Shown here: positions 1-64,000 of the stretch, piece by piece
Position numbering within the stretch: position 1 is the first letter of the stretch
How the letters are laid out: the number at the start of each line of letters is the position of its first letter
Source of the DNA: Candidatus Promineifilum breve
Lineage (GTDB): Bacteria > Chloroflexota > Anaerolineae > Promineifilales > Promineifilaceae
Assembly (NCBI RefSeq): GCF_900066015.1
Contig: NZ_LN890655.1
Coordinates: 3,884,726 to 3,948,725 of the forward strand
Length of the DNA: 64,000 nucleotides
Direction of reading: 5' to 3'
Notes under the pieces: generated by a model
Told to the model about the DNA's origin: nothing
The model's input: only the letters and a program-made list of their open reading frames with translations
Databases searched by the model: none
Made by a program: the position numbers and the translations under genes

Positions 1-93
1 GCGGCCATCGCGGATGGCGACGGCCGACGCTTCCGGCTGAGCGGGATTCATGGTGTAGATGCGGCCATTGGTCAGAAGCAATGAAGTGGACAT
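1..93 (-). CDS. Amidohydrolase family protein, N-terminal fragment
   Basis: Only the first 31 codons lie in the window; the gene runs off the left edge. The ATG at 93 is preceded by an AAGGA ribosome site in the 20-base gap after the methyltransferase gene, so the two are probably co-transcribed. The peptide begins MSTSLLLTNGRIYTMNP and continues to AVAIRDGR. The pattern NGRIYTMNP...A.AIRDGRI is the usual start of the composite beta-sandwich of metal-dependent amidohydrolases of the YtcJ type. The catalytic barrel is outside the window, so the substrate cannot be guessed. Confidence 0.7.
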   Translation of the reverse strand, partial: MSTSLLLTNGRIYTMNPAQPEASAVAIRDGR

Positions 94-113
94 GGGCGAT
101 TCCTTGGTCGGTT

Positions 114-1334
114 TCAGACGGGATTGGATGGATTGGTGGTCAGGACAGTCGCTAACTCGGCGCTGAGCAGTTCTTCCAGATAGGGGGTAACGCCCCAATA
201 CGTCTTGAGCGCCCGGTATTCGGCCACGAGGGCCGGAGTGGGCGGCGCGCCAGTGTGGACGGCGCGAATCATCAGGTTTTTGGGCGTGTGCTCCACGGCG
301 ACGAACTCCAGCACCTCGGCCCGGTAGCCCAGCAGGCGCAGGATGTGGGCGCGCAGGGCATCGGTCAGCGCGTCGCCCAGCCGCTCGCGCAGGATGCCAT
401 GGCGCAACACGGGGCGAAACGGCGACGGCGTCTCGGCCGCGGCCAGTTGGGCTTGCAAATGATGGTGGCAGCAGGGGGCGCTGAAGATGAGCCGGCTGCC
501 CCAACGCACGGCGCGGGCCAGGGCGTCGTCGGTGGCCGTGTCGCAGGCGTGCAGAGCCAGCACCACGTCGGGGGCCTCGGCCGGGGCATAATCGAGAATT
601 TGGCCGGCGGCGAAGGTCAGCCCCTCCCAACCCAGTTCAGCGGCCGTGGCCTGGTGGCGAGCCATCAGGAACTCCTTGGCATCGACGCCGGTCATCGCCG
701 TGGGGATGTCTTTGATCGTGGTCAGATAGTGGTAGGTGGCGAAGGTCAGCGCGGCGCTGCCGCAGCCCAGATCGACGACGCGCAACGGGCGGGTCGTGAC
801 CTTATCGATCTCGCCCGTCTCATCGATCAGGCGCAGGAACTCATTGATCTGGCGAAACTTGCGCTCCTGATTGGCGCGGATGCGGCCGTCGGCCGTCGTC
901 ACGCCGATGGCCCGCAGGAAGGGCGGCGGCGCGTCGGCCGGCAGGATGCCCGCTTTGGGCCGGTCGTGGGCCAGATCGAGGGTGATCGGCTGCCCATTCG
1001 TTCGTTTTTCGCGGTGGACGATGGGCTTGCCCTTTTTGCTGAACTGCACGCGAATCGTCTCGGTCGCGGTTTCGGCCTGGATGCTGTGGAAGGGCAAGGC
1101 CAGCAGCTCGCGCAGAGGGCCAGTTGCTTCCCCAGCGCGATAGTTCCGGGCAACTTCCTGCCGCCCATCGAAATAGACGAATTGCAGGTGGCGGCCGTCC
1201 TTGATCAGCACCGGCCGAATGGTGACTCGTGCCCAGGGCACATCCGCGCCGCGCCGCGCGCCGTGGAAGCCGGCTTCGATGAACTCCTCAGCGGCTATTG
1301 TCGCTTCCAATAGCGTTTGGTACGACTCGGACAT
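114..1334 (-). CDS. Class I SAM-dependent methyltransferase (Methyltransf_32-like)
   Basis: 406-residue soluble protein. Residues about 1-165 form an N-terminal region I do not recognise. The SAM-binding motif VVDLGCGSAALTFA follows at about residue 187, then the HACDTATD and SAPCCHHH motifs typical of the Methyltransf_32 group (METTL25/GSTCD-like proteins). The substrate is unknown; a nucleic acid or protein target is possible. It lies 24 bases downstream of obgE on the same strand and 20 bases upstream of the amidohydrolase gene, so it probably belongs to the same transcript. A 352-residue open frame on the opposite strand is a GC-driven shadow. Confidence 0.8.
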   Translation of the reverse strand: MSESYQTLLEATIAAEEFIEAGFHGARRGADVPWARVTIRPVLIKDGRHLQFVYFDGRQEVARNYRAGEATGPLRELLALPFHSIQAETATETIRVQFSKKGKPIVHREKRTNGQPITLDLAHDRPKAGILPADAPPPFLRAIGVTTADGRIRANQERKFRQINEFLRLIDETGEIDKVTTRPLRVVDLGCGSAALTFATYHYLTTIKDIPTAMTGVDAKEFLMARHQATAAELGWEGLTFAAGQILDYAPAEAPDVVLALHACDTATDDALARAVRWGSRLIFSAPCCHHHLQAQLAAAETPSPFRPVLRHGILRERLGDALTDALRAHILRLLGYRAEVLEFVAVEHTPKNLMIRAVHTGAPPTPALVAEYRALKTYWGVTPYLEELLSAELATVLTTNPSNPV

Positions 1335-1358
1335 GACACGTTTAAGCGGCCGGGCGCG

Positions 1359-2627
1359 TTATTCGCCCCACTCCAGTTCCTGGTCGCCAATGAACACGGA
1401 GTCGCCGACCTTCACGCCCGCTTCGGTCAGCGCGGCGGTGATGCCCGACTTTTCCAGCATCGTCTGGAAGCGCCGCGCCGCGTCGTCGAATTCGAAATAG
1501 GTCATGGCGGCGATGCGCTCGATGTCCTTGCCGCGCACGCGCCAGACGTTGTTGCCCTCGCGCTTGACCGTAAATTCCTTGCCGTCGCTGGGCGGGCGGA
1601 TGATGATCGGCTCCTCGGCCGCTGTCGCCTGGGCCGGGGGAGCGGCATCGGCCAGACGCTTGACCTCGTAGAGCATGGCCTGCACCCCTTCGCCGGTAAC
1701 GGCCGAGAGGCTCATAAACGGGTAGCCGGCGGCGGTGATGGCCGCGCGTATGTCCGGCTCGGCCGCCCGCGTGTCGGGCAGATCGATCTTGTTGAGGACG
1801 ACCAGTTGCGGCTTGGTTGCCAGAACGGGATTATAGAGGGCCAGTTCCTCGTTGATCATCCGCCAATCGGCCAGCGGCTCGGCCGCCAGACCGTCGAGCA
1901 GGTGGACGAGAACGCGCGTGCGCTCGATGTGGCGCAGAAAATCGTGGCCCAGCCCGACGCCTTCCGACGCGCCCTCGATCAGGCCGGGGATGTCGGCCAT
2001 CACCAGGGTATCGTATTCACCGATGGTGACGACGCCCAGATTGGGTTGCAGCGTGGTGAAGGGGTAGTCGGCGATCTTCGGCCGCGCGGCGCTGACCACC
2101 GACAGCAGCGTCGATTTGCCGGCATTGGGCACGCCGACGATGCCGACGTCGGCGATGAGCTTCAGTTCCAGCCGCAGCCACAACTCCTCGCCCGGCTCGC
2201 CGCGCTCGGCCATGCGCGGCGCTTGATGCCGGCTGGTGGCGTAATGGATGTTGCCCCGGCCGCCGCGCCCGCCGGCCAATACCACCACTTCCTGCCCCGG
2301 CTGGGTCAGGTCGGCCAGCACGTCGCCGGTCTCGGCGTTGCGGATGATCGTCCCGACCGGCGCTTCCAGGCGCAGATCGTCGCCGCCGGCCCCGGTCATG
2401 CGCTGCACCGTGCCGTGGACGCCGTTGCCGGCGCGGTAATGCTTGTTGCGCTGGAACGTGGACAGACTATTGAGATGGGTAGAGGCGATGAAAACGACGT
2501 TGCCGCCGCGTCCGCCGTCGCCGCCGTCCGGCCCGCCCTGGCGCACGTATTTCTCGCGCCGGAAGCTGATCATGCCGTCGCCGCCGTCGCCGCTTCGGAC
2601 GAAAATTTTAGCCTCATCGTAAAACAT
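1359..2627 (-). CDS. obgE: GTPase ObgE/CgtA
   Basis: 422 residues. Obg is an essential large-subunit ribosome assembly GTPase linked to the stringent response. Three parts are visible: the glycine-rich Obg fold (about 1-158, with GGDGGDGM and GGDGGRGGNVVF), the GTPase domain (P-loop GVPNAGKST near 166, DIPGLIEGASEG switch II, NKIDLPDT specificity motif), and a C-terminal OCT domain (about 340-422) as in Firmicutes and Thermus Obg. Length is normal. It follows the DUF177 gene by 21 bases on the same strand, where rpmF or rpmA might have been expected. Confident call. Confidence 0.96.
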   Translation of the reverse strand: MFYDEAKIFVRSGDGGDGMISFRREKYVRQGGPDGGDGGRGGNVVFIASTHLNSLSTFQRNKHYRAGNGVHGTVQRMTGAGGDDLRLEAPVGTIIRNAETGDVLADLTQPGQEVVVLAGGRGGRGNIHYATSRHQAPRMAERGEPGEELWLRLELKLIADVGIVGVPNAGKSTLLSVVSAARPKIADYPFTTLQPNLGVVTIGEYDTLVMADIPGLIEGASEGVGLGHDFLRHIERTRVLVHLLDGLAAEPLADWRMINEELALYNPVLATKPQLVVLNKIDLPDTRAAEPDIRAAITAAGYPFMSLSAVTGEGVQAMLYEVKRLADAAPPAQATAAEEPIIIRPPSDGKEFTVKREGNNVWRVRGKDIERIAAMTYFEFDDAARRFQTMLEKSGITAALTEAGVKVGDSVFIGDQELEWGE

Positions 2628-2648
2628 ACAGGTTCGCGTTACTCCAGT

Positions 2649-3170
2649 TTAATTGGCATTGCCGCTGTTCTTTAGCAATGATTCCAGCATTGCCAGACGC
2701 GGATCGATGTCGCTCTCGTCGCAGCCACAATCGCCCAGGTTCAGGTTGGCGCCGCATTCCTGGCACAGGCCCAGGCAATCCGGCCGGCACAAGACCTTGA
2801 TCGGCAAGGCCAACAGGCTCAATTCGCGCACCAGCGGGGCCAAATCGATCATGCCGTCCTCGCCGACGCGATGTTCGCCGGGCGGGGCCACCTGCGGCGG
2901 GTAGTAGTAAAGTTCATCCAGGGCGATCTCCAGGGGCACAATGGCCTCATCCAGACAGCGCACGCAATCCAGGCTCATCGAACTCTCCAGACGGCCCTGA
3001 ATGTAGATGCCTTCGGTGGTGCGCGTCGCCGTCAACGTCCCTTGCAGGGGCGTCAGCGTCACGTCGTCGCTGAGTTGGATGCTGGGATAGTCCAGTTCGA
3101 TCCGCCGACTGGTGCCGTAATCGGCTTCAAGCAGGAAGCCGAAGTTAAAGCGTAAGCGTGATAATTTCAT
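2649..3170 (-). CDS. yceD: DUF177/YceD family protein
   Basis: 173 residues if started at the second of two adjacent ATGs (3170), which sits about 6 bases after a GGAAGG site; the ATG at 3173 is also possible, and a longer frame back to 3269 would overlap the divergent rdgB start. The protein has the YceD/DUF177 layout: a beta-rich N-terminal half with SLDCVRCLDEAIVPL, and a C-terminal cysteine cluster (CRPDCLGLCQECG...CGC) ending in DPRLAMLESLL. Family members are tied to 23S rRNA maturation and are normally followed by rpmF (L32). Here rpmF is absent and obgE follows. Confidence 0.9.
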   Translation of the reverse strand: MKLSRLRFNFGFLLEADYGTSRRIELDYPSIQLSDDVTLTPLQGTLTATRTTEGIYIQGRLESSMSLDCVRCLDEAIVPLEIALDELYYYPPQVAPPGEHRVGEDGMIDLAPLVRELSLLALPIKVLCRPDCLGLCQECGANLNLGDCGCDESDIDPRLAMLESLLKNSGNAN

Positions 3171-3205
3171 CATACACCTTCCAATGCGGTTCGGGATAGA
3201 ATGGG

Positions 3206-3234
3206 AGTATATCATAGCCGGGTACGAATGGGCA
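3206..3234 (-). promoter_or_regulatory. Possible promoter for DUF177-obgE-methyltransferase
   Basis: Minus-strand TATACT (3211-3206) with only a weak -35-like TGCCCA (3234-3229), 17 bases apart. It lies in the divergent space between DUF177 and rdgB and would give a leader of about 30 bases holding the GGAAGG ribosome site. Confidence 0.35.
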
Positions 3235-3257
3235 GCCGGCGGGAGCGGATATAAGCA

Positions 3258-3881
3258 GTGGTTAAGCATGGCGCGCGGCGATTGTTAGTCGCCACTCATA
3301 ACCAGGGCAAAGTGGTCGAATACGCCGACATCCTGGGCGATACCGGTCTCGACTGGCTGACGCTGGTCGAGGCCGGCATTACCGACGATGTGGCCGAGAC
3401 GGGCGCGACCTTTCTGGACAATGCTATTCTGAAGGCCGTGGCATATGCCCGGCTTAGCAAACTCCTGACGCTGGCCGACGATTCGGGGCTGGCGGTGGAC
3501 GCGCTGGGCGGACGGCCGGGCGTGCTGACGGCGCGCTATGGCGGGCCGGGCCTGTCGGCCGCCGAGCGGTATGGGCTGTTATTGCGCGAGTTGGGCGACA
3601 CGCCCGACGCGCAGCGCACGGCCCGCTTTCATTGCGTCGTCGCCCTGGCCGCGCCGGACGGCACAATCCTGGGCACGGCCGACGGTGTATGCGAGGGTCG
3701 GATCGCCCGCGCGCCGGCGGGCGAGGGCGGCTTCGGCTATGATCCGGTGTTCTATCTGCCCGAACGCGGGCTGACGATGGCCCAATTGCCGGCCGACGAG
3801 AAACATCGCTTGAGCCATCGCGGCCGGGCGGCGCGAGCCATCCAACCCTTATTGAGCCGAACGCTCACCAACTTAACATAA
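3258..3881 (+). CDS. rdgB: XTP/dITP diphosphatase (RdgB/HAM1)
   Basis: 207 residues, GTG start at 3258. The enzyme hydrolyses non-canonical purine nucleotides (dITP, XTP) to the monophosphate and keeps them out of DNA. Family motifs are in order: LLVATHNQGKVVEY at the N-terminus, ETGATFLDNAILKA (metal and substrate site), LADDSGLAVDALGGRPGV, GEGGFGYDPVF and the C-terminal LSHRGRA. Length is typical. The gene diverges from DUF177-obgE. A TATAAG hexamer lies only 2 bases before the GTG, so the exact start is uncertain. Confidence 0.95.
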   Translation: MVKHGARRLLVATHNQGKVVEYADILGDTGLDWLTLVEAGITDDVAETGATFLDNAILKAVAYARLSKLLTLADDSGLAVDALGGRPGVLTARYGGPGLSAAERYGLLLRELGDTPDAQRTARFHCVVALAAPDGTILGTADGVCEGRIARAPAGEGGFGYDPVFYLPERGLTMAQLPADEKHRLSHRGRAARAIQPLLSRTLTNLT

Positions 3882-3902
3882 CGCCGAAACAGCCGGCGCT
3901 CA

Positions 3903-4661
3903 TCAAATCTGGCCGATAAACTCCAGCATCAACCGTGCCACCTCTTCCGGTTGTTCGATCAGCCCGAAATGACCAGCCCCGGCCAGCGTCACCAACCGGC
4001 CGTGCGGCAATCCGGCGGCCAGCGATTGGCTGAAGCGCAACGGCGTCAGACGATCCTCGTCGCCGGCGATCACCAGAGTGGGCTGGATGATGGCCGAGAG
4101 GTTGTGGCGGAAGTCGAACCGCTCGCAGGCCAGGAAATCGCCGAAGCAGGTCGTGGCTCCGGTCGCCAAAAGTTCGCTTCGCACCGCCTCCACCGCGTCG
4201 GGCAAGTCGGCGGCAAAGCCCTGCTCGGCCACCAGCGCGGCGGCGTTTTCCGGCGCGGCCGACCAGCCGCCCAATAGCGCCTCGCCGACAGGCATACGGG
4301 CCGTGCCCCCCAGCAAGATCAACCCTTTGACGGGCACGGCGCTGCGCTGGGCGATGGTGAGGGCGATGGCGCTGCCCAACGAATGGCCGGCGACAATGGC
4401 CCCGGATAGCGCCAATTGATTCATCAAGCTTTCCACGACGGCGGTATACCCCCCAACGTTTCGCCGGCCCGGCCCGGCCGATTGGCCGTGGCCCGGCAGA
4501 TCGAGGGCCAGCACACGGACGTCCGCCAGATTGCGGATCGCTTCCGGCCAGACCAGGTGCGACCCGCCCGCGCCGTGGATCAGCAGTAACGTCGCATGCG
4601 CCCCATCGGGGTGATTCTCAGTGTAATGGATTTCGCGGCCATCGATCGGTAGTGTTGGCAT
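3903..4661 (-). CDS. Alpha/beta hydrolase
   Basis: 252 residues, single alpha/beta-hydrolase domain. Visible: oxyanion-hole region LLIHGAGGSHLVWPE, LDLPGHGQSAGP, nucleophile elbow GHSLGSA (Ser near residue 94), acid-loop region VIAGDEDRLTPL and C-terminal GAGHFGLIEQPEEV with the catalytic His. No signal peptide. It converges on rdgB and diverges from murA. The ATG is only 8 bases after a TATAAT on the same strand, so the mRNA is predicted to be leaderless. Substrate unknown. Confidence 0.9.
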   Translation of the reverse strand: MPTLPIDGREIHYTENHPDGAHATLLLIHGAGGSHLVWPEAIRNLADVRVLALDLPGHGQSAGPGRRNVGGYTAVVESLMNQLALSGAIVAGHSLGSAIALTIAQRSAVPVKGLILLGGTARMPVGEALLGGWSAAPENAAALVAEQGFAADLPDAVEAVRSELLATGATTCFGDFLACERFDFRHNLSAIIQPTLVIAGDEDRLTPLRFSQSLAAGLPHGRLVTLAGAGHFGLIEQPEEVARLMLEFIGQI

Positions 4662-4669
4662 AGCCGCAA

Positions 4670-4698
4670 ATTATATGGATATAAGCAGCCTGTAACAA
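4670..4698 (-). promoter_or_regulatory. Promoter of the alpha/beta hydrolase gene (predicted leaderless)
   Basis: Minus strand TTGTTA (4698-4693), 17-base spacer, TATAAT (4675-4670). Eight bases separate the -10 box from the ATG at 4661, so transcription should begin at or within a base of the start codon. No Shine-Dalgarno sequence is present. Confidence 0.6.
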
Positions 4699-4727
4699 GC
4701 CGTTGAACGGAAAGCCCGTTGAGCGGT

Positions 4728-4755
4728 TTGCCCACCCCCGCCGCGTTGATACAAT
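4728..4755 (+). promoter_or_regulatory. Promoter of murA
   Basis: TTGCCC (4728-4733), 16-base spacer, TACAAT (4750-4755). Predicted start is near 4762. An in-frame ATG at 4763 could serve as a leaderless start, while the ATG at 4799 has a GGGAG ribosome site. Confidence 0.5.
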
Positions 4756-4798
4756 GACGGGCATGGCCGGTTGCCAGCCGACCGGCCGGGAGAATCCG

Positions 4799-6094
4799 AT
4801 GGGAAAATTTATTATCGAGGGTTGCCAGACGCTGCGCGGCGAAGTGACCATCAGCGGCAACAAGAACGCGGCCCTCAAGCTGCTGCCGGCCTGCTTGCTG
4901 ACCGACGAGCCGGTTATCCTGCACAACATCCCCGCTATCCGCGACGTCGAAAACACGATCCTGATCCTGCGCGATCTGGGGGTCGAGATGACCGACCTGG
5001 GCGGCGGCAGTTGGCGCGTCCATGCCCACGAAGTGAACAAAACAGAATTGAACGCCGAATTGGCCGGGCGCACGCGGGCTTCGTTCGTTTTTGCCGGGCC
5101 AATGCTTGCCCGCATGGGGCGTGTGGTGCTGCCGATTCCCGGCGGCGACGTCATCGGCGGCCGGCCCCTGGATACCCACGTGCAGGCCCTGACCGCCCTG
5201 GGGGCAGGCGTCAACATGAGCAAACGGGGGGTGTTCGAGATGGCAGCGCCGCGTCTGCGGGGCGCGGGCAATCTGCTGCTGGCCGAGACCAGCGTGACCG
5301 CCACCGAGAACGCGGTGATGGCCGCCGTGCTGGCCGTGGGCGAGACGGTGATCGACAATGCCGCCTGCGAGCCGCACGTGCGCGACCTGTGCAATTTTCT
5401 CAACAGCCTGGGGGCGCGCATCGAGGGCATCGGCAGCAACCGCCTGGTCGTCTGCGGCGTTGACCGGCTGCATGGCGGCGAGTATCGCGTCGGCTCCGAT
5501 TTCGTCGAGGTAGGCAGTTTCATCGGCGCGGCGGCCGTCACGCGCAGTGAGATTCGCATCCGCGACGCCCAGCCGCGCAACCTGGGCATGATCCGCCTGG
5601 TCTACGAACGCTTCGGCGTGCGCTGGATCGAGGAAGGCGACGACATCATCGTTCCCGCCGAGCAGGAGTTGACGATTCAGGAAGGGCTGGGCGGGCGCGT
5701 CCCGGCCATCAAGCCGCTGCCCTGGCCCGGCTTCCCGCCCGATCTGATGAGCATTGCCGTCGTCATCGGCACGCAGGCCGCCGGCTCCATCCTGCTCCAC
5801 GACTGGATGTACGAGAGCCGCTTCTTCTTCGTCGATCATCTGACGTTCATGGGGGCGCGCATCGTGTTGTGCGATCCGCATCGGGTATTGGTGCAGGGGC
5901 CGAGTAAATTGTTCGCCAACCCGGCCGGCGTGCCCAGCCCGGACATTCGGGCGGGCATGGCGATGCTCCTGGCCGCGCTCTGCGCCCGCGGTGCCAGCAC
6001 GATCCACAATATCCAGCAGATCGACCGCGGTTATGAGCGCATCGAGGAAAAGCTGCGCGGGCTGGGAGTGAACATCGAGCGCGTGGCCGATTAG
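4799..6094 (+). CDS. murA: UDP-N-acetylglucosamine 1-carboxyvinyltransferase MurA, Asp-type
   Basis: 431 residues from ATG 4799, chosen because GGGAG lies just upstream and the family begins at MGKFIIEG; an in-frame ATG at 4763 adds 12 residues. MurA transfers enolpyruvate from PEP to UDP-GlcNAc, the first committed step of peptidoglycan synthesis. Seen: ISGNKNAALKLLPA (UDP-GlcNAc site with the Lys-Asn pair), RASFVFAGPMLARMG, PGFPPDLMSIA and SPDIRAGMAML. The catalytic-loop motif PGGCAIGARP reads PGGDVIGGRP, with Asp at residue 117 (GAC at 5147) replacing the Cys alkylated by fosfomycin. It is not part of a mur-fts cluster here. Confidence 0.93.
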   Translation: MGKFIIEGCQTLRGEVTISGNKNAALKLLPACLLTDEPVILHNIPAIRDVENTILILRDLGVEMTDLGGGSWRVHAHEVNKTELNAELAGRTRASFVFAGPMLARMGRVVLPIPGGDVIGGRPLDTHVQALTALGAGVNMSKRGVFEMAAPRLRGAGNLLLAETSVTATENAVMAAVLAVGETVIDNAACEPHVRDLCNFLNSLGARIEGIGSNRLVVCGVDRLHGGEYRVGSDFVEVGSFIGAAAVTRSEIRIRDAQPRNLGMIRLVYERFGVRWIEEGDDIIVPAEQELTIQEGLGGRVPAIKPLPWPGFPPDLMSIAVVIGTQAAGSILLHDWMYESRFFFVDHLTFMGARIVLCDPHRVLVQGPSKLFANPAGVPSPDIRAGMAMLLAALCARGASTIHNIQQIDRGYERIEEKLRGLGVNIERVAD

Positions 6095-6110
6095 CCTGCC
6101 CAGCCAGAAT

Positions 6111-6140
6111 TTGACCGTGGCGCACTCCTTGCGCTATAAT
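6111..6140 (+). promoter_or_regulatory. Strong sigma70-type promoter of the rpmH cluster
   Basis: TTGACC (6111-6116), 18-base spacer, perfect TATAAT (6135-6140). Predicted start near 6147, giving a leader of about 98 bases before rpmH. The leader contains a terminator hairpin. Confidence 0.75.
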
Positions 6141-6207
6141 GGAGCATTGCTTCCCTGGCTTTTCGGCGAAGCACCCGAATTAGGTTTCAATCGGCTTGCT
6201 TGAGACA

Positions 6208-6232
6208 ACAGGGCATAAGGCCCTGTTTTTTT
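6208..6232 (+). terminator. Intrinsic terminator hairpin in the rpmH leader (likely attenuator)
   Basis: ACAGGGC (6208-6214), 5-base loop, GCCCTGT (6220-6226), then a run of T to 6232. It lies after the promoter at 6111-6140 and 12 bases before the rpmH ATG, so every transcript from that promoter must pass it. The GGAGAG ribosome site follows at 6233-6238. Confidence 0.7.
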
Positions 6233-6244
6233 GGAGAGAATCTG

Positions 6245-6466
6245 ATGACAAAACGTACCTATCAGCCCAAGATCCGCCGGCGCATGCGCGTCCACGGCTT
6301 TCGCGCCCGCATGGCGACGCAAGACGGCCGCGAAGTGTTGAAGCGGCGGCGCGCCCGCGGTCGCCGCGTGCTAACCGTATCGATGAACAACCATTCCAAG
6401 CGCATCAACTGGAATGCCTCGTCGGCCACCGCCTACCGTTCCGTGAAGCGCCACGGCGGCGGCTAA
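6245..6466 (+). CDS. rpmH: 50S ribosomal protein L34 with C-terminal extension
   Basis: 73 residues, against 44-50 for most L34. Residues 1-45 are canonical: [40 protein letters not shown] and LTV, the usual end. The frame then continues for 28 residues ([16 protein letters not shown]...KRHGGG), with Arg/Lys scattered and Ser/Asn rich. The ATG has a GGAGAG site 6 bases upstream. rpmH starts the conserved rpmH-rnpA-yidD-yidC-jag order; dnaA, often its neighbour, is not here. The extension has no domain I know. Confidence 0.97.
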
Positions 6467-6496
6467 TCATTTATCCCGTGTGATCCTGTTTATGAT

Positions 6497-6883
6497 ATGC
6501 TGCCGCCCCACTTTCGCCTGCGCCAATCAGAAGAGATCAGTCGCGTCAGGCAACAGGGGCGGCGCTGGCAGCACCCGTTGTTAACTCTGTACGTTTACAC
6601 ACAACCCCAGGAGCCGGTGTCCGTGAGCCGCTTCGCCTTCGCCGTCGGCCGTCACATTGGCTCGGCCCCGCGCCGCAACCGGACGCGCCGCCGCGTGCGG
6701 GAAATCGTGCGCCGCCATCTCGGCCAATTGCGACCCGGCTTCGATTGCCTGTTTGTGGCCCGACCGGCGACAACGACGGCCGAGCACGCCGAACTGGAAC
6801 GGGCGGTTGTCCAATTGCTGGCGCGCGGTGGTGTACTCGTCGACGAACCGGCGGCTCTGGGGTCTGAGGGATCACGGCTGTGA
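6497..6883 (+). CDS. rnpA: Ribonuclease P protein component
   Basis: 128 residues. RnpA is the basic protein subunit of RNase P, which matures the 5' ends of tRNAs. The N-terminal [23 protein letters not shown], the central [27 protein letters not shown] (the RNR RNA-binding signature) and the C-terminal [10 protein letters not shown] segment are all present. It sits 30 bases after rpmH and overlaps the yidD start by 4 bases (GTGA), so translation is probably coupled. Confidence 0.96.
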
Positions 6884-7089
6884 AACAAATTGCCCTACTA
6901 CTCATCCGGCTGTATCAAAATACGATCTCGCGCGCGCTGCCGCCAAGTTGCCGCTTCACGCCGTCGTGTTCTGTCTATGGGTATCAGGCTATCGAAAAAT
7001 ATGGGTTCCTGAAGGGCGGCTGGATGGCGATCAAACGCATCGGCCGCTGTCACCCATTCAATCCCGGCGGCTATGATCCGGTACCTTGA
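6880..7089 (+). CDS. yidD: Membrane protein insertion efficiency factor YidD
   Basis: 69 residues, GTG start within the GTGA overlap with rnpA. YidD is a small membrane-associated protein that helps YidC insert proteins. The family motif is intact: [35 protein letters not shown], followed by [24 protein letters not shown], with the three conserved cysteines. Position between rnpA and yidC agrees, although one extra gene separates it from yidC. Confidence 0.96.
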
Positions 7090-7101
7090 CGGAGGTGTTC
7101 A

Positions 7102-8256
7102 TTGCATCAATTGAGTCGGTCGCTGCGGCGATACGCGCTCTACCTTTTGTTGGCTGTCGGCATTCTGACCTTGACTGCCTGCGGCGGCCGCATCACCAAT
7201 ACCAATTGGGCCGGTCTATCGACAGATGGGGAGAGAGTCTACCTGGCCTTTGGCCCCCGTGTCCTGGCTTATGATCCGGCGACACAAACACAAAACTGGA
7301 TTTTTCCGGCCGAGGCCGGGGCGGTCCAATTCTATTCGGTGCCGGCCGTCAATGGCGATCAGGTCGTCTTTGGCGACTATGGCCGCGCCGGCGGCTTCTT
7401 CTCGCCGCGGGTGACGATTTCGATCTACGCTCTGGAAAACGTCGATTCCGGCGCGCCGCGCGAATTGTGGATCAACTCCGAGGCGGCGACCGATAAGATC
7501 GTCGCTCCGCCGCTCTTCGCCGACGGGACACTCTACGTGGGCACGGCCGATAACAACATCCTGGCCCTCAACCCCGAGGACGGCAGCCTGCTGTGGCAAT
7601 ATGAGACCGACCACGCTATCTGGGGCCAGCCGGCCTTTGCCGATGGCGTGCTCTACGTCGCCTCGATGGATCGCTCCGTCCATGCTTTGGACACGACCAA
7701 CAGCGGCCAGCTTGTCTGGCGCACCGAATTGGAAGGCGCGCTGCCCAGCAGCCCGATCCTGGGTGATGGCTTGCTCTACGTCTCCAGCTTCGACGGCAAC
7801 GTCCACGCGCTGGACATTGGCAGCGGCGAAGTCCAATGGTCGGCCCCGGCCGGCAACTGGGTTTGGGGCGCGGCGGCGCTGGCCGACGGCACACTTTACT
7901 TCAGCGACATTGACGGCCGTCTCTTCGCCGTCGATGCCCAGACGGGCGAGCAAATCTGGACCCACGAGGCCGGCGTTAACGTCCAGTCCAACCCGGTTGT
8001 CGTCGATGATGTGCTCTACATAGCCTCCGGTATATCGGGCGAAACGCCGACCGGCGCGCTGACGGCCTACTCGACGGCCGACGGAACCCAGCTATGGACG
8101 CAAGCGACGACCGTACCGCTCAACACCACGCCGGTGGTGGTCGGTGATGACACCATCGTCGTCGGTATGCAGAATGCCGACACCCTACTTATTGGATATG
8201 ACCTGGCGACGGGCCAGGAACTCTGGCGCTATGCGTTGCCGGAGTCCGCTAACTGA
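7102..8256 (+). CDS. PQQ-like beta-propeller lipoprotein (BamB-like)
   Basis: 384 residues, TTG start at 7102 with GGAGGTG 5 bases upstream. A signal peptide ends in the lipobox LTAC (Cys about residue 27), so it should be a lipid-anchored extracytoplasmic protein. The rest is a run of about seven PQQ/BamB-type propeller blades: repeated LYVGTADNNILALNPEDGSLLW, LYVASMDRSVHALDTTN and LYFSDIDGRLFAVDAQTGEQIW units of about 40 residues. It is inserted between yidD and yidC, 18 bases before yidC, in a position that usually has no gene. A role in handling YidC clients outside the membrane is an inference only. Confidence 0.88.
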   Translation: MHQLSRSLRRYALYLLLAVGILTLTACGGRITNTNWAGLSTDGERVYLAFGPRVLAYDPATQTQNWIFPAEAGAVQFYSVPAVNGDQVVFGDYGRAGGFFSPRVTISIYALENVDSGAPRELWINSEAATDKIVAPPLFADGTLYVGTADNNILALNPEDGSLLWQYETDHAIWGQPAFADGVLYVASMDRSVHALDTTNSGQLVWRTELEGALPSSPILGDGLLYVSSFDGNVHALDIGSGEVQWSAPAGNWVWGAAALADGTLYFSDIDGRLFAVDAQTGEQIWTHEAGVNVQSNPVVVDDVLYIASGISGETPTGALTAYSTADGTQLWTQATTVPLNTTPVVVGDDTIVVGMQNADTLLIGYDLATGQELWRYALPESAN

Positions 8257-8274
8257 TCGCACGAGAAAGTCGCC

Positions 8275-9159
8275 ATGTGGGATACCCTGATTGTTAACCC
8301 CATGATCAATGCCCTGCTTTTCTTTTATGATTTGCTGGGCAACAACTTCATACTGGCGATCGCCTTTTTCACGGTCCTGATTCGCCTCATCACGCTGCCG
8401 CTGAACATGCGCCAGCAGCGTTCGATGCTGCGCACCCAGGAGATTCAACCCCAGATTCAGGCGATCCAGAAGAAGTATCGGGACAATCCGCAGAAGATGC
8501 AGGAAGAGTTCCGTAAGATTGGCTATAACCCGGCCGACACGCTAACCGGCTGTTTGCCGACACTCCTCCAGTTTCCGATCCTGATCGGTCTGTACCAGGC
8601 GATCGTCACCATTCTGGGGACGACGCCACAATCGCTATTCGAGCTGGTGCCGCGCGTCTACTCCTTCATCAATCTCACCGATCTTATCCCGGTCGAGAAC
8701 AAGTTTTTGTGGTTGAACCTGAGCCAGCCGGATCCGTTCTTCGTGCTGCCCATCGTGGTCTTCGCCAGCATGTTCATCCAGCAAAAGCTGCTGGCCCCGG
8801 CCCCGTCGGCGCAAAACCAGAAGGATAACCCGGCAGCGTCCATGACCCAGTCGATGCAATACACGATGCCGCTCATGTTCGGCTTCTTCTCGCTACAATT
8901 CCCGGCCGGTTTGTCGATCTACTTCATCCTGGCTAATATCATCGGTATCTTCCAGGGTCTCTACATGCGCCGCGTGATGGACAAGGAAAAGGCGGAACGT
9001 CTGGCCAACGGCAGCGCCACGCCGGCCTACGTCATCGAGGCGGATGACAGCAAGCCGGCCAAAAGCAAGCAATCGGTCAATGGCTCCGGCGCGGGCAAGA
9101 GTAAATCGACCGGCGGCCAGACAACCGCCAAACGCAAGAAACGCTCCGCTAAACGGTGA
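8275..9159 (+). CDS. yidC: Membrane protein insertase YidC (Oxa1/Alb3 family)
   Basis: 294 residues, of the short Gram-positive/Oxa1 type without the large periplasmic domain. It inserts proteins into the cytoplasmic membrane. TM1 spans about 9-40 and carries the hydrophilic-groove Arg in FTVLIRLITLPL. The cytosolic helical hairpin (QQRSMLRTQEIQPQIQAIQKKYRDNPQKMQEE), GCLPTLLQFPILIGLY and the last TM pair (MQYTMPLMFGFFSLQFPAGLSIY) follow. The C-terminal 60 residues are Lys/Arg/Ser rich and end KRKKRSAKR, a ribosome-binding tail as in other basic-tailed YidC. Jag follows after 6 bases. Confidence 0.95.
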   Translation: MWDTLIVNPMINALLFFYDLLGNNFILAIAFFTVLIRLITLPLNMRQQRSMLRTQEIQPQIQAIQKKYRDNPQKMQEEFRKIGYNPADTLTGCLPTLLQFPILIGLYQAIVTILGTTPQSLFELVPRVYSFINLTDLIPVENKFLWLNLSQPDPFFVLPIVVFASMFIQQKLLAPAPSAQNQKDNPAASMTQSMQYTMPLMFGFFSLQFPAGLSIYFILANIIGIFQGLYMRRVMDKEKAERLANGSATPAYVIEADDSKPAKSKQSVNGSGAGKSKSTGGQTTAKRKKRSAKR

Positions 9160-9165
9160 TCGACT

Positions 9166-10032
9166 ATGCCTTCCTACTCCAACCAGGAAATTGAATCCCG
9201 CGGGCCGACCGTGGACGCGGCTATCGCCGCCGGGCTGCTGCGTCTGGGGCTGAATCGGGATCAGGTGACGGTGATCGTCATCGACGAGGGCAGCCGGGGG
9301 CTATTGGGTATCGGCAGCCGCGAGGCCATCGTGCGTCTGGGGCCGGCCGTGGTTGCGCCCGCGCCGCCCGCGCCGCCCGTCGCCCCGCCCGCTCCCCGGC
9401 CGCAAACCGTGGCCCCGCCGCCCGCGCCTCGTCCACAGAGTGTAACTCCGCCGCCCGCTCCCCGCCCGGCCACCCCGCCGCCACCGGCGAAGCCCGCTCC
9501 GCCACCGGTAGTCCGCGAAGCTCAAACGGAACCGGGTGAGGAAGTGACGGATGACACCCTGGCCGCCGAGCGCGAGACGGCCGTGGCCGTCATCTCCGAA
9601 CTGCTGGAGAAGATGCGCGTCCCGGCCCATGTCACCGGCTATCAGACCGAGCCGGACGACCTGACCGGCCAGCGCGTCAACATGATCGAGATCGGCGGCG
9701 AGGATTTGGGCGTGCTCATCGGCCCGCGCGGCGAGACCCTGGACTCATTGCAGTTCCTCAGCCGCCTGATGGTGGCCCACAAGCTCCACCGCCGCGCCAA
9801 TTTCGTCGTGGACGTGGAAGGCTTTCGCCGCCGCCGCGAGCAGGCCCTGACCCGGCTGGCCGAGCGCATGGCCGAGAAGGCGCGCCAACGGGGCGAACCC
9901 ATCGGCCTGGAGCCGATGTCGGCCTACGAGCGGCGCATCATCCACATGACCCTGCGCGATTCGGCCGACGTCTACACCGAAAGCACCGGCGAGGGCAAGC
10001 AGCGCCGCGTGCGCATCATTCCTAAAGAGTAG
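9166..10032 (+). CDS. jag: RNA-binding protein Jag/KhpB with proline-rich linker
   Basis: 288 residues in four parts: Jag_N domain (about 1-55, SRGPTVDAAIAAGLLRLGLNRDQV...GLLGIGSREA); a Pro/Ala linker (about 62-125) built of repeated APRPQ-type units; a KH domain (about 145-215, IGPRGETLDSLQFLS matching the GxxG loop as GPRG); and an R3H domain (about 222-288, ERMAEKARQRG and MSAYERRIIHMTL). Jag/KhpB binds RNA and affects cell elongation and division. It ends the rpmH cluster and is followed by a strong terminator. Confidence 0.95.
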   Translation: MPSYSNQEIESRGPTVDAAIAAGLLRLGLNRDQVTVIVIDEGSRGLLGIGSREAIVRLGPAVVAPAPPAPPVAPPAPRPQTVAPPPAPRPQSVTPPPAPRPATPPPPAKPAPPPVVREAQTEPGEEVTDDTLAAERETAVAVISELLEKMRVPAHVTGYQTEPDDLTGQRVNMIEIGGEDLGVLIGPRGETLDSLQFLSRLMVAHKLHRRANFVVDVEGFRRRREQALTRLAERMAEKARQRGEPIGLEPMSAYERRIIHMTLRDSADVYTESTGEGKQRRVRIIPKE

Positions 10033-10062
10033 CCACGCGCCCACGCTCCATTTTCTGAAATG

Positions 10063-10099
10063 AAAACGGCCCCACGCTTATCAGGCGCGGGGCCGTTTT
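10063..10099 (+). terminator. Terminator after jag (works in both directions)
   Basis: AAAACGGCCCC (10063-10073) pairs with GGGGCCGTTTT (10089-10099). A further GC pair set extends the stem inside. T-runs on either strand suit termination of jag and of the convergent serA transcript. Confidence 0.85.
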
Positions 10100-10110
10100 G
10101 TATTAATGAC

Positions 10111-10220
10111 TTAAGAATTAAACACGGATCAACACGGATGAAACGGATATTACGGATTGAACCTACACTCAATCCGTAATATCCGTTTCATCCGTGTCCT
10201 ATCCGTGTTGAATTTCTTAA
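10111..10220. repeat. Long imperfect inverted repeat made of ATCCGT/ACGGAT units
   Basis: Left arm 10111-10160 and right arm 10169-10220 pair around an 8-base loop. The inner 28 bases on each side are a perfect match and the outer part has small indels. Each arm holds four ACGGAT (or ATCCGT) hexamers spaced by about 10 bases. It lies between the convergent jag and serA genes, after the terminator, and has no coding capacity. Confidence 0.9.
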
Positions 10221-10226
10221 TCCGCA

Positions 10227-11813
10227 CTATAGCTGGACGACCTTGGCCTGGGTCACGGCCGGAATAGCCCCCAGTTCGGCCAAAGCAGCCGCCGACGGCT
10301 GGCTGTCAAGGGTGATGAAGGACAACGCCTCGCCGCCGGGCCGCACACGCCCCAGCCGCCACTCGCCGATGTTGACGCCATGCGTGCCCAGCAACGTGCC
10401 GACCTGGCCGATCACGCCGGGCACATCCCGGTTTTGCATGACCAGGACGATGCCCTCCGGCCGGGCCTCCAGGCGATACTCGTCAATTTGCACCACGCGC
10501 GGCTCGCTGCCGCCGAAGAGGACGCCGGCCAACAGCCGCCGCCCGCCGTCCCACACGGCGCGACAGGCCACCAGATTGGGGTAATCCAGGTTGTTCAGGC
10601 CGACCGTTTGCGTCGTCGTCAGGCCCCGTTCGTTAGCCAGCGTGGGGGCGTTGATGTAATTGACCGGTATATCGCTGGACGATTCCAGCACACCCTTCAG
10701 CAAGCCCGCGCCAATGGCCCGCACCAGGCCGCCGACAATGTCGCCGTGGGCCTCCACCTCGAGGCGCTGGATGGGCTTGTCGGCCAGCCCGGCGTGCAAC
10801 CGGCCCAGCGTCTCGGCCAGCTCCAGATAGGGGCGCGCCGCGGCAAAGCCATGTTCCAGCTCGAACGGCATGTTGACGGCATAGGTGAAATCCGTGCCGC
10901 GCAGCGCCGATGCGACCTGGGCGACGATCTGGATGCCCACGTCGGTTTCGGCCTCGCGCGTGCTGGCCCCCAGATGGGGGATGTGGACGACGTTGGGCAG
11001 GCCGAGCAGCGGGTTGTCGGCCTGTGGCGGCTCGGATGAATAGACGTCGACGGCGGCGGCGGCCAGTTTCCCACTTTTCAAAGCGGCGGCCACGGCGGCC
11101 TCGTCGATCAGCTTGCCGCGCGCGGCGTTGATCAGGATGGCCCCGTCCTTCATCTGGGCCAGCGTCTTTTCGTTGATCAGCTTGGTGGTGTCCGGCAGCA
11201 GGGCGGCGTGGAGGGTGATGTAGTCGGACTGGGCCAGCAGGTCGTCCATTTCGACCAGCAGCACGCCCAGTTCGCGGGCCGTCTCTTCCAGCGCGCCGGG
11301 ATCGAAGACCAGGATGTCCATGCCGAACGCCTTGGCCCGCTCGGCCACCAGCTTGCCCACGCGGCCGAAGCCGATGACGCCCAGCGTTTTACGGTAGAGC
11401 TGGCCGCCGACGAAATCGCTGCGCCGCCATTCGCCGGCCTTGAGCGAGGCGTGGGCCTGGGGGATGTTGCGGCTGACGGCCAGCATCAGGGCCATCGTCA
11501 ATTCGGCCGTCGCCATGCTGTTGGCGCCGGGGGTGTTCATCACCACGACGCCGCGCATGGAGGCGGCCTTCACGTCGATGTTATCGACGCCGACGCCGGC
11601 GCGGCCGACCACGCGCAATTTCTTGGCCGCGGCCAGCAGATCGGCCGTCACCTTCGTGCCGCTGCGCACGATGAGACCATCGTATTCGCCGATGATCTCG
11701 ATCAGTTGCTCGGGGCTGAGGCCGGTTTTCATGTCAACGGCGATGTCGGGATACTCTTTCAGCCGTTCCAGGGCGACCGCGCCCAGTTTATCGGAAACGA
11801 GAAGTCGATACAT
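10227..11813 (-). CDS. serA: D-3-phosphoglycerate dehydrogenase
   Basis: 528 residues, the long SerA form. It oxidises 3-phosphoglycerate to 3-phosphohydroxypyruvate with NAD, the first step of serine synthesis. Seen: catalytic and cofactor domains (VGRAGVGVDNID, NSMATAELTMALML, dinucleotide fold GFGRVGKLVAERAKAFG, INAARGKLIDE, and HIPHLGASTREA with the catalytic His), the ASB insert (about 310-450) and a C-terminal ACT domain (about 455-528, VMQNRDVPGVIGQVGTLLG) likely to sense serine. It is 26 bases downstream of the aminotransferase, in a complete three-step cluster. Confidence 0.96.
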   Translation of the reverse strand: MYRLLVSDKLGAVALERLKEYPDIAVDMKTGLSPEQLIEIIGEYDGLIVRSGTKVTADLLAAAKKLRVVGRAGVGVDNIDVKAASMRGVVVMNTPGANSMATAELTMALMLAVSRNIPQAHASLKAGEWRRSDFVGGQLYRKTLGVIGFGRVGKLVAERAKAFGMDILVFDPGALEETARELGVLLVEMDDLLAQSDYITLHAALLPDTTKLINEKTLAQMKDGAILINAARGKLIDEAAVAAALKSGKLAAAAVDVYSSEPPQADNPLLGLPNVVHIPHLGASTREAETDVGIQIVAQVASALRGTDFTYAVNMPFELEHGFAAARPYLELAETLGRLHAGLADKPIQRLEVEAHGDIVGGLVRAIGAGLLKGVLESSSDIPVNYINAPTLANERGLTTTQTVGLNNLDYPNLVACRAVWDGGRRLLAGVLFGGSEPRVVQIDEYRLEARPEGIVLVMQNRDVPGVIGQVGTLLGTHGVNIGEWRLGRVRPGGEALSFITLDSQPSAAALAELGAIPAVTQAKVVQL

Positions 11814-11839
11814 GGTAATTGCTCTTTGTGTGGTTCGGC

Positions 11840-12988
11840 TTAGGCGAGGAAGCCGTCCATCGCCGCGAATAGTTCTTCCAGTTCGTGCGGTTGCGTGTCA
11901 CCCATGTGGGCGATGCGGAACGTCTTGCCCTTCAGGTCGCCGTAGCCGTTGGAGATGATCATGCCGTGGGCGCGCAGATATTTGTTCAGGCCCGAGATGT
12001 CGATGCCCAGATTATTGGCGGCGCAACTGACGGTCGGCGATTCGTACCCCTTGGCGGCGAAGATGTCGAAGCCCTTGCCGCGCAGGTAATCGAGGGTTCT
12101 ATCGCGCATCGCCAGATGGCGGGCGAAACGTTGCTCCATCCCCTCGGCCAGCATGTCGTCCAGTTGGCGGTCGAGGGCGAAGAGCAGGGAGACGGCCGGC
12201 GTGGCCGGGGTCTGGTTCTTGGCGATCGATTTTGCCAGGCTGATGAAATCGAAATAGTAGCCGCGGGCGGGCACGGTCTTGGCCTTAGCCATGGCCCGGT
12301 CGGAGACGGCGCAGAAGGAGATGCCGGGCGGCAGGGCGAACGCTTTTTGGCTGGAAGCCAACAGCACATCGAGGTCCCAGGCATCCATTTCAATGTGCGC
12401 CCCACCCAGGCCGCTGACCGAATCGACCAGGATCATAATGTCCTGGCCGCCGGGCATGGCGCGAATGGCCGCGGCGATCTCCTGGATGGGGCTGGTGACG
12501 CCGGTGCTGGTCTCGTTGTGGACGACCGTCACCGCGTCGAATTCGCCGCTAGACAGGCGCTCGACGACCTGGCCGGGCAGGATCGGCTGGCCCCAGGGCA
12601 CTTCCAGGATTTCGATGGCCTTGCCGTTCATCTCGGCCACGTCGCTGAAACGGGAGGCAAATGCGCCGTTGACGCAGGTAAGGACCTTCTTGCCGACGCA
12701 ATTGCGCACGGCCGCTTCCCAGAGGCCCGTGCCCGACGAGGCGGAGATCAGCACGGTCTGCTTGGTGAAGAAAACCTGCGACAGCTTGGGCAGGATTTGG
12801 CCGACGAGGTCGATGCATTCCGGCATCCGGTGGCCGATCATCCATTGCGTCTGAGCGTCGAGAATCTCCGGCCGCACTTCGGTGGGGCCGGGGATGAATA
12901 GCTTCACGTGGGCGCTGCTGCGCACGGGGCTGCTATCGCTAACGCGGGGGGAAGAAAGCTCCCCTGAATTTTGATTCGAGGTGTTCAT
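11840..12988 (-). CDS. Class V aminotransferase, probable phosphoserine/serine-pyruvate transaminase
   Basis: 382 residues. A PLP-dependent class V transaminase of the alanine-glyoxylate/serine-pyruvate type, not classical SerC. Seen: KLFIPGPTEVRPEIL at the start of the fold, SASSGTGLWEAA (phosphate-binding loop), VHNETSTGVTSPI, LVDSVSGLGG and LLASSQKAFALPPG with the PLP Lys. Context between serA and a SerB-like phosphatase suggests it converts 3-phosphohydroxypyruvate to phosphoserine (inference). ATG 12988 overlaps the upstream gene by 50 bases and has AAGGAG about 15 bases before it; in-frame GTG at 12925 or 12907 would remove the overlap. Confidence 0.88.
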   Translation of the reverse strand: MNTSNQNSGELSSPRVSDSSPVRSSAHVKLFIPGPTEVRPEILDAQTQWMIGHRMPECIDLVGQILPKLSQVFFTKQTVLISASSGTGLWEAAVRNCVGKKVLTCVNGAFASRFSDVAEMNGKAIEILEVPWGQPILPGQVVERLSSGEFDAVTVVHNETSTGVTSPIQEIAAAIRAMPGGQDIMILVDSVSGLGGAHIEMDAWDLDVLLASSQKAFALPPGISFCAVSDRAMAKAKTVPARGYYFDFISLAKSIAKNQTPATPAVSLLFALDRQLDDMLAEGMEQRFARHLAMRDRTLDYLRGKGFDIFAAKGYESPTVSCAANNLGIDISGLNKYLRAHGMIISNGYGDLKGKTFRIAHMGDTQPHELEELFAAMDGFLA

Positions 12989-13775
12989 CGTTAAATGTTA
13001 GGACTCCTTGATGGATCAGATATTGCGCTTTGAGACAGAGAGAAGGGTAGTGCATCGGCCAGGAACGGAGGATGCGCATCTCGCCCGGGCCGCCGGCCAG
13101 CGCCAACAGCGGGGCCAGACTTTCACATTCGATAAAGACGGGCGCGGCGGCCCGCACCTTGGGCCGAGATACCACGCCGCCATAGCCGACGAACAGATCG
13201 ACCGCTCGCCCGGCCAACAGATCGCTGTGGCCGTCGCCGATGAGCAGCGACCGGCCGCGTTGCTCGCCCATTAGCTCGGCGACGATCTGAGCCTTACCGT
13301 TGCTAATGGTCAGAGCGCCCTCGGCATGGGTCATGTAGCGTTCGTTATCATCGGTCGCTCCTTCCCACCACGGGCCTGATAGTTGATTGTAGGTGAGGCC
13401 GACGGCCCGAATGCGTTCGCGCGGGATGCCGAGAGAAATGCCGAACTCCATGACCGGCTCGGCCAGCCCGCCGCTGATGATGTAGACCTTGTGATCCAGC
13501 GCCTGGAGAGCGGCGACGACCCGCGCCGCGTCCTCCACCATGTTGCGTTTGTAGCTGTGGCGGATGTCGAGCACCTGGCGGCGGGTCGGCCGCAGGGTCT
13601 TCAGCCGCTTGCCGTAAATCTCCTCCAGGTCGATCATGCCGTCCATGGCCGCCTGGGTCAGCAGTTCCACGCGCTGCCGCTTGCCCACCATATCGGCCAA
13701 CACGTCGATACCCTCCACCGTGGTCAGGGTGGAGTCGCAATCGAAGAAAATGTGTTCAAAAGGAGGCCAACGCAT
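12939..13775 (-). CDS. serB: HAD-family phosphatase, probable phosphoserine phosphatase
   Basis: 278 residues. The HAD motifs run in order: motif I FFDCDSTLTTVEGIDVLA (DxDST with the nucleophile Asp, plus the downstream Glu seen in SerB), motif II YIISGG, the Lys of NGKAQIVAELMGE and motif III LLIGDGHSDLLAG. The DxDST form and the serine-gene neighbourhood point to phosphoserine as substrate. About 60 residues after the HAD core (LRSWPMHYPSLCLKAQ onward) are unusual for SerB and overlap the next gene. It is first in a serB-aminotransferase-serA unit. Confidence 0.85.
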   Translation of the reverse strand: MRWPPFEHIFFDCDSTLTTVEGIDVLADMVGKRQRVELLTQAAMDGMIDLEEIYGKRLKTLRPTRRQVLDIRHSYKRNMVEDAARVVAALQALDHKVYIISGGLAEPVMEFGISLGIPRERIRAVGLTYNQLSGPWWEGATDDNERYMTHAEGALTISNGKAQIVAELMGEQRGRSLLIGDGHSDLLAGRAVDLFVGYGGVVSRPKVRAAAPVFIECESLAPLLALAGGPGEMRILRSWPMHYPSLCLKAQYLIHQGVLTFNDEHLESKFRGAFFPPR

Positions 13776-13850
13776 GGTGAATCAAATCAGGCCGTGGGGT
13801 GGGGAAGATTTCGATCTGGTATCCTTTGGACCGTCGAGCGCCAAAAAGCG

Positions 13851-13879
13851 ATTCTAATCCCGAACGATACTTTTGCCAA
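13851..13879 (-). promoter_or_regulatory. Promoter of the serine biosynthesis unit
   Basis: Minus strand TTGGCA (13879-13874), 17-base spacer, TAGAAT (13856-13851). It gives a leader of about 70 bases to the phosphatase ATG at 13775 and lies in the 128-base gap after the epimerase gene. Confidence 0.6.
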
Positions 13880-13903
13880 TGGCTGATTGCCCCCCAGCCG
13901 CCC

Positions 13904-14809
13904 CTAGCCGCCGGGGCTATTGACCAAACGCGCCAGACCGTCGTTCAGCGAGATACCGGCCCGCCAACCGATGAGCGCCGCCGTGCGTTCGGCGTCGGCG
14001 ATCTGTTGCGGTTCCTCGCCCGGCCGCGAGGGCAGCGCGCCGGGCCGCGGCCGGCCGCCCTTGCCGGTCAGGTCGTACAGTTGATGGGCGACCGCGAGCA
14101 ACGAAACCGACCGGCCGCAGCCCAGCTCGACCGTCTCGCCCGGCGGCAGGTCCGCGCCCAGTGTCGCCAGGAAGCCGCCCACTACGTCATCGACGTGGAT
14201 CCAATCCTTCTCCTGCGTCCCGGTGGTCATGGGGAACTCCTCGCCCGCCCGCGCCGCCCGCAGGGCGCTGGGGATGAAGAAGTTGGGCGGCTGTTCGGGG
14301 CCGTAGGTCTGGTAGATCATCGCGCCGTGGATCGGCCAGCCGGCGGTGCGGGCGTACATCTCGCCGAAGGCCCAGGCGGCGGCCTTGCTGGCGGCATAGA
14401 CGTTCATGGCCGAGCGCTCGCCCGGCGTGCGGGCGGTGATGAGCTGTTGCACATCGAGGCCGTCGGCCTCGAAGCAGGCGCGCAACAGGTTGATCGTGCC
14501 GCTGACGTTGTGGCTGAGGGCCGTGCTGACGCTGAGAAAGGGATCATCGACGCCGACGGCGGCCAGGTGGATAACGCGGTCGGGCCGCGCCTGGCGCACG
14601 GCGCGGGCGGTCAATTGGTAATTGCGCAGATCGGCATAGACAGCATCGACCCGCGACCGCACCGCGCGTACCGTCGCGGGCAACGGCGCGCCGCTGCCGA
14701 ACTCTTCCAAGAGCAACAGGGTGACGTCAGCCTGATCCAGCAGGCGCGGGATAAGGGCGCGGGCGATAAACCCCGTGGCCCCGGTCAGGAGAACGCGCGG
14801 TCGGTTCAT
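13904..14809 (-). CDS. NAD-dependent epimerase/dehydratase
   Basis: 301 residues, extended short-chain dehydrogenase fold. N-terminal dinucleotide motif LLTGATGFIARALIPRLL, then VIHLAAVGVDDP, and the catalytic pair in NVYAASKAAAWAFGEMYA, where Tyr-x-x-x-Lys reads YAASK. C-terminal VDDVVGGFLATL and ETVELGCGRSVSL match sugar-nucleotide binding. Its start overlaps the end of the preceding dehydratase by 4 bases, so the two are translationally coupled and probably act in one nucleotide-sugar pathway. Product not predictable. Confidence 0.85.
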   Translation of the reverse strand: MNRPRVLLTGATGFIARALIPRLLDQADVTLLLLEEFGSGAPLPATVRAVRSRVDAVYADLRNYQLTARAVRQARPDRVIHLAAVGVDDPFLSVSTALSHNVSGTINLLRACFEADGLDVQQLITARTPGERSAMNVYAASKAAAWAFGEMYARTAGWPIHGAMIYQTYGPEQPPNFFIPSALRAARAGEEFPMTTGTQEKDWIHVDDVVGGFLATLGADLPPGETVELGCGRSVSLLAVAHQLYDLTGKGGRPRPGALPSRPGEEPQQIADAERTAALIGWRAGISLNDGLARLVNSPGG

Positions 14810-15804
14810 GCGTTTAAGTAGGCTTTATACCAGTCCATGGCCTCTTTCAGGCCGCCGGCCAGGGTGTATTGCGGCCGCCAGCCGATGGCCTGCTCGGCCT
14901 TGGCCGGACTGAGGTACTCATCCAATATCTCGTTCTTGACTTCGTTGAGGATCACCGGCTCTATTTCCGGCGTGTCGGACAGGGCCACAATGGTGCGCAC
15001 GACTTCCAGCGCCGAGACGGCGCAACCGGAACCGAGATTGAACGGCTGGCCGCGCACGCCCGGCTCGGTCAGGTGCTGGGCCAGCATCAGATAGCCGCGC
15101 ACGGCGTCGGCCACGTAGAGATAATCGCGCCGAAACGAGCCGTCGGAGCGGATGACCGGCTGTTGGCCGTCGAGCACGCTTTGGATCGTGCCGGGAATCA
15201 GCCGGTTCCAGTTGAGGTCGCCGCCGCCGTACAGGTTGGAGCAGCGCGTGACGGCGATAGCCAGGCCAAACGTATGGGCGAACGACTGGGCGATGAGATC
15301 GGCGCAACTTTTGGAGACTTCGTAGGGATGGCGGCCCTGCAGGGGGAACTCCTCGCGGTAGGGCAGGGTTGTTTGCTCGCCATAGGCTTTCTCGCTGCTG
15401 GCGACGACCACACCCCGCACCGTCGGCGTCTGGCGCACCGCCTCCAGCAGCAGCCACGTGCCGCGGATGTTGGTCTCGAACGTCGCCGCCGGGTCGCGGT
15501 TGGCGACGCCCACGATCGTCTGCCCGGCCAGATGGAAGACGGTGTCGATCTGCTGCTCGACAAGGGTCTGCCGCAGCAGGTCGTAATCGAGGAGTTCGCC
15601 GGAGACCTGGGTGATGCGGCTGATGAGGCCGGTGCGGATTAGCTCCGAATCCGGCTCGCGCAGCCGAATGAGGCCGACGACGGCCGCGCCGCGCTCCAGC
15701 AACGCCGCCGTCAGCCACGACCCCAGAAAGCCGGTGCAGCCGGTGATGAACACCCGCCGCCCGCGCCAGAATGCTTCCTTTTCGCTTTGCCGGCTCAAAT
15801 GCAC
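14806..15804 (-). CDS. NAD-dependent sugar dehydratase/epimerase, CDP-glucose 4,6-dehydratase-like
   Basis: 332 residues, extended SDR. The opening FWRGRRVFITGCTGFLGSWLTAALLERGA resembles CDP-glucose 4,6-dehydratases, where GxxGFxGSW replaces the usual GGAGFIG. Also VFHLAGQTIVGVANRDPAATFETNI, catalytic HPYEVSKSCADLI (YxxxK), TRCSNLYGGGDLNWNRLIPG and FRRDYLYVADAVRGYL. Such enzymes make 4-keto-6-deoxy sugars for cell-surface glycans. It is 21 bases downstream of folD and overlaps the next epimerase by 4 bases. The exact nucleotide carrier is not certain. Confidence 0.83.
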   Translation of the reverse strand: MHLSRQSEKEAFWRGRRVFITGCTGFLGSWLTAALLERGAAVVGLIRLREPDSELIRTGLISRITQVSGELLDYDLLRQTLVEQQIDTVFHLAGQTIVGVANRDPAATFETNIRGTWLLLEAVRQTPTVRGVVVASSEKAYGEQTTLPYREEFPLQGRHPYEVSKSCADLIAQSFAHTFGLAIAVTRCSNLYGGGDLNWNRLIPGTIQSVLDGQQPVIRSDGSFRRDYLYVADAVRGYLMLAQHLTEPGVRGQPFNLGSGCAVSALEVVRTIVALSDTPEIEPVILNEVKNEILDEYLSPAKAEQAIGWRPQYTLAGGLKEAMDWYKAYLNA

Positions 15805-15825
15805 TTTCCCCAGGAACGGCGTGAA

Positions 15826-16716
15826 TCAGCGGTCGCGCTTGGCCAGAGCGATCTCGGCCGCGCGCAGCGTATTTTTCATCAGCATGGCGATGGTCATGGG
15901 GCCGACACCGCCGGGCACGGGGGTGATGGCCCCGGCCACTTCCTTGACCGACTCGAAATCGACGTCGCCCACCAGCCGGTAGCCGCGCTTGGCCGTCGGA
16001 TCGGGCTTCTGGTTGATGCCCACGTCGATGACCGCCGCGCCGGGCTTGATCATATCGCCGGTGATCATCTCCGTCTGGCCGATGGCGGCGATGACGATGT
16101 CGGCCCGTCGCACGTGTTCGGCCAGGTCGCGGGTGCGGCTGTGGCAGATGGTCACGGTGGCGTCGCGCTTTTGCAAAAGCATGGCCACGGGCAGGCCGAC
16201 GATGTTGGAGCGGCCGACGATGACTGCCTCGGCCCCGCGAATGGGGATGCCGCTCTCCTCCAGCAGCACGATGCAGCCGTAGGGGGTGCAGGGGATGAAG
16301 AGCGGGTCGCGTCCCTTCATCGCCAGACGGCCGATATTGACCGGATGGAAACCATCGACGTCTTTTTCCAGACTGATCGAATTGAGCACGGCTTCCTCAT
16401 CCAGATGCTTGGGCAGGGGCAGTTGCACCAGGATGCCGTTCACCGCCGGATCGGCGTTGAGCGCGGCGACGAGATGCTCCACTTGCTGTTGGGTGGCGTC
16501 GGCCGGCAATTCCGAGCCAACCGAACGAATGCCCAACTCTTCGCATGTTTTGCGTTTGCTGCGCACGTAGGTGGTCGAGGCCGGGTTTTCGCCGACCAGT
16601 ACGGTGGCCAGACCGGGCGTATAGCCGTAATCTTCCTGCATACGGGCCACGGCCTGCCGCACTTGCTCGCGTACGCGCTCGGCAATCACTTTGCCGTCGA
16701 TGATAGACGCGGTCAT
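15826..16716 (-). CDS. folD: Bifunctional methylene-THF dehydrogenase/methenyl-THF cyclohydrolase
   Basis: 296 residues. FolD interconverts 5,10-methylene- and 10-formyl-tetrahydrofolate using NADP. Seen: [18 protein letters not shown] with the catalytic Tyr and Lys, [44 protein letters not shown] and cofactor motif [17 protein letters not shown], ending [19 protein letters not shown]. Length is normal. One-carbon supply fits with the serine genes downstream on the same strand. GAGG lies 8 bases before the ATG, after a terminator that ends the preceding short gene. Confidence 0.97.
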
Positions 16717-16735
16717 GTTATTACCTCGTGTGAAA

Positions 16736-16766
16736 CAAAAAAGCCTCTACCTGTATTGAGAGGCTT
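16736..16766 (-). terminator. Terminator between the 65-residue membrane protein gene and folD
   Basis: On the minus strand AAGCCTCT (16766-16759) pairs with AGAGGCTT (16748-16741) around a 10-base loop, followed by a run of T through 16737. It ends transcription of the upstream small gene or limits read-through into folD. Confidence 0.75.
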
Positions 16767-16796
16767 GGAAAATAAAATGGGGAAGAAACGACGGCC

Positions 16797-16994
16797 CTAC
16801 CTCGGCAGGATGTTGGTGCCCATGAACTTATCGAGCCAGATGCCGATGGCCAGACCCAGGGTCAGCGTCGTGAAGAACATATAGACCGGGCCATACTCGG
16901 CCGGGGTTGTGCCGATCAGCATCGTGATCAGTATCGTCAGGCCAAACGCGACGCCAAATGAGATGGCTGCCAGAATGAGTCGTCTTACCAACAT
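16797..16994 (-). CDS. Small membrane protein, two transmembrane helices
   Basis: 65 residues if started at ATG 16994, chosen because GGAGG lies 9 bases upstream; a longer frame to 17186 lacks one and spans a promoter. The protein has two hydrophobic helices (about 6-28 and 36-54) and ends GIWLDKFMGTNILPR. The helix-then-WLDKFMGT ending loosely resembles AtpZ/AtpI-type proteins, but no ATP synthase genes are near. Function unknown. Confidence 0.65.
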   Translation of the reverse strand: MLVRRLILAAISFGVAFGLTILITMLIGTTPAEYGPVYMFFTTLTLGLAIGIWLDKFMGTNILPR

Positions 16995-17037
16995 GCGTGC
17001 TCGCCTCCAGTTGTGTTTTCCATCACAAACCTCGCCA

Positions 17038-17065
17038 ATTGTAGCAGATCGACGGACAGCCGCAA
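17038..17065 (-). promoter_or_regulatory. Promoter of the 65-residue membrane protein gene
   Basis: Minus strand TTGCGG (17065-17060), 16-base spacer, TACAAT (17043-17038). Leader of about 37 bases carrying the GGAGG site. Confidence 0.55.
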
Positions 17066-17150
17066 GGATATTGGCCGTATTCCGGTCTTTAGAATTGGTG
17101 ATAAATAGCCCAAATAGATTAGATAAATACCTAATCCGCCCGCCGGAATG

Positions 17151-17159
17151 TGGTATAAT
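17151..17159 (+). promoter_or_regulatory. Extended -10 promoter of the ABC exporter operon
   Basis: TGG followed by a perfect TATAAT (17154-17159), an extended -10 element; no good -35 box is seen. Predicted start near 17166, leader of about 87 bases, with GGAGGT just before the ATG at 17253. Confidence 0.5.
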
Positions 17160-17252
17160 ATGATTTGCGCTAAATGTTAGCGTCAACTCTTAACCAGCCC
17201 CGACGTTGCTATGTGGCCCTGGTTGGTATTAAAAGCACTCCCTTGGAGGTAA

Positions 17253-19064
17253 ATGCTTGTGAAAGAAGAACAGGCCAGCGGCCGGTTGGCGCTGTCGGCC
17301 AGCCGGCGGCTGTTGGGCTATCTGCGCCCCTACAACCGCTATTTATTCATCGCCTACGTATCCATGCTAATCGGCACCGGCCTCAATCTCTTCGTGCCGC
17401 GGATCATCGCCTGGGCCATTGACTACGGCCTGGCCGAGGGGCGCGCCGCCACGCTGCTGATGGCCGGGGGTATCATCATGGGCATCGCCCTGGTGCGCGG
17501 TGGCCTCGGCTTTGCCCAGCGCTTCTATGGCGAGTGGCTGACCCATCGGGTGGCCTACGATTTGCGCCAGGACTTCTATAACGCCGTGCAATACCAGCCG
17601 TTTGCCTTCCACGATCAGAGCCACACCGGCGACCTGATGAGCCGGGCGACGAGCGACATCAGCGAGGCCGAGCGGTTTGCCGGCATCGGCCTGATGGATC
17701 TGTTGGCGACGATCCTGCTGGTGATCGGCGTGATGGCGGCCATGCTACTGCAATCCGTGCCGCTGGCCCTGTTGGCGCTCATCCCGTTCCCGATTCTCAT
17801 CATTACGACCCTCCACTTTGGCCTGACCGTCGAGCCGATGTTCAAGCTAATCCAGGAGCAGATGGGCGTCTTGTCCACGGTCATGCAGGAAAGCCTGACC
17901 GGCATTCGCGTCGTCAAAGCCTTCGCCCGCGAGCCGCACGAGTTGAACAAGTTCGACCGCGAAAATGACGAATGGTTCGTCCGGCGCGAGATGGTGATCA
18001 AGAAGTGGGCCAACAGTTGGCCCTTTATGACCTTCCTGATTATGATGAGCATCTTCCTGCTGTTGTGGTTTGGCGGGCCGCAGGCGCTGGCGGGCGAGAT
18101 CACCGTCGGCTCGCTCTTCGCCCTCATTTCCTACGTCCTGATGCTCAACACGCCCATCCAACGGCTGGGCTTTCTGGTCAATCTGGCGGCCACGGCCGGG
18201 GCCAGCGCGGCGCGGGTCTTCGAGATCATCGACCTGCCCGGCGAGGTGGTCGACCAGCCCGAGGCCATCGCCCTGACGACGGCCGAGGGCGACGTCAAAT
18301 TCGAGCACGTCTCCTTCGCCTATCGCGACGGGCTGCCGGTGCTGGTCGACGTCGATTTCCATGCCCGGCCCGGCGAGCGCATCGCTCTCATCGGCCCCAC
18401 CGGCACGGGTAAATCGACGATCACCAACCTCATCCCCCGCTTCTACGACGTTAGCGGCGGGCGGGTGCTGGTCGACGGCCACGATGTGCGCGAGTTGCAA
18501 TTGAAGAGTTTGCGCCGCCACATCGGCATCGTCCTGCAAGAACCATTTCTGTTCAGTCAGACGGTGGGCGAGAATATCGCCTATGGCCGCGTGGATGCCG
18601 CCCAGGATGACATCATCGCCGCCGCCCGGGTGGCCCGCGCCCACGAATTCATTTTGGAACTGGAGAACGGCTACGACACCCGCGTCGGCGAGCGCGGCGT
18701 CACGCTGAGCGGTGGCCAGAAGCAGCGCATCGCCATCGCCCGCGCCCTGCTGGCCGATCCCCGCATCCTCATTCTCGATGACTCCACCAGCAGCGTGGAC
18801 ACTGAGACCGAGCATCTGATCCAGGAAGCGTTGGCCGAACTGATGAAGGGGCGAACGACATTCATCATCGCCCAACGCCTGCTGACGCTCAAACATGCCG
18901 ACTGCATCCTGGTAATCCAGGACGGCCGCATCCAGGAGCGCGGCAGCCACGAAAGCCTGCTGGCCGCGGGCGGCCTCTATCGGCAAATCTATGACCTGCA
19001 ATTGAAAGATCAGGAAGAGTTTGTGGCCCTGCAAGACAGGATGGCCGCGGCGGCCGGGGGATAA
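17253..19064 (+). CDS. ABC exporter half, degenerate catalytic site subunit
   Basis: 603 residues: six-helix exporter domain (about 20-320) plus ATPase domain (about 350-590). It should pair with the next gene product to export an unknown lipid, peptide or drug. Walker A GPTGTGKST, signature LSGGQKQRIAIARALL, Walker [13 protein letters not shown]. Two catalytic residues are altered: the Walker B Glu is Asp (residue 510) and the H-loop His is Gln (IAQRLLTLKHAD, residue 541). These are the changes seen in the degenerate subunit of heterodimers such as TM287/288 or BmrCD. GGAGGT precedes the ATG; the stop is 8 bases before the partner gene. Confidence 0.92.
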   Translation: MLVKEEQASGRLALSASRRLLGYLRPYNRYLFIAYVSMLIGTGLNLFVPRIIAWAIDYGLAEGRAATLLMAGGIIMGIALVRGGLGFAQRFYGEWLTHRVAYDLRQDFYNAVQYQPFAFHDQSHTGDLMSRATSDISEAERFAGIGLMDLLATILLVIGVMAAMLLQSVPLALLALIPFPILIITTLHFGLTVEPMFKLIQEQMGVLSTVMQESLTGIRVVKAFAREPHELNKFDRENDEWFVRREMVIKKWANSWPFMTFLIMMSIFLLLWFGGPQALAGEITVGSLFALISYVLMLNTPIQRLGFLVNLAATAGASAARVFEIIDLPGEVVDQPEAIALTTAEGDVKFEHVSFAYRDGLPVLVDVDFHARPGERIALIGPTGTGKSTITNLIPRFYDVSGGRVLVDGHDVRELQLKSLRRHIGIVLQEPFLFSQTVGENIAYGRVDAAQDDIIAAARVARAHEFILELENGYDTRVGERGVTLSGGQKQRIAIARALLADPRILILDDSTSSVDTETEHLIQEALAELMKGRTTFIIAQRLLTLKHADCILVIQDGRIQERGSHESLLAAGGLYRQIYDLQLKDQEEFVALQDRMAAAAGG

Positions 19065-19072
19065 ATAGCGAA

Positions 19073-20968
19073 ATGACGATAACGAACGAACAAACCATAC
19101 CCCTGGCCGACGAGCGCACGCCGGCTGAGATGGCCCAGGCCGAGCGCGAAGCCCGCGAGGCGCGCATTCGCCAACTCCTGCGCGAAGACGACGAACTGCT
19201 GGGCAAGGCCTATGACGGCCGGCTGGTGCGCCGGCTGGGCGACTATATGACGCCCTACAAGATTAGCCTGATTGTAGCTGTGGTCTTGATGACTATCAGT
19301 TCGCTGCTGAGCGTGGTCGGGCCGGCCATCATCGGCTTCGCCATCGACCGGGGTATCCGCGCCGGCTCGTTTGAAGTCCTGCGCTTCTGGACGATCATCT
19401 TTCTGGTCACGACAATCGGCGAGTGGATCACCAACCGCAGCCGCTTGCGCATCATGGCTTTCGTCGGCACGAAGATCGTGGCCGACATGCGCAGCGAACT
19501 ATTTCGCCACCTGCACCGGCTGACGCTGAACTTCTACAGCAACTACAGCGTCGGCCGCCTGATGAGCCGGCTCATCGGCGACGTGGGCGTCTTGCAGGAT
19601 TTCGTTACCTGGTCGATCACCGGCCTCTTCCGCTCGGTGTTCAATCTGGTGGGCATCGTCGTCGCCATGTTGTTGCTCAGTTGGCAACTGGCGCTGGTGG
19701 CCTTCGCCGTCATGCCGCTGATGGTCATCCTGACCAACTACTGGCGCGACCGCGTTCGCCAGGCCTACCGGGCCACGCGCCAGCGGTTGGCCCTCATCAA
19801 CGGCTACCTGAACGAATCCATCTCCGGCATCCGCGTGACCAAGAGCTTCACCCGCGAGGAACTCAATTTCCGCCACTTCGACGACCTGAACCAATCCTTC
19901 TTCGACGCCAACGTCCAGGCCACGCGCCTGTCGGCCATCTTCTTCCCCGGCGTGGACTTCATCGGCTCGCTGGCGACGGCGCTGGTGGTTGGGGTGGGCG
20001 GCTGGCTGGTGCTGGGCGACGCGCTGACGGCGGGCACGCTGGTGGCCGTAGTGCTCTACGTCGAGCGCTTCTTCGACCCCATCCGCGAGCTGGCCCAACG
20101 CTACAATACCTTCCAGGCGACGATGGCCGCCTCGGAGCGCATCTTTGAATTGCTCGATCTGGAACCCGATCTGGTGGATGATCCCGATGCCGTGGTGCTA
20201 CCGCGCATTGCCGGGGAAGTGGTATTCGATGACGTGTCGTTCGCCTACAGCCGCGACGGCCGTTCCGTGCTCCACAACATCAACCTGACCGCCCGGCCGG
20301 GCGAGCGCATCGCCCTGGTCGGCGAGACGGGGGCGGGCAAGAGCACCATCATCCGCCTGCTGTCGCGCTTCTACGACGTGACCGGCGGGGCGCTGCTGAT
20401 CGACGGCCACGACATTCGCCGGGTGACCAGCGACAGCCTGCGGCAGCAATTGGGTATCGTGCTCCAGGACACCTTCCTGTTCACCGGCTCGGTGGCCGAT
20501 AACATCCGCTATGGCCGGCTGGAGGCGAGCGACGAAGAGGTGATGGCCGCGTCGCAAGCCGTCGGCGCCCATGCCTTCATCAGCCGCCTGCCCGATGGCT
20601 ACGATGCCGAAGTGGGCGAGAACGGCAGCAATCTGAGCGTGGGCCAGCGCCAACTGGTGTCATTTGCCCGCGCGCTGCTGGCTAACCCGCGCATCCTGAT
20701 CCTGGACGAGGCCACGAGCAGCGTCGATACGGCCACCGAGCGCATCATCCAGCAGGCGCTGGACACGCTGATGCAAGGACGCACCAGCTTTGTCATCGCC
20801 CACCGGCTGAGCACGATCATCAACGCCGACCAGATCGTCGTGCTCGATCACGGCCGGATCATTGAGCAGGGCACGCACCAGGAGCTATTGGCGCGCAAGG
20901 GACGTTACTTTAATCTCTACACCATGCAGTGGGCGGCGCAACGGCAGCCCACGTTTAGCGCGAACTAG
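19073..20968 (+). CDS. ABC exporter half, consensus catalytic subunit
   Basis: 631 residues: an N-terminal polar, Glu/Arg-rich segment of about 50 residues, exporter membrane domain (about 55-360) and ATPase domain (about 385-620). Walker A GETGAGKST, Walker B ILILDEATSSVD with the catalytic Glu, H-loop IAHRLSTI. The signature reads NLSVGQRQ, where LSGGQ is usual. In a heterodimer this signature faces the partner's Asp-type Walker B, so the degenerate and consensus sites assort as in known heterodimeric exporters. Substrate unknown. Confidence 0.92.
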   Translation: MTITNEQTIPLADERTPAEMAQAEREAREARIRQLLREDDELLGKAYDGRLVRRLGDYMTPYKISLIVAVVLMTISSLLSVVGPAIIGFAIDRGIRAGSFEVLRFWTIIFLVTTIGEWITNRSRLRIMAFVGTKIVADMRSELFRHLHRLTLNFYSNYSVGRLMSRLIGDVGVLQDFVTWSITGLFRSVFNLVGIVVAMLLLSWQLALVAFAVMPLMVILTNYWRDRVRQAYRATRQRLALINGYLNESISGIRVTKSFTREELNFRHFDDLNQSFFDANVQATRLSAIFFPGVDFIGSLATALVVGVGGWLVLGDALTAGTLVAVVLYVERFFDPIRELAQRYNTFQATMAASERIFELLDLEPDLVDDPDAVVLPRIAGEVVFDDVSFAYSRDGRSVLHNINLTARPGERIALVGETGAGKSTIIRLLSRFYDVTGGALLIDGHDIRRVTSDSLRQQLGIVLQDTFLFTGSVADNIRYGRLEASDEEVMAASQAVGAHAFISRLPDGYDAEVGENGSNLSVGQRQLVSFARALLANPRILILDEATSSVDTATERIIQQALDTLMQGRTSFVIAHRLSTIINADQIVVLDHGRIIEQGTHQELLARKGRYFNLYTMQWAAQRQPTFSAN

Positions 20969-20977
20969 AACTAGCAA

Positions 20978-21095
20978 CCGCGGGTTCAAACCCGCGGCTG
21001 CTACACAAAACCCGGCTGAAGCCGGTTGAAGAGGCTAAGGCAACGCGTTTTAACGCGGTTTTGTGTAGCAGACGATGGATTCATCCATCGTCTGC
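20978..21095. repeat. Cluster of nested hairpins (REP-like element)
   Basis: Four perfect hairpins in 118 bases. CCGCGGGTT (20978-20986) pairs with AACCCGCGG (20989-20997). An outer 15-base stem, 20998-21012 with 21057-21071, encloses CCGGCT/AGCCGG (21012-21025) and CGCGTT/AACGCG (21044-21057). A 13-base stem 21068-21080/21083-21095 follows and shares bases with the outer stem, so the two would compete. It lies between the convergent ABC exporter and tal-pgi genes and may also terminate transcription. Confidence 0.9.
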
Positions 21096-21128
21096 AAATC
21101 GCCGTTTGCCTATTTTCAATAGACCATC

Positions 21129-23897
21129 CTATATCTTGGCCGCCAGTTCGCCAATAGCCCCGGCCGCGTCCACACCGACGGCGAAGGAGATGACCCGCCG
21201 GTGGGCATCGCGCAAGGCCAGGCCATCGCCCAACGCCTGGGCTTTCTTCAGCACGTCGAAGCTCATGCTCGACGCAGGCGCGCCGGCCTCGTCGGGGATA
21301 GGCACGTCGGCCGCCGCCTCGGAAATGAACTGGATGAACAGCCCATTGCCGCCGTCCCCCTTGTGCAGTTGGCCGGTCGAATGGAGGAAGCGCGGCCCAT
21401 AGCCGGCGGTTGTCGCCAGACCGGTGCGCAGGTGAATGGCCTGGCGTAGCGCCTGGAGCGCGGCGTCGGTCTCCGGCGTGGTGGCGACGTAAGCCTGGAG
21501 GGCCACGTAGTCGCCCGGCCTGGCCTTGTGCAGGAATTCGTCCAGCACGCCCGGCTCCGGGGCGTGGCTCTCGCCTTCGGGCAACGCTCCGGTGGCGGCG
21601 TATTCGGCCACGACCGCCCGCGCCTTGATCTTGGCCTCCTCCACGTTGGGCTGATCGAACGGGTTGATGCCCAGGAAATGCCCGGCAACGGCCGTCGCCA
21701 TCTCCCACAGCAGGAATTGGCCGCCCAGATCATTGACATCCCGCAAGCGTATGGTGATCACCGGCTGCCCGGCGTCGGCCAGCGCGGCCACCAGGGCGTC
21801 CTGTTGCCGGTCGCCCTCCAGCCGCAGGTGGACGAACAGCCGGTCCGGGCCGTAGGACTCCACCGGCGCGGGCGGCTCGCCCACAACCGGCAAGACCCCC
21901 TTGCCCTCTTTGCCCAGACTCTCGGCGATCAGTTGCTCCACCCAGTCGCCAAAGCTGGACAGGGCGGGCGCGGTGATGAAGGTCACCTTGTCGCGGCCGG
22001 CCAGGGCCAGCTTGCCCATCGCCGCCCCCAGCCGCGCGGCGTCGTTGTCGCCGATGGCGTCGCAATGGCAGGGCGTGGCGTTGGCGGCGGCTATGGCGGC
22101 GCGCTCCAGCAATTCGGCCACGTCCACCCCGACCAGCGCCGCCGGCAACAGCCCGAAGTAGGACAGCACCGAATAGCGCCCGCCGATATTGGGATCGTTC
22201 AGGAACAGGTCGCGAAAGCCGTAGCGGCGGCCCAGATCGACGATCTTGCTGCCGGGGTCGGTGATGCCGACGAAATGGCGGCCGGCCGCTTCCGGCCCCA
22301 ACTGCTCGGCCAGGCGGTTGTAGAAATATTTGAAGGCCGATAGCGTCTCGACCGTGCCGCCGGATTTGGTGCTGACGATGAGCAGCGTCCGCGGCAGGTC
22401 GACGGCCGCTTCGGCGGCGCGGATGGCGTCGGCGTCGGTCGTATCGACCACCACCAGTTCCAGATAGGGGTAGGGCTTGTTGGCCGGGCGGGTGGCGCGG
22501 CCGAAGGTCTTCTGGAATAGCTCGGGGGCCAGGCTGGAGCCGCCCATCCCCAGCAGCAGGGCGTGGGTGTAGCCCTCGGCCACGACGCCGGCGGTGAACT
22601 CCGTCAGGCGCTCGACCTTATCGGCCATCCCGTCCATGATGTGGAGCCAGCCCAGCCGGTTGGTTATCTCCTTCGGCTGCGGTTGCCAGACCGTATGGTC
22701 ATGGGCCCAGATGCGGCAGACGATCTGGTGGCGGCAGACGGCCTGCAACCCCTCTTCGACCGGCGGCGCGAACTCGCCCAACTGCATCGTCAGCGCCCGC
22801 CAGGCCGAGTCCAGTTGGTCGCGCTTGCCGGTCACGGCCGCGACGAGCGCATGGAAGCGCCGGTCGGAGGCGGCCAGGTGGTCAGCCTGCAACCCGGCGG
22901 CGATGGCATCCAGATCGATGCCGAGCGCGGCCACCGCGGCCAGATGGCTGCGGGCCTCATCCAGACCGTGGGTCAGGGTTTCGGCGGCCTGTCCATCGCG
23001 CCGGAAGGCGTTGAGCGTTACCGGCGAAAAGGTGACGACCGTGTCCGGGCCGACCAAATTGTTGACATAATATCCTTCGCCATGTTGAAAGTCATGCGGC
23101 GTGACCCGCGTCCACTTCGGCCGCAGCGGCAGCGCGCCCTTGGCGGCCAGCTTGGCCCACTCCGGCGTGTCGAAGAGTTGCCGGAATCGTTCGTATAGTA
23201 ATTTGGCGGCGGCGATGGCTGTCTTGCCGGTCAGGTCGGCGCGACCGAGGGCCGCCAGACGGGGGTCGACGGCCGCGTCGAGGGGGCTGAGCGAGAACGA
23301 GGCGACGGCCGTGGGCGTGGTGCGCCAGACGCTGTGGCTGGCGATATACTCGCTGAGTCCGGCCATGTAAGCCGCGGCGGCCCGCTCGTAGTCGCCCACC
23401 GAGAAAAGGTGGGTGACGTTGATCGAGGTTCCATCGGCCACCAGGGCGCGAATGGCCGCGATGCCGACCGGCGTGGCCGGCACTTCGACCATCACGTTGT
23501 AGCGATCGACCAGGTGGCCGAAATGGCGCGCCCCGGCCACGGCGGCGGTCACGTCGTTGAACGCGCCGGGGTCAAGCTCGTAGCTGACAAAGCCTTCGCG
23601 CCGGCCGCTGGCCTCGAACAGGGGGTGCAATACGTCGGCCGCGCGCTGGATGTCGTCGGCCATGAGGTGTTCGTGGATCAGGCGGGCCGGTTTGCCTTCG
23701 GCCACGGCCCGGCGGATGGCGCTATCGTAGTCGCTGCTGCCGGCGACGGCCCGCTCGTAGACCTGGGCGTTGGCGGTGACGCCCTGGATGCCCTCACGCA
23801 GGCGCTCGGCCAGCTCGCCGGAGCGGATGAAACTGCCGCGCAGATAATTTAGCCACGTGGATTGGCCGAGTTGATGGAGTTCTTGCAGGTTGGCCAT
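21129..23897 (-). CDS. Transaldolase-glucose-6-phosphate isomerase fusion, transaldolase half degenerate
   Basis: 922 residues from ATG 23897, which has GGGAGG 6 bases upstream; a longer frame to 23972 starts with GTG. Residues 1 to about 350 align by motif with family-2 transaldolases (STWLNYLRGSFIRSGEL, GVTANAQVYERA, NVTHLFSVGDYERA, GPDTVVTFSPVTLNAF). Residues about 380-922 are the isomerase (GMGGSSLAPELF, VDTTDADAI, STKSGGTVETLSAFKYF, NIGGRYSVLSYFG, INPFDQPNVEEAK). In the transaldolase part the Schiff-base Lys is Glu138 (NVMVEVPAT for ..IKIPAT), the Asp of WLD is Asn17 and TSNP is TANA. Isomerase activity looks sound; aldolase activity is doubtful. Confidence 0.93.
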   Translation of the reverse strand: MANLQELHQLGQSTWLNYLRGSFIRSGELAERLREGIQGVTANAQVYERAVAGSSDYDSAIRRAVAEGKPARLIHEHLMADDIQRAADVLHPLFEASGRREGFVSYELDPGAFNDVTAAVAGARHFGHLVDRYNVMVEVPATPVGIAAIRALVADGTSINVTHLFSVGDYERAAAAYMAGLSEYIASHSVWRTTPTAVASFSLSPLDAAVDPRLAALGRADLTGKTAIAAAKLLYERFRQLFDTPEWAKLAAKGALPLRPKWTRVTPHDFQHGEGYYVNNLVGPDTVVTFSPVTLNAFRRDGQAAETLTHGLDEARSHLAAVAALGIDLDAIAAGLQADHLAASDRRFHALVAAVTGKRDQLDSAWRALTMQLGEFAPPVEEGLQAVCRHQIVCRIWAHDHTVWQPQPKEITNRLGWLHIMDGMADKVERLTEFTAGVVAEGYTHALLLGMGGSSLAPELFQKTFGRATRPANKPYPYLELVVVDTTDADAIRAAEAAVDLPRTLLIVSTKSGGTVETLSAFKYFYNRLAEQLGPEAAGRHFVGITDPGSKIVDLGRRYGFRDLFLNDPNIGGRYSVLSYFGLLPAALVGVDVAELLERAAIAAANATPCHCDAIGDNDAARLGAAMGKLALAGRDKVTFITAPALSSFGDWVEQLIAESLGKEGKGVLPVVGEPPAPVESYGPDRLFVHLRLEGDRQQDALVAALADAGQPVITIRLRDVNDLGGQFLLWEMATAVAGHFLGINPFDQPNVEEAKIKARAVVAEYAATGALPEGESHAPEPGVLDEFLHKARPGDYVALQAYVATTPETDAALQALRQAIHLRTGLATTAGYGPRFLHSTGQLHKGDGGNGLFIQFISEAAADVPIPDEAGAPASSMSFDVLKKAQALGDGLALRDAHRRVISFAVGVDAAGAIGELAAKI

Positions 23898-24006
23898 GGT
23901 AACCTCCCGGATGTTGCAAAGAGGAAGAATTGTTGCCGCGCGGCGCCGCGCGAGGATGTAGCCGACTGCCACGCTCCTCAGTGATGTGGCGCGGGCGGCT
24001 GATCAA

Positions 24007-24012
24007 ATTATA
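24007..24012 (-). promoter_or_regulatory. Possible -10 element for tal-pgi
   Basis: TATAAT on the minus strand (24012-24007) preceded directly by TG; no convincing -35 box. It would give a leader of about 100 bases to the ATG at 23897. Confidence 0.35.
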
Positions 24013-24039
24013 CATCCAATTTAAGAATCCGCGCGCACA

Positions 24040-24070
24040 TTGCGCCTTCGGCTGGGGCATGAATTATACT
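24040..24070 (+). promoter_or_regulatory. Possible promoter of the sigma/anti-sigma operon
   Basis: TTGCGC (24040-24045), 19-base spacer, TATACT (24065-24070), leading to a leader of about 65 bases. The long spacer makes it a weak candidate. Confidence 0.35.
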
Positions 24071-24140
24071 GATGGTCGAATTGCTGGAACGAAATTGATC
24101 ATGGGAAAAGACGCGGCACGCTGTCACAAAACGGAGCGCG

Positions 24141-24752
24141 GTGGTGTTTAGTAGATCGGATGATCAAGCCGTGGATGTGGATACGGAAATGATGGCCCTG
24201 AGCGATAGCTTGCTGCTGCAACGGCTGACCCGTGGCGATGCCGCGTCGTTCGATGCCCTCTTCTACCGGCATTACGACCGGGTGTACGGCTTGCTATTTC
24301 GGCTGGTGGGCAATCGCGCCGAAGCCGAGGACGTGGCCCAGGAGGTCTTTCTGAAGCTCCACGACCACGGCCGGGGCCGCCGGGCGATAGGCCAGGATGA
24401 GAACGTCGGCGGCTGGCTCTATCGGGTGGCGATGAACCTGGGCTACAACGCCCTGCGCGACCGGGCGCGCCGGGAGGCCCGCAACGTCCACCTCGTGCCC
24501 GAAGCCGAAGCGGGCATTGAGTCGCAGGCCGACCGCCGCGCCGAACGGGCGCTGGTGCGCGCCGCGCTGGCCCGTCTGCCGGAGCGTCAGGCGTTGCTGT
24601 TGCTGTTGCGACAGATGAATTTCAGCTACGCCGAGTGCGCGGCCATTTGCGAGGTAGCGCCCGGCTCCGTCGGCACGCTATTGGCCCGCGCCGCCGCGGC
24701 CTTCCGGCGCGAGTATCTGGCCCTGGCCGGTCAGGAGGAAGAACGAACATGA
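24141..24752 (+). CDS. ECF-type RNA polymerase sigma factor
   Basis: 203 residues from GTG 24141 (GTG 24144 is equally possible; GGAG lies at 24133-24136). Sigma region 2 is clear: DALFYRHYDRVYGLLFRLVGNRAEAEDVAQEVFLKLHD with the -10 recognition helix, then WLYRVAMNLGYNALRDRARR. Region 4 follows (LPERQALLLLLRQMNFSYAECAAICEVAPGSVGTLLARA), the helix-turn-helix for -35 contact. There are no region 1 or 3 sequences. The stop overlaps the ATG of the next, membrane-anchored gene, the classic layout of an ECF sigma with its anti-sigma. Confidence 0.93.
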   Translation: MVFSRSDDQAVDVDTEMMALSDSLLLQRLTRGDAASFDALFYRHYDRVYGLLFRLVGNRAEAEDVAQEVFLKLHDHGRGRRAIGQDENVGGWLYRVAMNLGYNALRDRARREARNVHLVPEAEAGIESQADRRAERALVRAALARLPERQALLLLLRQMNFSYAECAAICEVAPGSVGTLLARAAAAFRREYLALAGQEEERT

Positions 24753-25741
24753 GCGACGATGAGCGGCTGGCGGAAACATTGGAACAACTATCCACCCTGG
24801 CCCCCGGCCCGGCCGATGCCCCTGAGTCGCCGGCCGTGGCCCTGGCCCAATTCAAACAACGTGTGGGGACGGCGCAACCGATAGCCGCGCCGCCCAATAG
24901 GAGAATGAAACCCATGAACAATCGACGTTTTGTGGCCGCCGGCCTGGCGCTGGTGGCGATTATGGCTCTGTTGCTGAGCTTCCCGGCGGTGCGCGCCGCG
25001 GCCGGGGAATTTCTCGGCCTCTTCCGGGTGCAGCAGTTCGCCCCGATTTCCGTTTCGCCGCAGCAAATGGCCCTGTTGGAGCGGTTGGGCGAAGACGGGA
25101 TTGCGCCCGGTGAATTTGTTATCACCGAGGAAATAGGCGACCCGGAGACGGTCGACTCCCCTGAAGCGGCGGCGACTGTCGCCGGCTTCACGCCCCGGAC
25201 ATTGCCCAACCGAGGCGAGTTGATTCGGACGTACGTCATGCAAGGCGGCGCGGGGCATCTGGTCGTTGACCTGGCCGGCGCGCGGGCCATCGTCGAGGCC
25301 GCCGGGGCCGACCCGTTGCTGCTGCCCGACAGCCTCGATGGGGCACGGGTAGACGTGGTGGTGCACGATAGCATCGGGCAACTCTACGATAATGGGATTT
25401 TCCTGCTCCAGTCGCCCAGCCCGGATGTTAATTATCCGCCCGACGTCAATCCGACTTTACTGGGCGAGGCGCTGCTGCAAGTGCTGGGCACAGACCCGGC
25501 CGAAGCCGCCCGGATCGCCCAAAGCATCGATTGGACGAGCACCTTGCTGCTGCCCATCCCGCAGGATTTGGCAACCTACCGCGAGGTGAACGTCAACGGC
25601 GTCAGCGGCGTGCTTCTGGAGCCGTTCGATACCGAGACCGAGCCGGCCGTCGTCTGGCAGCAGGACGGCATGATCTACATGATGCGCGCCGGCCGGTTAA
25701 GTGTTGATGAGCTATTGGCACATGCCAATACAGTGCGGTAA
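24749..25741 (+). CDS. Putative membrane anti-sigma factor with DUF4367-like outer domain
   Basis: 330 residues from ATG 24749 in an ATGA overlap with the sigma gene. Layout: a short cytosolic N-terminus (about 1-55, MSDDERLAETLEQLSTLAPG), one transmembrane helix (about 60-80, FVAAGLALVAIMALLLSFPAVRA), then an extracytoplasmic domain of about 250 residues ending in AVVWQQDGMIYMMRAGRLSVDELLAHANTV, which resembles the DUF4367 ending. No zinc-binding HxxxCxxC motif is present, so if it binds the sigma factor it does so without ZAS chemistry. The anti-sigma role is inferred from the overlap and topology. Confidence 0.75.
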   Translation: MSDDERLAETLEQLSTLAPGPADAPESPAVALAQFKQRVGTAQPIAAPPNRRMKPMNNRRFVAAGLALVAIMALLLSFPAVRAAAGEFLGLFRVQQFAPISVSPQQMALLERLGEDGIAPGEFVITEEIGDPETVDSPEAAATVAGFTPRTLPNRGELIRTYVMQGGAGHLVVDLAGARAIVEAAGADPLLLPDSLDGARVDVVVHDSIGQLYDNGIFLLQSPSPDVNYPPDVNPTLLGEALLQVLGTDPAEAARIAQSIDWTSTLLLPIPQDLATYREVNVNGVSGVLLEPFDTETEPAVVWQQDGMIYMMRAGRLSVDELLAHANTVR

Positions 25742-25770
25742 GTTACATCGTGCGAAGAGCTAGAAAGTAG

Positions 25771-25857
25771 CTCAGGCCGAAGCGTAAAAAAGAGCCAGGG
25801 ACGCCAAGAAGCACGCTTCTTCGCGTCCCTGGCTTGCCTGGGCCTTTTCTACCTGAG
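25771..25857. repeat. Intergenic hairpin with nested stems
   Basis: AGCCAGGGACGC (25793-25804) pairs with GCGTCCCTGGCT (25823-25834), with an inner AAGAAGC/GCTTCTT-type stem. The outer CTCAGG (25771-25776) and CCTGAG (25852-25857) can also pair. A run of six A at 25786-25791 would be a T-run on the minus strand. It separates the anti-sigma gene from the ABC-2 operon; a terminator role is likely. Confidence 0.7.
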
Positions 25858-25895
25858 CCCTTGATGGGCCGGATCGGTAAATTGATACGAACCAA

Positions 25896-26819
25896 ATGAA
25901 TGATCTCGTCATAGACACACGTGGTTTGCGCAAGGAGTTTGGCCCTAAGATAGCCGTGGCCGATTTGACGTTGGCTGTGCGCGCCGGCGAGGTGTTTGGC
26001 TTTCTCGGCCCCAATGGCGCGGGCAAGACCACTTCGATTAAGATGCTGCTCAGCCTGACCAAGCCGACGTCCGGCGCGGCGACCTTACTCGGCCGACCGT
26101 TGGGTGACCTGGCGGCGCGGGCCAAGATCGGCTATCTGCCCGAACACTTCCGCTTCCACGAATGGCTGCGGGCGGACGAGTTCCTTAATCTGCACGGTGA
26201 GCTATACGGCATGGATCGGGCAGCGCGGGGAGCAGCCGTCCCCCGCCTGCTCAAGCTGGTGGGGCTGGAGGATCGCGCGGCGACGAAACTCGGCGCGTTC
26301 TCCAAGGGTATGTTGCAGCGCATCGGACTGGCCCAGGCCCTGCTAAACGATCCGGCCCTGGTTTTCCTCGACGAGCCGACCTCCGGCCTGGACCCCATCG
26401 GCCGCCGCGTGGTCCGCGACATCATCACCGACCTGCGCGAGAGGGGCATGGCCGTGTTCCTCAATTCCCACTTTCTGAGCGAAGTGGAGAAGACGTGCGA
26501 CCGCGTGGCCTTCATTCGCGGCGGCCGCATCTTGCAAACGTCTTCACTACTGGAGTTTGAAGAGGAGGCGCTGCAAGTAGTGGTGCGCGTCGGCCAGCCG
26601 ACGCCGGAACTGCTGACGGGGTTGTCACGCTTCGGCCGCGATGTGGCGCAAATGCCCGGGGACGGCCGTATTCACCTGCTGCTGACCGACGAGGCCCAAC
26701 TGCCGGCCCTGGCCGCCTGGGTCGTTGAGAGCGGCCACAGCCTCTATGAACTCACGCCGACCCATCTGTCGCTGGAAGACCGCTTCCTGCAAGTCATCGG
26801 CGAGGAGATGGACGAGTAA
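25896..26819 (+). CDS. ABC transporter ATP-binding protein (ABC-2 type)
   Basis: 307 residues. The ATPase domain fills about residues 5-230: Walker A GPNGAGKTT, Q-loop region, signature FSKGMLQRIGLAQALL (SKGM in place of SGGQ, common in this subfamily), Walker B LVFLDEPTSGLD and the H-loop region LNSHFLSEVEKTCDRVAF. The last 75 residues form the accessory C-terminal domain typical of ABC-2 exporters. The stop lies 2 bases before the permease ATG, so the pair is one transporter. The substrate cannot be told from the sequence. Confidence 0.93.
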   Translation: MNDLVIDTRGLRKEFGPKIAVADLTLAVRAGEVFGFLGPNGAGKTTSIKMLLSLTKPTSGAATLLGRPLGDLAARAKIGYLPEHFRFHEWLRADEFLNLHGELYGMDRAARGAAVPRLLKLVGLEDRAATKLGAFSKGMLQRIGLAQALLNDPALVFLDEPTSGLDPIGRRVVRDIITDLRERGMAVFLNSHFLSEVEKTCDRVAFIRGGRILQTSSLLEFEEEALQVVVRVGQPTPELLTGLSRFGRDVAQMPGDGRIHLLLTDEAQLPALAAWVVESGHSLYELTPTHLSLEDRFLQVIGEEMDE

Positions 26820-26821
26820 CC

Positions 26822-27655
26822 ATGCCCATTTTCGTCATCGCCCGGTTAACGATTCGCGAAGCGCAACGGCGGCGCTTGTTGTGGGTGGCTCTGTTCATGG
26901 GCATCGCCTTTTTGCTGGTCTTTGGCATCGCCTTCCACTTCATCCGGCTGGATATCGAGCGCCAGGTGACGGCGCCCGACGAGCTCACGTTCGTCTCCGT
27001 CCTCCTCCTGACGGCCGGTTTATACGCCGTCAATCTGCTCACCAACGTCCTGGCCGTCCTGGTGTCCATCACGACAATCTCCGGCGAGATTGAGTCGCAC
27101 ACCATCGACGCGATTGTCACCAAGCCGTTCCCGCGCTGGCAGGTTGTGGTCGGCAAGTGGCTGGGGTATGCGGCGCTGGTGCTCCTCTATCTGGCCCTGC
27201 TCGTCGCCGGGCTGATGTTGATCGTCTATTTGCGCTCCGGCTTCTACATGGAAAATATCGGCCGCGGCGTGTTGATGATGGCTCTGGCCGCGCTGCTCGT
27301 CCTGACGGTCAGCATTGCCGGCGGCACGCGCCTGTCGACGATTGCCAACGGCGTGATGACCTTCATGCTGTTCGGCATCGCCTTCCTGGGCGGCCTGGTC
27401 GAGCAGGTCGGCGCGCTGATCCGCAACACGGCGGCGGTCAATGTTGGCATTGTCAGCAGCCTGATCATGCCGGCCGATTCCCTCTGGAAGAAGGCGGTGG
27501 GCTACTTTCAGCCGGGCGAGAGTATGAACCCATTCGAGTTGGGGCCTTTCGCGGCCATCACCGAGCCAAGTTCACTGATGGTCGTCTATGCCGTCTTCTA
27601 TCTCATCGTTTTGCTGGGCTTTGCGATGTGGAGCTTTTCGCGCCGCGACCTGTGA
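26822..27655 (+). CDS. ABC-2 type transporter permease
   Basis: 277 residues with about six transmembrane helices (roughly 22-42, 62-90, 118-142, 155-180, 185-205 and 250-270). The segment SITTISGEIESHTIDAIVTKPFPRWQVVVGKWLG is the conserved cytosolic loop before the third helix in ABC-2 permeases, where it docks on the ATPase. It is the second gene of the pair and is followed by a 110-base gap. Confidence 0.9.
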   Translation: MPIFVIARLTIREAQRRRLLWVALFMGIAFLLVFGIAFHFIRLDIERQVTAPDELTFVSVLLLTAGLYAVNLLTNVLAVLVSITTISGEIESHTIDAIVTKPFPRWQVVVGKWLGYAALVLLYLALLVAGLMLIVYLRSGFYMENIGRGVLMMALAALLVLTVSIAGGTRLSTIANGVMTFMLFGIAFLGGLVEQVGALIRNTAAVNVGIVSSLIMPADSLWKKAVGYFQPGESMNPFELGPFAAITEPSSLMVVYAVFYLIVLLGFAMWSFSRRDL

Positions 27656-27714
27656 AATCCCCGTAGAAAAATCTCCCTTTGGGCTGAATTTAGTTTACAA
27701 TAACGCGTAGACTG

Positions 27715-27740
27715 GACAGGTTTCAGATAACCTGTCAGGT
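27715..27740. repeat. Inverted repeat upstream of the 191-residue protein gene
   Basis: GACAGGTT (27715-27722) pairs with AACCTGTC (27729-27736); the right side continues to the palindrome ACCTGTCAGGT (27730-27740). It ends 25 bases before the next ATG, so it may be an operator or a leader hairpin. Confidence 0.55.
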
Positions 27741-27765
27741 GTGTCCGTAGCCCGGAGGGTAAGAG

Positions 27766-28341
27766 ATGTCCAATCGACCGCACATAGTCCGCGTGGTGGC
27801 CGACGAAGCGCGCCGCCAGTTGTTCGTCCGCCGGCGCTCCCAGGCCAATCCCCCGCAACCGCGCATTCGCGACGACGAGATCGGCGTCGAATTCGAGACC
27901 GGCGAGTTCATCCCCTATGCCGATCTGGGCTATAGCGGCGACGTGGGCTTCTTCCGCCTGTCGGAGGCGACCGGCGAGACGAACGAGGCCGCGCCCTATG
28001 CCGCCGGCGGCCGGTTGATCGACCTGGGCCAGATCGTCGTCACTGCCGGGGCGTCGCGGCGACTGACCAACGACGAGATCCGCGACCTGCTCGACCGGCA
28101 CGCGGCTGGCGACTTTGGCGAGTATGGCGAGTTCTACGACGTGGACATCAGCGACGAGATGCTGCGCGCCGACCCGGCCGACCTGGTTCCCAACGGTGCG
28201 GCCAACAAGGTCAATACCCTGACCGGCACGGGAGCCATCGTCTCGGCCTACACGGTGCGGGCGTTGCGCATCTGGGTCATCACCGAGGCGGGCGAGAACC
28301 GGACGACGCTGTTGCTATTCGCCGGGCCGTCCGCCGGGTGA
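27766..28341 (+). CDS. Hypothetical protein
   Basis: 191 residues, acidic and soluble, with no signal peptide or membrane segment. I do not recognise the family. Recognisable stretches are MSNRPHIVRVVADEARRQLF, RIRDDEIGVEFETGEFIPY and the C-terminal half with several beta-like strands (ALRIWVITEAGENRTTLLLF). GGAGGG lies about 11 bases before the ATG. The end overlaps the convergent esterase gene by 27 bases. Confidence 0.7.
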   Translation: MSNRPHIVRVVADEARRQLFVRRRSQANPPQPRIRDDEIGVEFETGEFIPYADLGYSGDVGFFRLSEATGETNEAAPYAAGGRLIDLGQIVVTAGASRRLTNDEIRDLLDRHAAGDFGEYGEFYDVDISDEMLRADPADLVPNGAANKVNTLTGTGAIVSAYTVRALRIWVITEAGENRTTLLLFAGPSAG

Positions 28342-29205
28342 GTAGGCCCACTGCAAAAAATCGGGCAAAACCCGCTGCCACGTCTCGTAATCATGCCGGC
28401 CGCCCGCCGTTTGGCGGTAGACGACCTGCTCATCCCCCACGCCCAGCGCCCGCAGTTCGGCGATTAACTCCGTCGTGTCCTGAATCGCGTCAATAATCCC
28501 GTCGTCGTCGCGGTCGCACACCTCGTCGCGCGTCCCGGCCTGGAACCACAGCCGGAAGGGGGGCGGCCCGGCCGCGCGCCGCGCCAGGGCATGGGCAATC
28601 CGCCGGCCGGGATCGATCCGGCGTTCATGGTCAGCCGCCCGCCACCAGAAGCTGCCCGACATGACGCCGACAACGGCGAAACGGTCGGGATGATTCCAGG
28701 CGATATCGAACGCCGACAGGCCGCCCAGCGACACCCCCTGTAGGCCCGCGCCCGGCCGGGTGCGAAACGTCCGGTCGATCTGCGGCATTAGCTCCTCGAC
28801 CACGAAGTGACAGTAGTCGGCGGCCAGCGCGCCCAGCCCCAACATGTTCCGGGCCACGGCCGTGCCGTATTCGTGCAGGCGGTTATCGTTGGTGGGGATG
28901 GCGACGGCGATGATCGGCCGCATCTTTCCGGCGGCCGTCAGCCGGGCCAATGTCTCGCGCAGGCCGATCGCCGCGCACTCCTGGCCGTCGTTCAGATAGA
29001 GTACCTCATAGCGCGCATCGGGCCGGTCGTGGTAGCCGGGCGGCAGGTAGACGGCCACGTCGCGCTCGTTGCCCAGCCGGAACGCCGCCACGCCTTGCAG
29101 GGTGACAACCTCCACCGCCGCCAAAAAGCGCTGGTAGCGACGCCTGCCCCACAGCGCAAAGACGGCCAGCAGCGCGCCCAGAACGACGGCCAGAAGGAGC
29201 GCCAT
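28315..29205 (-). CDS. Esterase, alpha/beta fold (esterase D/enterochelin esterase type)
   Basis: 296 residues. A hydrophobic N-terminus (MALLLAVVLGALLAVFAL) is a membrane anchor or signal. The body resembles the putative-esterase family: DVAVYLPPGYHDRPDARYEVLYLNDGQ, IIAVAIPTNDNRLHEYG, nucleophile elbow GVSLGGLSAFDIAWNHP, and the C-terminal His in GGRHDYETWQRVLPDFLQW. The ATG directly abuts the stop codon of the M20 dipeptidase gene, so the two are co-transcribed. Substrate unknown. Confidence 0.85.
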   Translation of the reverse strand: MALLLAVVLGALLAVFALWGRRRYQRFLAAVEVVTLQGVAAFRLGNERDVAVYLPPGYHDRPDARYEVLYLNDGQECAAIGLRETLARLTAAGKMRPIIAVAIPTNDNRLHEYGTAVARNMLGLGALAADYCHFVVEELMPQIDRTFRTRPGAGLQGVSLGGLSAFDIAWNHPDRFAVVGVMSGSFWWRAADHERRIDPGRRIAHALARRAAGPPPFRLWFQAGTRDEVCDRDDDGIIDAIQDTTELIAELRALGVGDEQVVYRQTAGGRHDYETWQRVLPDFLQWAYSPGGRPGE

Positions 29206-30585
29206 CTAGTCCGCCGCGCTGCCCAACAGATCGAAATAGCGGATGACCGTTTCGATCCCCCGATAGTAGTTGGGCAGGTAGAAACGTTCGTTGGGCGAGT
29301 GGATGCGGTCGTCGGGCAGCCCGAAGCCCATCAACACCGTCGGCAAGCCCAGGTCGCCGGCGAACTGGTTGACCACCGGGATCGAGCCGCCCTCGCGCAT
29401 GAAAACGGGCGGGCGGCCGAACGTGGCCTCATACGCCTGAGCCGCGGCGCGCATGGTGGGCGTGTTGGTCTCCAGCAGCGCCGCCGGGGAGCCACCGCCG
29501 AAGCTGATCGTCGCCGTCACGCTGGGCGGCAGGACGGCGCGGACGTGGCGCTCGAATAGCGCGATGATCTCCGCCGGGTCCTGATCGGGCACGAGGCGCA
29601 TCGAAATCTTGGCCTGGGCCTGGGCGGGCAGGACGGTCTTGACCCCCACGCCGGTATAGCCGCCGATCAGGCCGGTCACGTCCAGGGTGGGCCGGGCACC
29701 GAGCCGCTCGACCAGGGTGTACTCCGGTTCGCCCCAGGCTACGGGCGCGCCCGCCTCGGCCAGCCACTCCGCTTCGTCCAGCGGAAATTGGGCCAGCGTC
29801 TCGCGCTCGTCCGCCGTCAGCGGGCGCACGCGGTCATAGAAGCCGGGGATGAGCACGTGGCCGCGCTCGTCCTTCAGCCGGGCGATGAGATGACCCAGGA
29901 CGTTGATCGGGTTGTCGATGCCGCCGCCATAGGAGCCGGAGTGGAGATCACGGCTGGGGCCGGTGAGATCGACCTGGGCCTGGCAGATGCCGCGCAGCCC
30001 ATAGATCAGCGCCGGTCTGTCCGGGGCCAGGATGGATGAATCGGACACCAGAGCGGAATCGGCGGCCAGCAGGTCGCGGTTGGCGGTGATGAAGCTATGC
30101 AGATGGCGGCTGCCGATCTCCTCTTCGCCTTCGACGAGAAACTTCACGTTGACCGGCAGGCGGCCGAGCGTCCGCAGATAGGCCTCGACGGCCTTGACGT
30201 GGACGTAGACCTGCCCCTTGTCGTCGGATGCGCCGCGAGCATACAGAAAATCGTCGCGGACGACCGGCGTGAACGGCGGCGATTCCCACAACTCCAGCGG
30301 TTCCGGCGGCTGGACGTCATAGTGGCCGTAGACCAGAACCGTCGGCCGGCCGGCCCCGGCGTGGAGCCAATCGCCATAGAGGATGGGATGGCCGGCGGTC
30401 TCGATGAGGCGCACGTTTTCCAGGCCGGCGGCCGACATGGCCCGCGCCAGCCAGGCCGCGGCCGCGGCTACGTCGCCGCCATGATCCGGTTGGGTGCTGA
30501 CGCTGGGGATGCGCAGAAATTCGATGAGTTCGTCCAGATAGTCCGCGTGGTGGTGTTGGGCAAAGAGGATCGGTTGTTCGGGCAT
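29206..30585 (-). CDS. M20 family dipeptidase
   Basis: 459 residues from ATG 30585; the frame runs up to 30705 but the family starts near FLRIPSVSTQPDHGGD. Zinc peptidase motifs: VYGHYDVQPPEPLELW (metal His and catalytic Asp), ARGASDDKGQVYVHV, LVEGEEEIGSRHL (catalytic and metal Glu), SDSSILAPDRPALIYGLRG and the dimerisation domain, ending PNERFYLPNYYRGIETVIRYF. This is the carnosinase-like/cytosolic dipeptidase branch of M20. No signal peptide. Its stop touches the esterase start. It diverges from scpB. Confidence 0.92.
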   Translation of the reverse strand: MPEQPILFAQHHHADYLDELIEFLRIPSVSTQPDHGGDVAAAAAWLARAMSAAGLENVRLIETAGHPILYGDWLHAGAGRPTVLVYGHYDVQPPEPLELWESPPFTPVVRDDFLYARGASDDKGQVYVHVKAVEAYLRTLGRLPVNVKFLVEGEEEIGSRHLHSFITANRDLLAADSALVSDSSILAPDRPALIYGLRGICQAQVDLTGPSRDLHSGSYGGGIDNPINVLGHLIARLKDERGHVLIPGFYDRVRPLTADERETLAQFPLDEAEWLAEAGAPVAWGEPEYTLVERLGARPTLDVTGLIGGYTGVGVKTVLPAQAQAKISMRLVPDQDPAEIIALFERHVRAVLPPSVTATISFGGGSPAALLETNTPTMRAAAQAYEATFGRPPVFMREGGSIPVVNQFAGDLGLPTVLMGFGLPDDRIHSPNERFYLPNYYRGIETVIRYFDLLGSAAD

Positions 30586-30690
30586 GATTAGGTTCCATTC
30601 GGGGGAGGATGTGATATTATCCGGTATCATATCCATTCGGCGGCCGGTTGTCCCGTTGGCGCGACAGGTTGGCCGTCTTTTGTTGACGAG

Positions 30691-31242
30691 ATGATTGCGA
30701 CCCAACCACCCGCCCTCAACGAGGCCGACCCGGCGACCGATCCACTGGTGTTGCTGGAAAGCCTGCTATTCGTCGCCAGCGGACCGGTGTCGCCGGCGCG
30801 GCTGGCGACGGCGCTGGACATGACCCCGGCCGCCGTGGGCGAACTGCTGCGCGCGCTGGAGGCGGACTATGCCCGGCGCGGCCTGCGCTTGCAGCGCAGT
30901 GGCGGCGGTCTGGTGCAATTGACAACCGCGCCCGAAGCCGGGGCGGCCATCGAGCGCTTTCTGGGGCTGGAAGTGACGACCCGCTTGAGCCAGGCGGCGC
31001 TGGAGGTACTGGCGATTGTCGCCTACATGCAGCCGGCCACGCGCCCACAGATCGATCACATCCGCGGCGTCAACTCCGACGGCGCGCTGCGGTCGCTATT
31101 GAGCAAGGGCTTGATTGAGGAAGTCGGCCGCCTGGAAAAACCGGGCCGCCCCATCCTCTACGGCACGACGCCCGACTTTCTGCAATCCTTTGGCCTGGGG
31201 GGGCTGACCGAAATGCCGCCCCTGAGTGACGAGGAAGAGTAG
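30691..31242 (+). CDS. scpB: Segregation and condensation protein B
   Basis: 183 residues with two winged-helix domains: VLLESLLFVASGPVSPARLATALDM at the N-terminus and LSQAALEVLAIVAYMQPATRPQIDHIRGVNSDGALRSLLSKGLIEEVGR in the second. ScpB joins SMC and ScpA in the chromosome condensation complex. No scpA is seen in this window. It heads the order scpB-rluB-cmk, common in many bacteria, and rluB starts 29 bases after it. Confidence 0.95.
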   Translation: MIATQPPALNEADPATDPLVLLESLLFVASGPVSPARLATALDMTPAAVGELLRALEADYARRGLRLQRSGGGLVQLTTAPEAGAAIERFLGLEVTTRLSQAALEVLAIVAYMQPATRPQIDHIRGVNSDGALRSLLSKGLIEEVGRLEKPGRPILYGTTPDFLQSFGLGGLTEMPPLSDEEE

Positions 31243-31271
31243 CGGGCCATTCGCCGGCAAGGAATAATCGC

Positions 31272-32090
31272 GTGCAGGAGAGATTACAAAAGCTCATGGC
31301 GCGGGCCAACCTCGGCTCGCGCCGTTCGTGTGAGGAGATCATCGCTGCCGGGCGGGTGGCCGTGAACGGCCGCGTCGCCAAGCTGGGCGACAAGGCCGAT
31401 CCCGACACGGATCGTATTGAGGTCGATGGCCGGCCGCTGTTTGCCGCCGCCAGCCCATCGGCCCATGAGCCGTTCGTCTATATCGCCCTCAACAAGCCGC
31501 GCGGGGTCATCTCCTCGCTGGAAGATGAACTGGAAGAGGGGCGCACGACCGTGCGCGATCTCATTCAAATCGAGGGCGTGGGCCACATCTATCCCGTCGG
31601 CCGCCTCGACAAGCCCAGCGAGGGGTTGGTGCTGATGACCAACGACGGCGCGCTGGCCCACCGGCTGACCCACCCGCGCTATGAGCACGAGAAGGTCTAC
31701 GAGGTTACGGTGGAAGGCCACATCGCCGACGCCGTGCTGGAACAGTGGCGGCGCGGGGTCATGCTCGATGGACGCATCACCGCCCCGGCCCCGATTGAGG
31801 TGCTGGAGCGGGGCCACGACGTTACCCGGCTGCGCGTGATCCTGCGCGAGGGGCGCAAGCGCCAGATACGGCGCGTGGCCGCCGCCCTGGGCCATCCTGT
31901 GCGCCGCCTCATTCGCCTGAGTATCGGGCCGCTGGAACTGGGCGACCTGCCGTCGGGGCAATGGCGCTATCTGACCGAAAAGGAAGTGGGCCGGTTGCAG
32001 CGCCGCGCGGCCGAAGAGCCGACCCGGCGCGGCGCGGCGCGCGCGACCCGGCGCAATGGGAAGGATCACCATGCCGATGCCTCTGCCTGA
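31272..32090 (+). CDS. rluB: 23S rRNA pseudouridine synthase RluB-type
   Basis: 272 residues, GTG start. An S4 RNA-binding domain (about 2-60, RLQKLMARANLGSRRSCEEIIAAGRVAVNG) precedes the RsuA/RluB catalytic domain: YIALNKPRGVISS, YPVGRLDKPSEGLVLMTNDGALAHRLTHPRYEHEKVYEV with the catalytic Asp in GRLDK, and LREGRKRQIRRVAAALGHPVRRLIRL. The C-terminal 30 residues are Arg-rich. Its end overlaps the cmk start. RluB versus RsuA specificity is assigned by context. Confidence 0.9.
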   Translation: MQERLQKLMARANLGSRRSCEEIIAAGRVAVNGRVAKLGDKADPDTDRIEVDGRPLFAAASPSAHEPFVYIALNKPRGVISSLEDELEEGRTTVRDLIQIEGVGHIYPVGRLDKPSEGLVLMTNDGALAHRLTHPRYEHEKVYEVTVEGHIADAVLEQWRRGVMLDGRITAPAPIEVLERGHDVTRLRVILREGRKRQIRRVAAALGHPVRRLIRLSIGPLELGDLPSGQWRYLTEKEVGRLQRRAAEEPTRRGAARATRRNGKDHHADASA

Positions 32091-32781
32091 TACGATCGCC
32101 ATCGACGGCCCGGCCGCCTCGGGCAAGACGACGGTCGGCCTGCTGCTGGCTCGCCGGCTGGGCTATCTATGCCTCGACACCGGCTCGATGTACCGGGCGC
32201 TGACGCTGGCCGCCATTCGCCGCCACGTCCGGCCCGATGACGAAGCCGGTATCGTGCGATTGGCCCACGAATGCGATCTCGACGTGATGCCGTTGGCCGG
32301 CGAGACGGACGGCCGCCTCTATACCGTCCTGCTCGACGGCGAGGACGTGACCTGGGAGTTGCGCCTGCCGGTGGTCGATGCCTACGTGTCGCAGGTGTCC
32401 ACCTACCCGGAGGTGCGGGCCGAGATGGTGCGGCGGCAGCGGGCCTTCGGCCGGCGGGGCGGGGTGGTGATGATCGGCCGCGACATCGGCACGGTCGTGT
32501 TGCCCGAGGCGGCGCTGAAGCTCTACGTCACCGCCTCGGCCGAGGAGCGGGCGCAGCGCCGTCTCGTCGACCGCCGCCGCCAGGGCCACTACGATGACGA
32601 CTACGAAACGATTCTGGCCGACGTGGTGCGCCGCGATCACCATGACAGCAGCCGCCAACACTCCCCCATGCGCCCGGCGGCCGACGCCCTGCAAATCGAC
32701 ACCACCGGCCGCACGGTCGAGGAAGTCATGGATCAGATCATGGCTCTGTTCAACGGCATCCCCAGCCAGGAGCGCGCCTGA
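32071..32781 (+). CDS. cmk: Cytidylate kinase
   Basis: 236 residues from ATG 32071, chosen because GGAAGG lies 6 bases upstream (ATG 32056 is upstream of it). It phosphorylates CMP/dCMP. Motifs: IAIDGPAASGKTTVGLLLARRLGYLCLDTGSMYRALTLAAIR (P-loop and DTGxMYR), VVDAYVSQVSTYPEVRAEMVRRQRAFG, GGVVMIGRDIGTVVLPEA and RQGHYDDDYETILADVVRRDHHDSSR. The start overlaps rluB by 20 bases; the stop overlaps the next ATG by 1 base. Confidence 0.95.
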   Translation: MPMPLPDTIAIDGPAASGKTTVGLLLARRLGYLCLDTGSMYRALTLAAIRRHVRPDDEAGIVRLAHECDLDVMPLAGETDGRLYTVLLDGEDVTWELRLPVVDAYVSQVSTYPEVRAEMVRRQRAFGRRGGVVMIGRDIGTVVLPEAALKLYVTASAEERAQRRLVDRRRQGHYDDDYETILADVVRRDHHDSSRQHSPMRPAADALQIDTTGRTVEEVMDQIMALFNGIPSQERA

Positions 32782-34232
32782 TGGCCCTATTCCAGGAAAT
32801 CGATCCGCTGACCTTTGCCGGGGGACGCATCGTCGCCATCGAGCCGGGCAGCGTGGCCGACGCGCTTGAGCTGCGGCCGGGCGACGAACTGATCGCCATC
32901 AACGATCAGGCGGTCGAGGACATCATCGACGTGCAGTTCTATGCGGCCGAGGAAGAGCTGGATATCCTCATCCGGCGCGAGGGGGAGCTACTGCTCTTCG
33001 AGGCCGAGCGCGATTATGACCAGGCGCTCGGTTTGATCTTCGCCCACCCGACGTTCGACATCGACATCCGCCGCTGCAACAATTTGTGCGAATTCTGTTT
33101 CGTGCTCCAGATGGGGCCGAAGTTCCGCCGTACCCTCTACGTCAAGGACGACGATTACCGCTACTCCTTCCTGTTCGGCCATTACGTCACGTTGACCAAT
33201 CTGAGCGACCACGACTGGCAGCGCATCGAGATGATGCGCCTGTCGCCGCTCTACGTCTCCGTCCACGTCACCGATACGGAGCAGCGCCGCCGCTTTCTGC
33301 GCAACGCCGACGCGCTGGACATCATGGAGCAGTTGCGCTGGCTGGCCGAGCGGAACATCGAGGTGCACGCCCAACTGGTCATCGTGCCGGGCGTCAACGA
33401 TGGCGACTGGCTGGCCCGGTCGATCCGTGAGTTGGCGAGCCTGTGGCCGGGCGACGAGGGCGGCGGCGGCGTGCTGTCGGTCAGTGTCGTGCCGGTCGGC
33501 CTGACGCGCCACCACAAGTACGGCATGCGGCCCCACACCCCGGAAGAGGCCGCGGCCACGCTCGATTTCGTCACGGCGCTGCAAGCCGACTATCAGGCCC
33601 GCTTCGGCATCCGTTTTGTCTATCTGACCGATGAGTGGTATCTGGTGACCGGCCGCGAGGTTCCGCCGCTGGCGGATTATGACGGCCATGAACTGCACGA
33701 GAATGGCCTGGGCATGGTGCGCGCCTTTCTGGACGATTGGGCCGACGTGGGCGAGGAGATCGGCCACGCGGCGACGCTGCCCGCGCCGCGTGACCTGACG
33801 CTGGTGACGGCGGCGCTCTTTGCCCCGACGCTGCGCGAGAAGGCGGCCGAGTTCGCCCGGCTAACCGGCTGCGCGGTGACGGTGCGCGCCATCCGCAACG
33901 AGCGGTTGGGCGAGACGATCACCGTGGCCGGGCTGCTCAATGCCGCCGACGTGGTCGACCAGTTGCGGGCTGAGGGGTTTGGCGACCTGATCGTCTTGCC
34001 GCGCGTCATGTTCGATCACCCCGACACGATCTCGCTGGACAATATCGCCCCGCAGGATGTGGCGAACCAACTGGGGCGGCCGGTGGCCTTGGCCGATTCG
34101 CTGGGCGACGTGTGGGACGCGCTGCTGGGCCAGTCGAAATTGCTGTTCCAACCGGGCCAAAAGCCGCCGGCCTCGATTGACCTGAAGGTATTGGGCGACA
34201 GCGCCAACGGCTCGGCGGCCCATTTTTCCTGA
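32781..34232 (+). CDS. Radical SAM-type iron-sulfur protein with PDZ domain (DUF512/TIGR03279 family)
   Basis: 483 residues. A PDZ-like domain (about 10-75, GRIVAIEPGSVADALELRPGDELIAINDQAV) is followed by RRCNNLCEFCFVLQM, a CxxxCxxC iron-sulfur motif near residue 96-103. GPKFRRTLYVKDDDYRYSFLFGHYVTLTNL comes next, then a barrel and the C-terminal DUF512 region (FGIRFVYLTDEWYLVTGREVP, GLLNAADVVDQLRAEG). The family is conserved in cyanobacteria, Firmicutes and Chloroflexota; its reaction is unknown. Direct overlap with cmk suggests shared translation. Confidence 0.88.
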   Translation: MALFQEIDPLTFAGGRIVAIEPGSVADALELRPGDELIAINDQAVEDIIDVQFYAAEEELDILIRREGELLLFEAERDYDQALGLIFAHPTFDIDIRRCNNLCEFCFVLQMGPKFRRTLYVKDDDYRYSFLFGHYVTLTNLSDHDWQRIEMMRLSPLYVSVHVTDTEQRRRFLRNADALDIMEQLRWLAERNIEVHAQLVIVPGVNDGDWLARSIRELASLWPGDEGGGGVLSVSVVPVGLTRHHKYGMRPHTPEEAAATLDFVTALQADYQARFGIRFVYLTDEWYLVTGREVPPLADYDGHELHENGLGMVRAFLDDWADVGEEIGHAATLPAPRDLTLVTAALFAPTLREKAAEFARLTGCAVTVRAIRNERLGETITVAGLLNAADVVDQLRAEGFGDLIVLPRVMFDHPDTISLDNIAPQDVANQLGRPVALADSLGDVWDALLGQSKLLFQPGQKPPASIDLKVLGDSANGSAAHFS

Positions 34233-34247
34233 CCGCTACTCAATCGT

Positions 34248-36011
34248 ATGGGCGAATTCGCGATCCACAGCCACAAGCCGGCCAACCACCGCTCGCCGGG
34301 GCGCTGGCTGCTGTCCCATCTGGCGCGCCATTGGCTGCTGTTTGTCATCATGGTCATCGGCGCTTTCGGCAACGCGGCGCTGGCGGCGGCCATGCCCATC
34401 CTGATCGGCCTGGCCTTCAACGCGGCGCTGGCCGAGCCGCCCAATCTGGACACGATTGGGCTGGCGGCGTTGGGCGTCCTCGCCAGCCAGGTCATCCGCG
34501 CCTTCCTGCAACTCGGCCGCAACTTCGCCAGTTCGGTCATGGGCGAGCGGCTGGAGCGCGACACCCGCCAGGAGCTGTACATCAGTCTGCTGGGCAAGAG
34601 CATGACCTTCCACGATTTGCAGCCCGTCGGCGACACGATGGCCCGCGCCACCAACGACGTGCGCGAGTTGAACCTGATGATGAATCCGGGCATCAATCTG
34701 GTCGTCGGCTCGGCCAATTTTCTGGTCATGCCGCTGCTGCTGGCCCCGCGCTATCACTGGCAACTGATCGCCGCCCCGCTGTTCTTCGTCGTCGGCTACG
34801 TGCTGTCCCTGATCCGCTACATGAACGTGCTGTCCCACATCGCCGACCGGGTGCGCCTATCGTTCGGCGCGCTCAATGCCCGGCTGGCCGAGGCCATCGA
34901 CGGTATTGAGATGGTCAAATCGACGGCCCAGGAGACGGCCGAAGTCGGCCGCTTCGAGCGCAACGCTCGCGCCTACCGCGACGCGACCGTGGCCCAGGGG
35001 CGCGAGGAAGCCAAATTCCTGCCGCTGCTGCTGCTGGGGCTGACCGAAGGCATCGGCTTCACCCATGCCCTGCTGCTGCTGCGCGCCGGGCAAATCCAGG
35101 TCGGCGACGTGGTGGCCTACATGGGTCTGCTCGCCCTGTTCGGCTTTCCAACGTTTATCTCCTTGATGGCCTACTCGCGGGTCTCCCTCGGCGTGGCCGG
35201 GGCGCGGCGCATTCTGGAACTGATCAACACCGAAACCGACCTGGACGAGAACCCCGAGGGCTTCGCGGGCACGATTGCCGGCGAAGTCCGATTCGAGAAT
35301 ATCTCCTTTGGCTACGTGCCCGGCGTTGATACTCTGGGCCAGATCGATTTCACCGTGCGGCCGGGGCAGACCGTGGCGATCGTCGGCCAGACCGGGGCCG
35401 GCAAAAGCACCCTGACCAAGCTCATCAACCGCACCTACGACGCGCGCGAGGGCCGGGTGCTGGTCGATGGCGTGGACGTGCGCGACTGGAGCCTGGCCGC
35501 CCTGCGCCGCCAAATCTCGATCATCGAGCAGGACATCTTCCTCTTCTCGCGCACCATCGGCGAGAACATCGCCTTCGGCGCGCCGGAAGCCACGCGGGAG
35601 CAGATCGAGGCCGCCGCCCACGCCGCCCAGGCCCACGACTTCATTATGAGCTTCGAGGATGGGTATGAGACGGTCGTCGGCGAGCGCGGCGTCACCTTGT
35701 CCGGCGGCCAGCGCCAGCGCATCGCCCTGGCCCGCGCCTTTCTCACCAACCCGCGCATTCTCATCCTCGACGATTCGACCAGCGCCGTCGATAGCGCCAC
35801 CGAGGATCAGATTCAGCGGGCCATCCGCCACGCCGCCGAAAATCGCACCACTTTTCTCATCACCCATCGCCTGTCACAGATTCGCTGGGCCGATCTGGTG
35901 GTGGTGCTGCGCAAGGGGCGGCTGGAGGCCATCGGCGACCATGCCACATTGATGGCCGCCTCGCCCGCCTACCGGCTCATTTTCGAGCAGTACGAAGCGT
36001 TGGAGGGGTAG
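34248..36011 (+). CDS. ABC transporter, fused membrane and ATPase domains
   Basis: 587 residues: six transmembrane helices (about 25-320) and a C-terminal ATPase. Walker [10 protein letters not shown], signature [16 protein letters not shown], Walker [14 protein letters not shown]-loop ITHRLSQI. As in the 17253 gene, the residue after the Walker B Asp is Asp, not the catalytic Glu, but the H-loop His is kept. No second half-transporter is adjacent, so it either forms a homodimer with two Asp sites or pairs with a distant partner. It starts 15 bases after the radical SAM gene. Confidence 0.9.
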
Positions 36012-36012
36012 C

Positions 36013-36273
36013 ATGGGGCCGCTGGTCTATTATTGTCGCTGGCGTGGGGCAAAATTGCGGTTGCGCGGCCGGGCCGAGGGCGTCACCTGGGGCCAACTGA
36101 TCGTCGCCGGCGATTCCGGCGAGCGTGTCGAGGAGTTCCGCTTCGACCTGACGACGTGGGCGCTTACCCTGGATGACGGGACGGGGCCGCACACCATCCA
36201 ACTGGACGAACTGGGGGTTGTGATTGCCCCCGCCGGGGCGCCGCCTACGACCAGCTCTGACGTTGGGCCTTGA
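36013..36273 (+). CDS. Small hypothetical protein
   Basis: 86 residues, starting 1 base after the ABC transporter stop, so very likely translated with it. The sequence looks beta-rich (LVYYCRWRGAKLRLRGRAEG, RVEEFRFDLTTWALTLDDGTGPHTIQLDELGVVI). No known family. The end overlaps the convergent relA gene by 29 bases. Confidence 0.6.
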   Translation: MGPLVYYCRWRGAKLRLRGRAEGVTWGQLIVAGDSGERVEEFRFDLTTWALTLDDGTGPHTIQLDELGVVIAPAGAPPTTSSDVGP

Positions 36274-38539
36274 TCACCTTGGGCAGATTCTCCAGCTTAG
36301 CCAACAGCCAGTTGAGTTGGGTAATGTCGGCTACTTCGGCGATGAGGTAGACCTTCATAATATTGTCGGTCGTCACCAGCTTGGTCTTGGGCACGTTGAT
36401 CTGCTGGCCGCGCAGGGTCGAGACCAGGTCTTCGATCAGCCCGCCGCGCCGGTAGGCAGTGACGATGATCGGGATGGGGTACTTCTCGCCGCCCGTGCCC
36501 CATTCGACCTCGATCAGCCGCTCCTTGTCGGTGATGCCCTTCAACTGATCGCACGATTGGGCATGGATGGTGACCCCCTGGCCGCGGGTGATGTAGCCGA
36601 TGATCGGCTCCGGCGCGATGGGATGGCAGCAGGCGGCCAGGCGCGTGTGCAAGCCTTCCATGCCGCGCACGGTCACCCCCTTGCGCTTGGACGTGGGCGG
36701 CCGGAAGAGTGGCCGCAGATCCTCATCCTCGGCCCGCAACGCCTGCTGCATGACCGCTATCGCCCCGGTGATCTGGACGGTGTGAATATCTCCAAAGCCG
36801 ACCTTGGATAGAAATTCGTCGATGACCTCGTATTTCAGCGCGTGGGCGATGTCCTCGACGGTGAACAGTTCCAGAAGACCCAGCCGCTTCAATTCGCGTT
36901 CGATCACCTCGCGCCCCTGGGCGATATTTTGCTCGCGCTCCTGCTGGCGGAACCATTGGCGGATTTTGCTGCGCGTGCGGGCGCTGCCGCTATAGCCCAG
37001 GCTAGGGTTCATCCAGTCGCGGTTGGGCTTGCCCCGTTTGCCCTTGATGATTTCGACCTTGTCGCCCGACTGCAACTGATAATCGAGGCTGGTCAATTTG
37101 CCGTTGACGCGTGCCCCGCTGCACAGGTGGCCGAGATCGGTGTGAATCTGGTAGGCGAAGTCGATGGGCGTCGAGCCGGCGGGCAGATCAACGATCTGGC
37201 CCGTGGGCGTGTAGACGTGGATGCGCTCCTCCAGCTTCGACATGTCGAGGACGCCGGCCTCGTCCTCATCCTCTTGCAGCGTGACCAGCAGTTCGCGCAG
37301 GTTTTGGATCTGCCGCTGCGATGAGGAACTGACCTGCGTGTCCTGCTCCTTATAGAGCCAGTGGGCGGCCACGCCGCGCTCGGCTTCTTCGTGCATCCGC
37401 TGGGTGCGGATTTGCACTTCGAGCTTTTGGCCCGTCTCCGAATCGATGACGGCGGTGTGCAAGGACTTGTAGCCGTTGGCCTTCGGCGAGCCGATGTAGT
37501 CGTCGAACTCGCCGCGCATCGGCTGCCACAAGCTGTGCACCGCGCCCAATACCTGATAGCACAGATCGCGTTCGTTGTCTTCGCGCTCTTTGCGCGCCTT
37601 GGCGTTCAGCTTCTTATCCTTGCTAATCGCCTTCGGGGCGGCATCTTCGGCGGCCGGTTCGGGCGTTTCGATGATGACCCGCAGGGCCTGGATGTCGTAG
37701 ATTTGGGTGAAGTCCAGTTCCTTGCGCTTCATCTTGCGGTAGATGGAGTAGAGGTGCTTCGGCCGTCCCGTGACGGTTGCTTTCAGGCCCATATCGCGCA
37801 GCCGTTTGCGCAGGCGCGTGGCCGCCCGTTCCACCTTGAGCGCCCGCACCTCCCGCTTTTCGTCCAGCGCGCGGGCGATTTCGCGATATTTCTCCGGCTC
37901 CAGGTAGCGAAACGCCAAATCCTCCAGTTGCGATTTCAGATGCCAGATGCCCAGCCGGTTGGCGATGGGGGCGTAGATGTACATGGCCTCATAGGCCACC
38001 TGGCGCTGCAAATCGAGGGGCATATTGGCCGCCCGGCGCAAATCCTGAAGCGAATCGACCATGCGAATCAGGATGACGCGAATATCGCCCTCGATGATCG
38101 ACAACAGCGCGCGGCGAATGGCCTCCAGCGTGTCGCGATCCTGTCTCTCGTCGGTGTTATCGGGGGCCGCTTGCCGGTTGCGTCCGGCTTGCTTGGAGTA
38201 ATCGTCCAGGGTTTTGACGCCCCGGATCAGCGCGGCCACTTCGCGGCCGAAGTGCTTGATGAGCGCGCCATCGGTCACCTTAAACTGAGGCAGCAGTGTA
38301 TCGTGCAGCAGGGTAGCGATGACCGTGTCGGTATCCACGATGCCCAATTCGGACAGGGCGCCGACCACGTTGCGCCCATGCTCGACGTAGGTTTCGCCGG
38401 ACGGGCGGCGCTCGTCGCCGTAGGTTGTCAGGGCGAACTGGAGCGCGGGCACAAGGCGAGCGCGGTCGCTCTCGTTATCCAGTTCGCGCGGCAACCCTTT
38501 CAGCAGGTCGGCCACCGCGGGTTCAATAGCCTGAATCAT
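36245..38539 (-). CDS. relA: RelA/SpoT family (p)ppGpp synthetase with degenerate hydrolase
   Basis: 764 residues from ATG 38539; the frame extends to 38623 but crosses a hairpin. Domains: HD hydrolase (about 45-200), synthetase (about 230-370), TGS (about 450-510, IHVYTPTGQIVDLPAGSTPIDFAYQIH), a helical/zinc-finger region (AACCHPIAPEPIIGYITRGQGVTIH) and ACT (about 690-764). Synthetase residues look intact (GRPKHLYSIYRKMK, IYDIQALRVI, NGYKSLHTAVI, LEVQIRTQRMHEEAE). In the hydrolase, HDxxED reads HDTLLP and the DRLHN loop reads DSLQD, so ppGpp breakdown is probably weak or absent. It ends the iscS-mnmA transcript strand. Confidence 0.93.
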   Translation of the reverse strand: MIQAIEPAVADLLKGLPRELDNESDRARLVPALQFALTTYGDERRPSGETYVEHGRNVVGALSELGIVDTDTVIATLLHDTLLPQFKVTDGALIKHFGREVAALIRGVKTLDDYSKQAGRNRQAAPDNTDERQDRDTLEAIRRALLSIIEGDIRVILIRMVDSLQDLRRAANMPLDLQRQVAYEAMYIYAPIANRLGIWHLKSQLEDLAFRYLEPEKYREIARALDEKREVRALKVERAATRLRKRLRDMGLKATVTGRPKHLYSIYRKMKRKELDFTQIYDIQALRVIIETPEPAAEDAAPKAISKDKKLNAKARKEREDNERDLCYQVLGAVHSLWQPMRGEFDDYIGSPKANGYKSLHTAVIDSETGQKLEVQIRTQRMHEEAERGVAAHWLYKEQDTQVSSSSQRQIQNLRELLVTLQEDEDEAGVLDMSKLEERIHVYTPTGQIVDLPAGSTPIDFAYQIHTDLGHLCSGARVNGKLTSLDYQLQSGDKVEIIKGKRGKPNRDWMNPSLGYSGSARTRSKIRQWFRQQEREQNIAQGREVIERELKRLGLLELFTVEDIAHALKYEVIDEFLSKVGFGDIHTVQITGAIAVMQQALRAEDEDLRPLFRPPTSKRKGVTVRGMEGLHTRLAACCHPIAPEPIIGYITRGQGVTIHAQSCDQLKGITDKERLIEVEWGTGGEKYPIPIIVTAYRRGGLIEDLVSTLRGQQINVPKTKLVTTDNIMKVYLIAEVADITQLNWLLAKLENLPKVIKAQRQSWS

Positions 38540-38599
38540 GAGACATATAGAGGCATTCCGCGCGCCTAGGGCCACGGAAGCCGATTTCATATTTGTCCC

Positions 38600-38621
38600 G
38601 CGGGCCGGGCCTCCGGCCCGC
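38600..38621. repeat. GC-rich hairpin upstream of relA
   Basis: GCGGGCCGG (38600-38608) pairs with CCGGCCCGC (38613-38621) around a 4-base loop. No T-run follows, so it is not a standard terminator. It lies between the YtxH-like gene and the preferred relA ATG. Confidence 0.6.
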
Positions 38622-38709
38622 ACGGGATTATGATTGATAAAAGAAAATGCCGCTCAGCTGCGGCTAAGGCGCTGAATGGTGCGACCAGTCCGGGGGCTAA
38701 TCGGAACGG

Positions 38710-39048
38710 TTAGCCCAGGTCCGGCGCAGCGCCGTTGTTCAGGTTCTCGGCGGCCTGTTCGACCTGATCCTTGCCCGCGTCCAGTACGATGCGTACCTGA
38801 TCCTGTACCTGCTCGGTCAACTGTTGGGCGCGGTCGCGGGTGTCGGCGATGATCGCGCCGGCCTTGTCGCGGTATTCGCGCGCTTGCGTATCGGCCGTAT
38901 GCCGTAGATCACTGCTCATGTCCACGATTTGTTGGCGGGTGGCCGGGCCGGATTGGGGGGCCAGAATAAGGGCCGTGGCCGCTCCCACCAGCGCCCCGAT
39001 GACAAAACCAGCCAGGAAAGCGCCGAAGTCATTATCGCGATTGTCCAT
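38710..39048 (-). CDS. YtxH-like membrane protein
   Basis: 112 residues. The N-terminus NDFGAFLAGFVIGALVGAATALILAPQSG is the glycine-rich membrane segment of YtxH-domain proteins, followed by a charged helix (TADTQAREYRDKAGAIIADTRDRAQQLTEQVQDQVR) likely to form a coiled coil. Related proteins are general-stress proteins in Bacillus. It lies 16 bases after a YtxG-like gene on the same strand, mirroring the ytxG-ytxH pair. GGAGAAACGA precedes the ATG. Confidence 0.85.
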   Translation of the reverse strand: MDNRDNDFGAFLAGFVIGALVGAATALILAPQSGPATRQQIVDMSSDLRHTADTQAREYRDKAGAIIADTRDRAQQLTEQVQDQVRIVLDAGKDQVEQAAENLNNGAAPDLG

Positions 39049-39064
39049 TTCGTTTCTCCTTAAG

Positions 39065-39529
39065 TTATTTGCCCAGGTTGCGGCGGGGATCGCCGAAGAG
39101 GGTGGCGACGCCGCGACGCAGGCCGGCCGCGTAGCTACTGGCCTTGGTCATCGGCCGGACAACATTCTCGCTCATAAATACGGTCGTGCCGCGAATGGTG
39201 CCCAGCGTGTCGTTGGTCTTGAGCAAGATAGGCTTCAGTTCAAACTCAAGCATATTGATGAGCCGGATAATGCTGATTAGCAGCAATATCAGCACGATCC
39301 CCGATAGGCACGACATCAAGCCCAGGGCGATGATGAAGATGTCGCGCACGATGAGGATCGTCTCGGCATAATTGATCGCCAGATAGACGAGCAGAGCCAC
39401 GGACAGGGCGGCGACCACCAGCGTCACAACGACACCGATGACGACGTAGACGGGTCGAATCAGCGGTTCGCGGTTCGCGGCCGGTTCCGGTAGCCCCGGC
39501 GAGACGGGCATGGGTAAATCATTCATCAT
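39065..39529 (-). CDS. YtxG/DUF948-like membrane protein
   Basis: 154 residues with two hydrophobic helices (about 25-52 and 65-90; LIRPVYVVIGVVVTLVVAALSVALLVYLAINY and FIIALGLMSCLSGIVLILLLISIIRLI). The C-terminal part is amphipathic (LKPILLKTNDTLGTIRGTTVFMSENVVRPMTKASSYAAGLRRG), as in DUF948 proteins. The start is one of two adjacent ATGs. Pairing with the YtxH-like gene supports the assignment, which rests mainly on context. Confidence 0.7.
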   Translation of the reverse strand: MMNDLPMPVSPGLPEPAANREPLIRPVYVVIGVVVTLVVAALSVALLVYLAINYAETILIVRDIFIIALGLMSCLSGIVLILLLISIIRLINMLEFELKPILLKTNDTLGTIRGTTVFMSENVVRPMTKASSYAAGLRRGVATLFGDPRRNLGK

Positions 39530-39571
39530 ATAAACCCCAACAAGGAAGTATAGCAGGAATGGCCGTCGCTC

Positions 39572-39856
39572 TCAACGTGGGTTGCTGTCCTGCCCCACCA
39601 GCCACCAGGCGGCGAACAACATCAACCAGGCCCCCAGGGTGGCGCTCAGTAGATGGATTTTCCCTAATTTCAATATCTCAAAATTCAGGAAGTCGCCGGC
39701 GAACTGGCCGATGAAAAACCCCAGCCAGGCCGCGGCCAGGAAGAGGATGAGCCGTTTGATCGTGCCGCCGAAGACGAGATGAAACACCGCGCCATAAATA
39801 GTCGCTAACAGGAAGCCCAACACCAGGGCCGAGGCGGAACCGGGGATGGCGATCAT
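39572..39856 (-). CDS. Small membrane protein, three transmembrane helices
   Basis: 94 residues with hydrophobic segments at about 8-30, 36-54 and 68-88. The ATG overlaps the mnmA stop by 4 bases (ATGA), so it is translated with mnmA. I do not recognise a family. A link to the tRNA-thiolation genes before it is not supported by anything beyond the overlap. Confidence 0.7.
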   Translation of the reverse strand: MIAIPGSASALVLGFLLATIYGAVFHLVFGGTIKRLILFLAAAWLGFFIGQFAGDFLNFEILKLGKIHLLSATLGAWLMLFAAWWLVGQDSNPR

Positions 39857-41013
39857 GCGGGCATCACCTCCGGCATGGGTTGCGCTTCGCCCACTCCCGG
39901 CGTGGCGACGGCCCCGATTGTCCCGCCGCCGAGGCAGACGTCGCCGTCGTAGAACACGGCCGCCTGGCCCGGCGTCGCGCCCACGACCGGCGTGGCGAAG
40001 GCGACGTGGGCTTCGCCGTTGGGCAGGGGGGTGACGATGGCGGCGGTGGGCGTGGCCTTGTAGCGGATCTTCACCTGCGCCGGAATGGGTTGGGCCGGCG
40101 GGCCGCCGGCGATCCAGTTGACGTGGTGGGCTGTCAGCGCGGGCGCGCCTAAGGCTTCGCGCGGGCCGACGATGAGGGCGTTGTGGGCCGCGTCCTTATG
40201 CAGGACAAACAGCGGCTCCGGCGTGGCCAACCCCAGCCCTTTGCGCTGGCCGATAGTGTAGAATGGCAGTCCCTCGTGGCGGCCTAATTCGCGGCCGGCG
40301 GCGTCGAGAATCGGGCCGGGTGGCGGCGGCCCGTCGCCGTGCTCGCGCAGGAAGCGCCGGTAATCACCATCGTTCAGGAAGCACAGATCTTGCGACTCCT
40401 GCTTGGCGGCCACGGTCAGGCCGCGCGCCTGGGCCACCGCGCGCACCTCCGTCTTGGTCAGCTCGCCCACCGGGAAGAGGACGCGGGCCAGGTGGGATTG
40501 CTGCAAGACGTGGAGAACGTAAGATTGATCCTTGTTGGCGTCCAGGCCCTGCCGCAAGCGGTAGACGCCGTCGCTTTGGTCGATGCGGGCGTAGTGGCCC
40601 GTCGCCAGATAGTCCGCGCCCAGGGCCATGGCCCGCTCCAGCAGATAGGTGAAGCGGATCTGCCGGTTGCACTCCACGCACGGATTGGGGGTGCGCCCGG
40701 CGGCGTGCTCGTCGATGAAAAACTGGACGATGGAGCGCCGGAAATGATCGCGCACGTCGATGACGTAGAATGGGATGCCCAGTATATCGGCCACGCGGCG
40801 GGCGTCGTTCATCTGGTCGAGCGTGCAGCAGCGGTTGGTGGGCGTCATCGGCCCGCTGCCCGGCTCGCTCCACAGGCGCATCATCAGGCCGATCACGTCG
40901 TAGCCCTGATCGACGAGCAGCGCGGCGGCCACGGAGCTATCGACGCCACCGCTCATGGCGACGACGACGCGCGGCCGGCCGTTGGTGGGGCGGGTGTTGG
41001 GGATAGCGTTCAT
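39853..41013 (-). CDS. mnmA: tRNA-specific 2-thiouridylase MnmA
   Basis: 386 residues from ATG 41013; the open frame runs on to 41346 but that part overlaps the cysteine desulfurase gene. MnmA thiolates U34 of Lys, Glu and Gln tRNAs. Motifs: PP-loop VVVAMSGGVDSSVAAALLV, MRLWSEPG, NPCVECNRQIRF (first catalytic Cys), LATGHYARI, QSYVLHVL, and QDLCFLNDGDYRRFL. The C-terminal beta-barrel ends PGQAAVFYDGDVCLGGGTI. It starts 5 bases after the cysteine desulfurase stop, its likely sulfur source. Confidence 0.96.
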   Translation of the reverse strand: MNAIPNTRPTNGRPRVVVAMSGGVDSSVAAALLVDQGYDVIGLMMRLWSEPGSGPMTPTNRCCTLDQMNDARRVADILGIPFYVIDVRDHFRRSIVQFFIDEHAAGRTPNPCVECNRQIRFTYLLERAMALGADYLATGHYARIDQSDGVYRLRQGLDANKDQSYVLHVLQQSHLARVLFPVGELTKTEVRAVAQARGLTVAAKQESQDLCFLNDGDYRRFLREHGDGPPPPGPILDAAGRELGRHEGLPFYTIGQRKGLGLATPEPLFVLHKDAAHNALIVGPREALGAPALTAHHVNWIAGGPPAQPIPAQVKIRYKATPTAAIVTPLPNGEAHVAFATPVVGATPGQAAVFYDGDVCLGGGTIGAVATPGVGEAQPMPEVMPA

Positions 41014-41018
41014 GCGGG

Positions 41019-42206
41019 TCAGGCCGGTACGGCGACCAGGCCGGTGGCGAGCGCCGTCAGGTCGGCGACAATGGGGGGCAGCACGCGCAATACGGCGTCC
41101 ACGTCGGCGGCCGTATTCTGCCGGCCGAGGGTCAGGCGCAGCCCGCCCGTGGCCCACGCCGGCCCCAGCCCGCAGGCCTGCAACACGGTCGACGGCTTGG
41201 GGTCGCCGCTGCTGCAGGCCGACCCGCTGCCGGCGGCGATGCCGGCCACGTCGAGGTGCATCAGCAAATCGTTGCCGCTCAGGTTGCGGAAGGCGAAGCT
41301 GGCATGGTGGGGCAGTCGCTCGGTCGAGTGGCCGGTGACCACACATTGGCCGGGCAGGGTGGCGGGCAACTCGGCCAGCAGGCGGTCGCGCAACGGCCCG
41401 ACGTGGGCCAGGCGCTCGTCCAGTTCGGCCATCGCCAGCCGCAGCGCTTCGGCCGTGCCGACGATGAGCGGCACGTTGAGCGTGCCGGCCCGCAGGCCGC
41501 GCTCGTGGCCGCCGCCGGTCAGGGCCGGCACCAGGTAGATCTCCGGCCGGGCGATCAGGATGCCGACACCCTTGGGGCCGTAAAACTTATGGGGGGCGAT
41601 GGTCAGCAGGTCAACCGGCTCGTCGCGCAGATTCCAGCGGCGCGTGGCGACCAGTTGCACGGCGTCACTGTGGAAAAGGATGCCGCGGTCGCGGGCCAGC
41701 GCGCCGATCTCCGTCCACGGTTGCAGGCTGCCGATCTCATTGTTGGCGGCCATGATGCTGATTAGCGCTGTATCGGGGCGGATGGCGGCGGCCACGTCGG
41801 CCGGGCGCACGCGGCCGGTTTCGTCCACCGGCACGATGGTCAGATCGAAGCCATAGAGGTCGCGCAGCTGGCGGGCCGTCGCCAGCACGGCGCTGTGCTC
41901 GATGGCGCTGGTGATGAGGTGGTTGCCCCGGCCGGCGGCGCGCGCGGCGGCCATCACCCCGCGCAGGGCCAGGTTATTGCTCTCTGAGCCGCAGCCGGTG
42001 AACAGGACGGCGTCGGCATCCGCGCCCAGCAGGTCGGCCACCATGTCGCGGGCGGCGCGCACGGCGCGCGCGGCAACATACCCCGTCCGGTGGTGTGAAG
42101 ACGGGTTGCCGAATTGTTCGCTCCAGTAGGGGGCCATCGCCGCCAGAACTGCCGGATGTAGCGGCGTCGTCGCGCCATGGTCCAGATAAATTGCATTCGG
42201 TTGCAT
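41019..42206 (-). CDS. iscS: Cysteine desulfurase (IscS/NifS family)
   Basis: 395 residues. A PLP enzyme that moves sulfur from cysteine to a persulfide for MnmA. Motifs: IYLDHGATTPLHPAVLAAM, FTGCGSESNNLALRGVM, EHSAVLATARQL, VMAANNEIGSLQPW-type segment SIMAANNEIGSLQPW, PLP Lys in IAPHKFYGPKGVGIL and the mobile-loop catalytic Cys in GSACSSGDPKPS. It is 15 bases after the histidine kinase gene and 5 bases before mnmA. The short gap and matching chemistry support a dedicated tRNA-thiolation pair. No iscU or sufB is nearby. Confidence 0.95.
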   Translation of the reverse strand: MQPNAIYLDHGATTPLHPAVLAAMAPYWSEQFGNPSSHHRTGYVAARAVRAARDMVADLLGADADAVLFTGCGSESNNLALRGVMAAARAAGRGNHLITSAIEHSAVLATARQLRDLYGFDLTIVPVDETGRVRPADVAAAIRPDTALISIMAANNEIGSLQPWTEIGALARDRGILFHSDAVQLVATRRWNLRDEPVDLLTIAPHKFYGPKGVGILIARPEIYLVPALTGGGHERGLRAGTLNVPLIVGTAEALRLAMAELDERLAHVGPLRDRLLAELPATLPGQCVVTGHSTERLPHHASFAFRNLSGNDLLMHLDVAGIAAGSGSACSSGDPKPSTVLQACGLGPAWATGGLRLTLGRQNTAADVDAVLRVLPPIVADLTALATGLVAVPA

Positions 42207-42221
42207 GGTGTCGTTTGCGGA

Positions 42222-44297
42222 TCAGACCTGGGCAATCGGCAGGCGGATGGTGAAGGTTGAACCTTTGCCGAGCGTACTCTGCACCGCAATCTGCCCATTA
42301 TAGCTACGTAGGTTCTCTTTTACCATGTACAGCCCCAGCCCGGTGCCGGCGATGCCCCGTTCCACGGCCGTCTGCGTGCGGTAGAAGCGCTTGAAGAGGT
42401 TGTTCATGGCCTCAGCCGGGATGCCGATGCCCTCGTCACTGACCTCGATGGTGACGGCTTGCTCGTCGCTCCAGGCGGCGATCTGGACGCTGCCCGACGG
42501 CGTGAACTTGATGGCGTTTTCCAGCAGATTCTTCAGCGCCATGTCGTAGACATCGAAATTGCCCATCACCGGCGGCAGGTCGGGCTGGATGCGTTGGCGG
42601 AAGAGCAGCCCCTTCTGGACGGCCCGCTCGGCCAGCGGCGGCAACGTCTCGTCAAAGATGGTATTGATCGACACCGGCTCCGGGCTGCGCTGTAGCTCGC
42701 GCGTCTCCAGCTTCGCCAGGTCGAGCATCTGGCGCACCATGCGTTGCAGGCGGTCGCTCTCCCGTTCGATGACGCCCAGGAAGCGCTCGGCTTTGTCCGG
42801 CTGGCGGGCCTTGCCCTCGCGCAACAGGCGCGAATACATCAGGATAGTCGCCAGCGGGGTGCGTAGCTCGTGGATGATGCCGTGGAAGAGGTCGTCGCGC
42901 ATCCGCTCGACTTCGCGAATCTGGGTCAGGTCGCTGAAGACGAGAATCGCCTCCGTCGCCGCGCCGTTTTCGTCGTGCACAGGCGCGCCGCTGATGAGCA
43001 CCGGCAGCGGCCGGCCGTCGGCCCGCGGGATGTCGGCCGCCAGTTGGACGCTCTCTTCGGAGGAAGTCAGAATGCGGCTGACCAGGTCGTCGATGCTGCC
43101 CTTCTTGGTTCGCACCAGGTCGCGCAGCAGGCAGCCCTCGGCCGCGCCGCTGGCGTCGATGAGCAGGGAGGTGAAGGCGCTGTTGGCGCGGGTGATGATG
43201 CCGTCGCGATTGACGGTGACCAGCCCTTCCGACATGCTGGCGAATAGGGTCTCGATGCGCCGCTTTTCGGCCAATACGTCGGCGTGGAGGTTGGCGTTCT
43301 CGATGGCCGCGGCCAGCGGCCCGCTGAGGCCCTGCATCAGTTGCACGTCGTGGTCGGTGAATTTGCCGAACTGGCGGTTGATGGCTTGCAGCACGCCGAT
43401 GGTGCGCTCATCGACCTTGAGCGGGATGCAGATCATCGAATCGGTGCGAAAGCCGGAGCGCCGGTCGACGCCGGAGAAGAAGCGCTTGTCGGAGTAGGCG
43501 TTGTTGATGATGACCGGCTCCTGATGCTCGGCCACCCAGCCGGCGATGCCCTGGCCACGCTTCAGGCGCACCGGCGGCAGGCGCTCGAACATCGGCCCCA
43601 TGAGGGTGTCCACAAACACAATATCGCCGGTTAGAGATTCGATCAGCCCGATGGACAGCGTCTCCACGTTGAGCGTGCGCCGGATGGGGCCGGTGAGCAA
43701 CTGGTAGATTTGTTGTACGTTGAGCGTGGAGCTGAGGGCGTGGCTGATGTCGGTGATAACGGCGAACTCGACGGTGCGGCGATCGACCTCCTGGCGCAGG
43801 GCGGCCCGGTCGAGGAATACGCGCATCAGATCGACGATTTCGCCCATGATGGCGAGGTCGAACGGCGGCGATTCCGGTGGGTCGATCAGGGCCAACAGAG
43901 TCGGCGGAAAGGCCTGGTAGGGGCGGTCATCCGGCACCAGCGGGGCGATGACGACCTGGCGATGCGACTCCAGCCACAGCCGGCCGGAAATGATGGCCGC
44001 CGCCGGTAGAGCCAGTTTGTCGAGGATGGCCGGCCCGGTGTAGGCCAGCAGCGGATCGAGGCCCGCTTCTTCGCGCGCCCAGCGGTGTTGGGTGGTGATG
44101 CCCGCCGGGTCGGTCAGCCACAAATCATAGCTTTTGGATTCGCTATCGGCCACCGCCACCAGCGCCCTTGACCCCAGATACTTGGCGACGTGGTAGGAAA
44201 AACTGGCGCAGACAAAATGGACGTCAAAAACGTCCTGTAAATCGCCCAAAATATCTTGCCACATCGCCAACAACCCGTGGCTGTGTTTTGCCTGCAC
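42222..44297 (-). CDS. Soluble histidine kinase with GAF and PAS domains
   Basis: 691 residues from GTG 44297, chosen because a TTGACC-18-TATGAT promoter lies 7 bases upstream and overlaps the longer ATG start at 44327. No transmembrane helix. Layout: an N-terminal sensor region (about 1-170) of unknown fold, GAF (about 180-330, QGIAGWVAEHQEPVIINNAYSDKRF), PAS (about 345-455), HisKA with FHGIIHELRTPLATILMYSRLL, and HATPase (NLLENAIKFTPSG, SDEGIGIP, GTGLGLYMVKENLRSYNG). No response regulator is adjacent. It lies 15 bases before iscS. Confidence 0.93.
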   Translation of the reverse strand: MQAKHSHGLLAMWQDILGDLQDVFDVHFVCASFSYHVAKYLGSRALVAVADSESKSYDLWLTDPAGITTQHRWAREEAGLDPLLAYTGPAILDKLALPAAAIISGRLWLESHRQVVIAPLVPDDRPYQAFPPTLLALIDPPESPPFDLAIMGEIVDLMRVFLDRAALRQEVDRRTVEFAVITDISHALSSTLNVQQIYQLLTGPIRRTLNVETLSIGLIESLTGDIVFVDTLMGPMFERLPPVRLKRGQGIAGWVAEHQEPVIINNAYSDKRFFSGVDRRSGFRTDSMICIPLKVDERTIGVLQAINRQFGKFTDHDVQLMQGLSGPLAAAIENANLHADVLAEKRRIETLFASMSEGLVTVNRDGIITRANSAFTSLLIDASGAAEGCLLRDLVRTKKGSIDDLVSRILTSSEESVQLAADIPRADGRPLPVLISGAPVHDENGAATEAILVFSDLTQIREVERMRDDLFHGIIHELRTPLATILMYSRLLREGKARQPDKAERFLGVIERESDRLQRMVRQMLDLAKLETRELQRSPEPVSINTIFDETLPPLAERAVQKGLLFRQRIQPDLPPVMGNFDVYDMALKNLLENAIKFTPSGSVQIAAWSDEQAVTIEVSDEGIGIPAEAMNNLFKRFYRTQTAVERGIAGTGLGLYMVKENLRSYNGQIAVQSTLGKGSTFTIRLPIAQV

Positions 44298-44304
44298 ACC
44301 CTGG

Positions 44305-44334
44305 ATCATAGCGGCAGTTATAGCCATCGGTCAA
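44305..44334 (-). promoter_or_regulatory. Promoter of the histidine kinase gene (predicted leaderless)
   Basis: Minus strand TTGACC (44334-44329), 18-base spacer, TATGAT (44310-44305). A GTG in frame with the kinase begins 7 bases later (44297), so the mRNA should start at the initiation codon. Confidence 0.6.
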
Positions 44335-44389
44335 ACGATTCGCAAACGTGGCGCGGGGATTCTCATCGGCTGAATGTTTGCCGCGAGGC

Positions 44390-44418
44390 TTGCGGGATGG
44401 GGGCAGTTTAAGTATAGT
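44390..44418 (+). promoter_or_regulatory. Promoter of eno
   Basis: TTGCGG (44390-44395), 17-base spacer, TATAGT (44413-44418). Leader of about 45 bases with AAGGAG (44457-44462) before the ATG at 44471. Confidence 0.5.
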
Positions 44419-44422
44419 TTGA

Positions 44423-45757
<1,335 letters not shown>

Positions 45758-45785
45758 GCGCGTTTTGAGAGGAGAAACCACTCTT

Positions 45786-46508
45786 ATGAAGGATGACATA
45801 GGGTTCCAGCCTTTGCTGGACGACGACGACGATGACGACGACTCCCCGGCGGTCGAACCGCTTGAACCGACCGAAGAACCGGGCGAGGGCGAGGAAGGCG
45901 AAGAAGGCAAGGACGACGACGAAGACGACGACGAAGATAAGTCCGAGAAGAAAGGCGCGCCTTCCGGTTCGATGGAAGAGCGGCTGCTGAAGAGCCGGAC
46001 GATCCTCATCTATGGCGAGATCGATATGGCCGTGGCCCAGGACGTGACCCGCCGCCTGCTGGTGATGGATGCCGAATCACAGGACGACATCCGTATCTTC
46101 ATCAACTCGCCGGGCGGGCACGTGGAATCGGGCGATACGATCTTCGACATGATTCGCTTCGTCAAATCGCCGGTGAAGGTGATCGGCACGGGCTGGGTTG
46201 CCAGCGCCGGGGCGTTGATCTACGCCGCGGCCGAGCTGGAGAATCGCTACAGCCTGCCCAACACGCGCTTCCTGTTGCACCAACCGGCGGGCGGCATGTC
46301 CGGCCAGGCGTCGGATATCGCCATCGAGGCCCAGGAGATTCTCAAGATGCGCCGCCGTCTCAATGAAATCTTCGCCCGCCAGACGGGGCAGTCGATTGAA
46401 AAAGTGGAAGGCGACACCGACCGCAACTTCTGGATGTCGGCCGCCCAGGCCAAGGAGTATGGTCTCGTCGGGCGCATCGTTGAAAACGCTGACGAAATCC
46501 AGGTGTGA
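45786..46508 (+). CDS. clpP: ClpP-type protease subunit with acidic N-terminal extension
   Basis: 240 residues from ATG 45786 (GAGGAG upstream). The protease core begins near residue 62 (LLKSRTILIYGEIDMAVAQDV) and has the catalytic triad: Ser in GWVASAGA, His in RFLLHQPAGG, Asp in GDTDRNFWMSAAQAKEYGLV. The first 60 residues replace the short propeptide with a run of eight Asp (12-19) and Glu/Asp-rich stretches to about residue 52, then Lys-rich DKSEKKG. No clpX or clpA is next to it. Core is confident; the extension's role is unknown. Confidence 0.92.
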   Translation: MKDDIGFQPLLDDDDDDDDSPAVEPLEPTEEPGEGEEGEEGKDDDEDDDEDKSEKKGAPSGSMEERLLKSRTILIYGEIDMAVAQDVTRRLLVMDAESQDDIRIFINSPGGHVESGDTIFDMIRFVKSPVKVIGTGWVASAGALIYAAAELENRYSLPNTRFLLHQPAGGMSGQASDIAIEAQEILKMRRRLNEIFARQTGQSIEKVEGDTDRNFWMSAAQAKEYGLVGRIVENADEIQV

Positions 46509-46537
46509 GGCTTCGGCTAGCCACGTGAACGGATAAT

Positions 46538-46570
46538 AAAGGGGCGCGATTGATGCGCCCCTTTGCTTTT
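46538..46570 (+). terminator. Terminator after clpP
   Basis: AAAGGGGCGC (46538-46547) pairs with GCGCCCCTTT (46555-46564), with TTTTT at 46567-46571. It closes the eno-clpP transcript; sixA begins 29 bases later. Confidence 0.85.
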
Positions 46571-46592
46571 TGAAGGATGGAGATGGAACGAG

Positions 46593-47081
46593 ATGAAAAC
46601 GTTACTCCTGCTGCGCCACGCCAAATCGAGTTGGGCCGACGACCGTCTGTCTGACTTCGACCGGCCGCTGAACGACCGCGGCCGGGAAGACGCCCCCCGT
46701 ATGGGCAAGCTGCTGCGACAACACGATCTCGTCCCCGATCTGATCATCGCCTCGCCCGCCAAACGGGCGGCATCCACCGCCAAGCGCGCCGCCGAGGCCG
46801 CCGGTTACGAGGGCGAGATCCGCCACGCCGACGATCTCTATCTGGCCGAGCCAGAGGTCTACCTGGGCCTGGCTCGCCGGGCGGATGATCGGATTGCCAC
46901 CCTGATGCTGGTGGGGCACAATCCGGGTATTGAGGAGTGTGTGGGGCTGCTGGCCGGGCACGATGAGGTCATGCCCACGGGGGGGCTGGCCTGCTTCCGG
47001 CTGCCCATCGAGCGCTGGACGGATTTGCGGACGACCGGGCACTATGAACTGGTGGGTGTCTGGCGGCCGAAGGAACTCTAG
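46593..47081 (+). CDS. sixA: Phosphohistidine phosphatase SixA-type
   Basis: 162 residues from ATG 46593; the open frame extends back into the terminator. A short histidine-phosphatase domain: LLLLRHAKSSWADDRLSDFDRPLNDRG (catalytic RHAKSSW), SPAKRAASTAKRAAEAAG and VGHNPGIEECVGLL with the second His. SixA-like enzymes remove phosphate from His of HPt or phosphocarrier proteins. Target unknown here. Its last 4 bases overlap the end of the large convergent propeller-ATPase gene. Confidence 0.9.
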   Translation: MKTLLLLRHAKSSWADDRLSDFDRPLNDRGREDAPRMGKLLRQHDLVPDLIIASPAKRAASTAKRAAEAAGYEGEIRHADDLYLAEPEVYLGLARRADDRIATLMLVGHNPGIEECVGLLAGHDEVMPTGGLACFRLPIERWTDLRTTGHYELVGVWRPKEL

Positions 47082-50000
47082 CTCTCCAGATGAACGTGGA
47101 GCTTGCTCAGGCTCTTGTTCTGAACCACCCATAGCCCGACGAGGCCGATTTGCAGTTCGTATAGTGCTTTGCCCTCTTCGGTCACCTCGCGCATCACGTC
47201 CCGCTCCACCAATGCGTTGAGGGCGTGGGTCACTTCGGTCGGGTCAAGCTCGATGCTGTACGACGCCAGATAGTCGATTATCTCCTCGGGGTGGAGCGGT
47301 TCGTTGCGATCCATCAGATGGGCGGCGGCGGCCAGCACCGCCCGCTCGGCCAGATTGGCCCGCTGCCACAGATAGGCGAAATGCACTTCGCCCAGCCGCA
47401 GCATCTCATCCAGGGCCACGTTGACGTCGGAGATGGTGACGTAGCCGGTTTTTTGCTGATTGGCCTGCTTCACCAGCGTGTAACAGACCAGTTGCAGGAA
47501 GTAGGGATGCCCGGCGGTGACGCGCAAAATCTTGTCCAGCGCCAAGTCGTCATAGATCAGATGGGGGGCCACCGGTTCGCAGATCAGACGCTCGGCCGCC
47601 GCGCGGCTGAGGAAGTCGATCTTGCGATAGAGGGCGATGTTGAACAACACCGACCAGTAATCGGCGCTCATCTCCTCCAGGCGGCGCGTGCCGACAAATA
47701 CGAAGCCCAGACCGGCCGTGTGTTGCATCAGGTGGCGCATGTAGGGGAAGAACGTGCGCGGCAGGATGCCGTCGGCCACCATCGACTCGAACGCCTCGAA
47801 CTCATCGAAGACCAATAGCAGCGTCGTATCGTCCGGCAACAGCCGCCGCGCCGCCGGCAGAAATTCACGCTGCAAGACGCGCGCCGGGTCGGCCTGCCAC
47901 ACGTCCAACTCGGGCACAGTCAGGCTCATCCCCCGCCGATCCAGCGTGTCGGCGATATGCCAGGCGAACTCCTGCAATAGCGCCGCCATACCCGACGACA
48001 CGCCCAACGATTGGCAATCGATGTAGACCGGCAAGAGGTGGGGCGGCAGATAATCCTCCAGCCGCAACAGCAGCGACGTTTTGCCCGTGCGCCGCTGGCC
48101 GACGAGCATGAACACGTTGCGCTGGCTCTGGCTGCCGGCGTGCTCGGCGATGAAGCCGAATAGCTCCTCGCGGCCGAAGAACAGCGGGCTATCCTTGCGC
48201 AGCGGCGTACCCGGCAGATAGGGATTGGCGATGGGCACAAATTCGCGCACCGGCGGCAACAGGTGAACCATGTCGCCAAAGGCGGCTGTCTTGTCGTGCC
48301 GGTTGCGGTCGTCGTAGGTCAGCGATAGCCCCACTCGGAAGCGCTCTTCGGCCTGCGGCTCGATCAGGAAGCGCACTTGGCGGGCGCGGCCCGACGGCAA
48401 AAACGGGATCATCTGCGGCGCGCTTTTCACGTGGTAGGCCGGGTTTTCGTCCAACGTGGCGATGATGTTTTCGGCCGCGGCGCGCCCGGTGTTGCGAATT
48501 TCCAGGGCGACGTGGGTCTGGCCGTTGGGGGCCAGTCGCTTGGTTTTCAGCGACACTTCCAGTTCGGCCCGGCCGCGCTGCTCCTCGATCTCGGCCGACA
48601 ACAGGCCCGACCACCGCCGGGCGATGGCCCGCACCAGCGTGCGCTCCACGCTGGGCGCGAACTCGTCCAACTGGTCTTGCACCTGTCGCAGCCGCACGGC
48701 GGCCTGATTGAGATAGACCAGCCGGTCTTCGACGGCCTCGACCCGCTCGCTGTCGCGCATGTTGGTCAGCACCGGCAGCAGCGTCTCCAGGATGGGCGAC
48801 CACTCTTTGCGCTCCTCCAGAATGGTCAGCAGATGGACGAACTGCGGCCGAACCAGCACCAGTTCGGTAATCGACGGCGCTTCCAGCATGGCCTGGCACG
48901 TTTTGTAAATCGACCGGCGTTGCGGCAGGGTGTGCCAATTTTGGCCGGACGCGGCGACATCCTCCAGGGCGCGAGTGATGATCGGCAGCCCTGCCTGGGG
49001 CCGGTTGGCGAGCAGGAATAAGCCGTCGGCCAGATTGGCGACGTTGCTATCGCCCGCGCGGCGGGCACGGTTAGCCAGTTGCAATAAAAAGTCGGGCGAA
49101 CCGCTGACCGTGGCGTAGCGCTGTTCGAGCAGGGACAGGGTATTGTCCGGTGTCTGGGCCAGTTGTGAATAGAAACGACCGGCCTGGGCCGCTGGGGTTT
49201 GTGCCTGTCGCAGATAGGCCACCGCGCCGACCAACACCAGAAAGCCCAGCGACCCGGCCAGGATAGGCGTCATCCGGCTATCGGCCGCGCCCAGCACGAC
49301 ATCCGGGCCGGGCGGCGGCGTGACGTAGCCGCGATAAAAGCCGTCGCTGAACCGAAAACGGTAATCGATACGCGTCGCGCCGTCGGGGGCCTGGATGCCG
49401 GGCCACACCAGCCGGCCGTTGCCCGTGTCCAGTTGTTGTTCGCCCAGCCCAATCCAGGTACCGGCGGTTTCGTCGCGCAATTCCAGTTGCACCACGACGC
49501 TATCATTCTCCACGTCATTGATCTGTACGCCGATGGCAAATTGCTCCTGATCCGCCTCGACCTGTGGATGGGTCAACAGCGGCGGCCGGTTCTCCTCCTC
49601 GCGAAACAGGCGGATGAGGCCGTTTTGGGTGATCGCCAACAGATCGGGCGACTGCCGCGACGTGCGTTTGAGAAGGGCCAGATCAAAGGCGTTACTGGCC
49701 AGCGGTAGCTCCAGGACGCGGCGCGGGTTGTGGGTTTGAATTTGCTCGTAGAGCCACACGCCACCGTCGCGGACACCGAAGGCGGCGGTATCGGGCCGGC
49801 CGTCTTTGTCCAGGTCGTCCCAACTGGCGGCCTGAATCGGCCCGATGTCTTCCAGCACCCAGTTGATCGACGGCTGATTGTCGGTCAGGGTCAACTGTTG
49901 CAGGCCCCCGTCGGCCGTCGCCACCAGAAAGGCGGTCACATTTTCCTGGAAGGCTTCCACCGCCCCCTGCCCGGACGGCTCGATGAGATTGGGGCGGCCG

Positions 50001-52048
50001 GTCAGGGCATAGGGCCAGGCCCACTGCGCCATCTCGATCCCGCTCCGATTGAGGCCATGGACGCGGCCGTCCTGGGTGAAGACCGCCATCGCCACCGATA
50101 GCTCGCGGCCGCCGGGCTGCTGCACCGGGTGGACGGCCAGGATTTCGCTCTCGAACGAGACGAGGTCGGCGCTGACCGTGGCGGCTTCCACTTGCGTTAG
50201 GCGAATGATCCGCTGCGCGCCGCTGACGAGGATCGCGTTTGGCTCGGCCACATCGGTATTGATGAGGGTCAGGGCGCGGACGCCACCCGCCAAATCGGTC
50301 GCCTGATACTCCCAGCGCTGATTGCCGTCCAGATCGTAGGCGATCACTCGCCCGTCCTGCGTGCCGAGAATGATGGAAGATTCACCGGAGCCAAGACGGT
50401 CATCCAGAGCCAGGGCCGTCACGCGGTCGGGGATGACCGCCTCCCACAGCCGTTCGCCGGTGGCCTCGCGCAGTTCCAGCCAACTGGCGGTCGGCTCATC
50501 TTCGACTGTCTCATCCACCGGCACGCGCTGCCGACGCACGACGGCGATGCGCGGCGGCTCGCTAAGCGAATAGCGAATGCGGCCCAGAAAGGCGATGGCC
50601 TCGCCCGGCGCATTGAGCCAGTGGATGGTGCGATCGACGCCCAGACTATGCAGGCGGCCGTCGCGCGTGCCGATGATGATCTCTTCCTCGCCATCCTCAT
50701 CCAGATCGACCACCAGCGCCGCCGTCGGCGCGGCCTCCAGCGCGTATTCCCACTCCTGGATGTACTCGCTATCGCCCACGCCCAGGCCGATCAGTTGCAG
50801 CGTGGCGAAGCGCGCCAGCAGCAACTCGTGGTGATTGTCGCCGTTCACGTCGATCAGGCGGGTCAGATGGGGCAGATCGGTGTCATTGAGTTTGGCCAGT
50901 GTTTGGCCGTTGTTGCCCATCAGCAGGATGTCGGCCAGCTCGCTGGCATCCGCCTGCGATTCGAGGATGGCCGCCAGCGGCACCTGCCCGGCGGCCGTGC
51001 GTCCCCCGGCCGGCAACAGGGCCAGCACCCCGCGATCGGCGTCCTTGGCCAGATTGTTGGCCCACAGCCGTTGCCCCTGGGCGTCATAGGCGATGACGCT
51101 GCCGGCGGCCGTGCCGATGGCGATGGCCTGGGCGTTGGGCAGTTCAACGAAGGCCAGGCTGGTGATGGGGCGGTTGACGGTGCGGAACCATAGCTGATCA
51201 CCATTGGGGGCGTAGAGATCGAGCCGGCCGAAGTTGGTGCCTACGGCGATATAGCTGCCCCGGTCGCCGAACGGCGCCGCGGCCAGCCCGGTGATGCGCC
51301 GCGAAATAGCCTGCCGCCATTGCACCGTCTCCTCGTCCAGATAGAGCAGCTCGCTGAAGCGGCGCGGCGTGAACAGGCCGACGACGATTTCATCCTGGGC
51401 GTCGCCGTCAAAATCGGCGACGAGCATCTGGGGGTTGACGTTATCGGTTACGTTCTCCTGCCCGGCGAATTGCCAGATATTCTCGCCGTCGGCGCTATAG
51501 ACCAGCAGTTGGCCGGAAGCCAGCAGAAGCAGGATGTCGGCCACCCCATCGGCCCCGAAATCGTAGGACTCGACGGCCACCGGCGCGGCGGCGACCGGAA
51601 TCGTCGTCTGCCATAGCTCTTCGCCGGCGATGTCGAGCAGGGTCAGATGGTTGCTGCCGGCCAGCACGATGTCGCTCACGCGGTTGCGCCCGTCGAAGCT
51701 ATCCAGCGTGCCGATGGCCGACACCGGATCGGCGCTTTGATACGTCCATTGCTGTAGCCCATCGGCCGACAGCAAAGACAACTGGCCGTTCTCGTCGAGC
51801 ACGAGGAATTCGTCAATCCCATCGCCGTCCACATCGGCCGTCACGACGTTATCCAGCCGCCCCGAGGTGGCATATTGCCAGTAGCCCGGCGACCGGGAGT
51901 TTCCCTGGGCCAGGGCGGTTTGGCCGTGGGTCAGAGAGAGCAGAATCGCCAGGGCCACGGCGGCAACGGGCAGCCGTCCATAATGGCCGATTTGACGACC
52001 CATTTGTCGGAGGGCTGCATTGCATTGGGAGGCGCGCCGGTTGTTCAA
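47078..52048 (-). CDS. Large membrane protein: extracellular beta-propeller, one TM helix, cytosolic ATPase
   Basis: 1656 residues. Signal segment about 27-47 (VAAVALAILLSLTHGQTALA). Residues about 50-870 are propeller repeats of two kinds: FG-GAP-like Asp loops (DVDGDGIDEFLVL, DFDGDAQDEIVVG, DEDGEEEIIIGTRDG) and PQQ-like strands ending in W (LQQWTYQS, NIWQF, LWANN, RWEYQ). One TM helix near 926-945 is followed by a helical region to about 1170, a CARDB-like beta domain (1170-1270) and an ATPase with FFGREELFGFI, P-loop GQRRTGKTS (about 1318) and Walker B LLLVFDEFEAF (about 1409). A winged-helix-like C-terminus ends the chain. The gene follows an ATPase-winged-helix gene by 27 bases. Function unknown. 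Confidence 0.85.
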   Translation of the reverse strand: MNNRRASQCNAALRQMGRQIGHYGRLPVAAVALAILLSLTHGQTALAQGNSRSPGYWQYATSGRLDNVVTADVDGDGIDEFLVLDENGQLSLLSADGLQQWTYQSADPVSAIGTLDSFDGRNRVSDIVLAGSNHLTLLDIAGEELWQTTIPVAAAPVAVESYDFGADGVADILLLLASGQLLVYSADGENIWQFAGQENVTDNVNPQMLVADFDGDAQDEIVVGLFTPRRFSELLYLDEETVQWRQAISRRITGLAAAPFGDRGSYIAVGTNFGRLDLYAPNGDQLWFRTVNRPITSLAFVELPNAQAIAIGTAAGSVIAYDAQGQRLWANNLAKDADRGVLALLPAGGRTAAGQVPLAAILESQADASELADILLMGNNGQTLAKLNDTDLPHLTRLIDVNGDNHHELLLARFATLQLIGLGVGDSEYIQEWEYALEAAPTAALVVDLDEDGEEEIIIGTRDGRLHSLGVDRTIHWLNAPGEAIAFLGRIRYSLSEPPRIAVVRRQRVPVDETVEDEPTASWLELREATGERLWEAVIPDRVTALALDDRLGSGESSIILGTQDGRVIAYDLDGNQRWEYQATDLAGGVRALTLINTDVAEPNAILVSGAQRIIRLTQVEAATVSADLVSFESEILAVHPVQQPGGRELSVAMAVFTQDGRVHGLNRSGIEMAQWAWPYALTGRPNLIEPSGQGAVEAFQENVTAFLVATADGGLQQLTLTDNQPSINWVLEDIGPIQAASWDDLDKDGRPDTAAFGVRDGGVWLYEQIQTHNPRRVLELPLASNAFDLALLKRTSRQSPDLLAITQNGLIRLFREEENRPPLLTHPQVEADQEQFAIGVQINDVENDSVVVQLELRDETAGTWIGLGEQQLDTGNGRLVWPGIQAPDGATRIDYRFRFSDGFYRGYVTPPPGPDVVLGAADSRMTPILAGSLGFLVLVGAVAYLRQAQTPAAQAGRFYSQLAQTPDNTLSLLEQRYATVSGSPDFLLQLANRARRAGDSNVANLADGLFLLANRPQAGLPIITRALEDVAASGQNWHTLPQRRSIYKTCQAMLEAPSITELVLVRPQFVHLLTILEERKEWSPILETLLPVLTNMRDSERVEAVEDRLVYLNQAAVRLRQVQDQLDEFAPSVERTLVRAIARRWSGLLSAEIEEQRGRAELEVSLKTKRLAPNGQTHVALEIRNTGRAAAENIIATLDENPAYHVKSAPQMIPFLPSGRARQVRFLIEPQAEERFRVGLSLTYDDRNRHDKTAAFGDMVHLLPPVREFVPIANPYLPGTPLRKDSPLFFGREELFGFIAEHAGSQSQRNVFMLVGQRRTGKTSLLLRLEDYLPPHLLPVYIDCQSLGVSSGMAALLQEFAWHIADTLDRRGMSLTVPELDVWQADPARVLQREFLPAARRLLPDDTTLLLVFDEFEAFESMVADGILPRTFFPYMRHLMQHTAGLGFVFVGTRRLEEMSADYWSVLFNIALYRKIDFLSRAAAERLICEPVAPHLIYDDLALDKILRVTAGHPYFLQLVCYTLVKQANQQKTGYVTISDVNVALDEMLRLGEVHFAYLWQRANLAERAVLAAAAHLMDRNEPLHPEEIIDYLASYSIELDPTEVTHALNALVERDVMREVTEEGKALYELQIGLVGLWVVQNKSLSKLHVHLES

Positions 52049-52075
52049 AGTTAGTGGGGGCCGCCGGCCGGGCGG

Positions 52076-53398
52076 TTACTCTTCGGGCGGGCGCAAGGCG
52101 TAGCCCACGCCGCGCTCGCTGATGATCCAGTTGCCAAACGGATCGACGGCCCGCCGCAGACGCTTGATCAGCGTCTTGAGCCGGTCGGGGTCGTCTACCA
52201 ATACATCCCCCCACACCGCCATTTCCAGGTCTTCGCCACGCACGACCTGATCGGGGTGGCGGCACAGCTGGACCAGGATGTTGAATTGCGAGGTGGTCAG
52301 GTTAAGCTCCTGGCCGTTGCCCCACACCTGGTGGCGCTGATCATCGATGACAAACGGCCCGGCCTGCACCAGTCCGTCCACGGCTTGACGGCGCACGAAG
52401 CGGCGCAAGATCTCGCTGCTGTACCGGTAGACGCCGTCAACCCGTTGCAACAGGCATTGCTGTTCCAGCTGGCGCAGGCTATCGATCGGGCCGTCGGCGA
52501 TAGCCAGCACGTGTTGCTCCTCGGGGGTAAGGTTTTGCCACAGATAGCCCAGATGGGACTCGGCTTCGACCTCAATCGGGCTATCGAGGACGTGGAAATC
52601 ACTCTCGGCCGTCCCCGCGCCCAACTCGCCGGTGATCAGCGCCTGGACGGCATGATAGCCGCCGATGTGGAGAAAGAACGGATGATGCCCCACCAGCCGG
52701 ATCAGATAATGAATCAACGCCGGCGGGAAGGTGACCGTCGTGCGGGCCAGCCGCTGCTGAAAAAGGTCAAGGGCCTCGGCCTCATCGAAAAGCCCCAGCG
52801 GCAACGTGACGAAGATATTGAAGAAAGGGGAGCTAAGGACAGCCTCTTCGGCGGTGATGTCGAAGAGCGGCCGTTGGCTGGCCGTCAGATAGGCCAGGCC
52901 ATACTTGGTCGTCAGGCCGCGCAGCCGGGCGAAGAAGTAGGGTGTCAGGTGCTGGTTGGCGGCCAGCAATTCGAACTCATCGAGCAGCACGACGACGCCC
53001 GTGCCCTGTTGATAGACCTGCGCCAGGGCGCGGTCGAGGGCGCGGTAGGTTCCCGGCTCGGCGGCCGTGTCCAGGTTCAGCCCGGCCTGCGAAGCCGCGT
53101 CGAGCAGCCCGGCATACAGCAATTCATAAACTTCTTCGGGCGGCGAGCCGGCCAACTCCTGGCAATCGAGCAGGACGAAGAGGGCCTGGGGCGGATTCAG
53201 GCCAAACGATTCGCGCACCGCGGGGTGGCTCAGATGCAACAGGAGCGAACTCTTGCCGATGCGCCGCGGCCCGATGAGCGATACGCTCTGGCCGTTGCGC
53301 AACAGGCCCAACATCTGGCTCAATTCGGCCGCGCGGCCGACGAAATCCTCGACACGCCGGATGGCCCCACGATGAAAGAACGGATTATCTACACCCAT
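52076..53398 (-). CDS. ATPase with C-terminal OmpR-type DNA-binding domain
   Basis: 440 residues. N-terminus NPFFHRGAIRRVEDFVGRAAELSQMLGLLRNGQ leads into an ATPase with P-loop GPRRIGKSS (about 43-51), a long ATPase domain with VVLLDEFELLAANQHL as Walker B, and a helical part to about 330. The last 100 residues are a winged helix of the Trans_reg_C/OmpR type (QFNILVQLCRHPDQVVRGEDLEMAVWGD, RLKTLIKRLRRAVDPFGNWIISERGVGYAL). No receiver domain is present. It is probably a regulator whose DNA binding is governed by ATP and ligand binding. It is the first gene of a two-gene unit with the large propeller-ATPase. Confidence 0.85.
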   Translation of the reverse strand: MGVDNPFFHRGAIRRVEDFVGRAAELSQMLGLLRNGQSVSLIGPRRIGKSSLLLHLSHPAVRESFGLNPPQALFVLLDCQELAGSPPEEVYELLYAGLLDAASQAGLNLDTAAEPGTYRALDRALAQVYQQGTGVVVLLDEFELLAANQHLTPYFFARLRGLTTKYGLAYLTASQRPLFDITAEEAVLSSPFFNIFVTLPLGLFDEAEALDLFQQRLARTTVTFPPALIHYLIRLVGHHPFFLHIGGYHAVQALITGELGAGTAESDFHVLDSPIEVEAESHLGYLWQNLTPEEQHVLAIADGPIDSLRQLEQQCLLQRVDGVYRYSSEILRRFVRRQAVDGLVQAGPFVIDDQRHQVWGNGQELNLTTSQFNILVQLCRHPDQVVRGEDLEMAVWGDVLVDDPDRLKTLIKRLRRAVDPFGNWIISERGVGYALRPPEE

Positions 53399-53406
53399 AT
53401 CCCTCT

Positions 53407-53436
53407 ATTGTAATGCCGATGGGGTTGAAATGGTAA
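53407..53436 (-). promoter_or_regulatory. Possible promoter of the two-ATPase unit (predicted leaderless)
   Basis: Minus strand TTACCA (53436-53431), 18-base spacer, TACAAT (53412-53407). The ATG at 53398 is 8 bases downstream. The -35 box is weak. Confidence 0.4.
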
Positions 53437-53484
53437 TAGCCAATTCAAGGACTAATGGAGGTTAAATGGCGAGTGAATAGCCAC

Positions 53485-53513
53485 TTGCCGCCGGGTCGCG
53501 GCGCACGTACAAT
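53485..53513 (+). promoter_or_regulatory. Promoter of the YprB-like exonuclease gene (predicted leaderless)
   Basis: TTGCCG (53485-53490), 17-base spacer, TACAAT (53508-53513). The ATG at 53521 is 7 bases downstream, with no ribosome site. Confidence 0.6.
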
Positions 53514-53520
53514 CGAACAT

Positions 53521-54794
53521 ATGACCGACGAGATCGCCGCCTTGCTGCGCCGTCTGGGCGTGCAGAAAGGCGCGCGCCACCTTCGCCCGGCCCCGCCGCC
53601 GCCACCAGCCCGGCCCAGCGGCCCGCCGCCGCTCGACATGCTGTTGCCGGGTGGACGGCTGATTGAGGCCGCCGCCGGGGCGTGCTTCGTCGTCGAGCGC
53701 GTCTACCCGGCCCACCACCGCCACGGCCACGACGCGCTGGCCGATCTGTTGGCGCTGGCCCCCGACGAGGGCGCGCGCTACGCCATCGATCCGCGCCTGG
53801 CCGGGGCCAGTTTCCGCGACTTTCTCTTCCTGGACACCGAGACGACCGGTCTGGCCGGGGCCGGAGCATTGGCCTTCATGGTGGGGGTCGCGTTCTTTGA
53901 GCCGCAGCCCGTCGTCGTGGATGGGCAAGCCGAAGTCCGCGACGTGCTCGTCGTTCGCCAGCTCTTTTTGCGCGACCCCGGTGATGAGCCGGTGATGTTG
54001 GCCTATCTGGATGAACTGCTGGAGGGCAAGGCGGGGCTGATCACCTTCAACGGCCGCTCCTTCGACGTGCCCCTGCTGGACAATCGCTACCTGCTGAACC
54101 GCCGTCTCGGCCGCCTGCCGGCCATGCCCCACATCGACCTGCTGCCCCCGGCCCGCCGCCTCTACCGGGCGCGGCTCGGCTCGTGCGCTCTGGGCGCGCT
54201 GGAGCAAAGCTTGCTCGGTCTGAGCCGCACCCAGGACGACGTGCCCGGCTGGCTCATCCCATCCCTCTATCTCAACTATCTGCGCAGCGGCGACGCGACC
54301 GAATTGGCCCGCGTGTTCTATCACAATGAGATGGACATGCTGTCGATGGTGACGCTGGCCGGGCGCATCTTCCGCCAGTTGGCCGACTCGCGCTGCGACG
54401 ATGCCCGAGATCAGGTCAGTCTGGGACGCTGGCAGGCGGATCTGGGGCTGCACGAACTGGCCGAGGGGACATTGCGCGAGGCGCTGGAGGGCGATCTGCC
54501 GCTGGAAGCTTACCATCAGGCGCTCTACCGGCTGGCCGCGCTCTACAAGGCCAACGGCCGCCGGGCCGAGGCCGTCGTCGCCTGGCAGCAGATCGCCTAC
54601 ACCAGCGACGGCGACGTGACGGCCCACGTTGAACTGGCGAAGCATTACGAATGGCAGGCGGGCGACCCGCCGGCAGCGCGGGAATGGACGCAACGGGCGC
54701 TGGCGCTGCTGGAGCGGTTGCCGCTGACGCCCAACACGCGCCTGGCGCGGGCCGAACTCAACCACCGCTTGCAGCGCCTGGAACGGAAAGTGGG

Positions 54795-54798
<4 letters not shown>
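53521..54798 (+). CDS. RNase H-like 3'-5' exonuclease (YprB type) with TPR-like repeats
   Basis: 425 residues from ATG 53521; an in-frame ATG at 53455 lies upstream of the promoter. After a Pro-rich segment (about 23-40), residues about 100-290 form an RNase H-fold DEDD exonuclease: [26 protein letters not shown] (Asp-Glu of motif I), [17 protein letters not shown] (motif II) and [21 protein letters not shown] (motif III). The last 120 residues are TPR-like helices ([25 protein letters not shown]). YprB proteins often pair with an RecQ-like helicase, absent here. It converges on trpB, sharing 4 bases. Confidence 0.85.
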
Positions 54799-56012
<1,214 letters not shown>

Positions 56013-56067
56013 GCGACTCCTGTTACAGTTGCGGATCGACGGCCGGATTATAACATCAATGTTGCCA

Positions 56068-56080
56068 GACCTGACAGGTC
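56068..56080. repeat. Short palindrome GACCTGACAGGTC
   Basis: GACCT, 3-base GAC, AGGTC. It lies between the divergent trpB and trmFO genes and resembles the palindrome at 27730-27740. It may be an operator or a repeat remnant. Confidence 0.45.
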
Positions 56081-56106
56081 GGGAAGGCAGTCGTTCGGCC
56101 GGGCTG

Positions 56107-56115
56107 TGATAGAAT
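56107..56115 (+). promoter_or_regulatory. Extended -10 promoter of trmFO (predicted leaderless)
   Basis: TGATAGAAT with TAGAAT at 56110-56115 and TG in the extended position. The ATG at 56122 is 6 bases downstream. No -35 box or ribosome site is seen. Confidence 0.45.
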
Positions 56116-56121
56116 ACAAGC

Positions 56122-57483
56122 ATGACCCATGAACTCACCATTATCGGCGGCGGGCTGGCCGGCTGCGAGGCGGCCTGGCAGGTGGCCGAGGCCGGCGTCG
56201 CCGTGCGCCTATACGAGATGCGACCGGGCCGCATGACCCCCGCCCACGAAACGCCGTGGCTGGCCGAACTGGTATGCAGCAATTCGCTCGGCTCCGACCT
56301 GACCCACAAGGCCCCCGGTTTGCTGAAGGCCGAGTTGCGCGGGCTAGGCTCACTCATCCTGGCCTGCGCCGCCGAGACGGCCGTGCCCGCCGGGTCGTCG
56401 CTGGCCGTCGACCGCGAGGGGTTTGCCCGGCAGGTGACGGCGCGGATCGCCGCCCACCCGCGCATCACCCTGGTAGCCGAGGAAGTGACGGCCATCCCCG
56501 ACGGGCCGGTCATCGTCGCCAGCGGGCCGCTGACGTCGCCGGCGCTGGCCGCGAGCATCGGCGGGCTGGCCGGGCAGGAGTATCTGTACTTCTACGACGC
56601 CGTCGCCCCCATCGTGCAGGCCGAGACGATCGATCTGTCCATCGCCTTCCGCCAGTCGCGCTACGAGCGCGGCGAGCAGGAAGAGGGGGACTATATCAAC
56701 TGCCCCATGACCCGCGAGGAGTACGACGCCTTCATCGACGCCCTGCTGACGGCCGAGACGATCACCCTCAAACAGTTCGAGGCCGAAGACCCCCACTTCT
56801 TCGAGGGCTGCATGCCCGTCGAAGCGCTGGCCGCCCGTGGGCGCGAGGCCCCGGCGTTCGGCCCGCTGCGGCCGGTGGGCCTGACCGACCCGCGCACCGG
56901 GCGGCGGCCGCACGCCGTCGTCCAGTTGCGCCAGGATAACCTCGTCGGCACGCTCTACAACATGGTCGGCTTCCAGACCAACCTGAAATGGGGTGACCAG
57001 CAGCGCGTGTTGCGCCTCATCCCCGGTCTGGCCCAGGCCGAATTCGCCCGCTACGGCATGATGCACCGCAACACCTACATCAATTCGCCGGCCATGCTCC
57101 AGCCCACGATGCAGTTCCGCAGCCGGGCCGACCTGTTCTTCGCCGGGCAAATCGTTGGCGTCGAGGGTTACGTGGGCAATGCCGGCACGGGGCTGCTGGC
57201 CGGAGTCAACGCCGCCCGGCTGTTGCAGGGGCGGCATCCGGTGATCTTGCCGCCGGCGACGATGCTGGGCGCGTTGTGCCATTACGTCACCCATGCCGCC
57301 GCGCGCGACTTCCAGCCGATGAAGGCCAACTTCGGCATCCTGCCGCCGCTGCCGCCGCGACCGGGCAAGGACGAGCGCGGCCGGCAATACGCCGAGCGGG
57401 CGCTGACGGCCATGCGCCGCTTTGCGCGTGAGCACGGGCTGCGCTACGATCGCCACATCGCGGAAGCATCCGTTAGCTCGTAA
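56122..57483 (+). CDS. trmFO: Methylenetetrahydrofolate-tRNA-(uracil-5-)-methyltransferase TrmFO
   Basis: 453 residues. TrmFO makes ribothymidine at U54 of tRNA using methylene-THF and FADH2. Motifs: FAD-binding [69 protein letters not shown] (catalytic Cys region), [60 protein letters not shown] and ALCHYVTHA. Full length. It supports a cell that relies on folate for tRNA methylation; folD is in the same window. The ATG appears leaderless. Confidence 0.96.
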
Positions 57484-57537
57484 TGGTTCACCCCGGACAA
57501 GGCTATCCCCGAGGAAGCAGATAGGATAGAGGGAATA

Positions 57538-59145
57538 ATGGAAATCGTTGTGGAAACCGCCGTCAGTGAAGTCGTCGTCTACCCCGACCGCGCCCGTATC
57601 ACCAGCCGGGGGCGCTGCCAACTGGACGAGGGGTTGCATTATCTGGTGATTGGCGACTTGCCGCTGGTCATGGAGCCGGAATCGGTGCGCGCCGCCGGGG
57701 CGGGGTCGGCCCGCGTCCGCTTGCGCAGCGTCGATGTGCAACACCGCCATTACGCCCAGGCTCCGGCGGCCAACGTGCTGGAACTGGAGAACCGCATCGG
57801 GCAACAGACCGACGCGGTGCAGGCCCTCAAAGACCGCGCGGCCATCAAGCGGGCGTCGAGTGAGCATCTGGAAGGATTGCGGCGGGCGACCACCGAGTTT
57901 GCGGCCGGCATTGCCCGCGGCCGTCACACCGTGGAGAAGCAAGCCGAGTTGATCCGCTTTTTTGAGGAAGAGGATACACGCCTGCGCGGCGAGCTACGGG
58001 TGCTGGCCGAAGAGCTACGCGTCGCCAATGATGAACTGGTCAAGCTGCAAGCCGAACTCGAACAGTTGCGCGCCGCCCGGCCGCGACAGCGCTACGAGGC
58101 GCGATTGGAGATCGAGGCCCTGTCGGCCGGCGATTTCGCCGTGGAGTTGAACTACGTCGTCAATCGGGCGTCCTGGCGACCCCTCTATGACGTGCGTCTG
58201 CGCGAGGGCGAGGCGGGCGGCGCGGCCGTGGTCGCCGTCGCCCATCTGGCCGAAATCAGCCAGAATACCGGCCAGGATTGGGCGGGGGTGCGCCTGTCGG
58301 TCTCCACGGCCCGCCCGGCGTTGAATCAGCGCGCGCCGGAACTGAAGCCGTGGTTCATCGACGCCTTGGTGGCCCGGCCGCTAATGGCCAAGGCCCAATA
58401 CGCGGCCGAGTCCGGTCCCATGATGCGCTCGGCCAAGTTTGAATCCGCGGCCGACGAAATGCCCATGATGGCGATGGCCGCCGCGCCCATCGAGGCCGAG
58501 GCAGTGGTGGCCGAGGTGCAGGACAGCGGCGCGGCCGTGTCCTTCGTGGTGGCCGGCGGCGTGGATATTCCCGGCGACGGCACGCCCAAGAAGACGACGC
58601 TGGGCTACTATGACCTGACGCCGCAACTCGATTTCCTGGCCGTGCCGCGCCACACTGATGCCGTCTATCGCCGGGCCAAGCTGAGCAACACGACCGGCGC
58701 GCCGCTGCTGGCCGGGCCGATCAATCTCTACGTCGGCGAGGAGTACATCGGTCAGAACCTGTTGACCTACACGCCGGGCGGCGGCGAGATTGAGCTGGTG
58801 CTGGGCGTGGAGGAGCGCATCAAGGTGAAGCGCGAACTGGTGCGCCGCGACGTGGACAAGCGGCTGCTGCGCGATCAGCGGCAGGTTGTCCTGGGCTATG
58901 AGATCAAGCTGGAGAACTTGCTGGCCGCCCCGGCGCGCCTGACCGTCCAGGATCAATACCCGGTTTCGCGCCACGACCAGATCAAGGTGCGCCTCGACCG
59001 CGTGTCGCCGGAGCCGGTGGAACAGACGGAACTCCACATCCTGAAATGGGAGTTGACGCTCGCCGCGGGCGAAAAGAAGACGATTCAATACGAATACCAG
59101 GTCGAACATCCGCGGGCGTTGCCCGTGCGCGGGTTGGTCGACTAG
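57538..59145 (+). CDS. DUF4139 domain protein, mucoidy inhibitor A (MuiA) family
   Basis: 535 residues. N-terminal DUF4140-like part with [34 protein letters not shown], a coiled coil (about 80-195, [25 protein letters not shown]... [21 protein letters not shown]), then the DUF4139 beta domain with [45 protein letters not shown] and C-terminal LEVEHPR-type strands ([23 protein letters not shown]). No signal peptide is evident. Family function is unknown. GAGGGA lies 3 bases before the ATG. Confidence 0.88.
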
Positions 59146-59161
59146 GTGGGAGGATACAACT

Positions 59162-60472
59162 ACGGCCAGTAAAGGATATGACACCGCGCCACCGCGCGAA
59201 CACGCTTTTCTCGTCGGCACCGAACTGCGCGACAGCGAGCCGCTGCTGCCGGTCGAGGCCAGTCTGGAAGAGTTGACCCGGCTGGCCGACACGGCCGGCA
59301 TCGACGTCGTCGGCCAGACGTTCCAACGCTTCGACAAGCCCAACGCCGCCACCTACATCGGCGGGGGCAAGGTCGCGGAAGTGAAAACGCTCATCGAAGA
59401 GCTTCAGGCCGACATGGTCATCTTCGACGATGAGCTTTCGCCGCGCCACCAGCGCGAACTGGAAGAGATTTTCGGCGAGAACGTGAAGGTGATCGACCGC
59501 ACGGCGCTCATCCTCGACATCTTCGCCCAGCACGCCCACACCCGCGAGGGCAAGCTGCAAGTGGAGCTGGCGCAACTGGAATACCGCGTGCCGCGCCTGA
59601 CGCGCATGTGGACCCACCTGGCGCGGCAGGCGGGCGGCCGGGCGGGCGGCGCCACCGGCGGCGTGGGCTTGCGCGGCCCCGGCGAAACGCAGCTGGAGAC
59701 CGACCGGCGCGAGATCGGCCGGCGCATCTCGCAGATCAAGGAGGAACTTGACGGTGTGCGCGCCCACCGCGAGCGCCACCGCAGCAAGCGCCAACAGACC
59801 GAGCTTCAAGTGGTGGCCATCGTCGGCTACACCAATGCCGGCAAATCGACGCTGCTCAACAAGCTGAGCGGGGCCGACGTGTTGGCCGCCGACATGCTCT
59901 TCGCCACGCTCGATCCCACGACGCGCAAGGTCAACATGCCCGGCGGCCGGGAGTTGCTGTTCACCGACACGGTCGGCTTCATCCAGAAGCTGCCAACGCA
60001 GATCGTGGCCGCCTTCCGCGCCACGCTGGAGGAGATCGGCGACGCGGATTTGCTGCTCCACGTCGTCGATGTCACCCACCCCAACGCGGCCGAGCAGATC
60101 GAGGCCGTCGAGGACACGCTGTCCGAACTGGAGGCCGACCACCTGCCGATGGTTATCGCCCTGAACAAGGCCGACCGGCTGTCTAATCCAGAAGAGGCCG
60201 TCGCCGAACTGGAGCTCGACGCGCCGGCGGTGCTGGTTTCGGCCCGGACGGGGCAAGGCATCGACCAACTGCTCGTCACCATCGAGGCGGCCATGGTCAG
60301 CTTGCTGAAGCCCATCGAAGTCCACATCCCCTATGACCGGGGCGACTTACTCTCTTTATTCTACGAACGCGGTCAGGTCGATCAGGAAAAGCATACCGGA
60401 ACGGGTGTCCACCTGTTCGGCCGTCTTCCCGCTCGCCTGCTCCCGGCCTTTGCCCCCTTTCGATCCGAATGA
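59162..60472 (+). CDS. hflX: GTPase HflX, non-canonical start codon
   Basis: 436 residues if initiated at ACG 59162, where GGGAGG (59148-59153) lies 8 bases upstream. HflX splits stalled or 100S ribosomes. The conserved N-terminus [40 protein letters not shown] begins before the first normal start codon in frame, TTG at 59273; the frame from 59057 to 59273 has only a CTG (59225). Motifs: [73 protein letters not shown] (G1), [12 protein letters not shown] (G3) and LNKADRL (G4). The stop overlaps the M20 gene by 4 bases. Confidence 0.9.
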
Positions 60473-61641
60473 ACCTAATCGACGACATTGCTCAACGGCC
60501 GGAAGTCGCCGCGGCCTGTGCCTCATTCCACGCGCGACTGGAGACGATCCTCGATCAGATCGTCGCCATCCAACAAATCCCCGCGCCCACCTCTGACGAA
60601 GGGCAGCGGGCCCGCTACGTCGAGGAGCGGTTTCGGGCGCTCGGCCTGGCCGACGTGCGCCGCGACGGGCTGAACAACGTCTACGGCCGCGCGCCGGGCA
60701 GCGATGCCGCGCGCCGGCCGCTGGTGCTGACGGCCCACCTGGACACCGTGTTTCCGACCGATACCGACCTCGCCGTCCGCCGCGACGGGGCGCTCTACCA
60801 CGGCCCCGGCATCGGCGACAACTCGACCGGGGTGGCCGGGCTGCTGGTGGTGGCCGAGGCGTTGCGCGAGCAGCGTATCCCTCATGCCGCCGACATCCAT
60901 TTCGTCGCCAACGTCGGCGAGGAGGGATTGGGCGATCTGCGCGGGATGCGCGCCGTGGTCGACCACTTCGGCGGCGCGGCCACCTACGTGGTGGTCGAGG
61001 GCGGCCTCTACGGGCAACTGACCCATCAGGCCATCGGCGTGCGCCGCTATCGGGTCGAGGTGACCGCGCCGGGCGGCCACTCCTGGGGCTCGTTTGGCGC
61101 GGCCAGCGCCATCCACGTCCTCGGCCGGCTCATTGCCGCCATCGACGGGCTGAACGTGCCGGTGGAGCCGAAGACGACCTACAACGTGGGCATCATCGAG
61201 GGCGGCCTGTCGATCAACACCATCGCCGCCGCGGCCCGGCTCTGGCTCGATTTGCGTTCGGAGTCGCCCGAGGCGCTAAACCGGCTCGTCGGTCAGGTAC
61301 ACGACATCGCGCGCGAGATGAGCGACCAGTACGCCGCGCGGGGCGAGGGGGTGGGCATCGATCTGATCGAGGTCGGTAACCGCCCGGCGGGCCACATCCC
61401 GCGCCGGTCGCCCATCGTGGCCGCGGCCGACGCCGCGCTGCGGGCCGTGGGCTGCGCCGAGGTGCGCTACATCGTCAGCAGCACCGACGCCAATATCCCC
61501 CTCAGCCGGGGCTATCAGGCGGTCTGTCTGGGCCTGACGCACTCCACCAACTGCCATCGCACGGATGAATACATCGACGTGACCCATTTACCGGCCGGCC
61601 TGGGCCAGTTGCTCCTGGTAACCCTGGCCGCGGCCGGCTAA
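60469..61641 (+). CDS. M20 family metallopeptidase
   Basis: 390 residues, ATG in an ATGA overlap with hflX. Zinc-binding sites: [10 protein letters not shown] (His and catalytic Asp), [15 protein letters not shown] (bridging Asp), [15 protein letters not shown] (catalytic and metal Glu) and [18 protein letters not shown] (C-terminal His). The dimerisation domain contains [13 protein letters not shown]. It resembles peptidase T/tripeptidase-like M20 members more than the dipeptidase at 29206. No signal peptide. Confidence 0.9.
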
Positions 61642-61693
61642 ACCATTGGCCTGCGCGGCAACGCGCGGCCGTTCATCACAGGGGGATACTCCC

Positions 61694-62827
61694 ATGCAAT
61701 TTGAATTGAACGCAGAACAGCGCGCCCTGCGGGACGTGGTTCACGATTTCGTGGCCGCCGAGCTACGGCCGCGCGCCCGCCACACCGACGAGACGGGCGA
61801 ATTCAACTGGCCGGCGACGCGCAAGATGGGGCCATTGGGCCTGTTGGGGCTGGAAGTGCCCGAAGCGTACGGCGGCGCGGCGCTCGATGCCATCAGCGTT
61901 GCCATCGTCATCGAGGAGTTGGGTTGGGGTTGCGGCTCCACGGCGCTGGCGATCGCCGCCCACAACGGACTGGGCCTCGGCCCCCTCGTCGCCTTTGGCA
62001 GCGAGGCGCAGAAGCGCGAATGGCTGCCGCGCCTGACGAGCGGCCAGGGCAAGCTGGCCTGCCTCAGCCTGACTGAGCCAGGCGCGGGGTCAGACCTGAA
62101 GGGCGGGGTGAAGACGCGGGCCGTGGCCGAGGGCGACTCGTGGATCATCGACGGGGCCAAGATGTGGATGACCAACGCCTCCATCTCTGACCTGATGGTG
62201 GTGCTGTGCCGCACCGACCGTGACGCCTTGAGCCACATCCTGGTGCCCAGCGACACGCCGGGCATCACCATCGGCCCGCCGGAGAAGAAGATGGGGCTGC
62301 ACGGTTCGCCGACCCATGCCGTCACCTTCGACGAGGTGCGCGTGCCGCGGGCCAACCTGCTGGGCGGGGAAGGGCGCGGCCTGGCGCAGACGTTGGCGAC
62401 GCTCGATAGCGGCCGCGTCGGCATCGGTGCGCTGGCCCTCGGTCTGGCCCAGGCGGCCTACGAGGAGGCGCTGAAGTATGCCCAGCAGCGGGAAGCGTTC
62501 GGCCAGCCCATCGCCAACTTCCAGGCCATCCAGTGGATGCTGGCCGACGCGGCGACGGAGATCGAAGCTGCCCGGCTGATGGTTCACAAGGCAGCCTGGC
62601 TGAAGGGGTTGGGGCGGCCGTATAGCCAGATGGCGTCGATGGCCAAACTCTTCGCCACCGAGGTCAGTGAGCGCGTCTGCCGCAACGCCATCCAGATTCA
62701 CGGTGGCTTCGGCTACAGTAGCGAGTTCGAGGTGGAGCGCATGTACCGCGATACCCGCCTGATGACCATCGGCGAGGGAACGAGCGAGATCCAGCGGTTG
62801 GTGATTGCGCGGCATCTGCTGAGCTGA
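61694..62827 (+). CDS. Acyl-CoA dehydrogenase
   Basis: 377 residues from ATG 61694 (a longer frame starts at 61646). A flavoprotein that oxidises acyl-CoA to enoyl-CoA. Motifs: MQFELNAEQRALRDVVHDFVAAELRP, LGLLGLEVPEAYGG, LACLSLTEPGAGSDLKGGVKTRA (FAD and substrate loop), WIIDGAKMWMTNASISD, YAQQREAFGQPIANFQAIQWMLAD and IQIHGGFGYSSEFEVERMYRDTRLMTIGEGTSEIQRLVIARHLL. Chain-length preference cannot be read. No other beta-oxidation gene is adjacent. Confidence 0.94.
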   Translation: MQFELNAEQRALRDVVHDFVAAELRPRARHTDETGEFNWPATRKMGPLGLLGLEVPEAYGGAALDAISVAIVIEELGWGCGSTALAIAAHNGLGLGPLVAFGSEAQKREWLPRLTSGQGKLACLSLTEPGAGSDLKGGVKTRAVAEGDSWIIDGAKMWMTNASISDLMVVLCRTDRDALSHILVPSDTPGITIGPPEKKMGLHGSPTHAVTFDEVRVPRANLLGGEGRGLAQTLATLDSGRVGIGALALGLAQAAYEEALKYAQQREAFGQPIANFQAIQWMLADAATEIEAARLMVHKAAWLKGLGRPYSQMASMAKLFATEVSERVCRNAIQIHGGFGYSSEFEVERMYRDTRLMTIGEGTSEIQRLVIARHLLS

Positions 62828-62911
62828 GCAGGGGAGCGGGGGAGCAGGGGAGAAGGGGAGAAGGGGAGATCGTGCACCCCTGCTCCCTTTCTCCCCTGCC
62901 CCCCTGCCCTC
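62828..62911. repeat. Purine-rich GGGGAG repeat and pyrimidine-rich counterpart
   Basis: A G-rich tract of tandem GGGGAG/GGGGAGAA units (about 62828-62869) is followed after a few bases by a C-rich tract (about 62876-62911), so the two can fold into an imperfect hairpin. The G-run side could also form a G-quadruplex. It fills the gap between the convergent acyl-CoA dehydrogenase and glycoside-hydrolase-like genes. Confidence 0.8.
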
Positions 62912-64000
62912 TTACGGCATTTCCCGCGGCCGCGGGAACGGCGTCGCCTGATTGCCCAGCAACTCCGGCCCCAGCAGCGTCGGCGGGTTGGGGCGGAAGA
63001 GCTCAACGTCGATGCGGCCGAGGCCGGGATCGAAGATGTAGTAGTGACTGACGGCGTAATCGGCCAGCGGCGCGATGAGGCGCTGGGCCTGGTTGGCGAT
63101 GCCGCCGAACTGCGGCCCCAGATACCAGATGGCCGCGCCCTTGACCTGTGGATAGGCGGCATAGAGCCACGACGACCAGGCAATATCCTCCAGCGCCGGA
63201 ACCGGCTCCGGCACGGAATCATATTCCCAGCCCCACTCGGTGATCAGGACGGTTGGCCGCGGGATGCCGTACTTATCGCAGACGTTGAATAGCGCCTGGA
63301 AGCGGCCGACGAGATAGGGATAGGGGATATGGGCTGGGTTGGGTTCCGACGTGGCGCAAAAAGGGGCGATGCACTCCGTCGTCAGGCTGTACTCATGCAG
63401 CGCCACCGCCACCTGATCGGGATGCTCGCCCGCGTAACGCAGGAATTCGAGCATGGCCGGGTGCTCCCAATCCTCCGGTTCCGGCACGCCGGTGGAGAAG
63501 GCGAAGGCGGCGTAGCGATACCCCTCGGCCACCGCCAGTTTGGCCGTCGCCAGCGAAAAGCGCCCTAATCGCTCGATCTGTAGCTGTCCGTCGTCGCCGG
63601 AGCGGCCCGGCTCATTGAGTGTCTCCACCCAGTAATATTCCTTCTCCAGTTCAGGCGGCTGGTCGTCGCGATTGAGTTGCCAACTGACGGCTGCGGCCTC
63701 CTCGGGCGACAACGCTCGGTTATAGAAAGGGGCCTCATAGGGGGGCTTGGTCAGCCGAAAGACGAGTGTATGATCGACAAACCGTCCGGCGGCCTCGTTG
63801 GCCTTCATAAGGTTTTGCGCTTCAAAGATAGGGCCGCCGGCGTCGGCGCTCTTCAGGAAGAAGGGTACGCCGGCATCGTTGAGCTTGCGCATGTAGTCGC
63901 CTAATCCCATGGCGTTGCCGCCCGGCCCGGTGTGGAAGCCGATGTTGACGAATCCCAGTTCCAGTCCATTGGCCTGGGCCGTGGCCCGCGCGGCCTCGAA
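62912..64000 (-). CDS. Glycoside-hydrolase-like TIM-barrel protein, C-terminal part
   Basis: The gene runs off the right edge; 362 codons are in the window, and the reading frame continues past the first ATG at 63910. Fragments fit a clan GH-A barrel: YYWVETLNEPGRSG (Asn-Glu-Pro acid/base position), ALHEYSLTTECIAPF, and VLITEWGWEYDSVPEPVPA (nucleophile Glu position), then IAWSSWLYAAYPQVKGAAIWYLG. The catalytic Glu pair is therefore plausible but not proven. Signal peptide and substrate are not visible. Confidence 0.75.
   Translation of the reverse strand, partial: FEAARATAQANGLELGFVNIGFHTGPGGNAMGLGDYMRKLNDAGVPFFLKSADAGGPIFEAQNLMKANEAAGRFVDHTLVFRLTKPPYEAPFYNRALSPEEAAAVSWQLNRDDQPPELEKEYYWVETLNEPGRSGDDGQLQIERLGRFSLATAKLAVAEGYRYAAFAFSTGVPEPEDWEHPAMLEFLRYAGEHPDQVAVALHEYSLTTECIAPFCATSEPNPAHIPYPYLVGRFQALFNVCDKYGIPRPTVLITEWGWEYDSVPEPVPALEDIAWSSWLYAAYPQVKGAAIWYLGPQFGGIANQAQRLIAPLADYAVSHYYIFDPGLGRIDVELFRPNPPTLLGPELLGNQATPFPRPREMP

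Follow-up and report, generated by a model that had tools for sequence, protein, structure and literature searches.

A transmembrane propeller ATPase and a DNA-binding ATPase as a probable paired STAND signalling unit in Promineifilaceae

Organization of the locus

Two genes lie on the reverse strand of the window, the 64,000-nt stretch of DNA that was analysed and within which all positions are counted (Table 1). An ORF check recovered them as an earlier note had described them, that is, as co-stranded reading frames of 440 and 1656 amino acids separated by 27 bases, with gene 2 (the big gene, or proposed sensor) downstream of gene 1 (the small gene, or proposed executor). The start of gene 2 is uncertain: an ATG at 52003, which directly precedes the signal peptide, is no less likely than the TTG used here, and neither candidate is preceded by a clear Shine-Dalgarno sequence. 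Ahead of gene 1, an alignment of upstream regions (the window, L139-L142 and L178) revealed a putative sigma70-like promoter that is kept within the genus; its -10 element lies just 8 nt ahead of the gene 1 ATG, which implies a near-leaderless transcript. In the same alignment, no convincing operator for the winged helix was found.

Table 1. Features of the two-gene locus (positions within the window)
Feature	Position	Strand	Residues	Description and basis
Gene 2 (big, sensor)	47078..52048	-	1656 aa from TTG	Transmembrane twin-propeller STAND ATPase
Signal peptide-like segment	51905..52003	-	~16-48	Ends ..TALAQ; from sequence
Propeller 1	50780..51880	-	57-423	32 strands, 8 blades; AF2
Propeller 2	49598..50761	-	430-817	31 strands, 8 blades; AF2
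Ig-like juxtamembrane domain	49322..49579	-	824-909	AF2
Single TM helix	49202..49261	-	~930-949	AF2
Cytosolic alpha-solenoid	48575..49195	-	952-1158	AF2
CARDB-like beta-sandwich linker	48356..48562	-	1163-1231	AF2
STAND ATPase and intrinsic winged-helix end	47081..48241	-	1270-1656	Pfam, alignment, hhalign
Gene 2 Walker A	48077..48100	-	1317-1324	GQRRTGKT
Gene 2 Walker B	47798..47821	-	1410-1417	LLLVFDEF
Gene 1 (small, executor)	52076..53398	-	440 aa	nSTAND2 ATPase and PhoB/OmpR-type winged helix
STAND ATPase module	52394..53398	-	1-335	Includes intrinsic C-terminal winged-helix part; Pfam, hhalign
Gene 1 Walker A	53249..53272	-	43-50	GPRRIGKS
Gene 1 Walker B	52973..52996	-	135-142	VVVLLDEF
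Output domain, Trans_reg_C winged helix	52094..52315	-	362-435	
Putative sigma70-like promoter	53407..53436	-		TTACCA-N18-TACAAT, upstream of gene 1; consensus match only

Gene 1 combines a P-loop ATPase with an OmpR-type winged helix, as had been read from its sequence. In particular, residues 41-251 match nSTAND2 in Pfam (E 3.7e-14; 53 bits against a cut-off of 24), and the output domain matches both Trans_reg_C (E 4.7e-14; 52.7 bits against a cut-off of 26.2) and solved PhoB structures (E 1.7e-12), which places it in the PhoB/OmpR winged-helix fold. The recognition-helix region of this domain, DPDRLKTLIKRLRR, is almost invariant across the family.

The approximately 820 residues of FG-GAP/PQQ-like repeats attributed to gene 2 are present, with Pfam matches to FG-GAP_3 and PQQ_2, and AF2 resolves them into two tandem 8-bladed propellers. 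Structural comparison of the predicted model aligned propeller 1 (model residues 10..383) with 8-bladed propellers including BamB and Sqt1, and propeller 2 (model residues 390..777) with the 8-bladed Ika8 and Tako8 designs, BamB and WDR41; Z scores against 8-bladed proteins were approximately 27-31. VIA-align and Foldseek searches with the ectodomain returned generic propeller matches, which speak to the fold only and name no ligand. The single transmembrane helix and separate ATPase of the earlier description were likewise recovered. The AF2 model that shows the Ig-like domain and the helix has a pLDDT of 83.7, and hydropathy places an equivalent helix in nearly all orthologues. An alignment-free AF2 model of the cytosolic part reached a pLDDT of 40 and was discarded. 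The CARDB-like domain falls below the Pfam threshold in the window protein itself (E=0.12); support for it comes from the homologue L185, in which it lies above the cut-off (E 5e-5), and from the beta-sandwich modelled in gene 2. Residues 1308-1460 match AAA_22 (Pfam, E 2.7e-9). Both in the Pfam scan and in a family search of its own genome, gene 2 remains below the nSTAND2 threshold, and bigs related to it match this family weakly (L110, E 0.0046; L212, E 2e-4).

The two ATPases do not fall into unrelated families, an outcome that would have spoken against the pair; they are homologous, with hhalign giving E=2e-44 across 325 columns. Both display the hallmarks of STAND proteins, namely a P-loop, a Walker B acidic pair, a GxP-type motif (GHHP/AGHP) and a C-terminal winged helix, and an invariant arginine located beyond Walker B (R160 in gene 1, R1438 in gene 2) is aligned between them by hhalign. 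The winged-helix-like end of gene 2, noted earlier, is matched in the alignment by the last part of the gene 1 ATPase module; it is therefore reassigned as intrinsic to the STAND module and is not a second DNA-binding domain. Window gene 1 has an intact Walker A, as do 122 of 126 small ATPases and, by pattern match, 110 of 111 bigs; read from sequence, intact Walker motifs signify a capacity for ATP binding, not activity. Moreover, neither protein has a Pfam match to a histidine kinase (HisKA/HATPase) or a receiver domain, which agrees with the original view of a unit devoid of both.

Conservation of the pair and exchange of its domains

Promineifilaceae comprises filamentous Chloroflexota, Promineifilum among them. 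Among 52 genomes of this family, the small gene is found in 48 and the big gene in 49; both are essentially universal and single-copy, and the genes that neighbour them are conserved. Judging from these sequence data, the pair is inherited vertically in single copy and is not mobile. Adjacency, whose persistence in relatives had been named as a check, is conserved family-wide and recurrent: in a sample picked by gene 2 alone, gene 1 adjoins gene 2 in 59 of 68 testable loci, and overall 88 of 97 bigs have an adjacent small, mostly co-stranded and at most 100 bp away or overlapping. Of six close-family genomes in which the big stands alone, five retain the small elsewhere. Throughout Chloroflexota, and in a single Thermoplasmata MAG, pairs occur again with differing sensors and outputs; a second pair was not found among 12 genomes searched in the Thermoplasmata class. 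The distances of small and big ATPases are correlated (Mantel r=0.935, 94 pairs, 0/2000 permutations). Controlled for the adjacent SixA gene (22 loci), the partial correlation is r=0.70, a value that may be inflated because the control is one short protein.

The constant part across loci is the two ATPases, whereas inputs and outputs vary. Bigs carry propellers, a multi-TM+GAF module or extracytoplasmic C-terminal regions, and smalls end in an OmpR wHTH, LuxR HTH, Ser/Thr kinase, CHAT, BTAD or DUF835 domain; one multi-TM+GAF sensor type is found with either wHTH or kinase partners. The persistence of the ATPase pair across many Chloroflexota, despite exchange of what it senses and what it drives, gives it the look of a signalling system in two parts that does without a histidine kinase. 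The layout anticipated for the window, with the propeller outside and the ATPase in the cytosol, corresponds to the predicted topology of most loci (sensor outside, ATPase inside), even where the domain order is inverted. A predicted transmembrane helix is absent in Ktedonobacteria-type loci (L116, L117, L120, L136 and L216) and HEAT-type loci (L126 and L128), and membrane sensing is thus not universal among pairs. Conflict-type domains occur in some relatives (EAD7 in L234, TCAD9 in L231, CHAT in L209); GT4 and HEPN were found neither in the window output nor in the small tails of Pfam-scanned relatives. A related wHTH-nSTAND2 subfamily of approximately 470 amino acids (L217-L230) was rejected as a source of further pairs, since the big ATPase is absent nearby; its members are solitary, which indicates that such ATPases can function without a big partner.

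Proposed mechanism and alternatives

Histidine kinases, tethered regulators, Ser/Thr kinases and anti-sigma factors are the usual explanations for gene control across the bacterial membrane. The two genes described here probably constitute one signalling unit of another kind, in which the sensor STAND protein (gene 2) nucleates the executor STAND protein (gene 1). Gene 2 would act as the membrane sensor, exposing two propellers and an Ig domain to the exterior and keeping a STAND ATPase in the cytosol; gene 1, whose homologous ATPase bears the PhoB-type DNA-binding domain, would be the executor. A ligand, probably cell-surface or extracellular, would change the ectodomain of gene 2, and the solenoid/CARDB stalk would in turn free the membrane-bound ATPase from a closed, nucleotide-bound state. 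This ATPase would then recruit and open that of gene 1 to form a mixed oligomer, comparable to NAIP nucleating NLRC4, and clustering would switch on whatever output is attached, in this case cooperative DNA binding. Computation shows the anatomy, the ATPase homology, the conserved pairing, the exchange of inputs and outputs, the predicted topology and the intact Walker A motifs; every step of this sequence, as well as ATPase-ATPase contact and the direction in which regulation runs, is what we infer.

The pairing, topology and co-divergence data would also fit membrane sequestration: gene 2, as an anti-sigma-like inhibitor, might tether gene 1 at the membrane via the related ATPase folds until a signal frees it, and one big per small with usually co-oriented genes, the typical arrangement, agrees with such a role. 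We nevertheless regard this as unlikely, given that kinase, CHAT and HTH outputs belong to classes typically activated by clustering and that Walker A, which simple sequestration does not need, is kept in both ATPases.

That the pair is a counter-invader (anti-phage) conflict system is decidedly improbable, even though a two-gene nSTAND2 operon, both proteins of which carry a STAND NTPase, has already been predicted to be one (Kaur, Iyer, Burroughs and Aravind 2021, eLife 10:e70394, PMC8195603, Fig. 6C). Gene 1 belongs to the same family, and the locus shares with that operon two adjacent genes, a STAND NTPase core in both, a variable output on one protein and a conserved arginine in both, which is an arginine finger in the published case (PMC8195603) and a putative one here; EAD7, TCAD9 and CHAT in certain relatives also point this way. 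However, the effector-bearing NTPase of the published operon is eroded, GT4 and HEPN predominate among its effectors, and the operon is called mobile (PMC8195603), whereas here both P-loops are intact, including that of effector-bearing gene 1, the partner has a transmembrane sensor, and the outputs are regulatory, comprising transcription factors (as in the window) and kinases. Near-universal, vertical, single-copy inheritance among conserved neighbours also sets the pair apart from the operon as described there. PADLOC yielded no meaningful match (for gene 1, the best was a partial one to PDC-S27, E 0.0018, residues 18-147), and PD-T4-6 matches of a kinase relative were dismissed, as any Ser/Thr kinase gives them. 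In 72,556 plasmids, tblastn matches were confined to the wHTH region and were set aside as response regulators, not the pair. The sensor-STAND/executor-STAND signalling pair is best read as a new, regulatory transmembrane form of a paired-nSTAND2 kind that is already known.

It is very improbable that the genes are mere neighbours, gene 1 being a self-contained STAND regulator (cf. MalT, AfsR) and gene 2 an envelope protein with a role of its own. The solitary subfamily and the five close-family genomes with genes apart would suit this, but unrelated layouts that carry other domains show the pairing again, genomes with separated genes still retain both, and divergence stays correlated once the linked control gene is taken into account.

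Relation to known systems

MalT, AfsR/SARP, GutR and LAL are single-chain STAND regulators that couple a sensor to an HTH output. The pair likewise links sensor and HTH output through a STAND switch, but the one-chain plan (sensor, NTPase and effector) is split over two proteins with an NTPase in each, and the sensor spans the membrane. As in histidine kinase/response regulator systems, a membrane sensor gene adjoins a PhoB-type regulator gene; unlike in those systems, histidine kinase and receiver are absent, and the signal would pass between two ATPases. ToxR/TcpP-type regulators also tie extracellular sensing to an OmpR-type wHTH without a phosphorelay, although they carry the DNA-binding domain on the membrane protein and not on a soluble ATPase partner. 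NAIP-NLRC4 and the paired NLRs of plants have separate genes for the sensor STAND and the executor STAND, as proposed here. This likeness is a works-like analogy only, since those proteins belong to other STAND clades, have a cytosolic immune role and lack a transmembrane sensor; homology is claimed no further than STAND.

In the pair, the sensor ATPase appears to speak to the output ATPase, and either end appears to be exchangeable. If true, this would add a route for signal transfer across the membrane, place paired STAND ATPases in a regulatory context apart from immunity and give a function to the large-propeller-ectodomain proteins kept in nearly all Promineifilaceae genomes. It also suggests a way in which a division into sensor and executor like that of NLR pairs can emerge in non-immune systems. 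Chances are about even that the pair represents a general class of two-protein transmembrane signalling, where homologous STAND ATPases on the sensor and on the output protein replace the kinase-receiver phosphorelay, with inputs and outputs mixed freely throughout Chloroflexota and at least one archaeal case; such a class would be a prokaryotic counterpart, in logic, of sensor/executor NLR pairs. In relatives of the window pair, clustering would activate an HTH, kinase or protease domain. The Ser/Thr kinase output of some smalls carries HRD/DFG motifs, and four bigs have smalls on both sides.

Architecture of the two proteins

Gene 1 encodes an nSTAND2 ATPase (Pfam, E 3.7e-14) and, C-terminal to it, a PhoB/OmpR winged helix (Pfam, E 4.7e-14; E 1.7e-12 against solved PhoB), and gene 2, 27 bases away, encodes FG-GAP/PQQ repeats and an AAA_22 ATPase. 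In an AF2 model of gene 2 residues 41-1240 (alignment of 44 homologues, pLDDT 83.7), the repeats form two tandem propellers of 32 and 31 strands, each aligning to solved 8-bladed propellers (Z about 27-31); the model also gives a TM helix at about residues 930-949, an Ig-like domain, an alpha-solenoid and a CARDB-like beta-sandwich. The coordinates, lengths and spacing in the earlier note were exact, and these matches and the model bear out its ATPase and OmpR-type winged helix in gene 1 and its repeats, single TM helix, CARDB-like domain and ATPase in gene 2. The winged-helix-like end that it assigned to gene 2 also exists, not as a second DNA-binding domain but as part of the STAND module common to gene 1.

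Coordinates of the genes and loci discussed
Feature	Position	Strand	Remarks
Gene 1	window 52076..53398	-	440 aa
Gene 2	window 47078..52048	-	1656 aa
SixA-like histidine phosphatase gene	window 46563-47081	+	convergent with gene 2, 4-base overlap
GAF-histidine kinase gene	window 42222-44327	-	
Second adjacent ATPase pair, same genome	L138 8288-10986 (G000:C1:814287-816985)		small, 532 aa with C-terminal tail; big, 367 aa without sensor region
ATPase gene cluster	L129 3112-18677 (G287:C442)	one strand	eight consecutive small/big-type genes
Pair with modified big	L231 2689-8263		big has TCAD9 (ternary-complex) and NUDIX domains
Thermoplasmata MAG pair	L260 3388-18712		big, 2297 aa with beta-helix ectodomain; small, divergent nSTAND2-DUF835; 1951-aa FG-GAP single-TM protein encoded between them

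The two ATPases are homologous across 325 columns (hhalign, E=2e-44), with intact P-loops in both proteins (GPRRIGKS and GQRRTGKT). Among relatives, Walker A is intact in 122 of 126 gene 1-type proteins (smalls) and 110 of 111 gene 2-type proteins (bigs).

Conservation of the pair

Within the family, 48 of 52 genomes carry an orthologue of gene 1 and 49 carry one of gene 2, nearly always as a single copy; genomes without one are mostly incomplete or fragmented assemblies. A gene 1-type ATPase adjoins the big in 59 of 68 testable loci on genome contigs chosen by the gene 2 ATPase alone, a count that pools close relatives. The pairing expected by the earlier note is thus conserved. In five of the nine unpaired loci (L149, L150, L153, L172, L179), an orthologous gene 1 lies elsewhere in the genome (53-71% identity), and in three (L187, L203, L205) an ATPase of gene 1 type is found on the same contig at a distance of 2.9 to about 6 kb; no gene 1 orthologue was found in the genome of L180, probably the 83%-complete MAG G450. 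Moreover, small and big ATPase distances correlate (Mantel r=0.935, 94 pairs, 0/2000 permutations), and still do so when the adjacent SixA gene is controlled for (partial r=0.70, 22 loci), which counts as support rather than proof because SixA is short and the sole control.

In Promineifilum, a genus of Promineifilaceae (Chloroflexota), relatives share enolase, ClpP, SixA, an RNase H-like protein and TrmFO as neighbours, which argues for a chromosomal locus passed on by vertical inheritance. The SixA-like gene adjoins the pair in about 20 relatives, and the GAF-histidine kinase gene also keeps its place nearby in the genus. About 470-aa nSTAND2-wHTH proteins (L217-L230), with no big partner found nearby, form a stand-alone subfamily common in the organism's class.

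Inputs, outputs and possible mechanism

In relatives, the ATPase pair is constant and both ends vary. Small outputs comprise OmpR wHTH, LuxR HTH (L122), a Ser/Thr kinase bearing HRD and DFG motifs (in most multi-TM types), CHAT (L209), BTAD (L233), DUF835 (L250), EAD7 (L234, no big found nearby) and, by a weak match, sigma-r4-like HTH (L116). Big inputs comprise twin propellers with one TM; about seven TMs with a GAF module, partnered by wHTH or kinase; ATPase-first proteins in which a single TM precedes an extracytoplasmic C-terminal region (e.g., TPR+lectin or PD40); HEAT+NACHT; and, in an archaeal MAG, beta-helix. Most TM calls come from hydropathy, which predicts the ATPase inside and the sensor outside in the TM-bearing layouts, inverted domain order included. 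This mixing of sensors and outputs is the strongest sign that the ATPases link input to output.

In the simplest model that uses every constant part, a stimulus would open the sensor STAND of gene 2, which would nucleate the homologous executor STAND of gene 1 and thereby cluster the attached output. Activation by clustering suits HTH, kinase and CHAT-type outputs alike. The main rival is sequestration, in which gene 2 would hold gene 1 at the membrane through the ATPase folds and free it on signal. The analysis shows the anatomy, the homology of the ATPases, their pairing, the exchange of both ends, the predicted topology and the intact Walker motifs; that the ATPases touch and depend on ATP, the direction of regulation, the ligand and the DNA site are inferred.

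Two smalls flank one big at L184, L189, L202 and L207, possibly a branched output: one small carries wHTH, its counterpart a kinase (as in the first three loci) or no output.

Relation to known systems

A predicted counter-invader system (PMC8195603) is described as a mobile two-gene operon with an nSTAND2 core and a conserved arginine finger in each protein, an eroded effector-bearing NTPase, and mostly GT4 or HEPN effectors; an open-access search of the nSTAND2 literature found no other relevant paper. The present genes are likewise adjacent and each encode a STAND NTPase. However, their Walker A motifs are not eroded, transcription factors or kinases form the output, and the locus, rather than being mobile, is single-copy and near-universal in the family. 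The pair is therefore placed outside that operon and filed as a variant of the already described paired nSTAND-type ATPases.

The L231 domains link the ATPase module to predicted conflict systems, and the L129 cluster is an expansion of the module. MAG-based genomes such as the Thermoplasmata case could be misbinned, although on that contig purD- and pyrE-like genes, identified from translations read by eye only, adjoin the pair.
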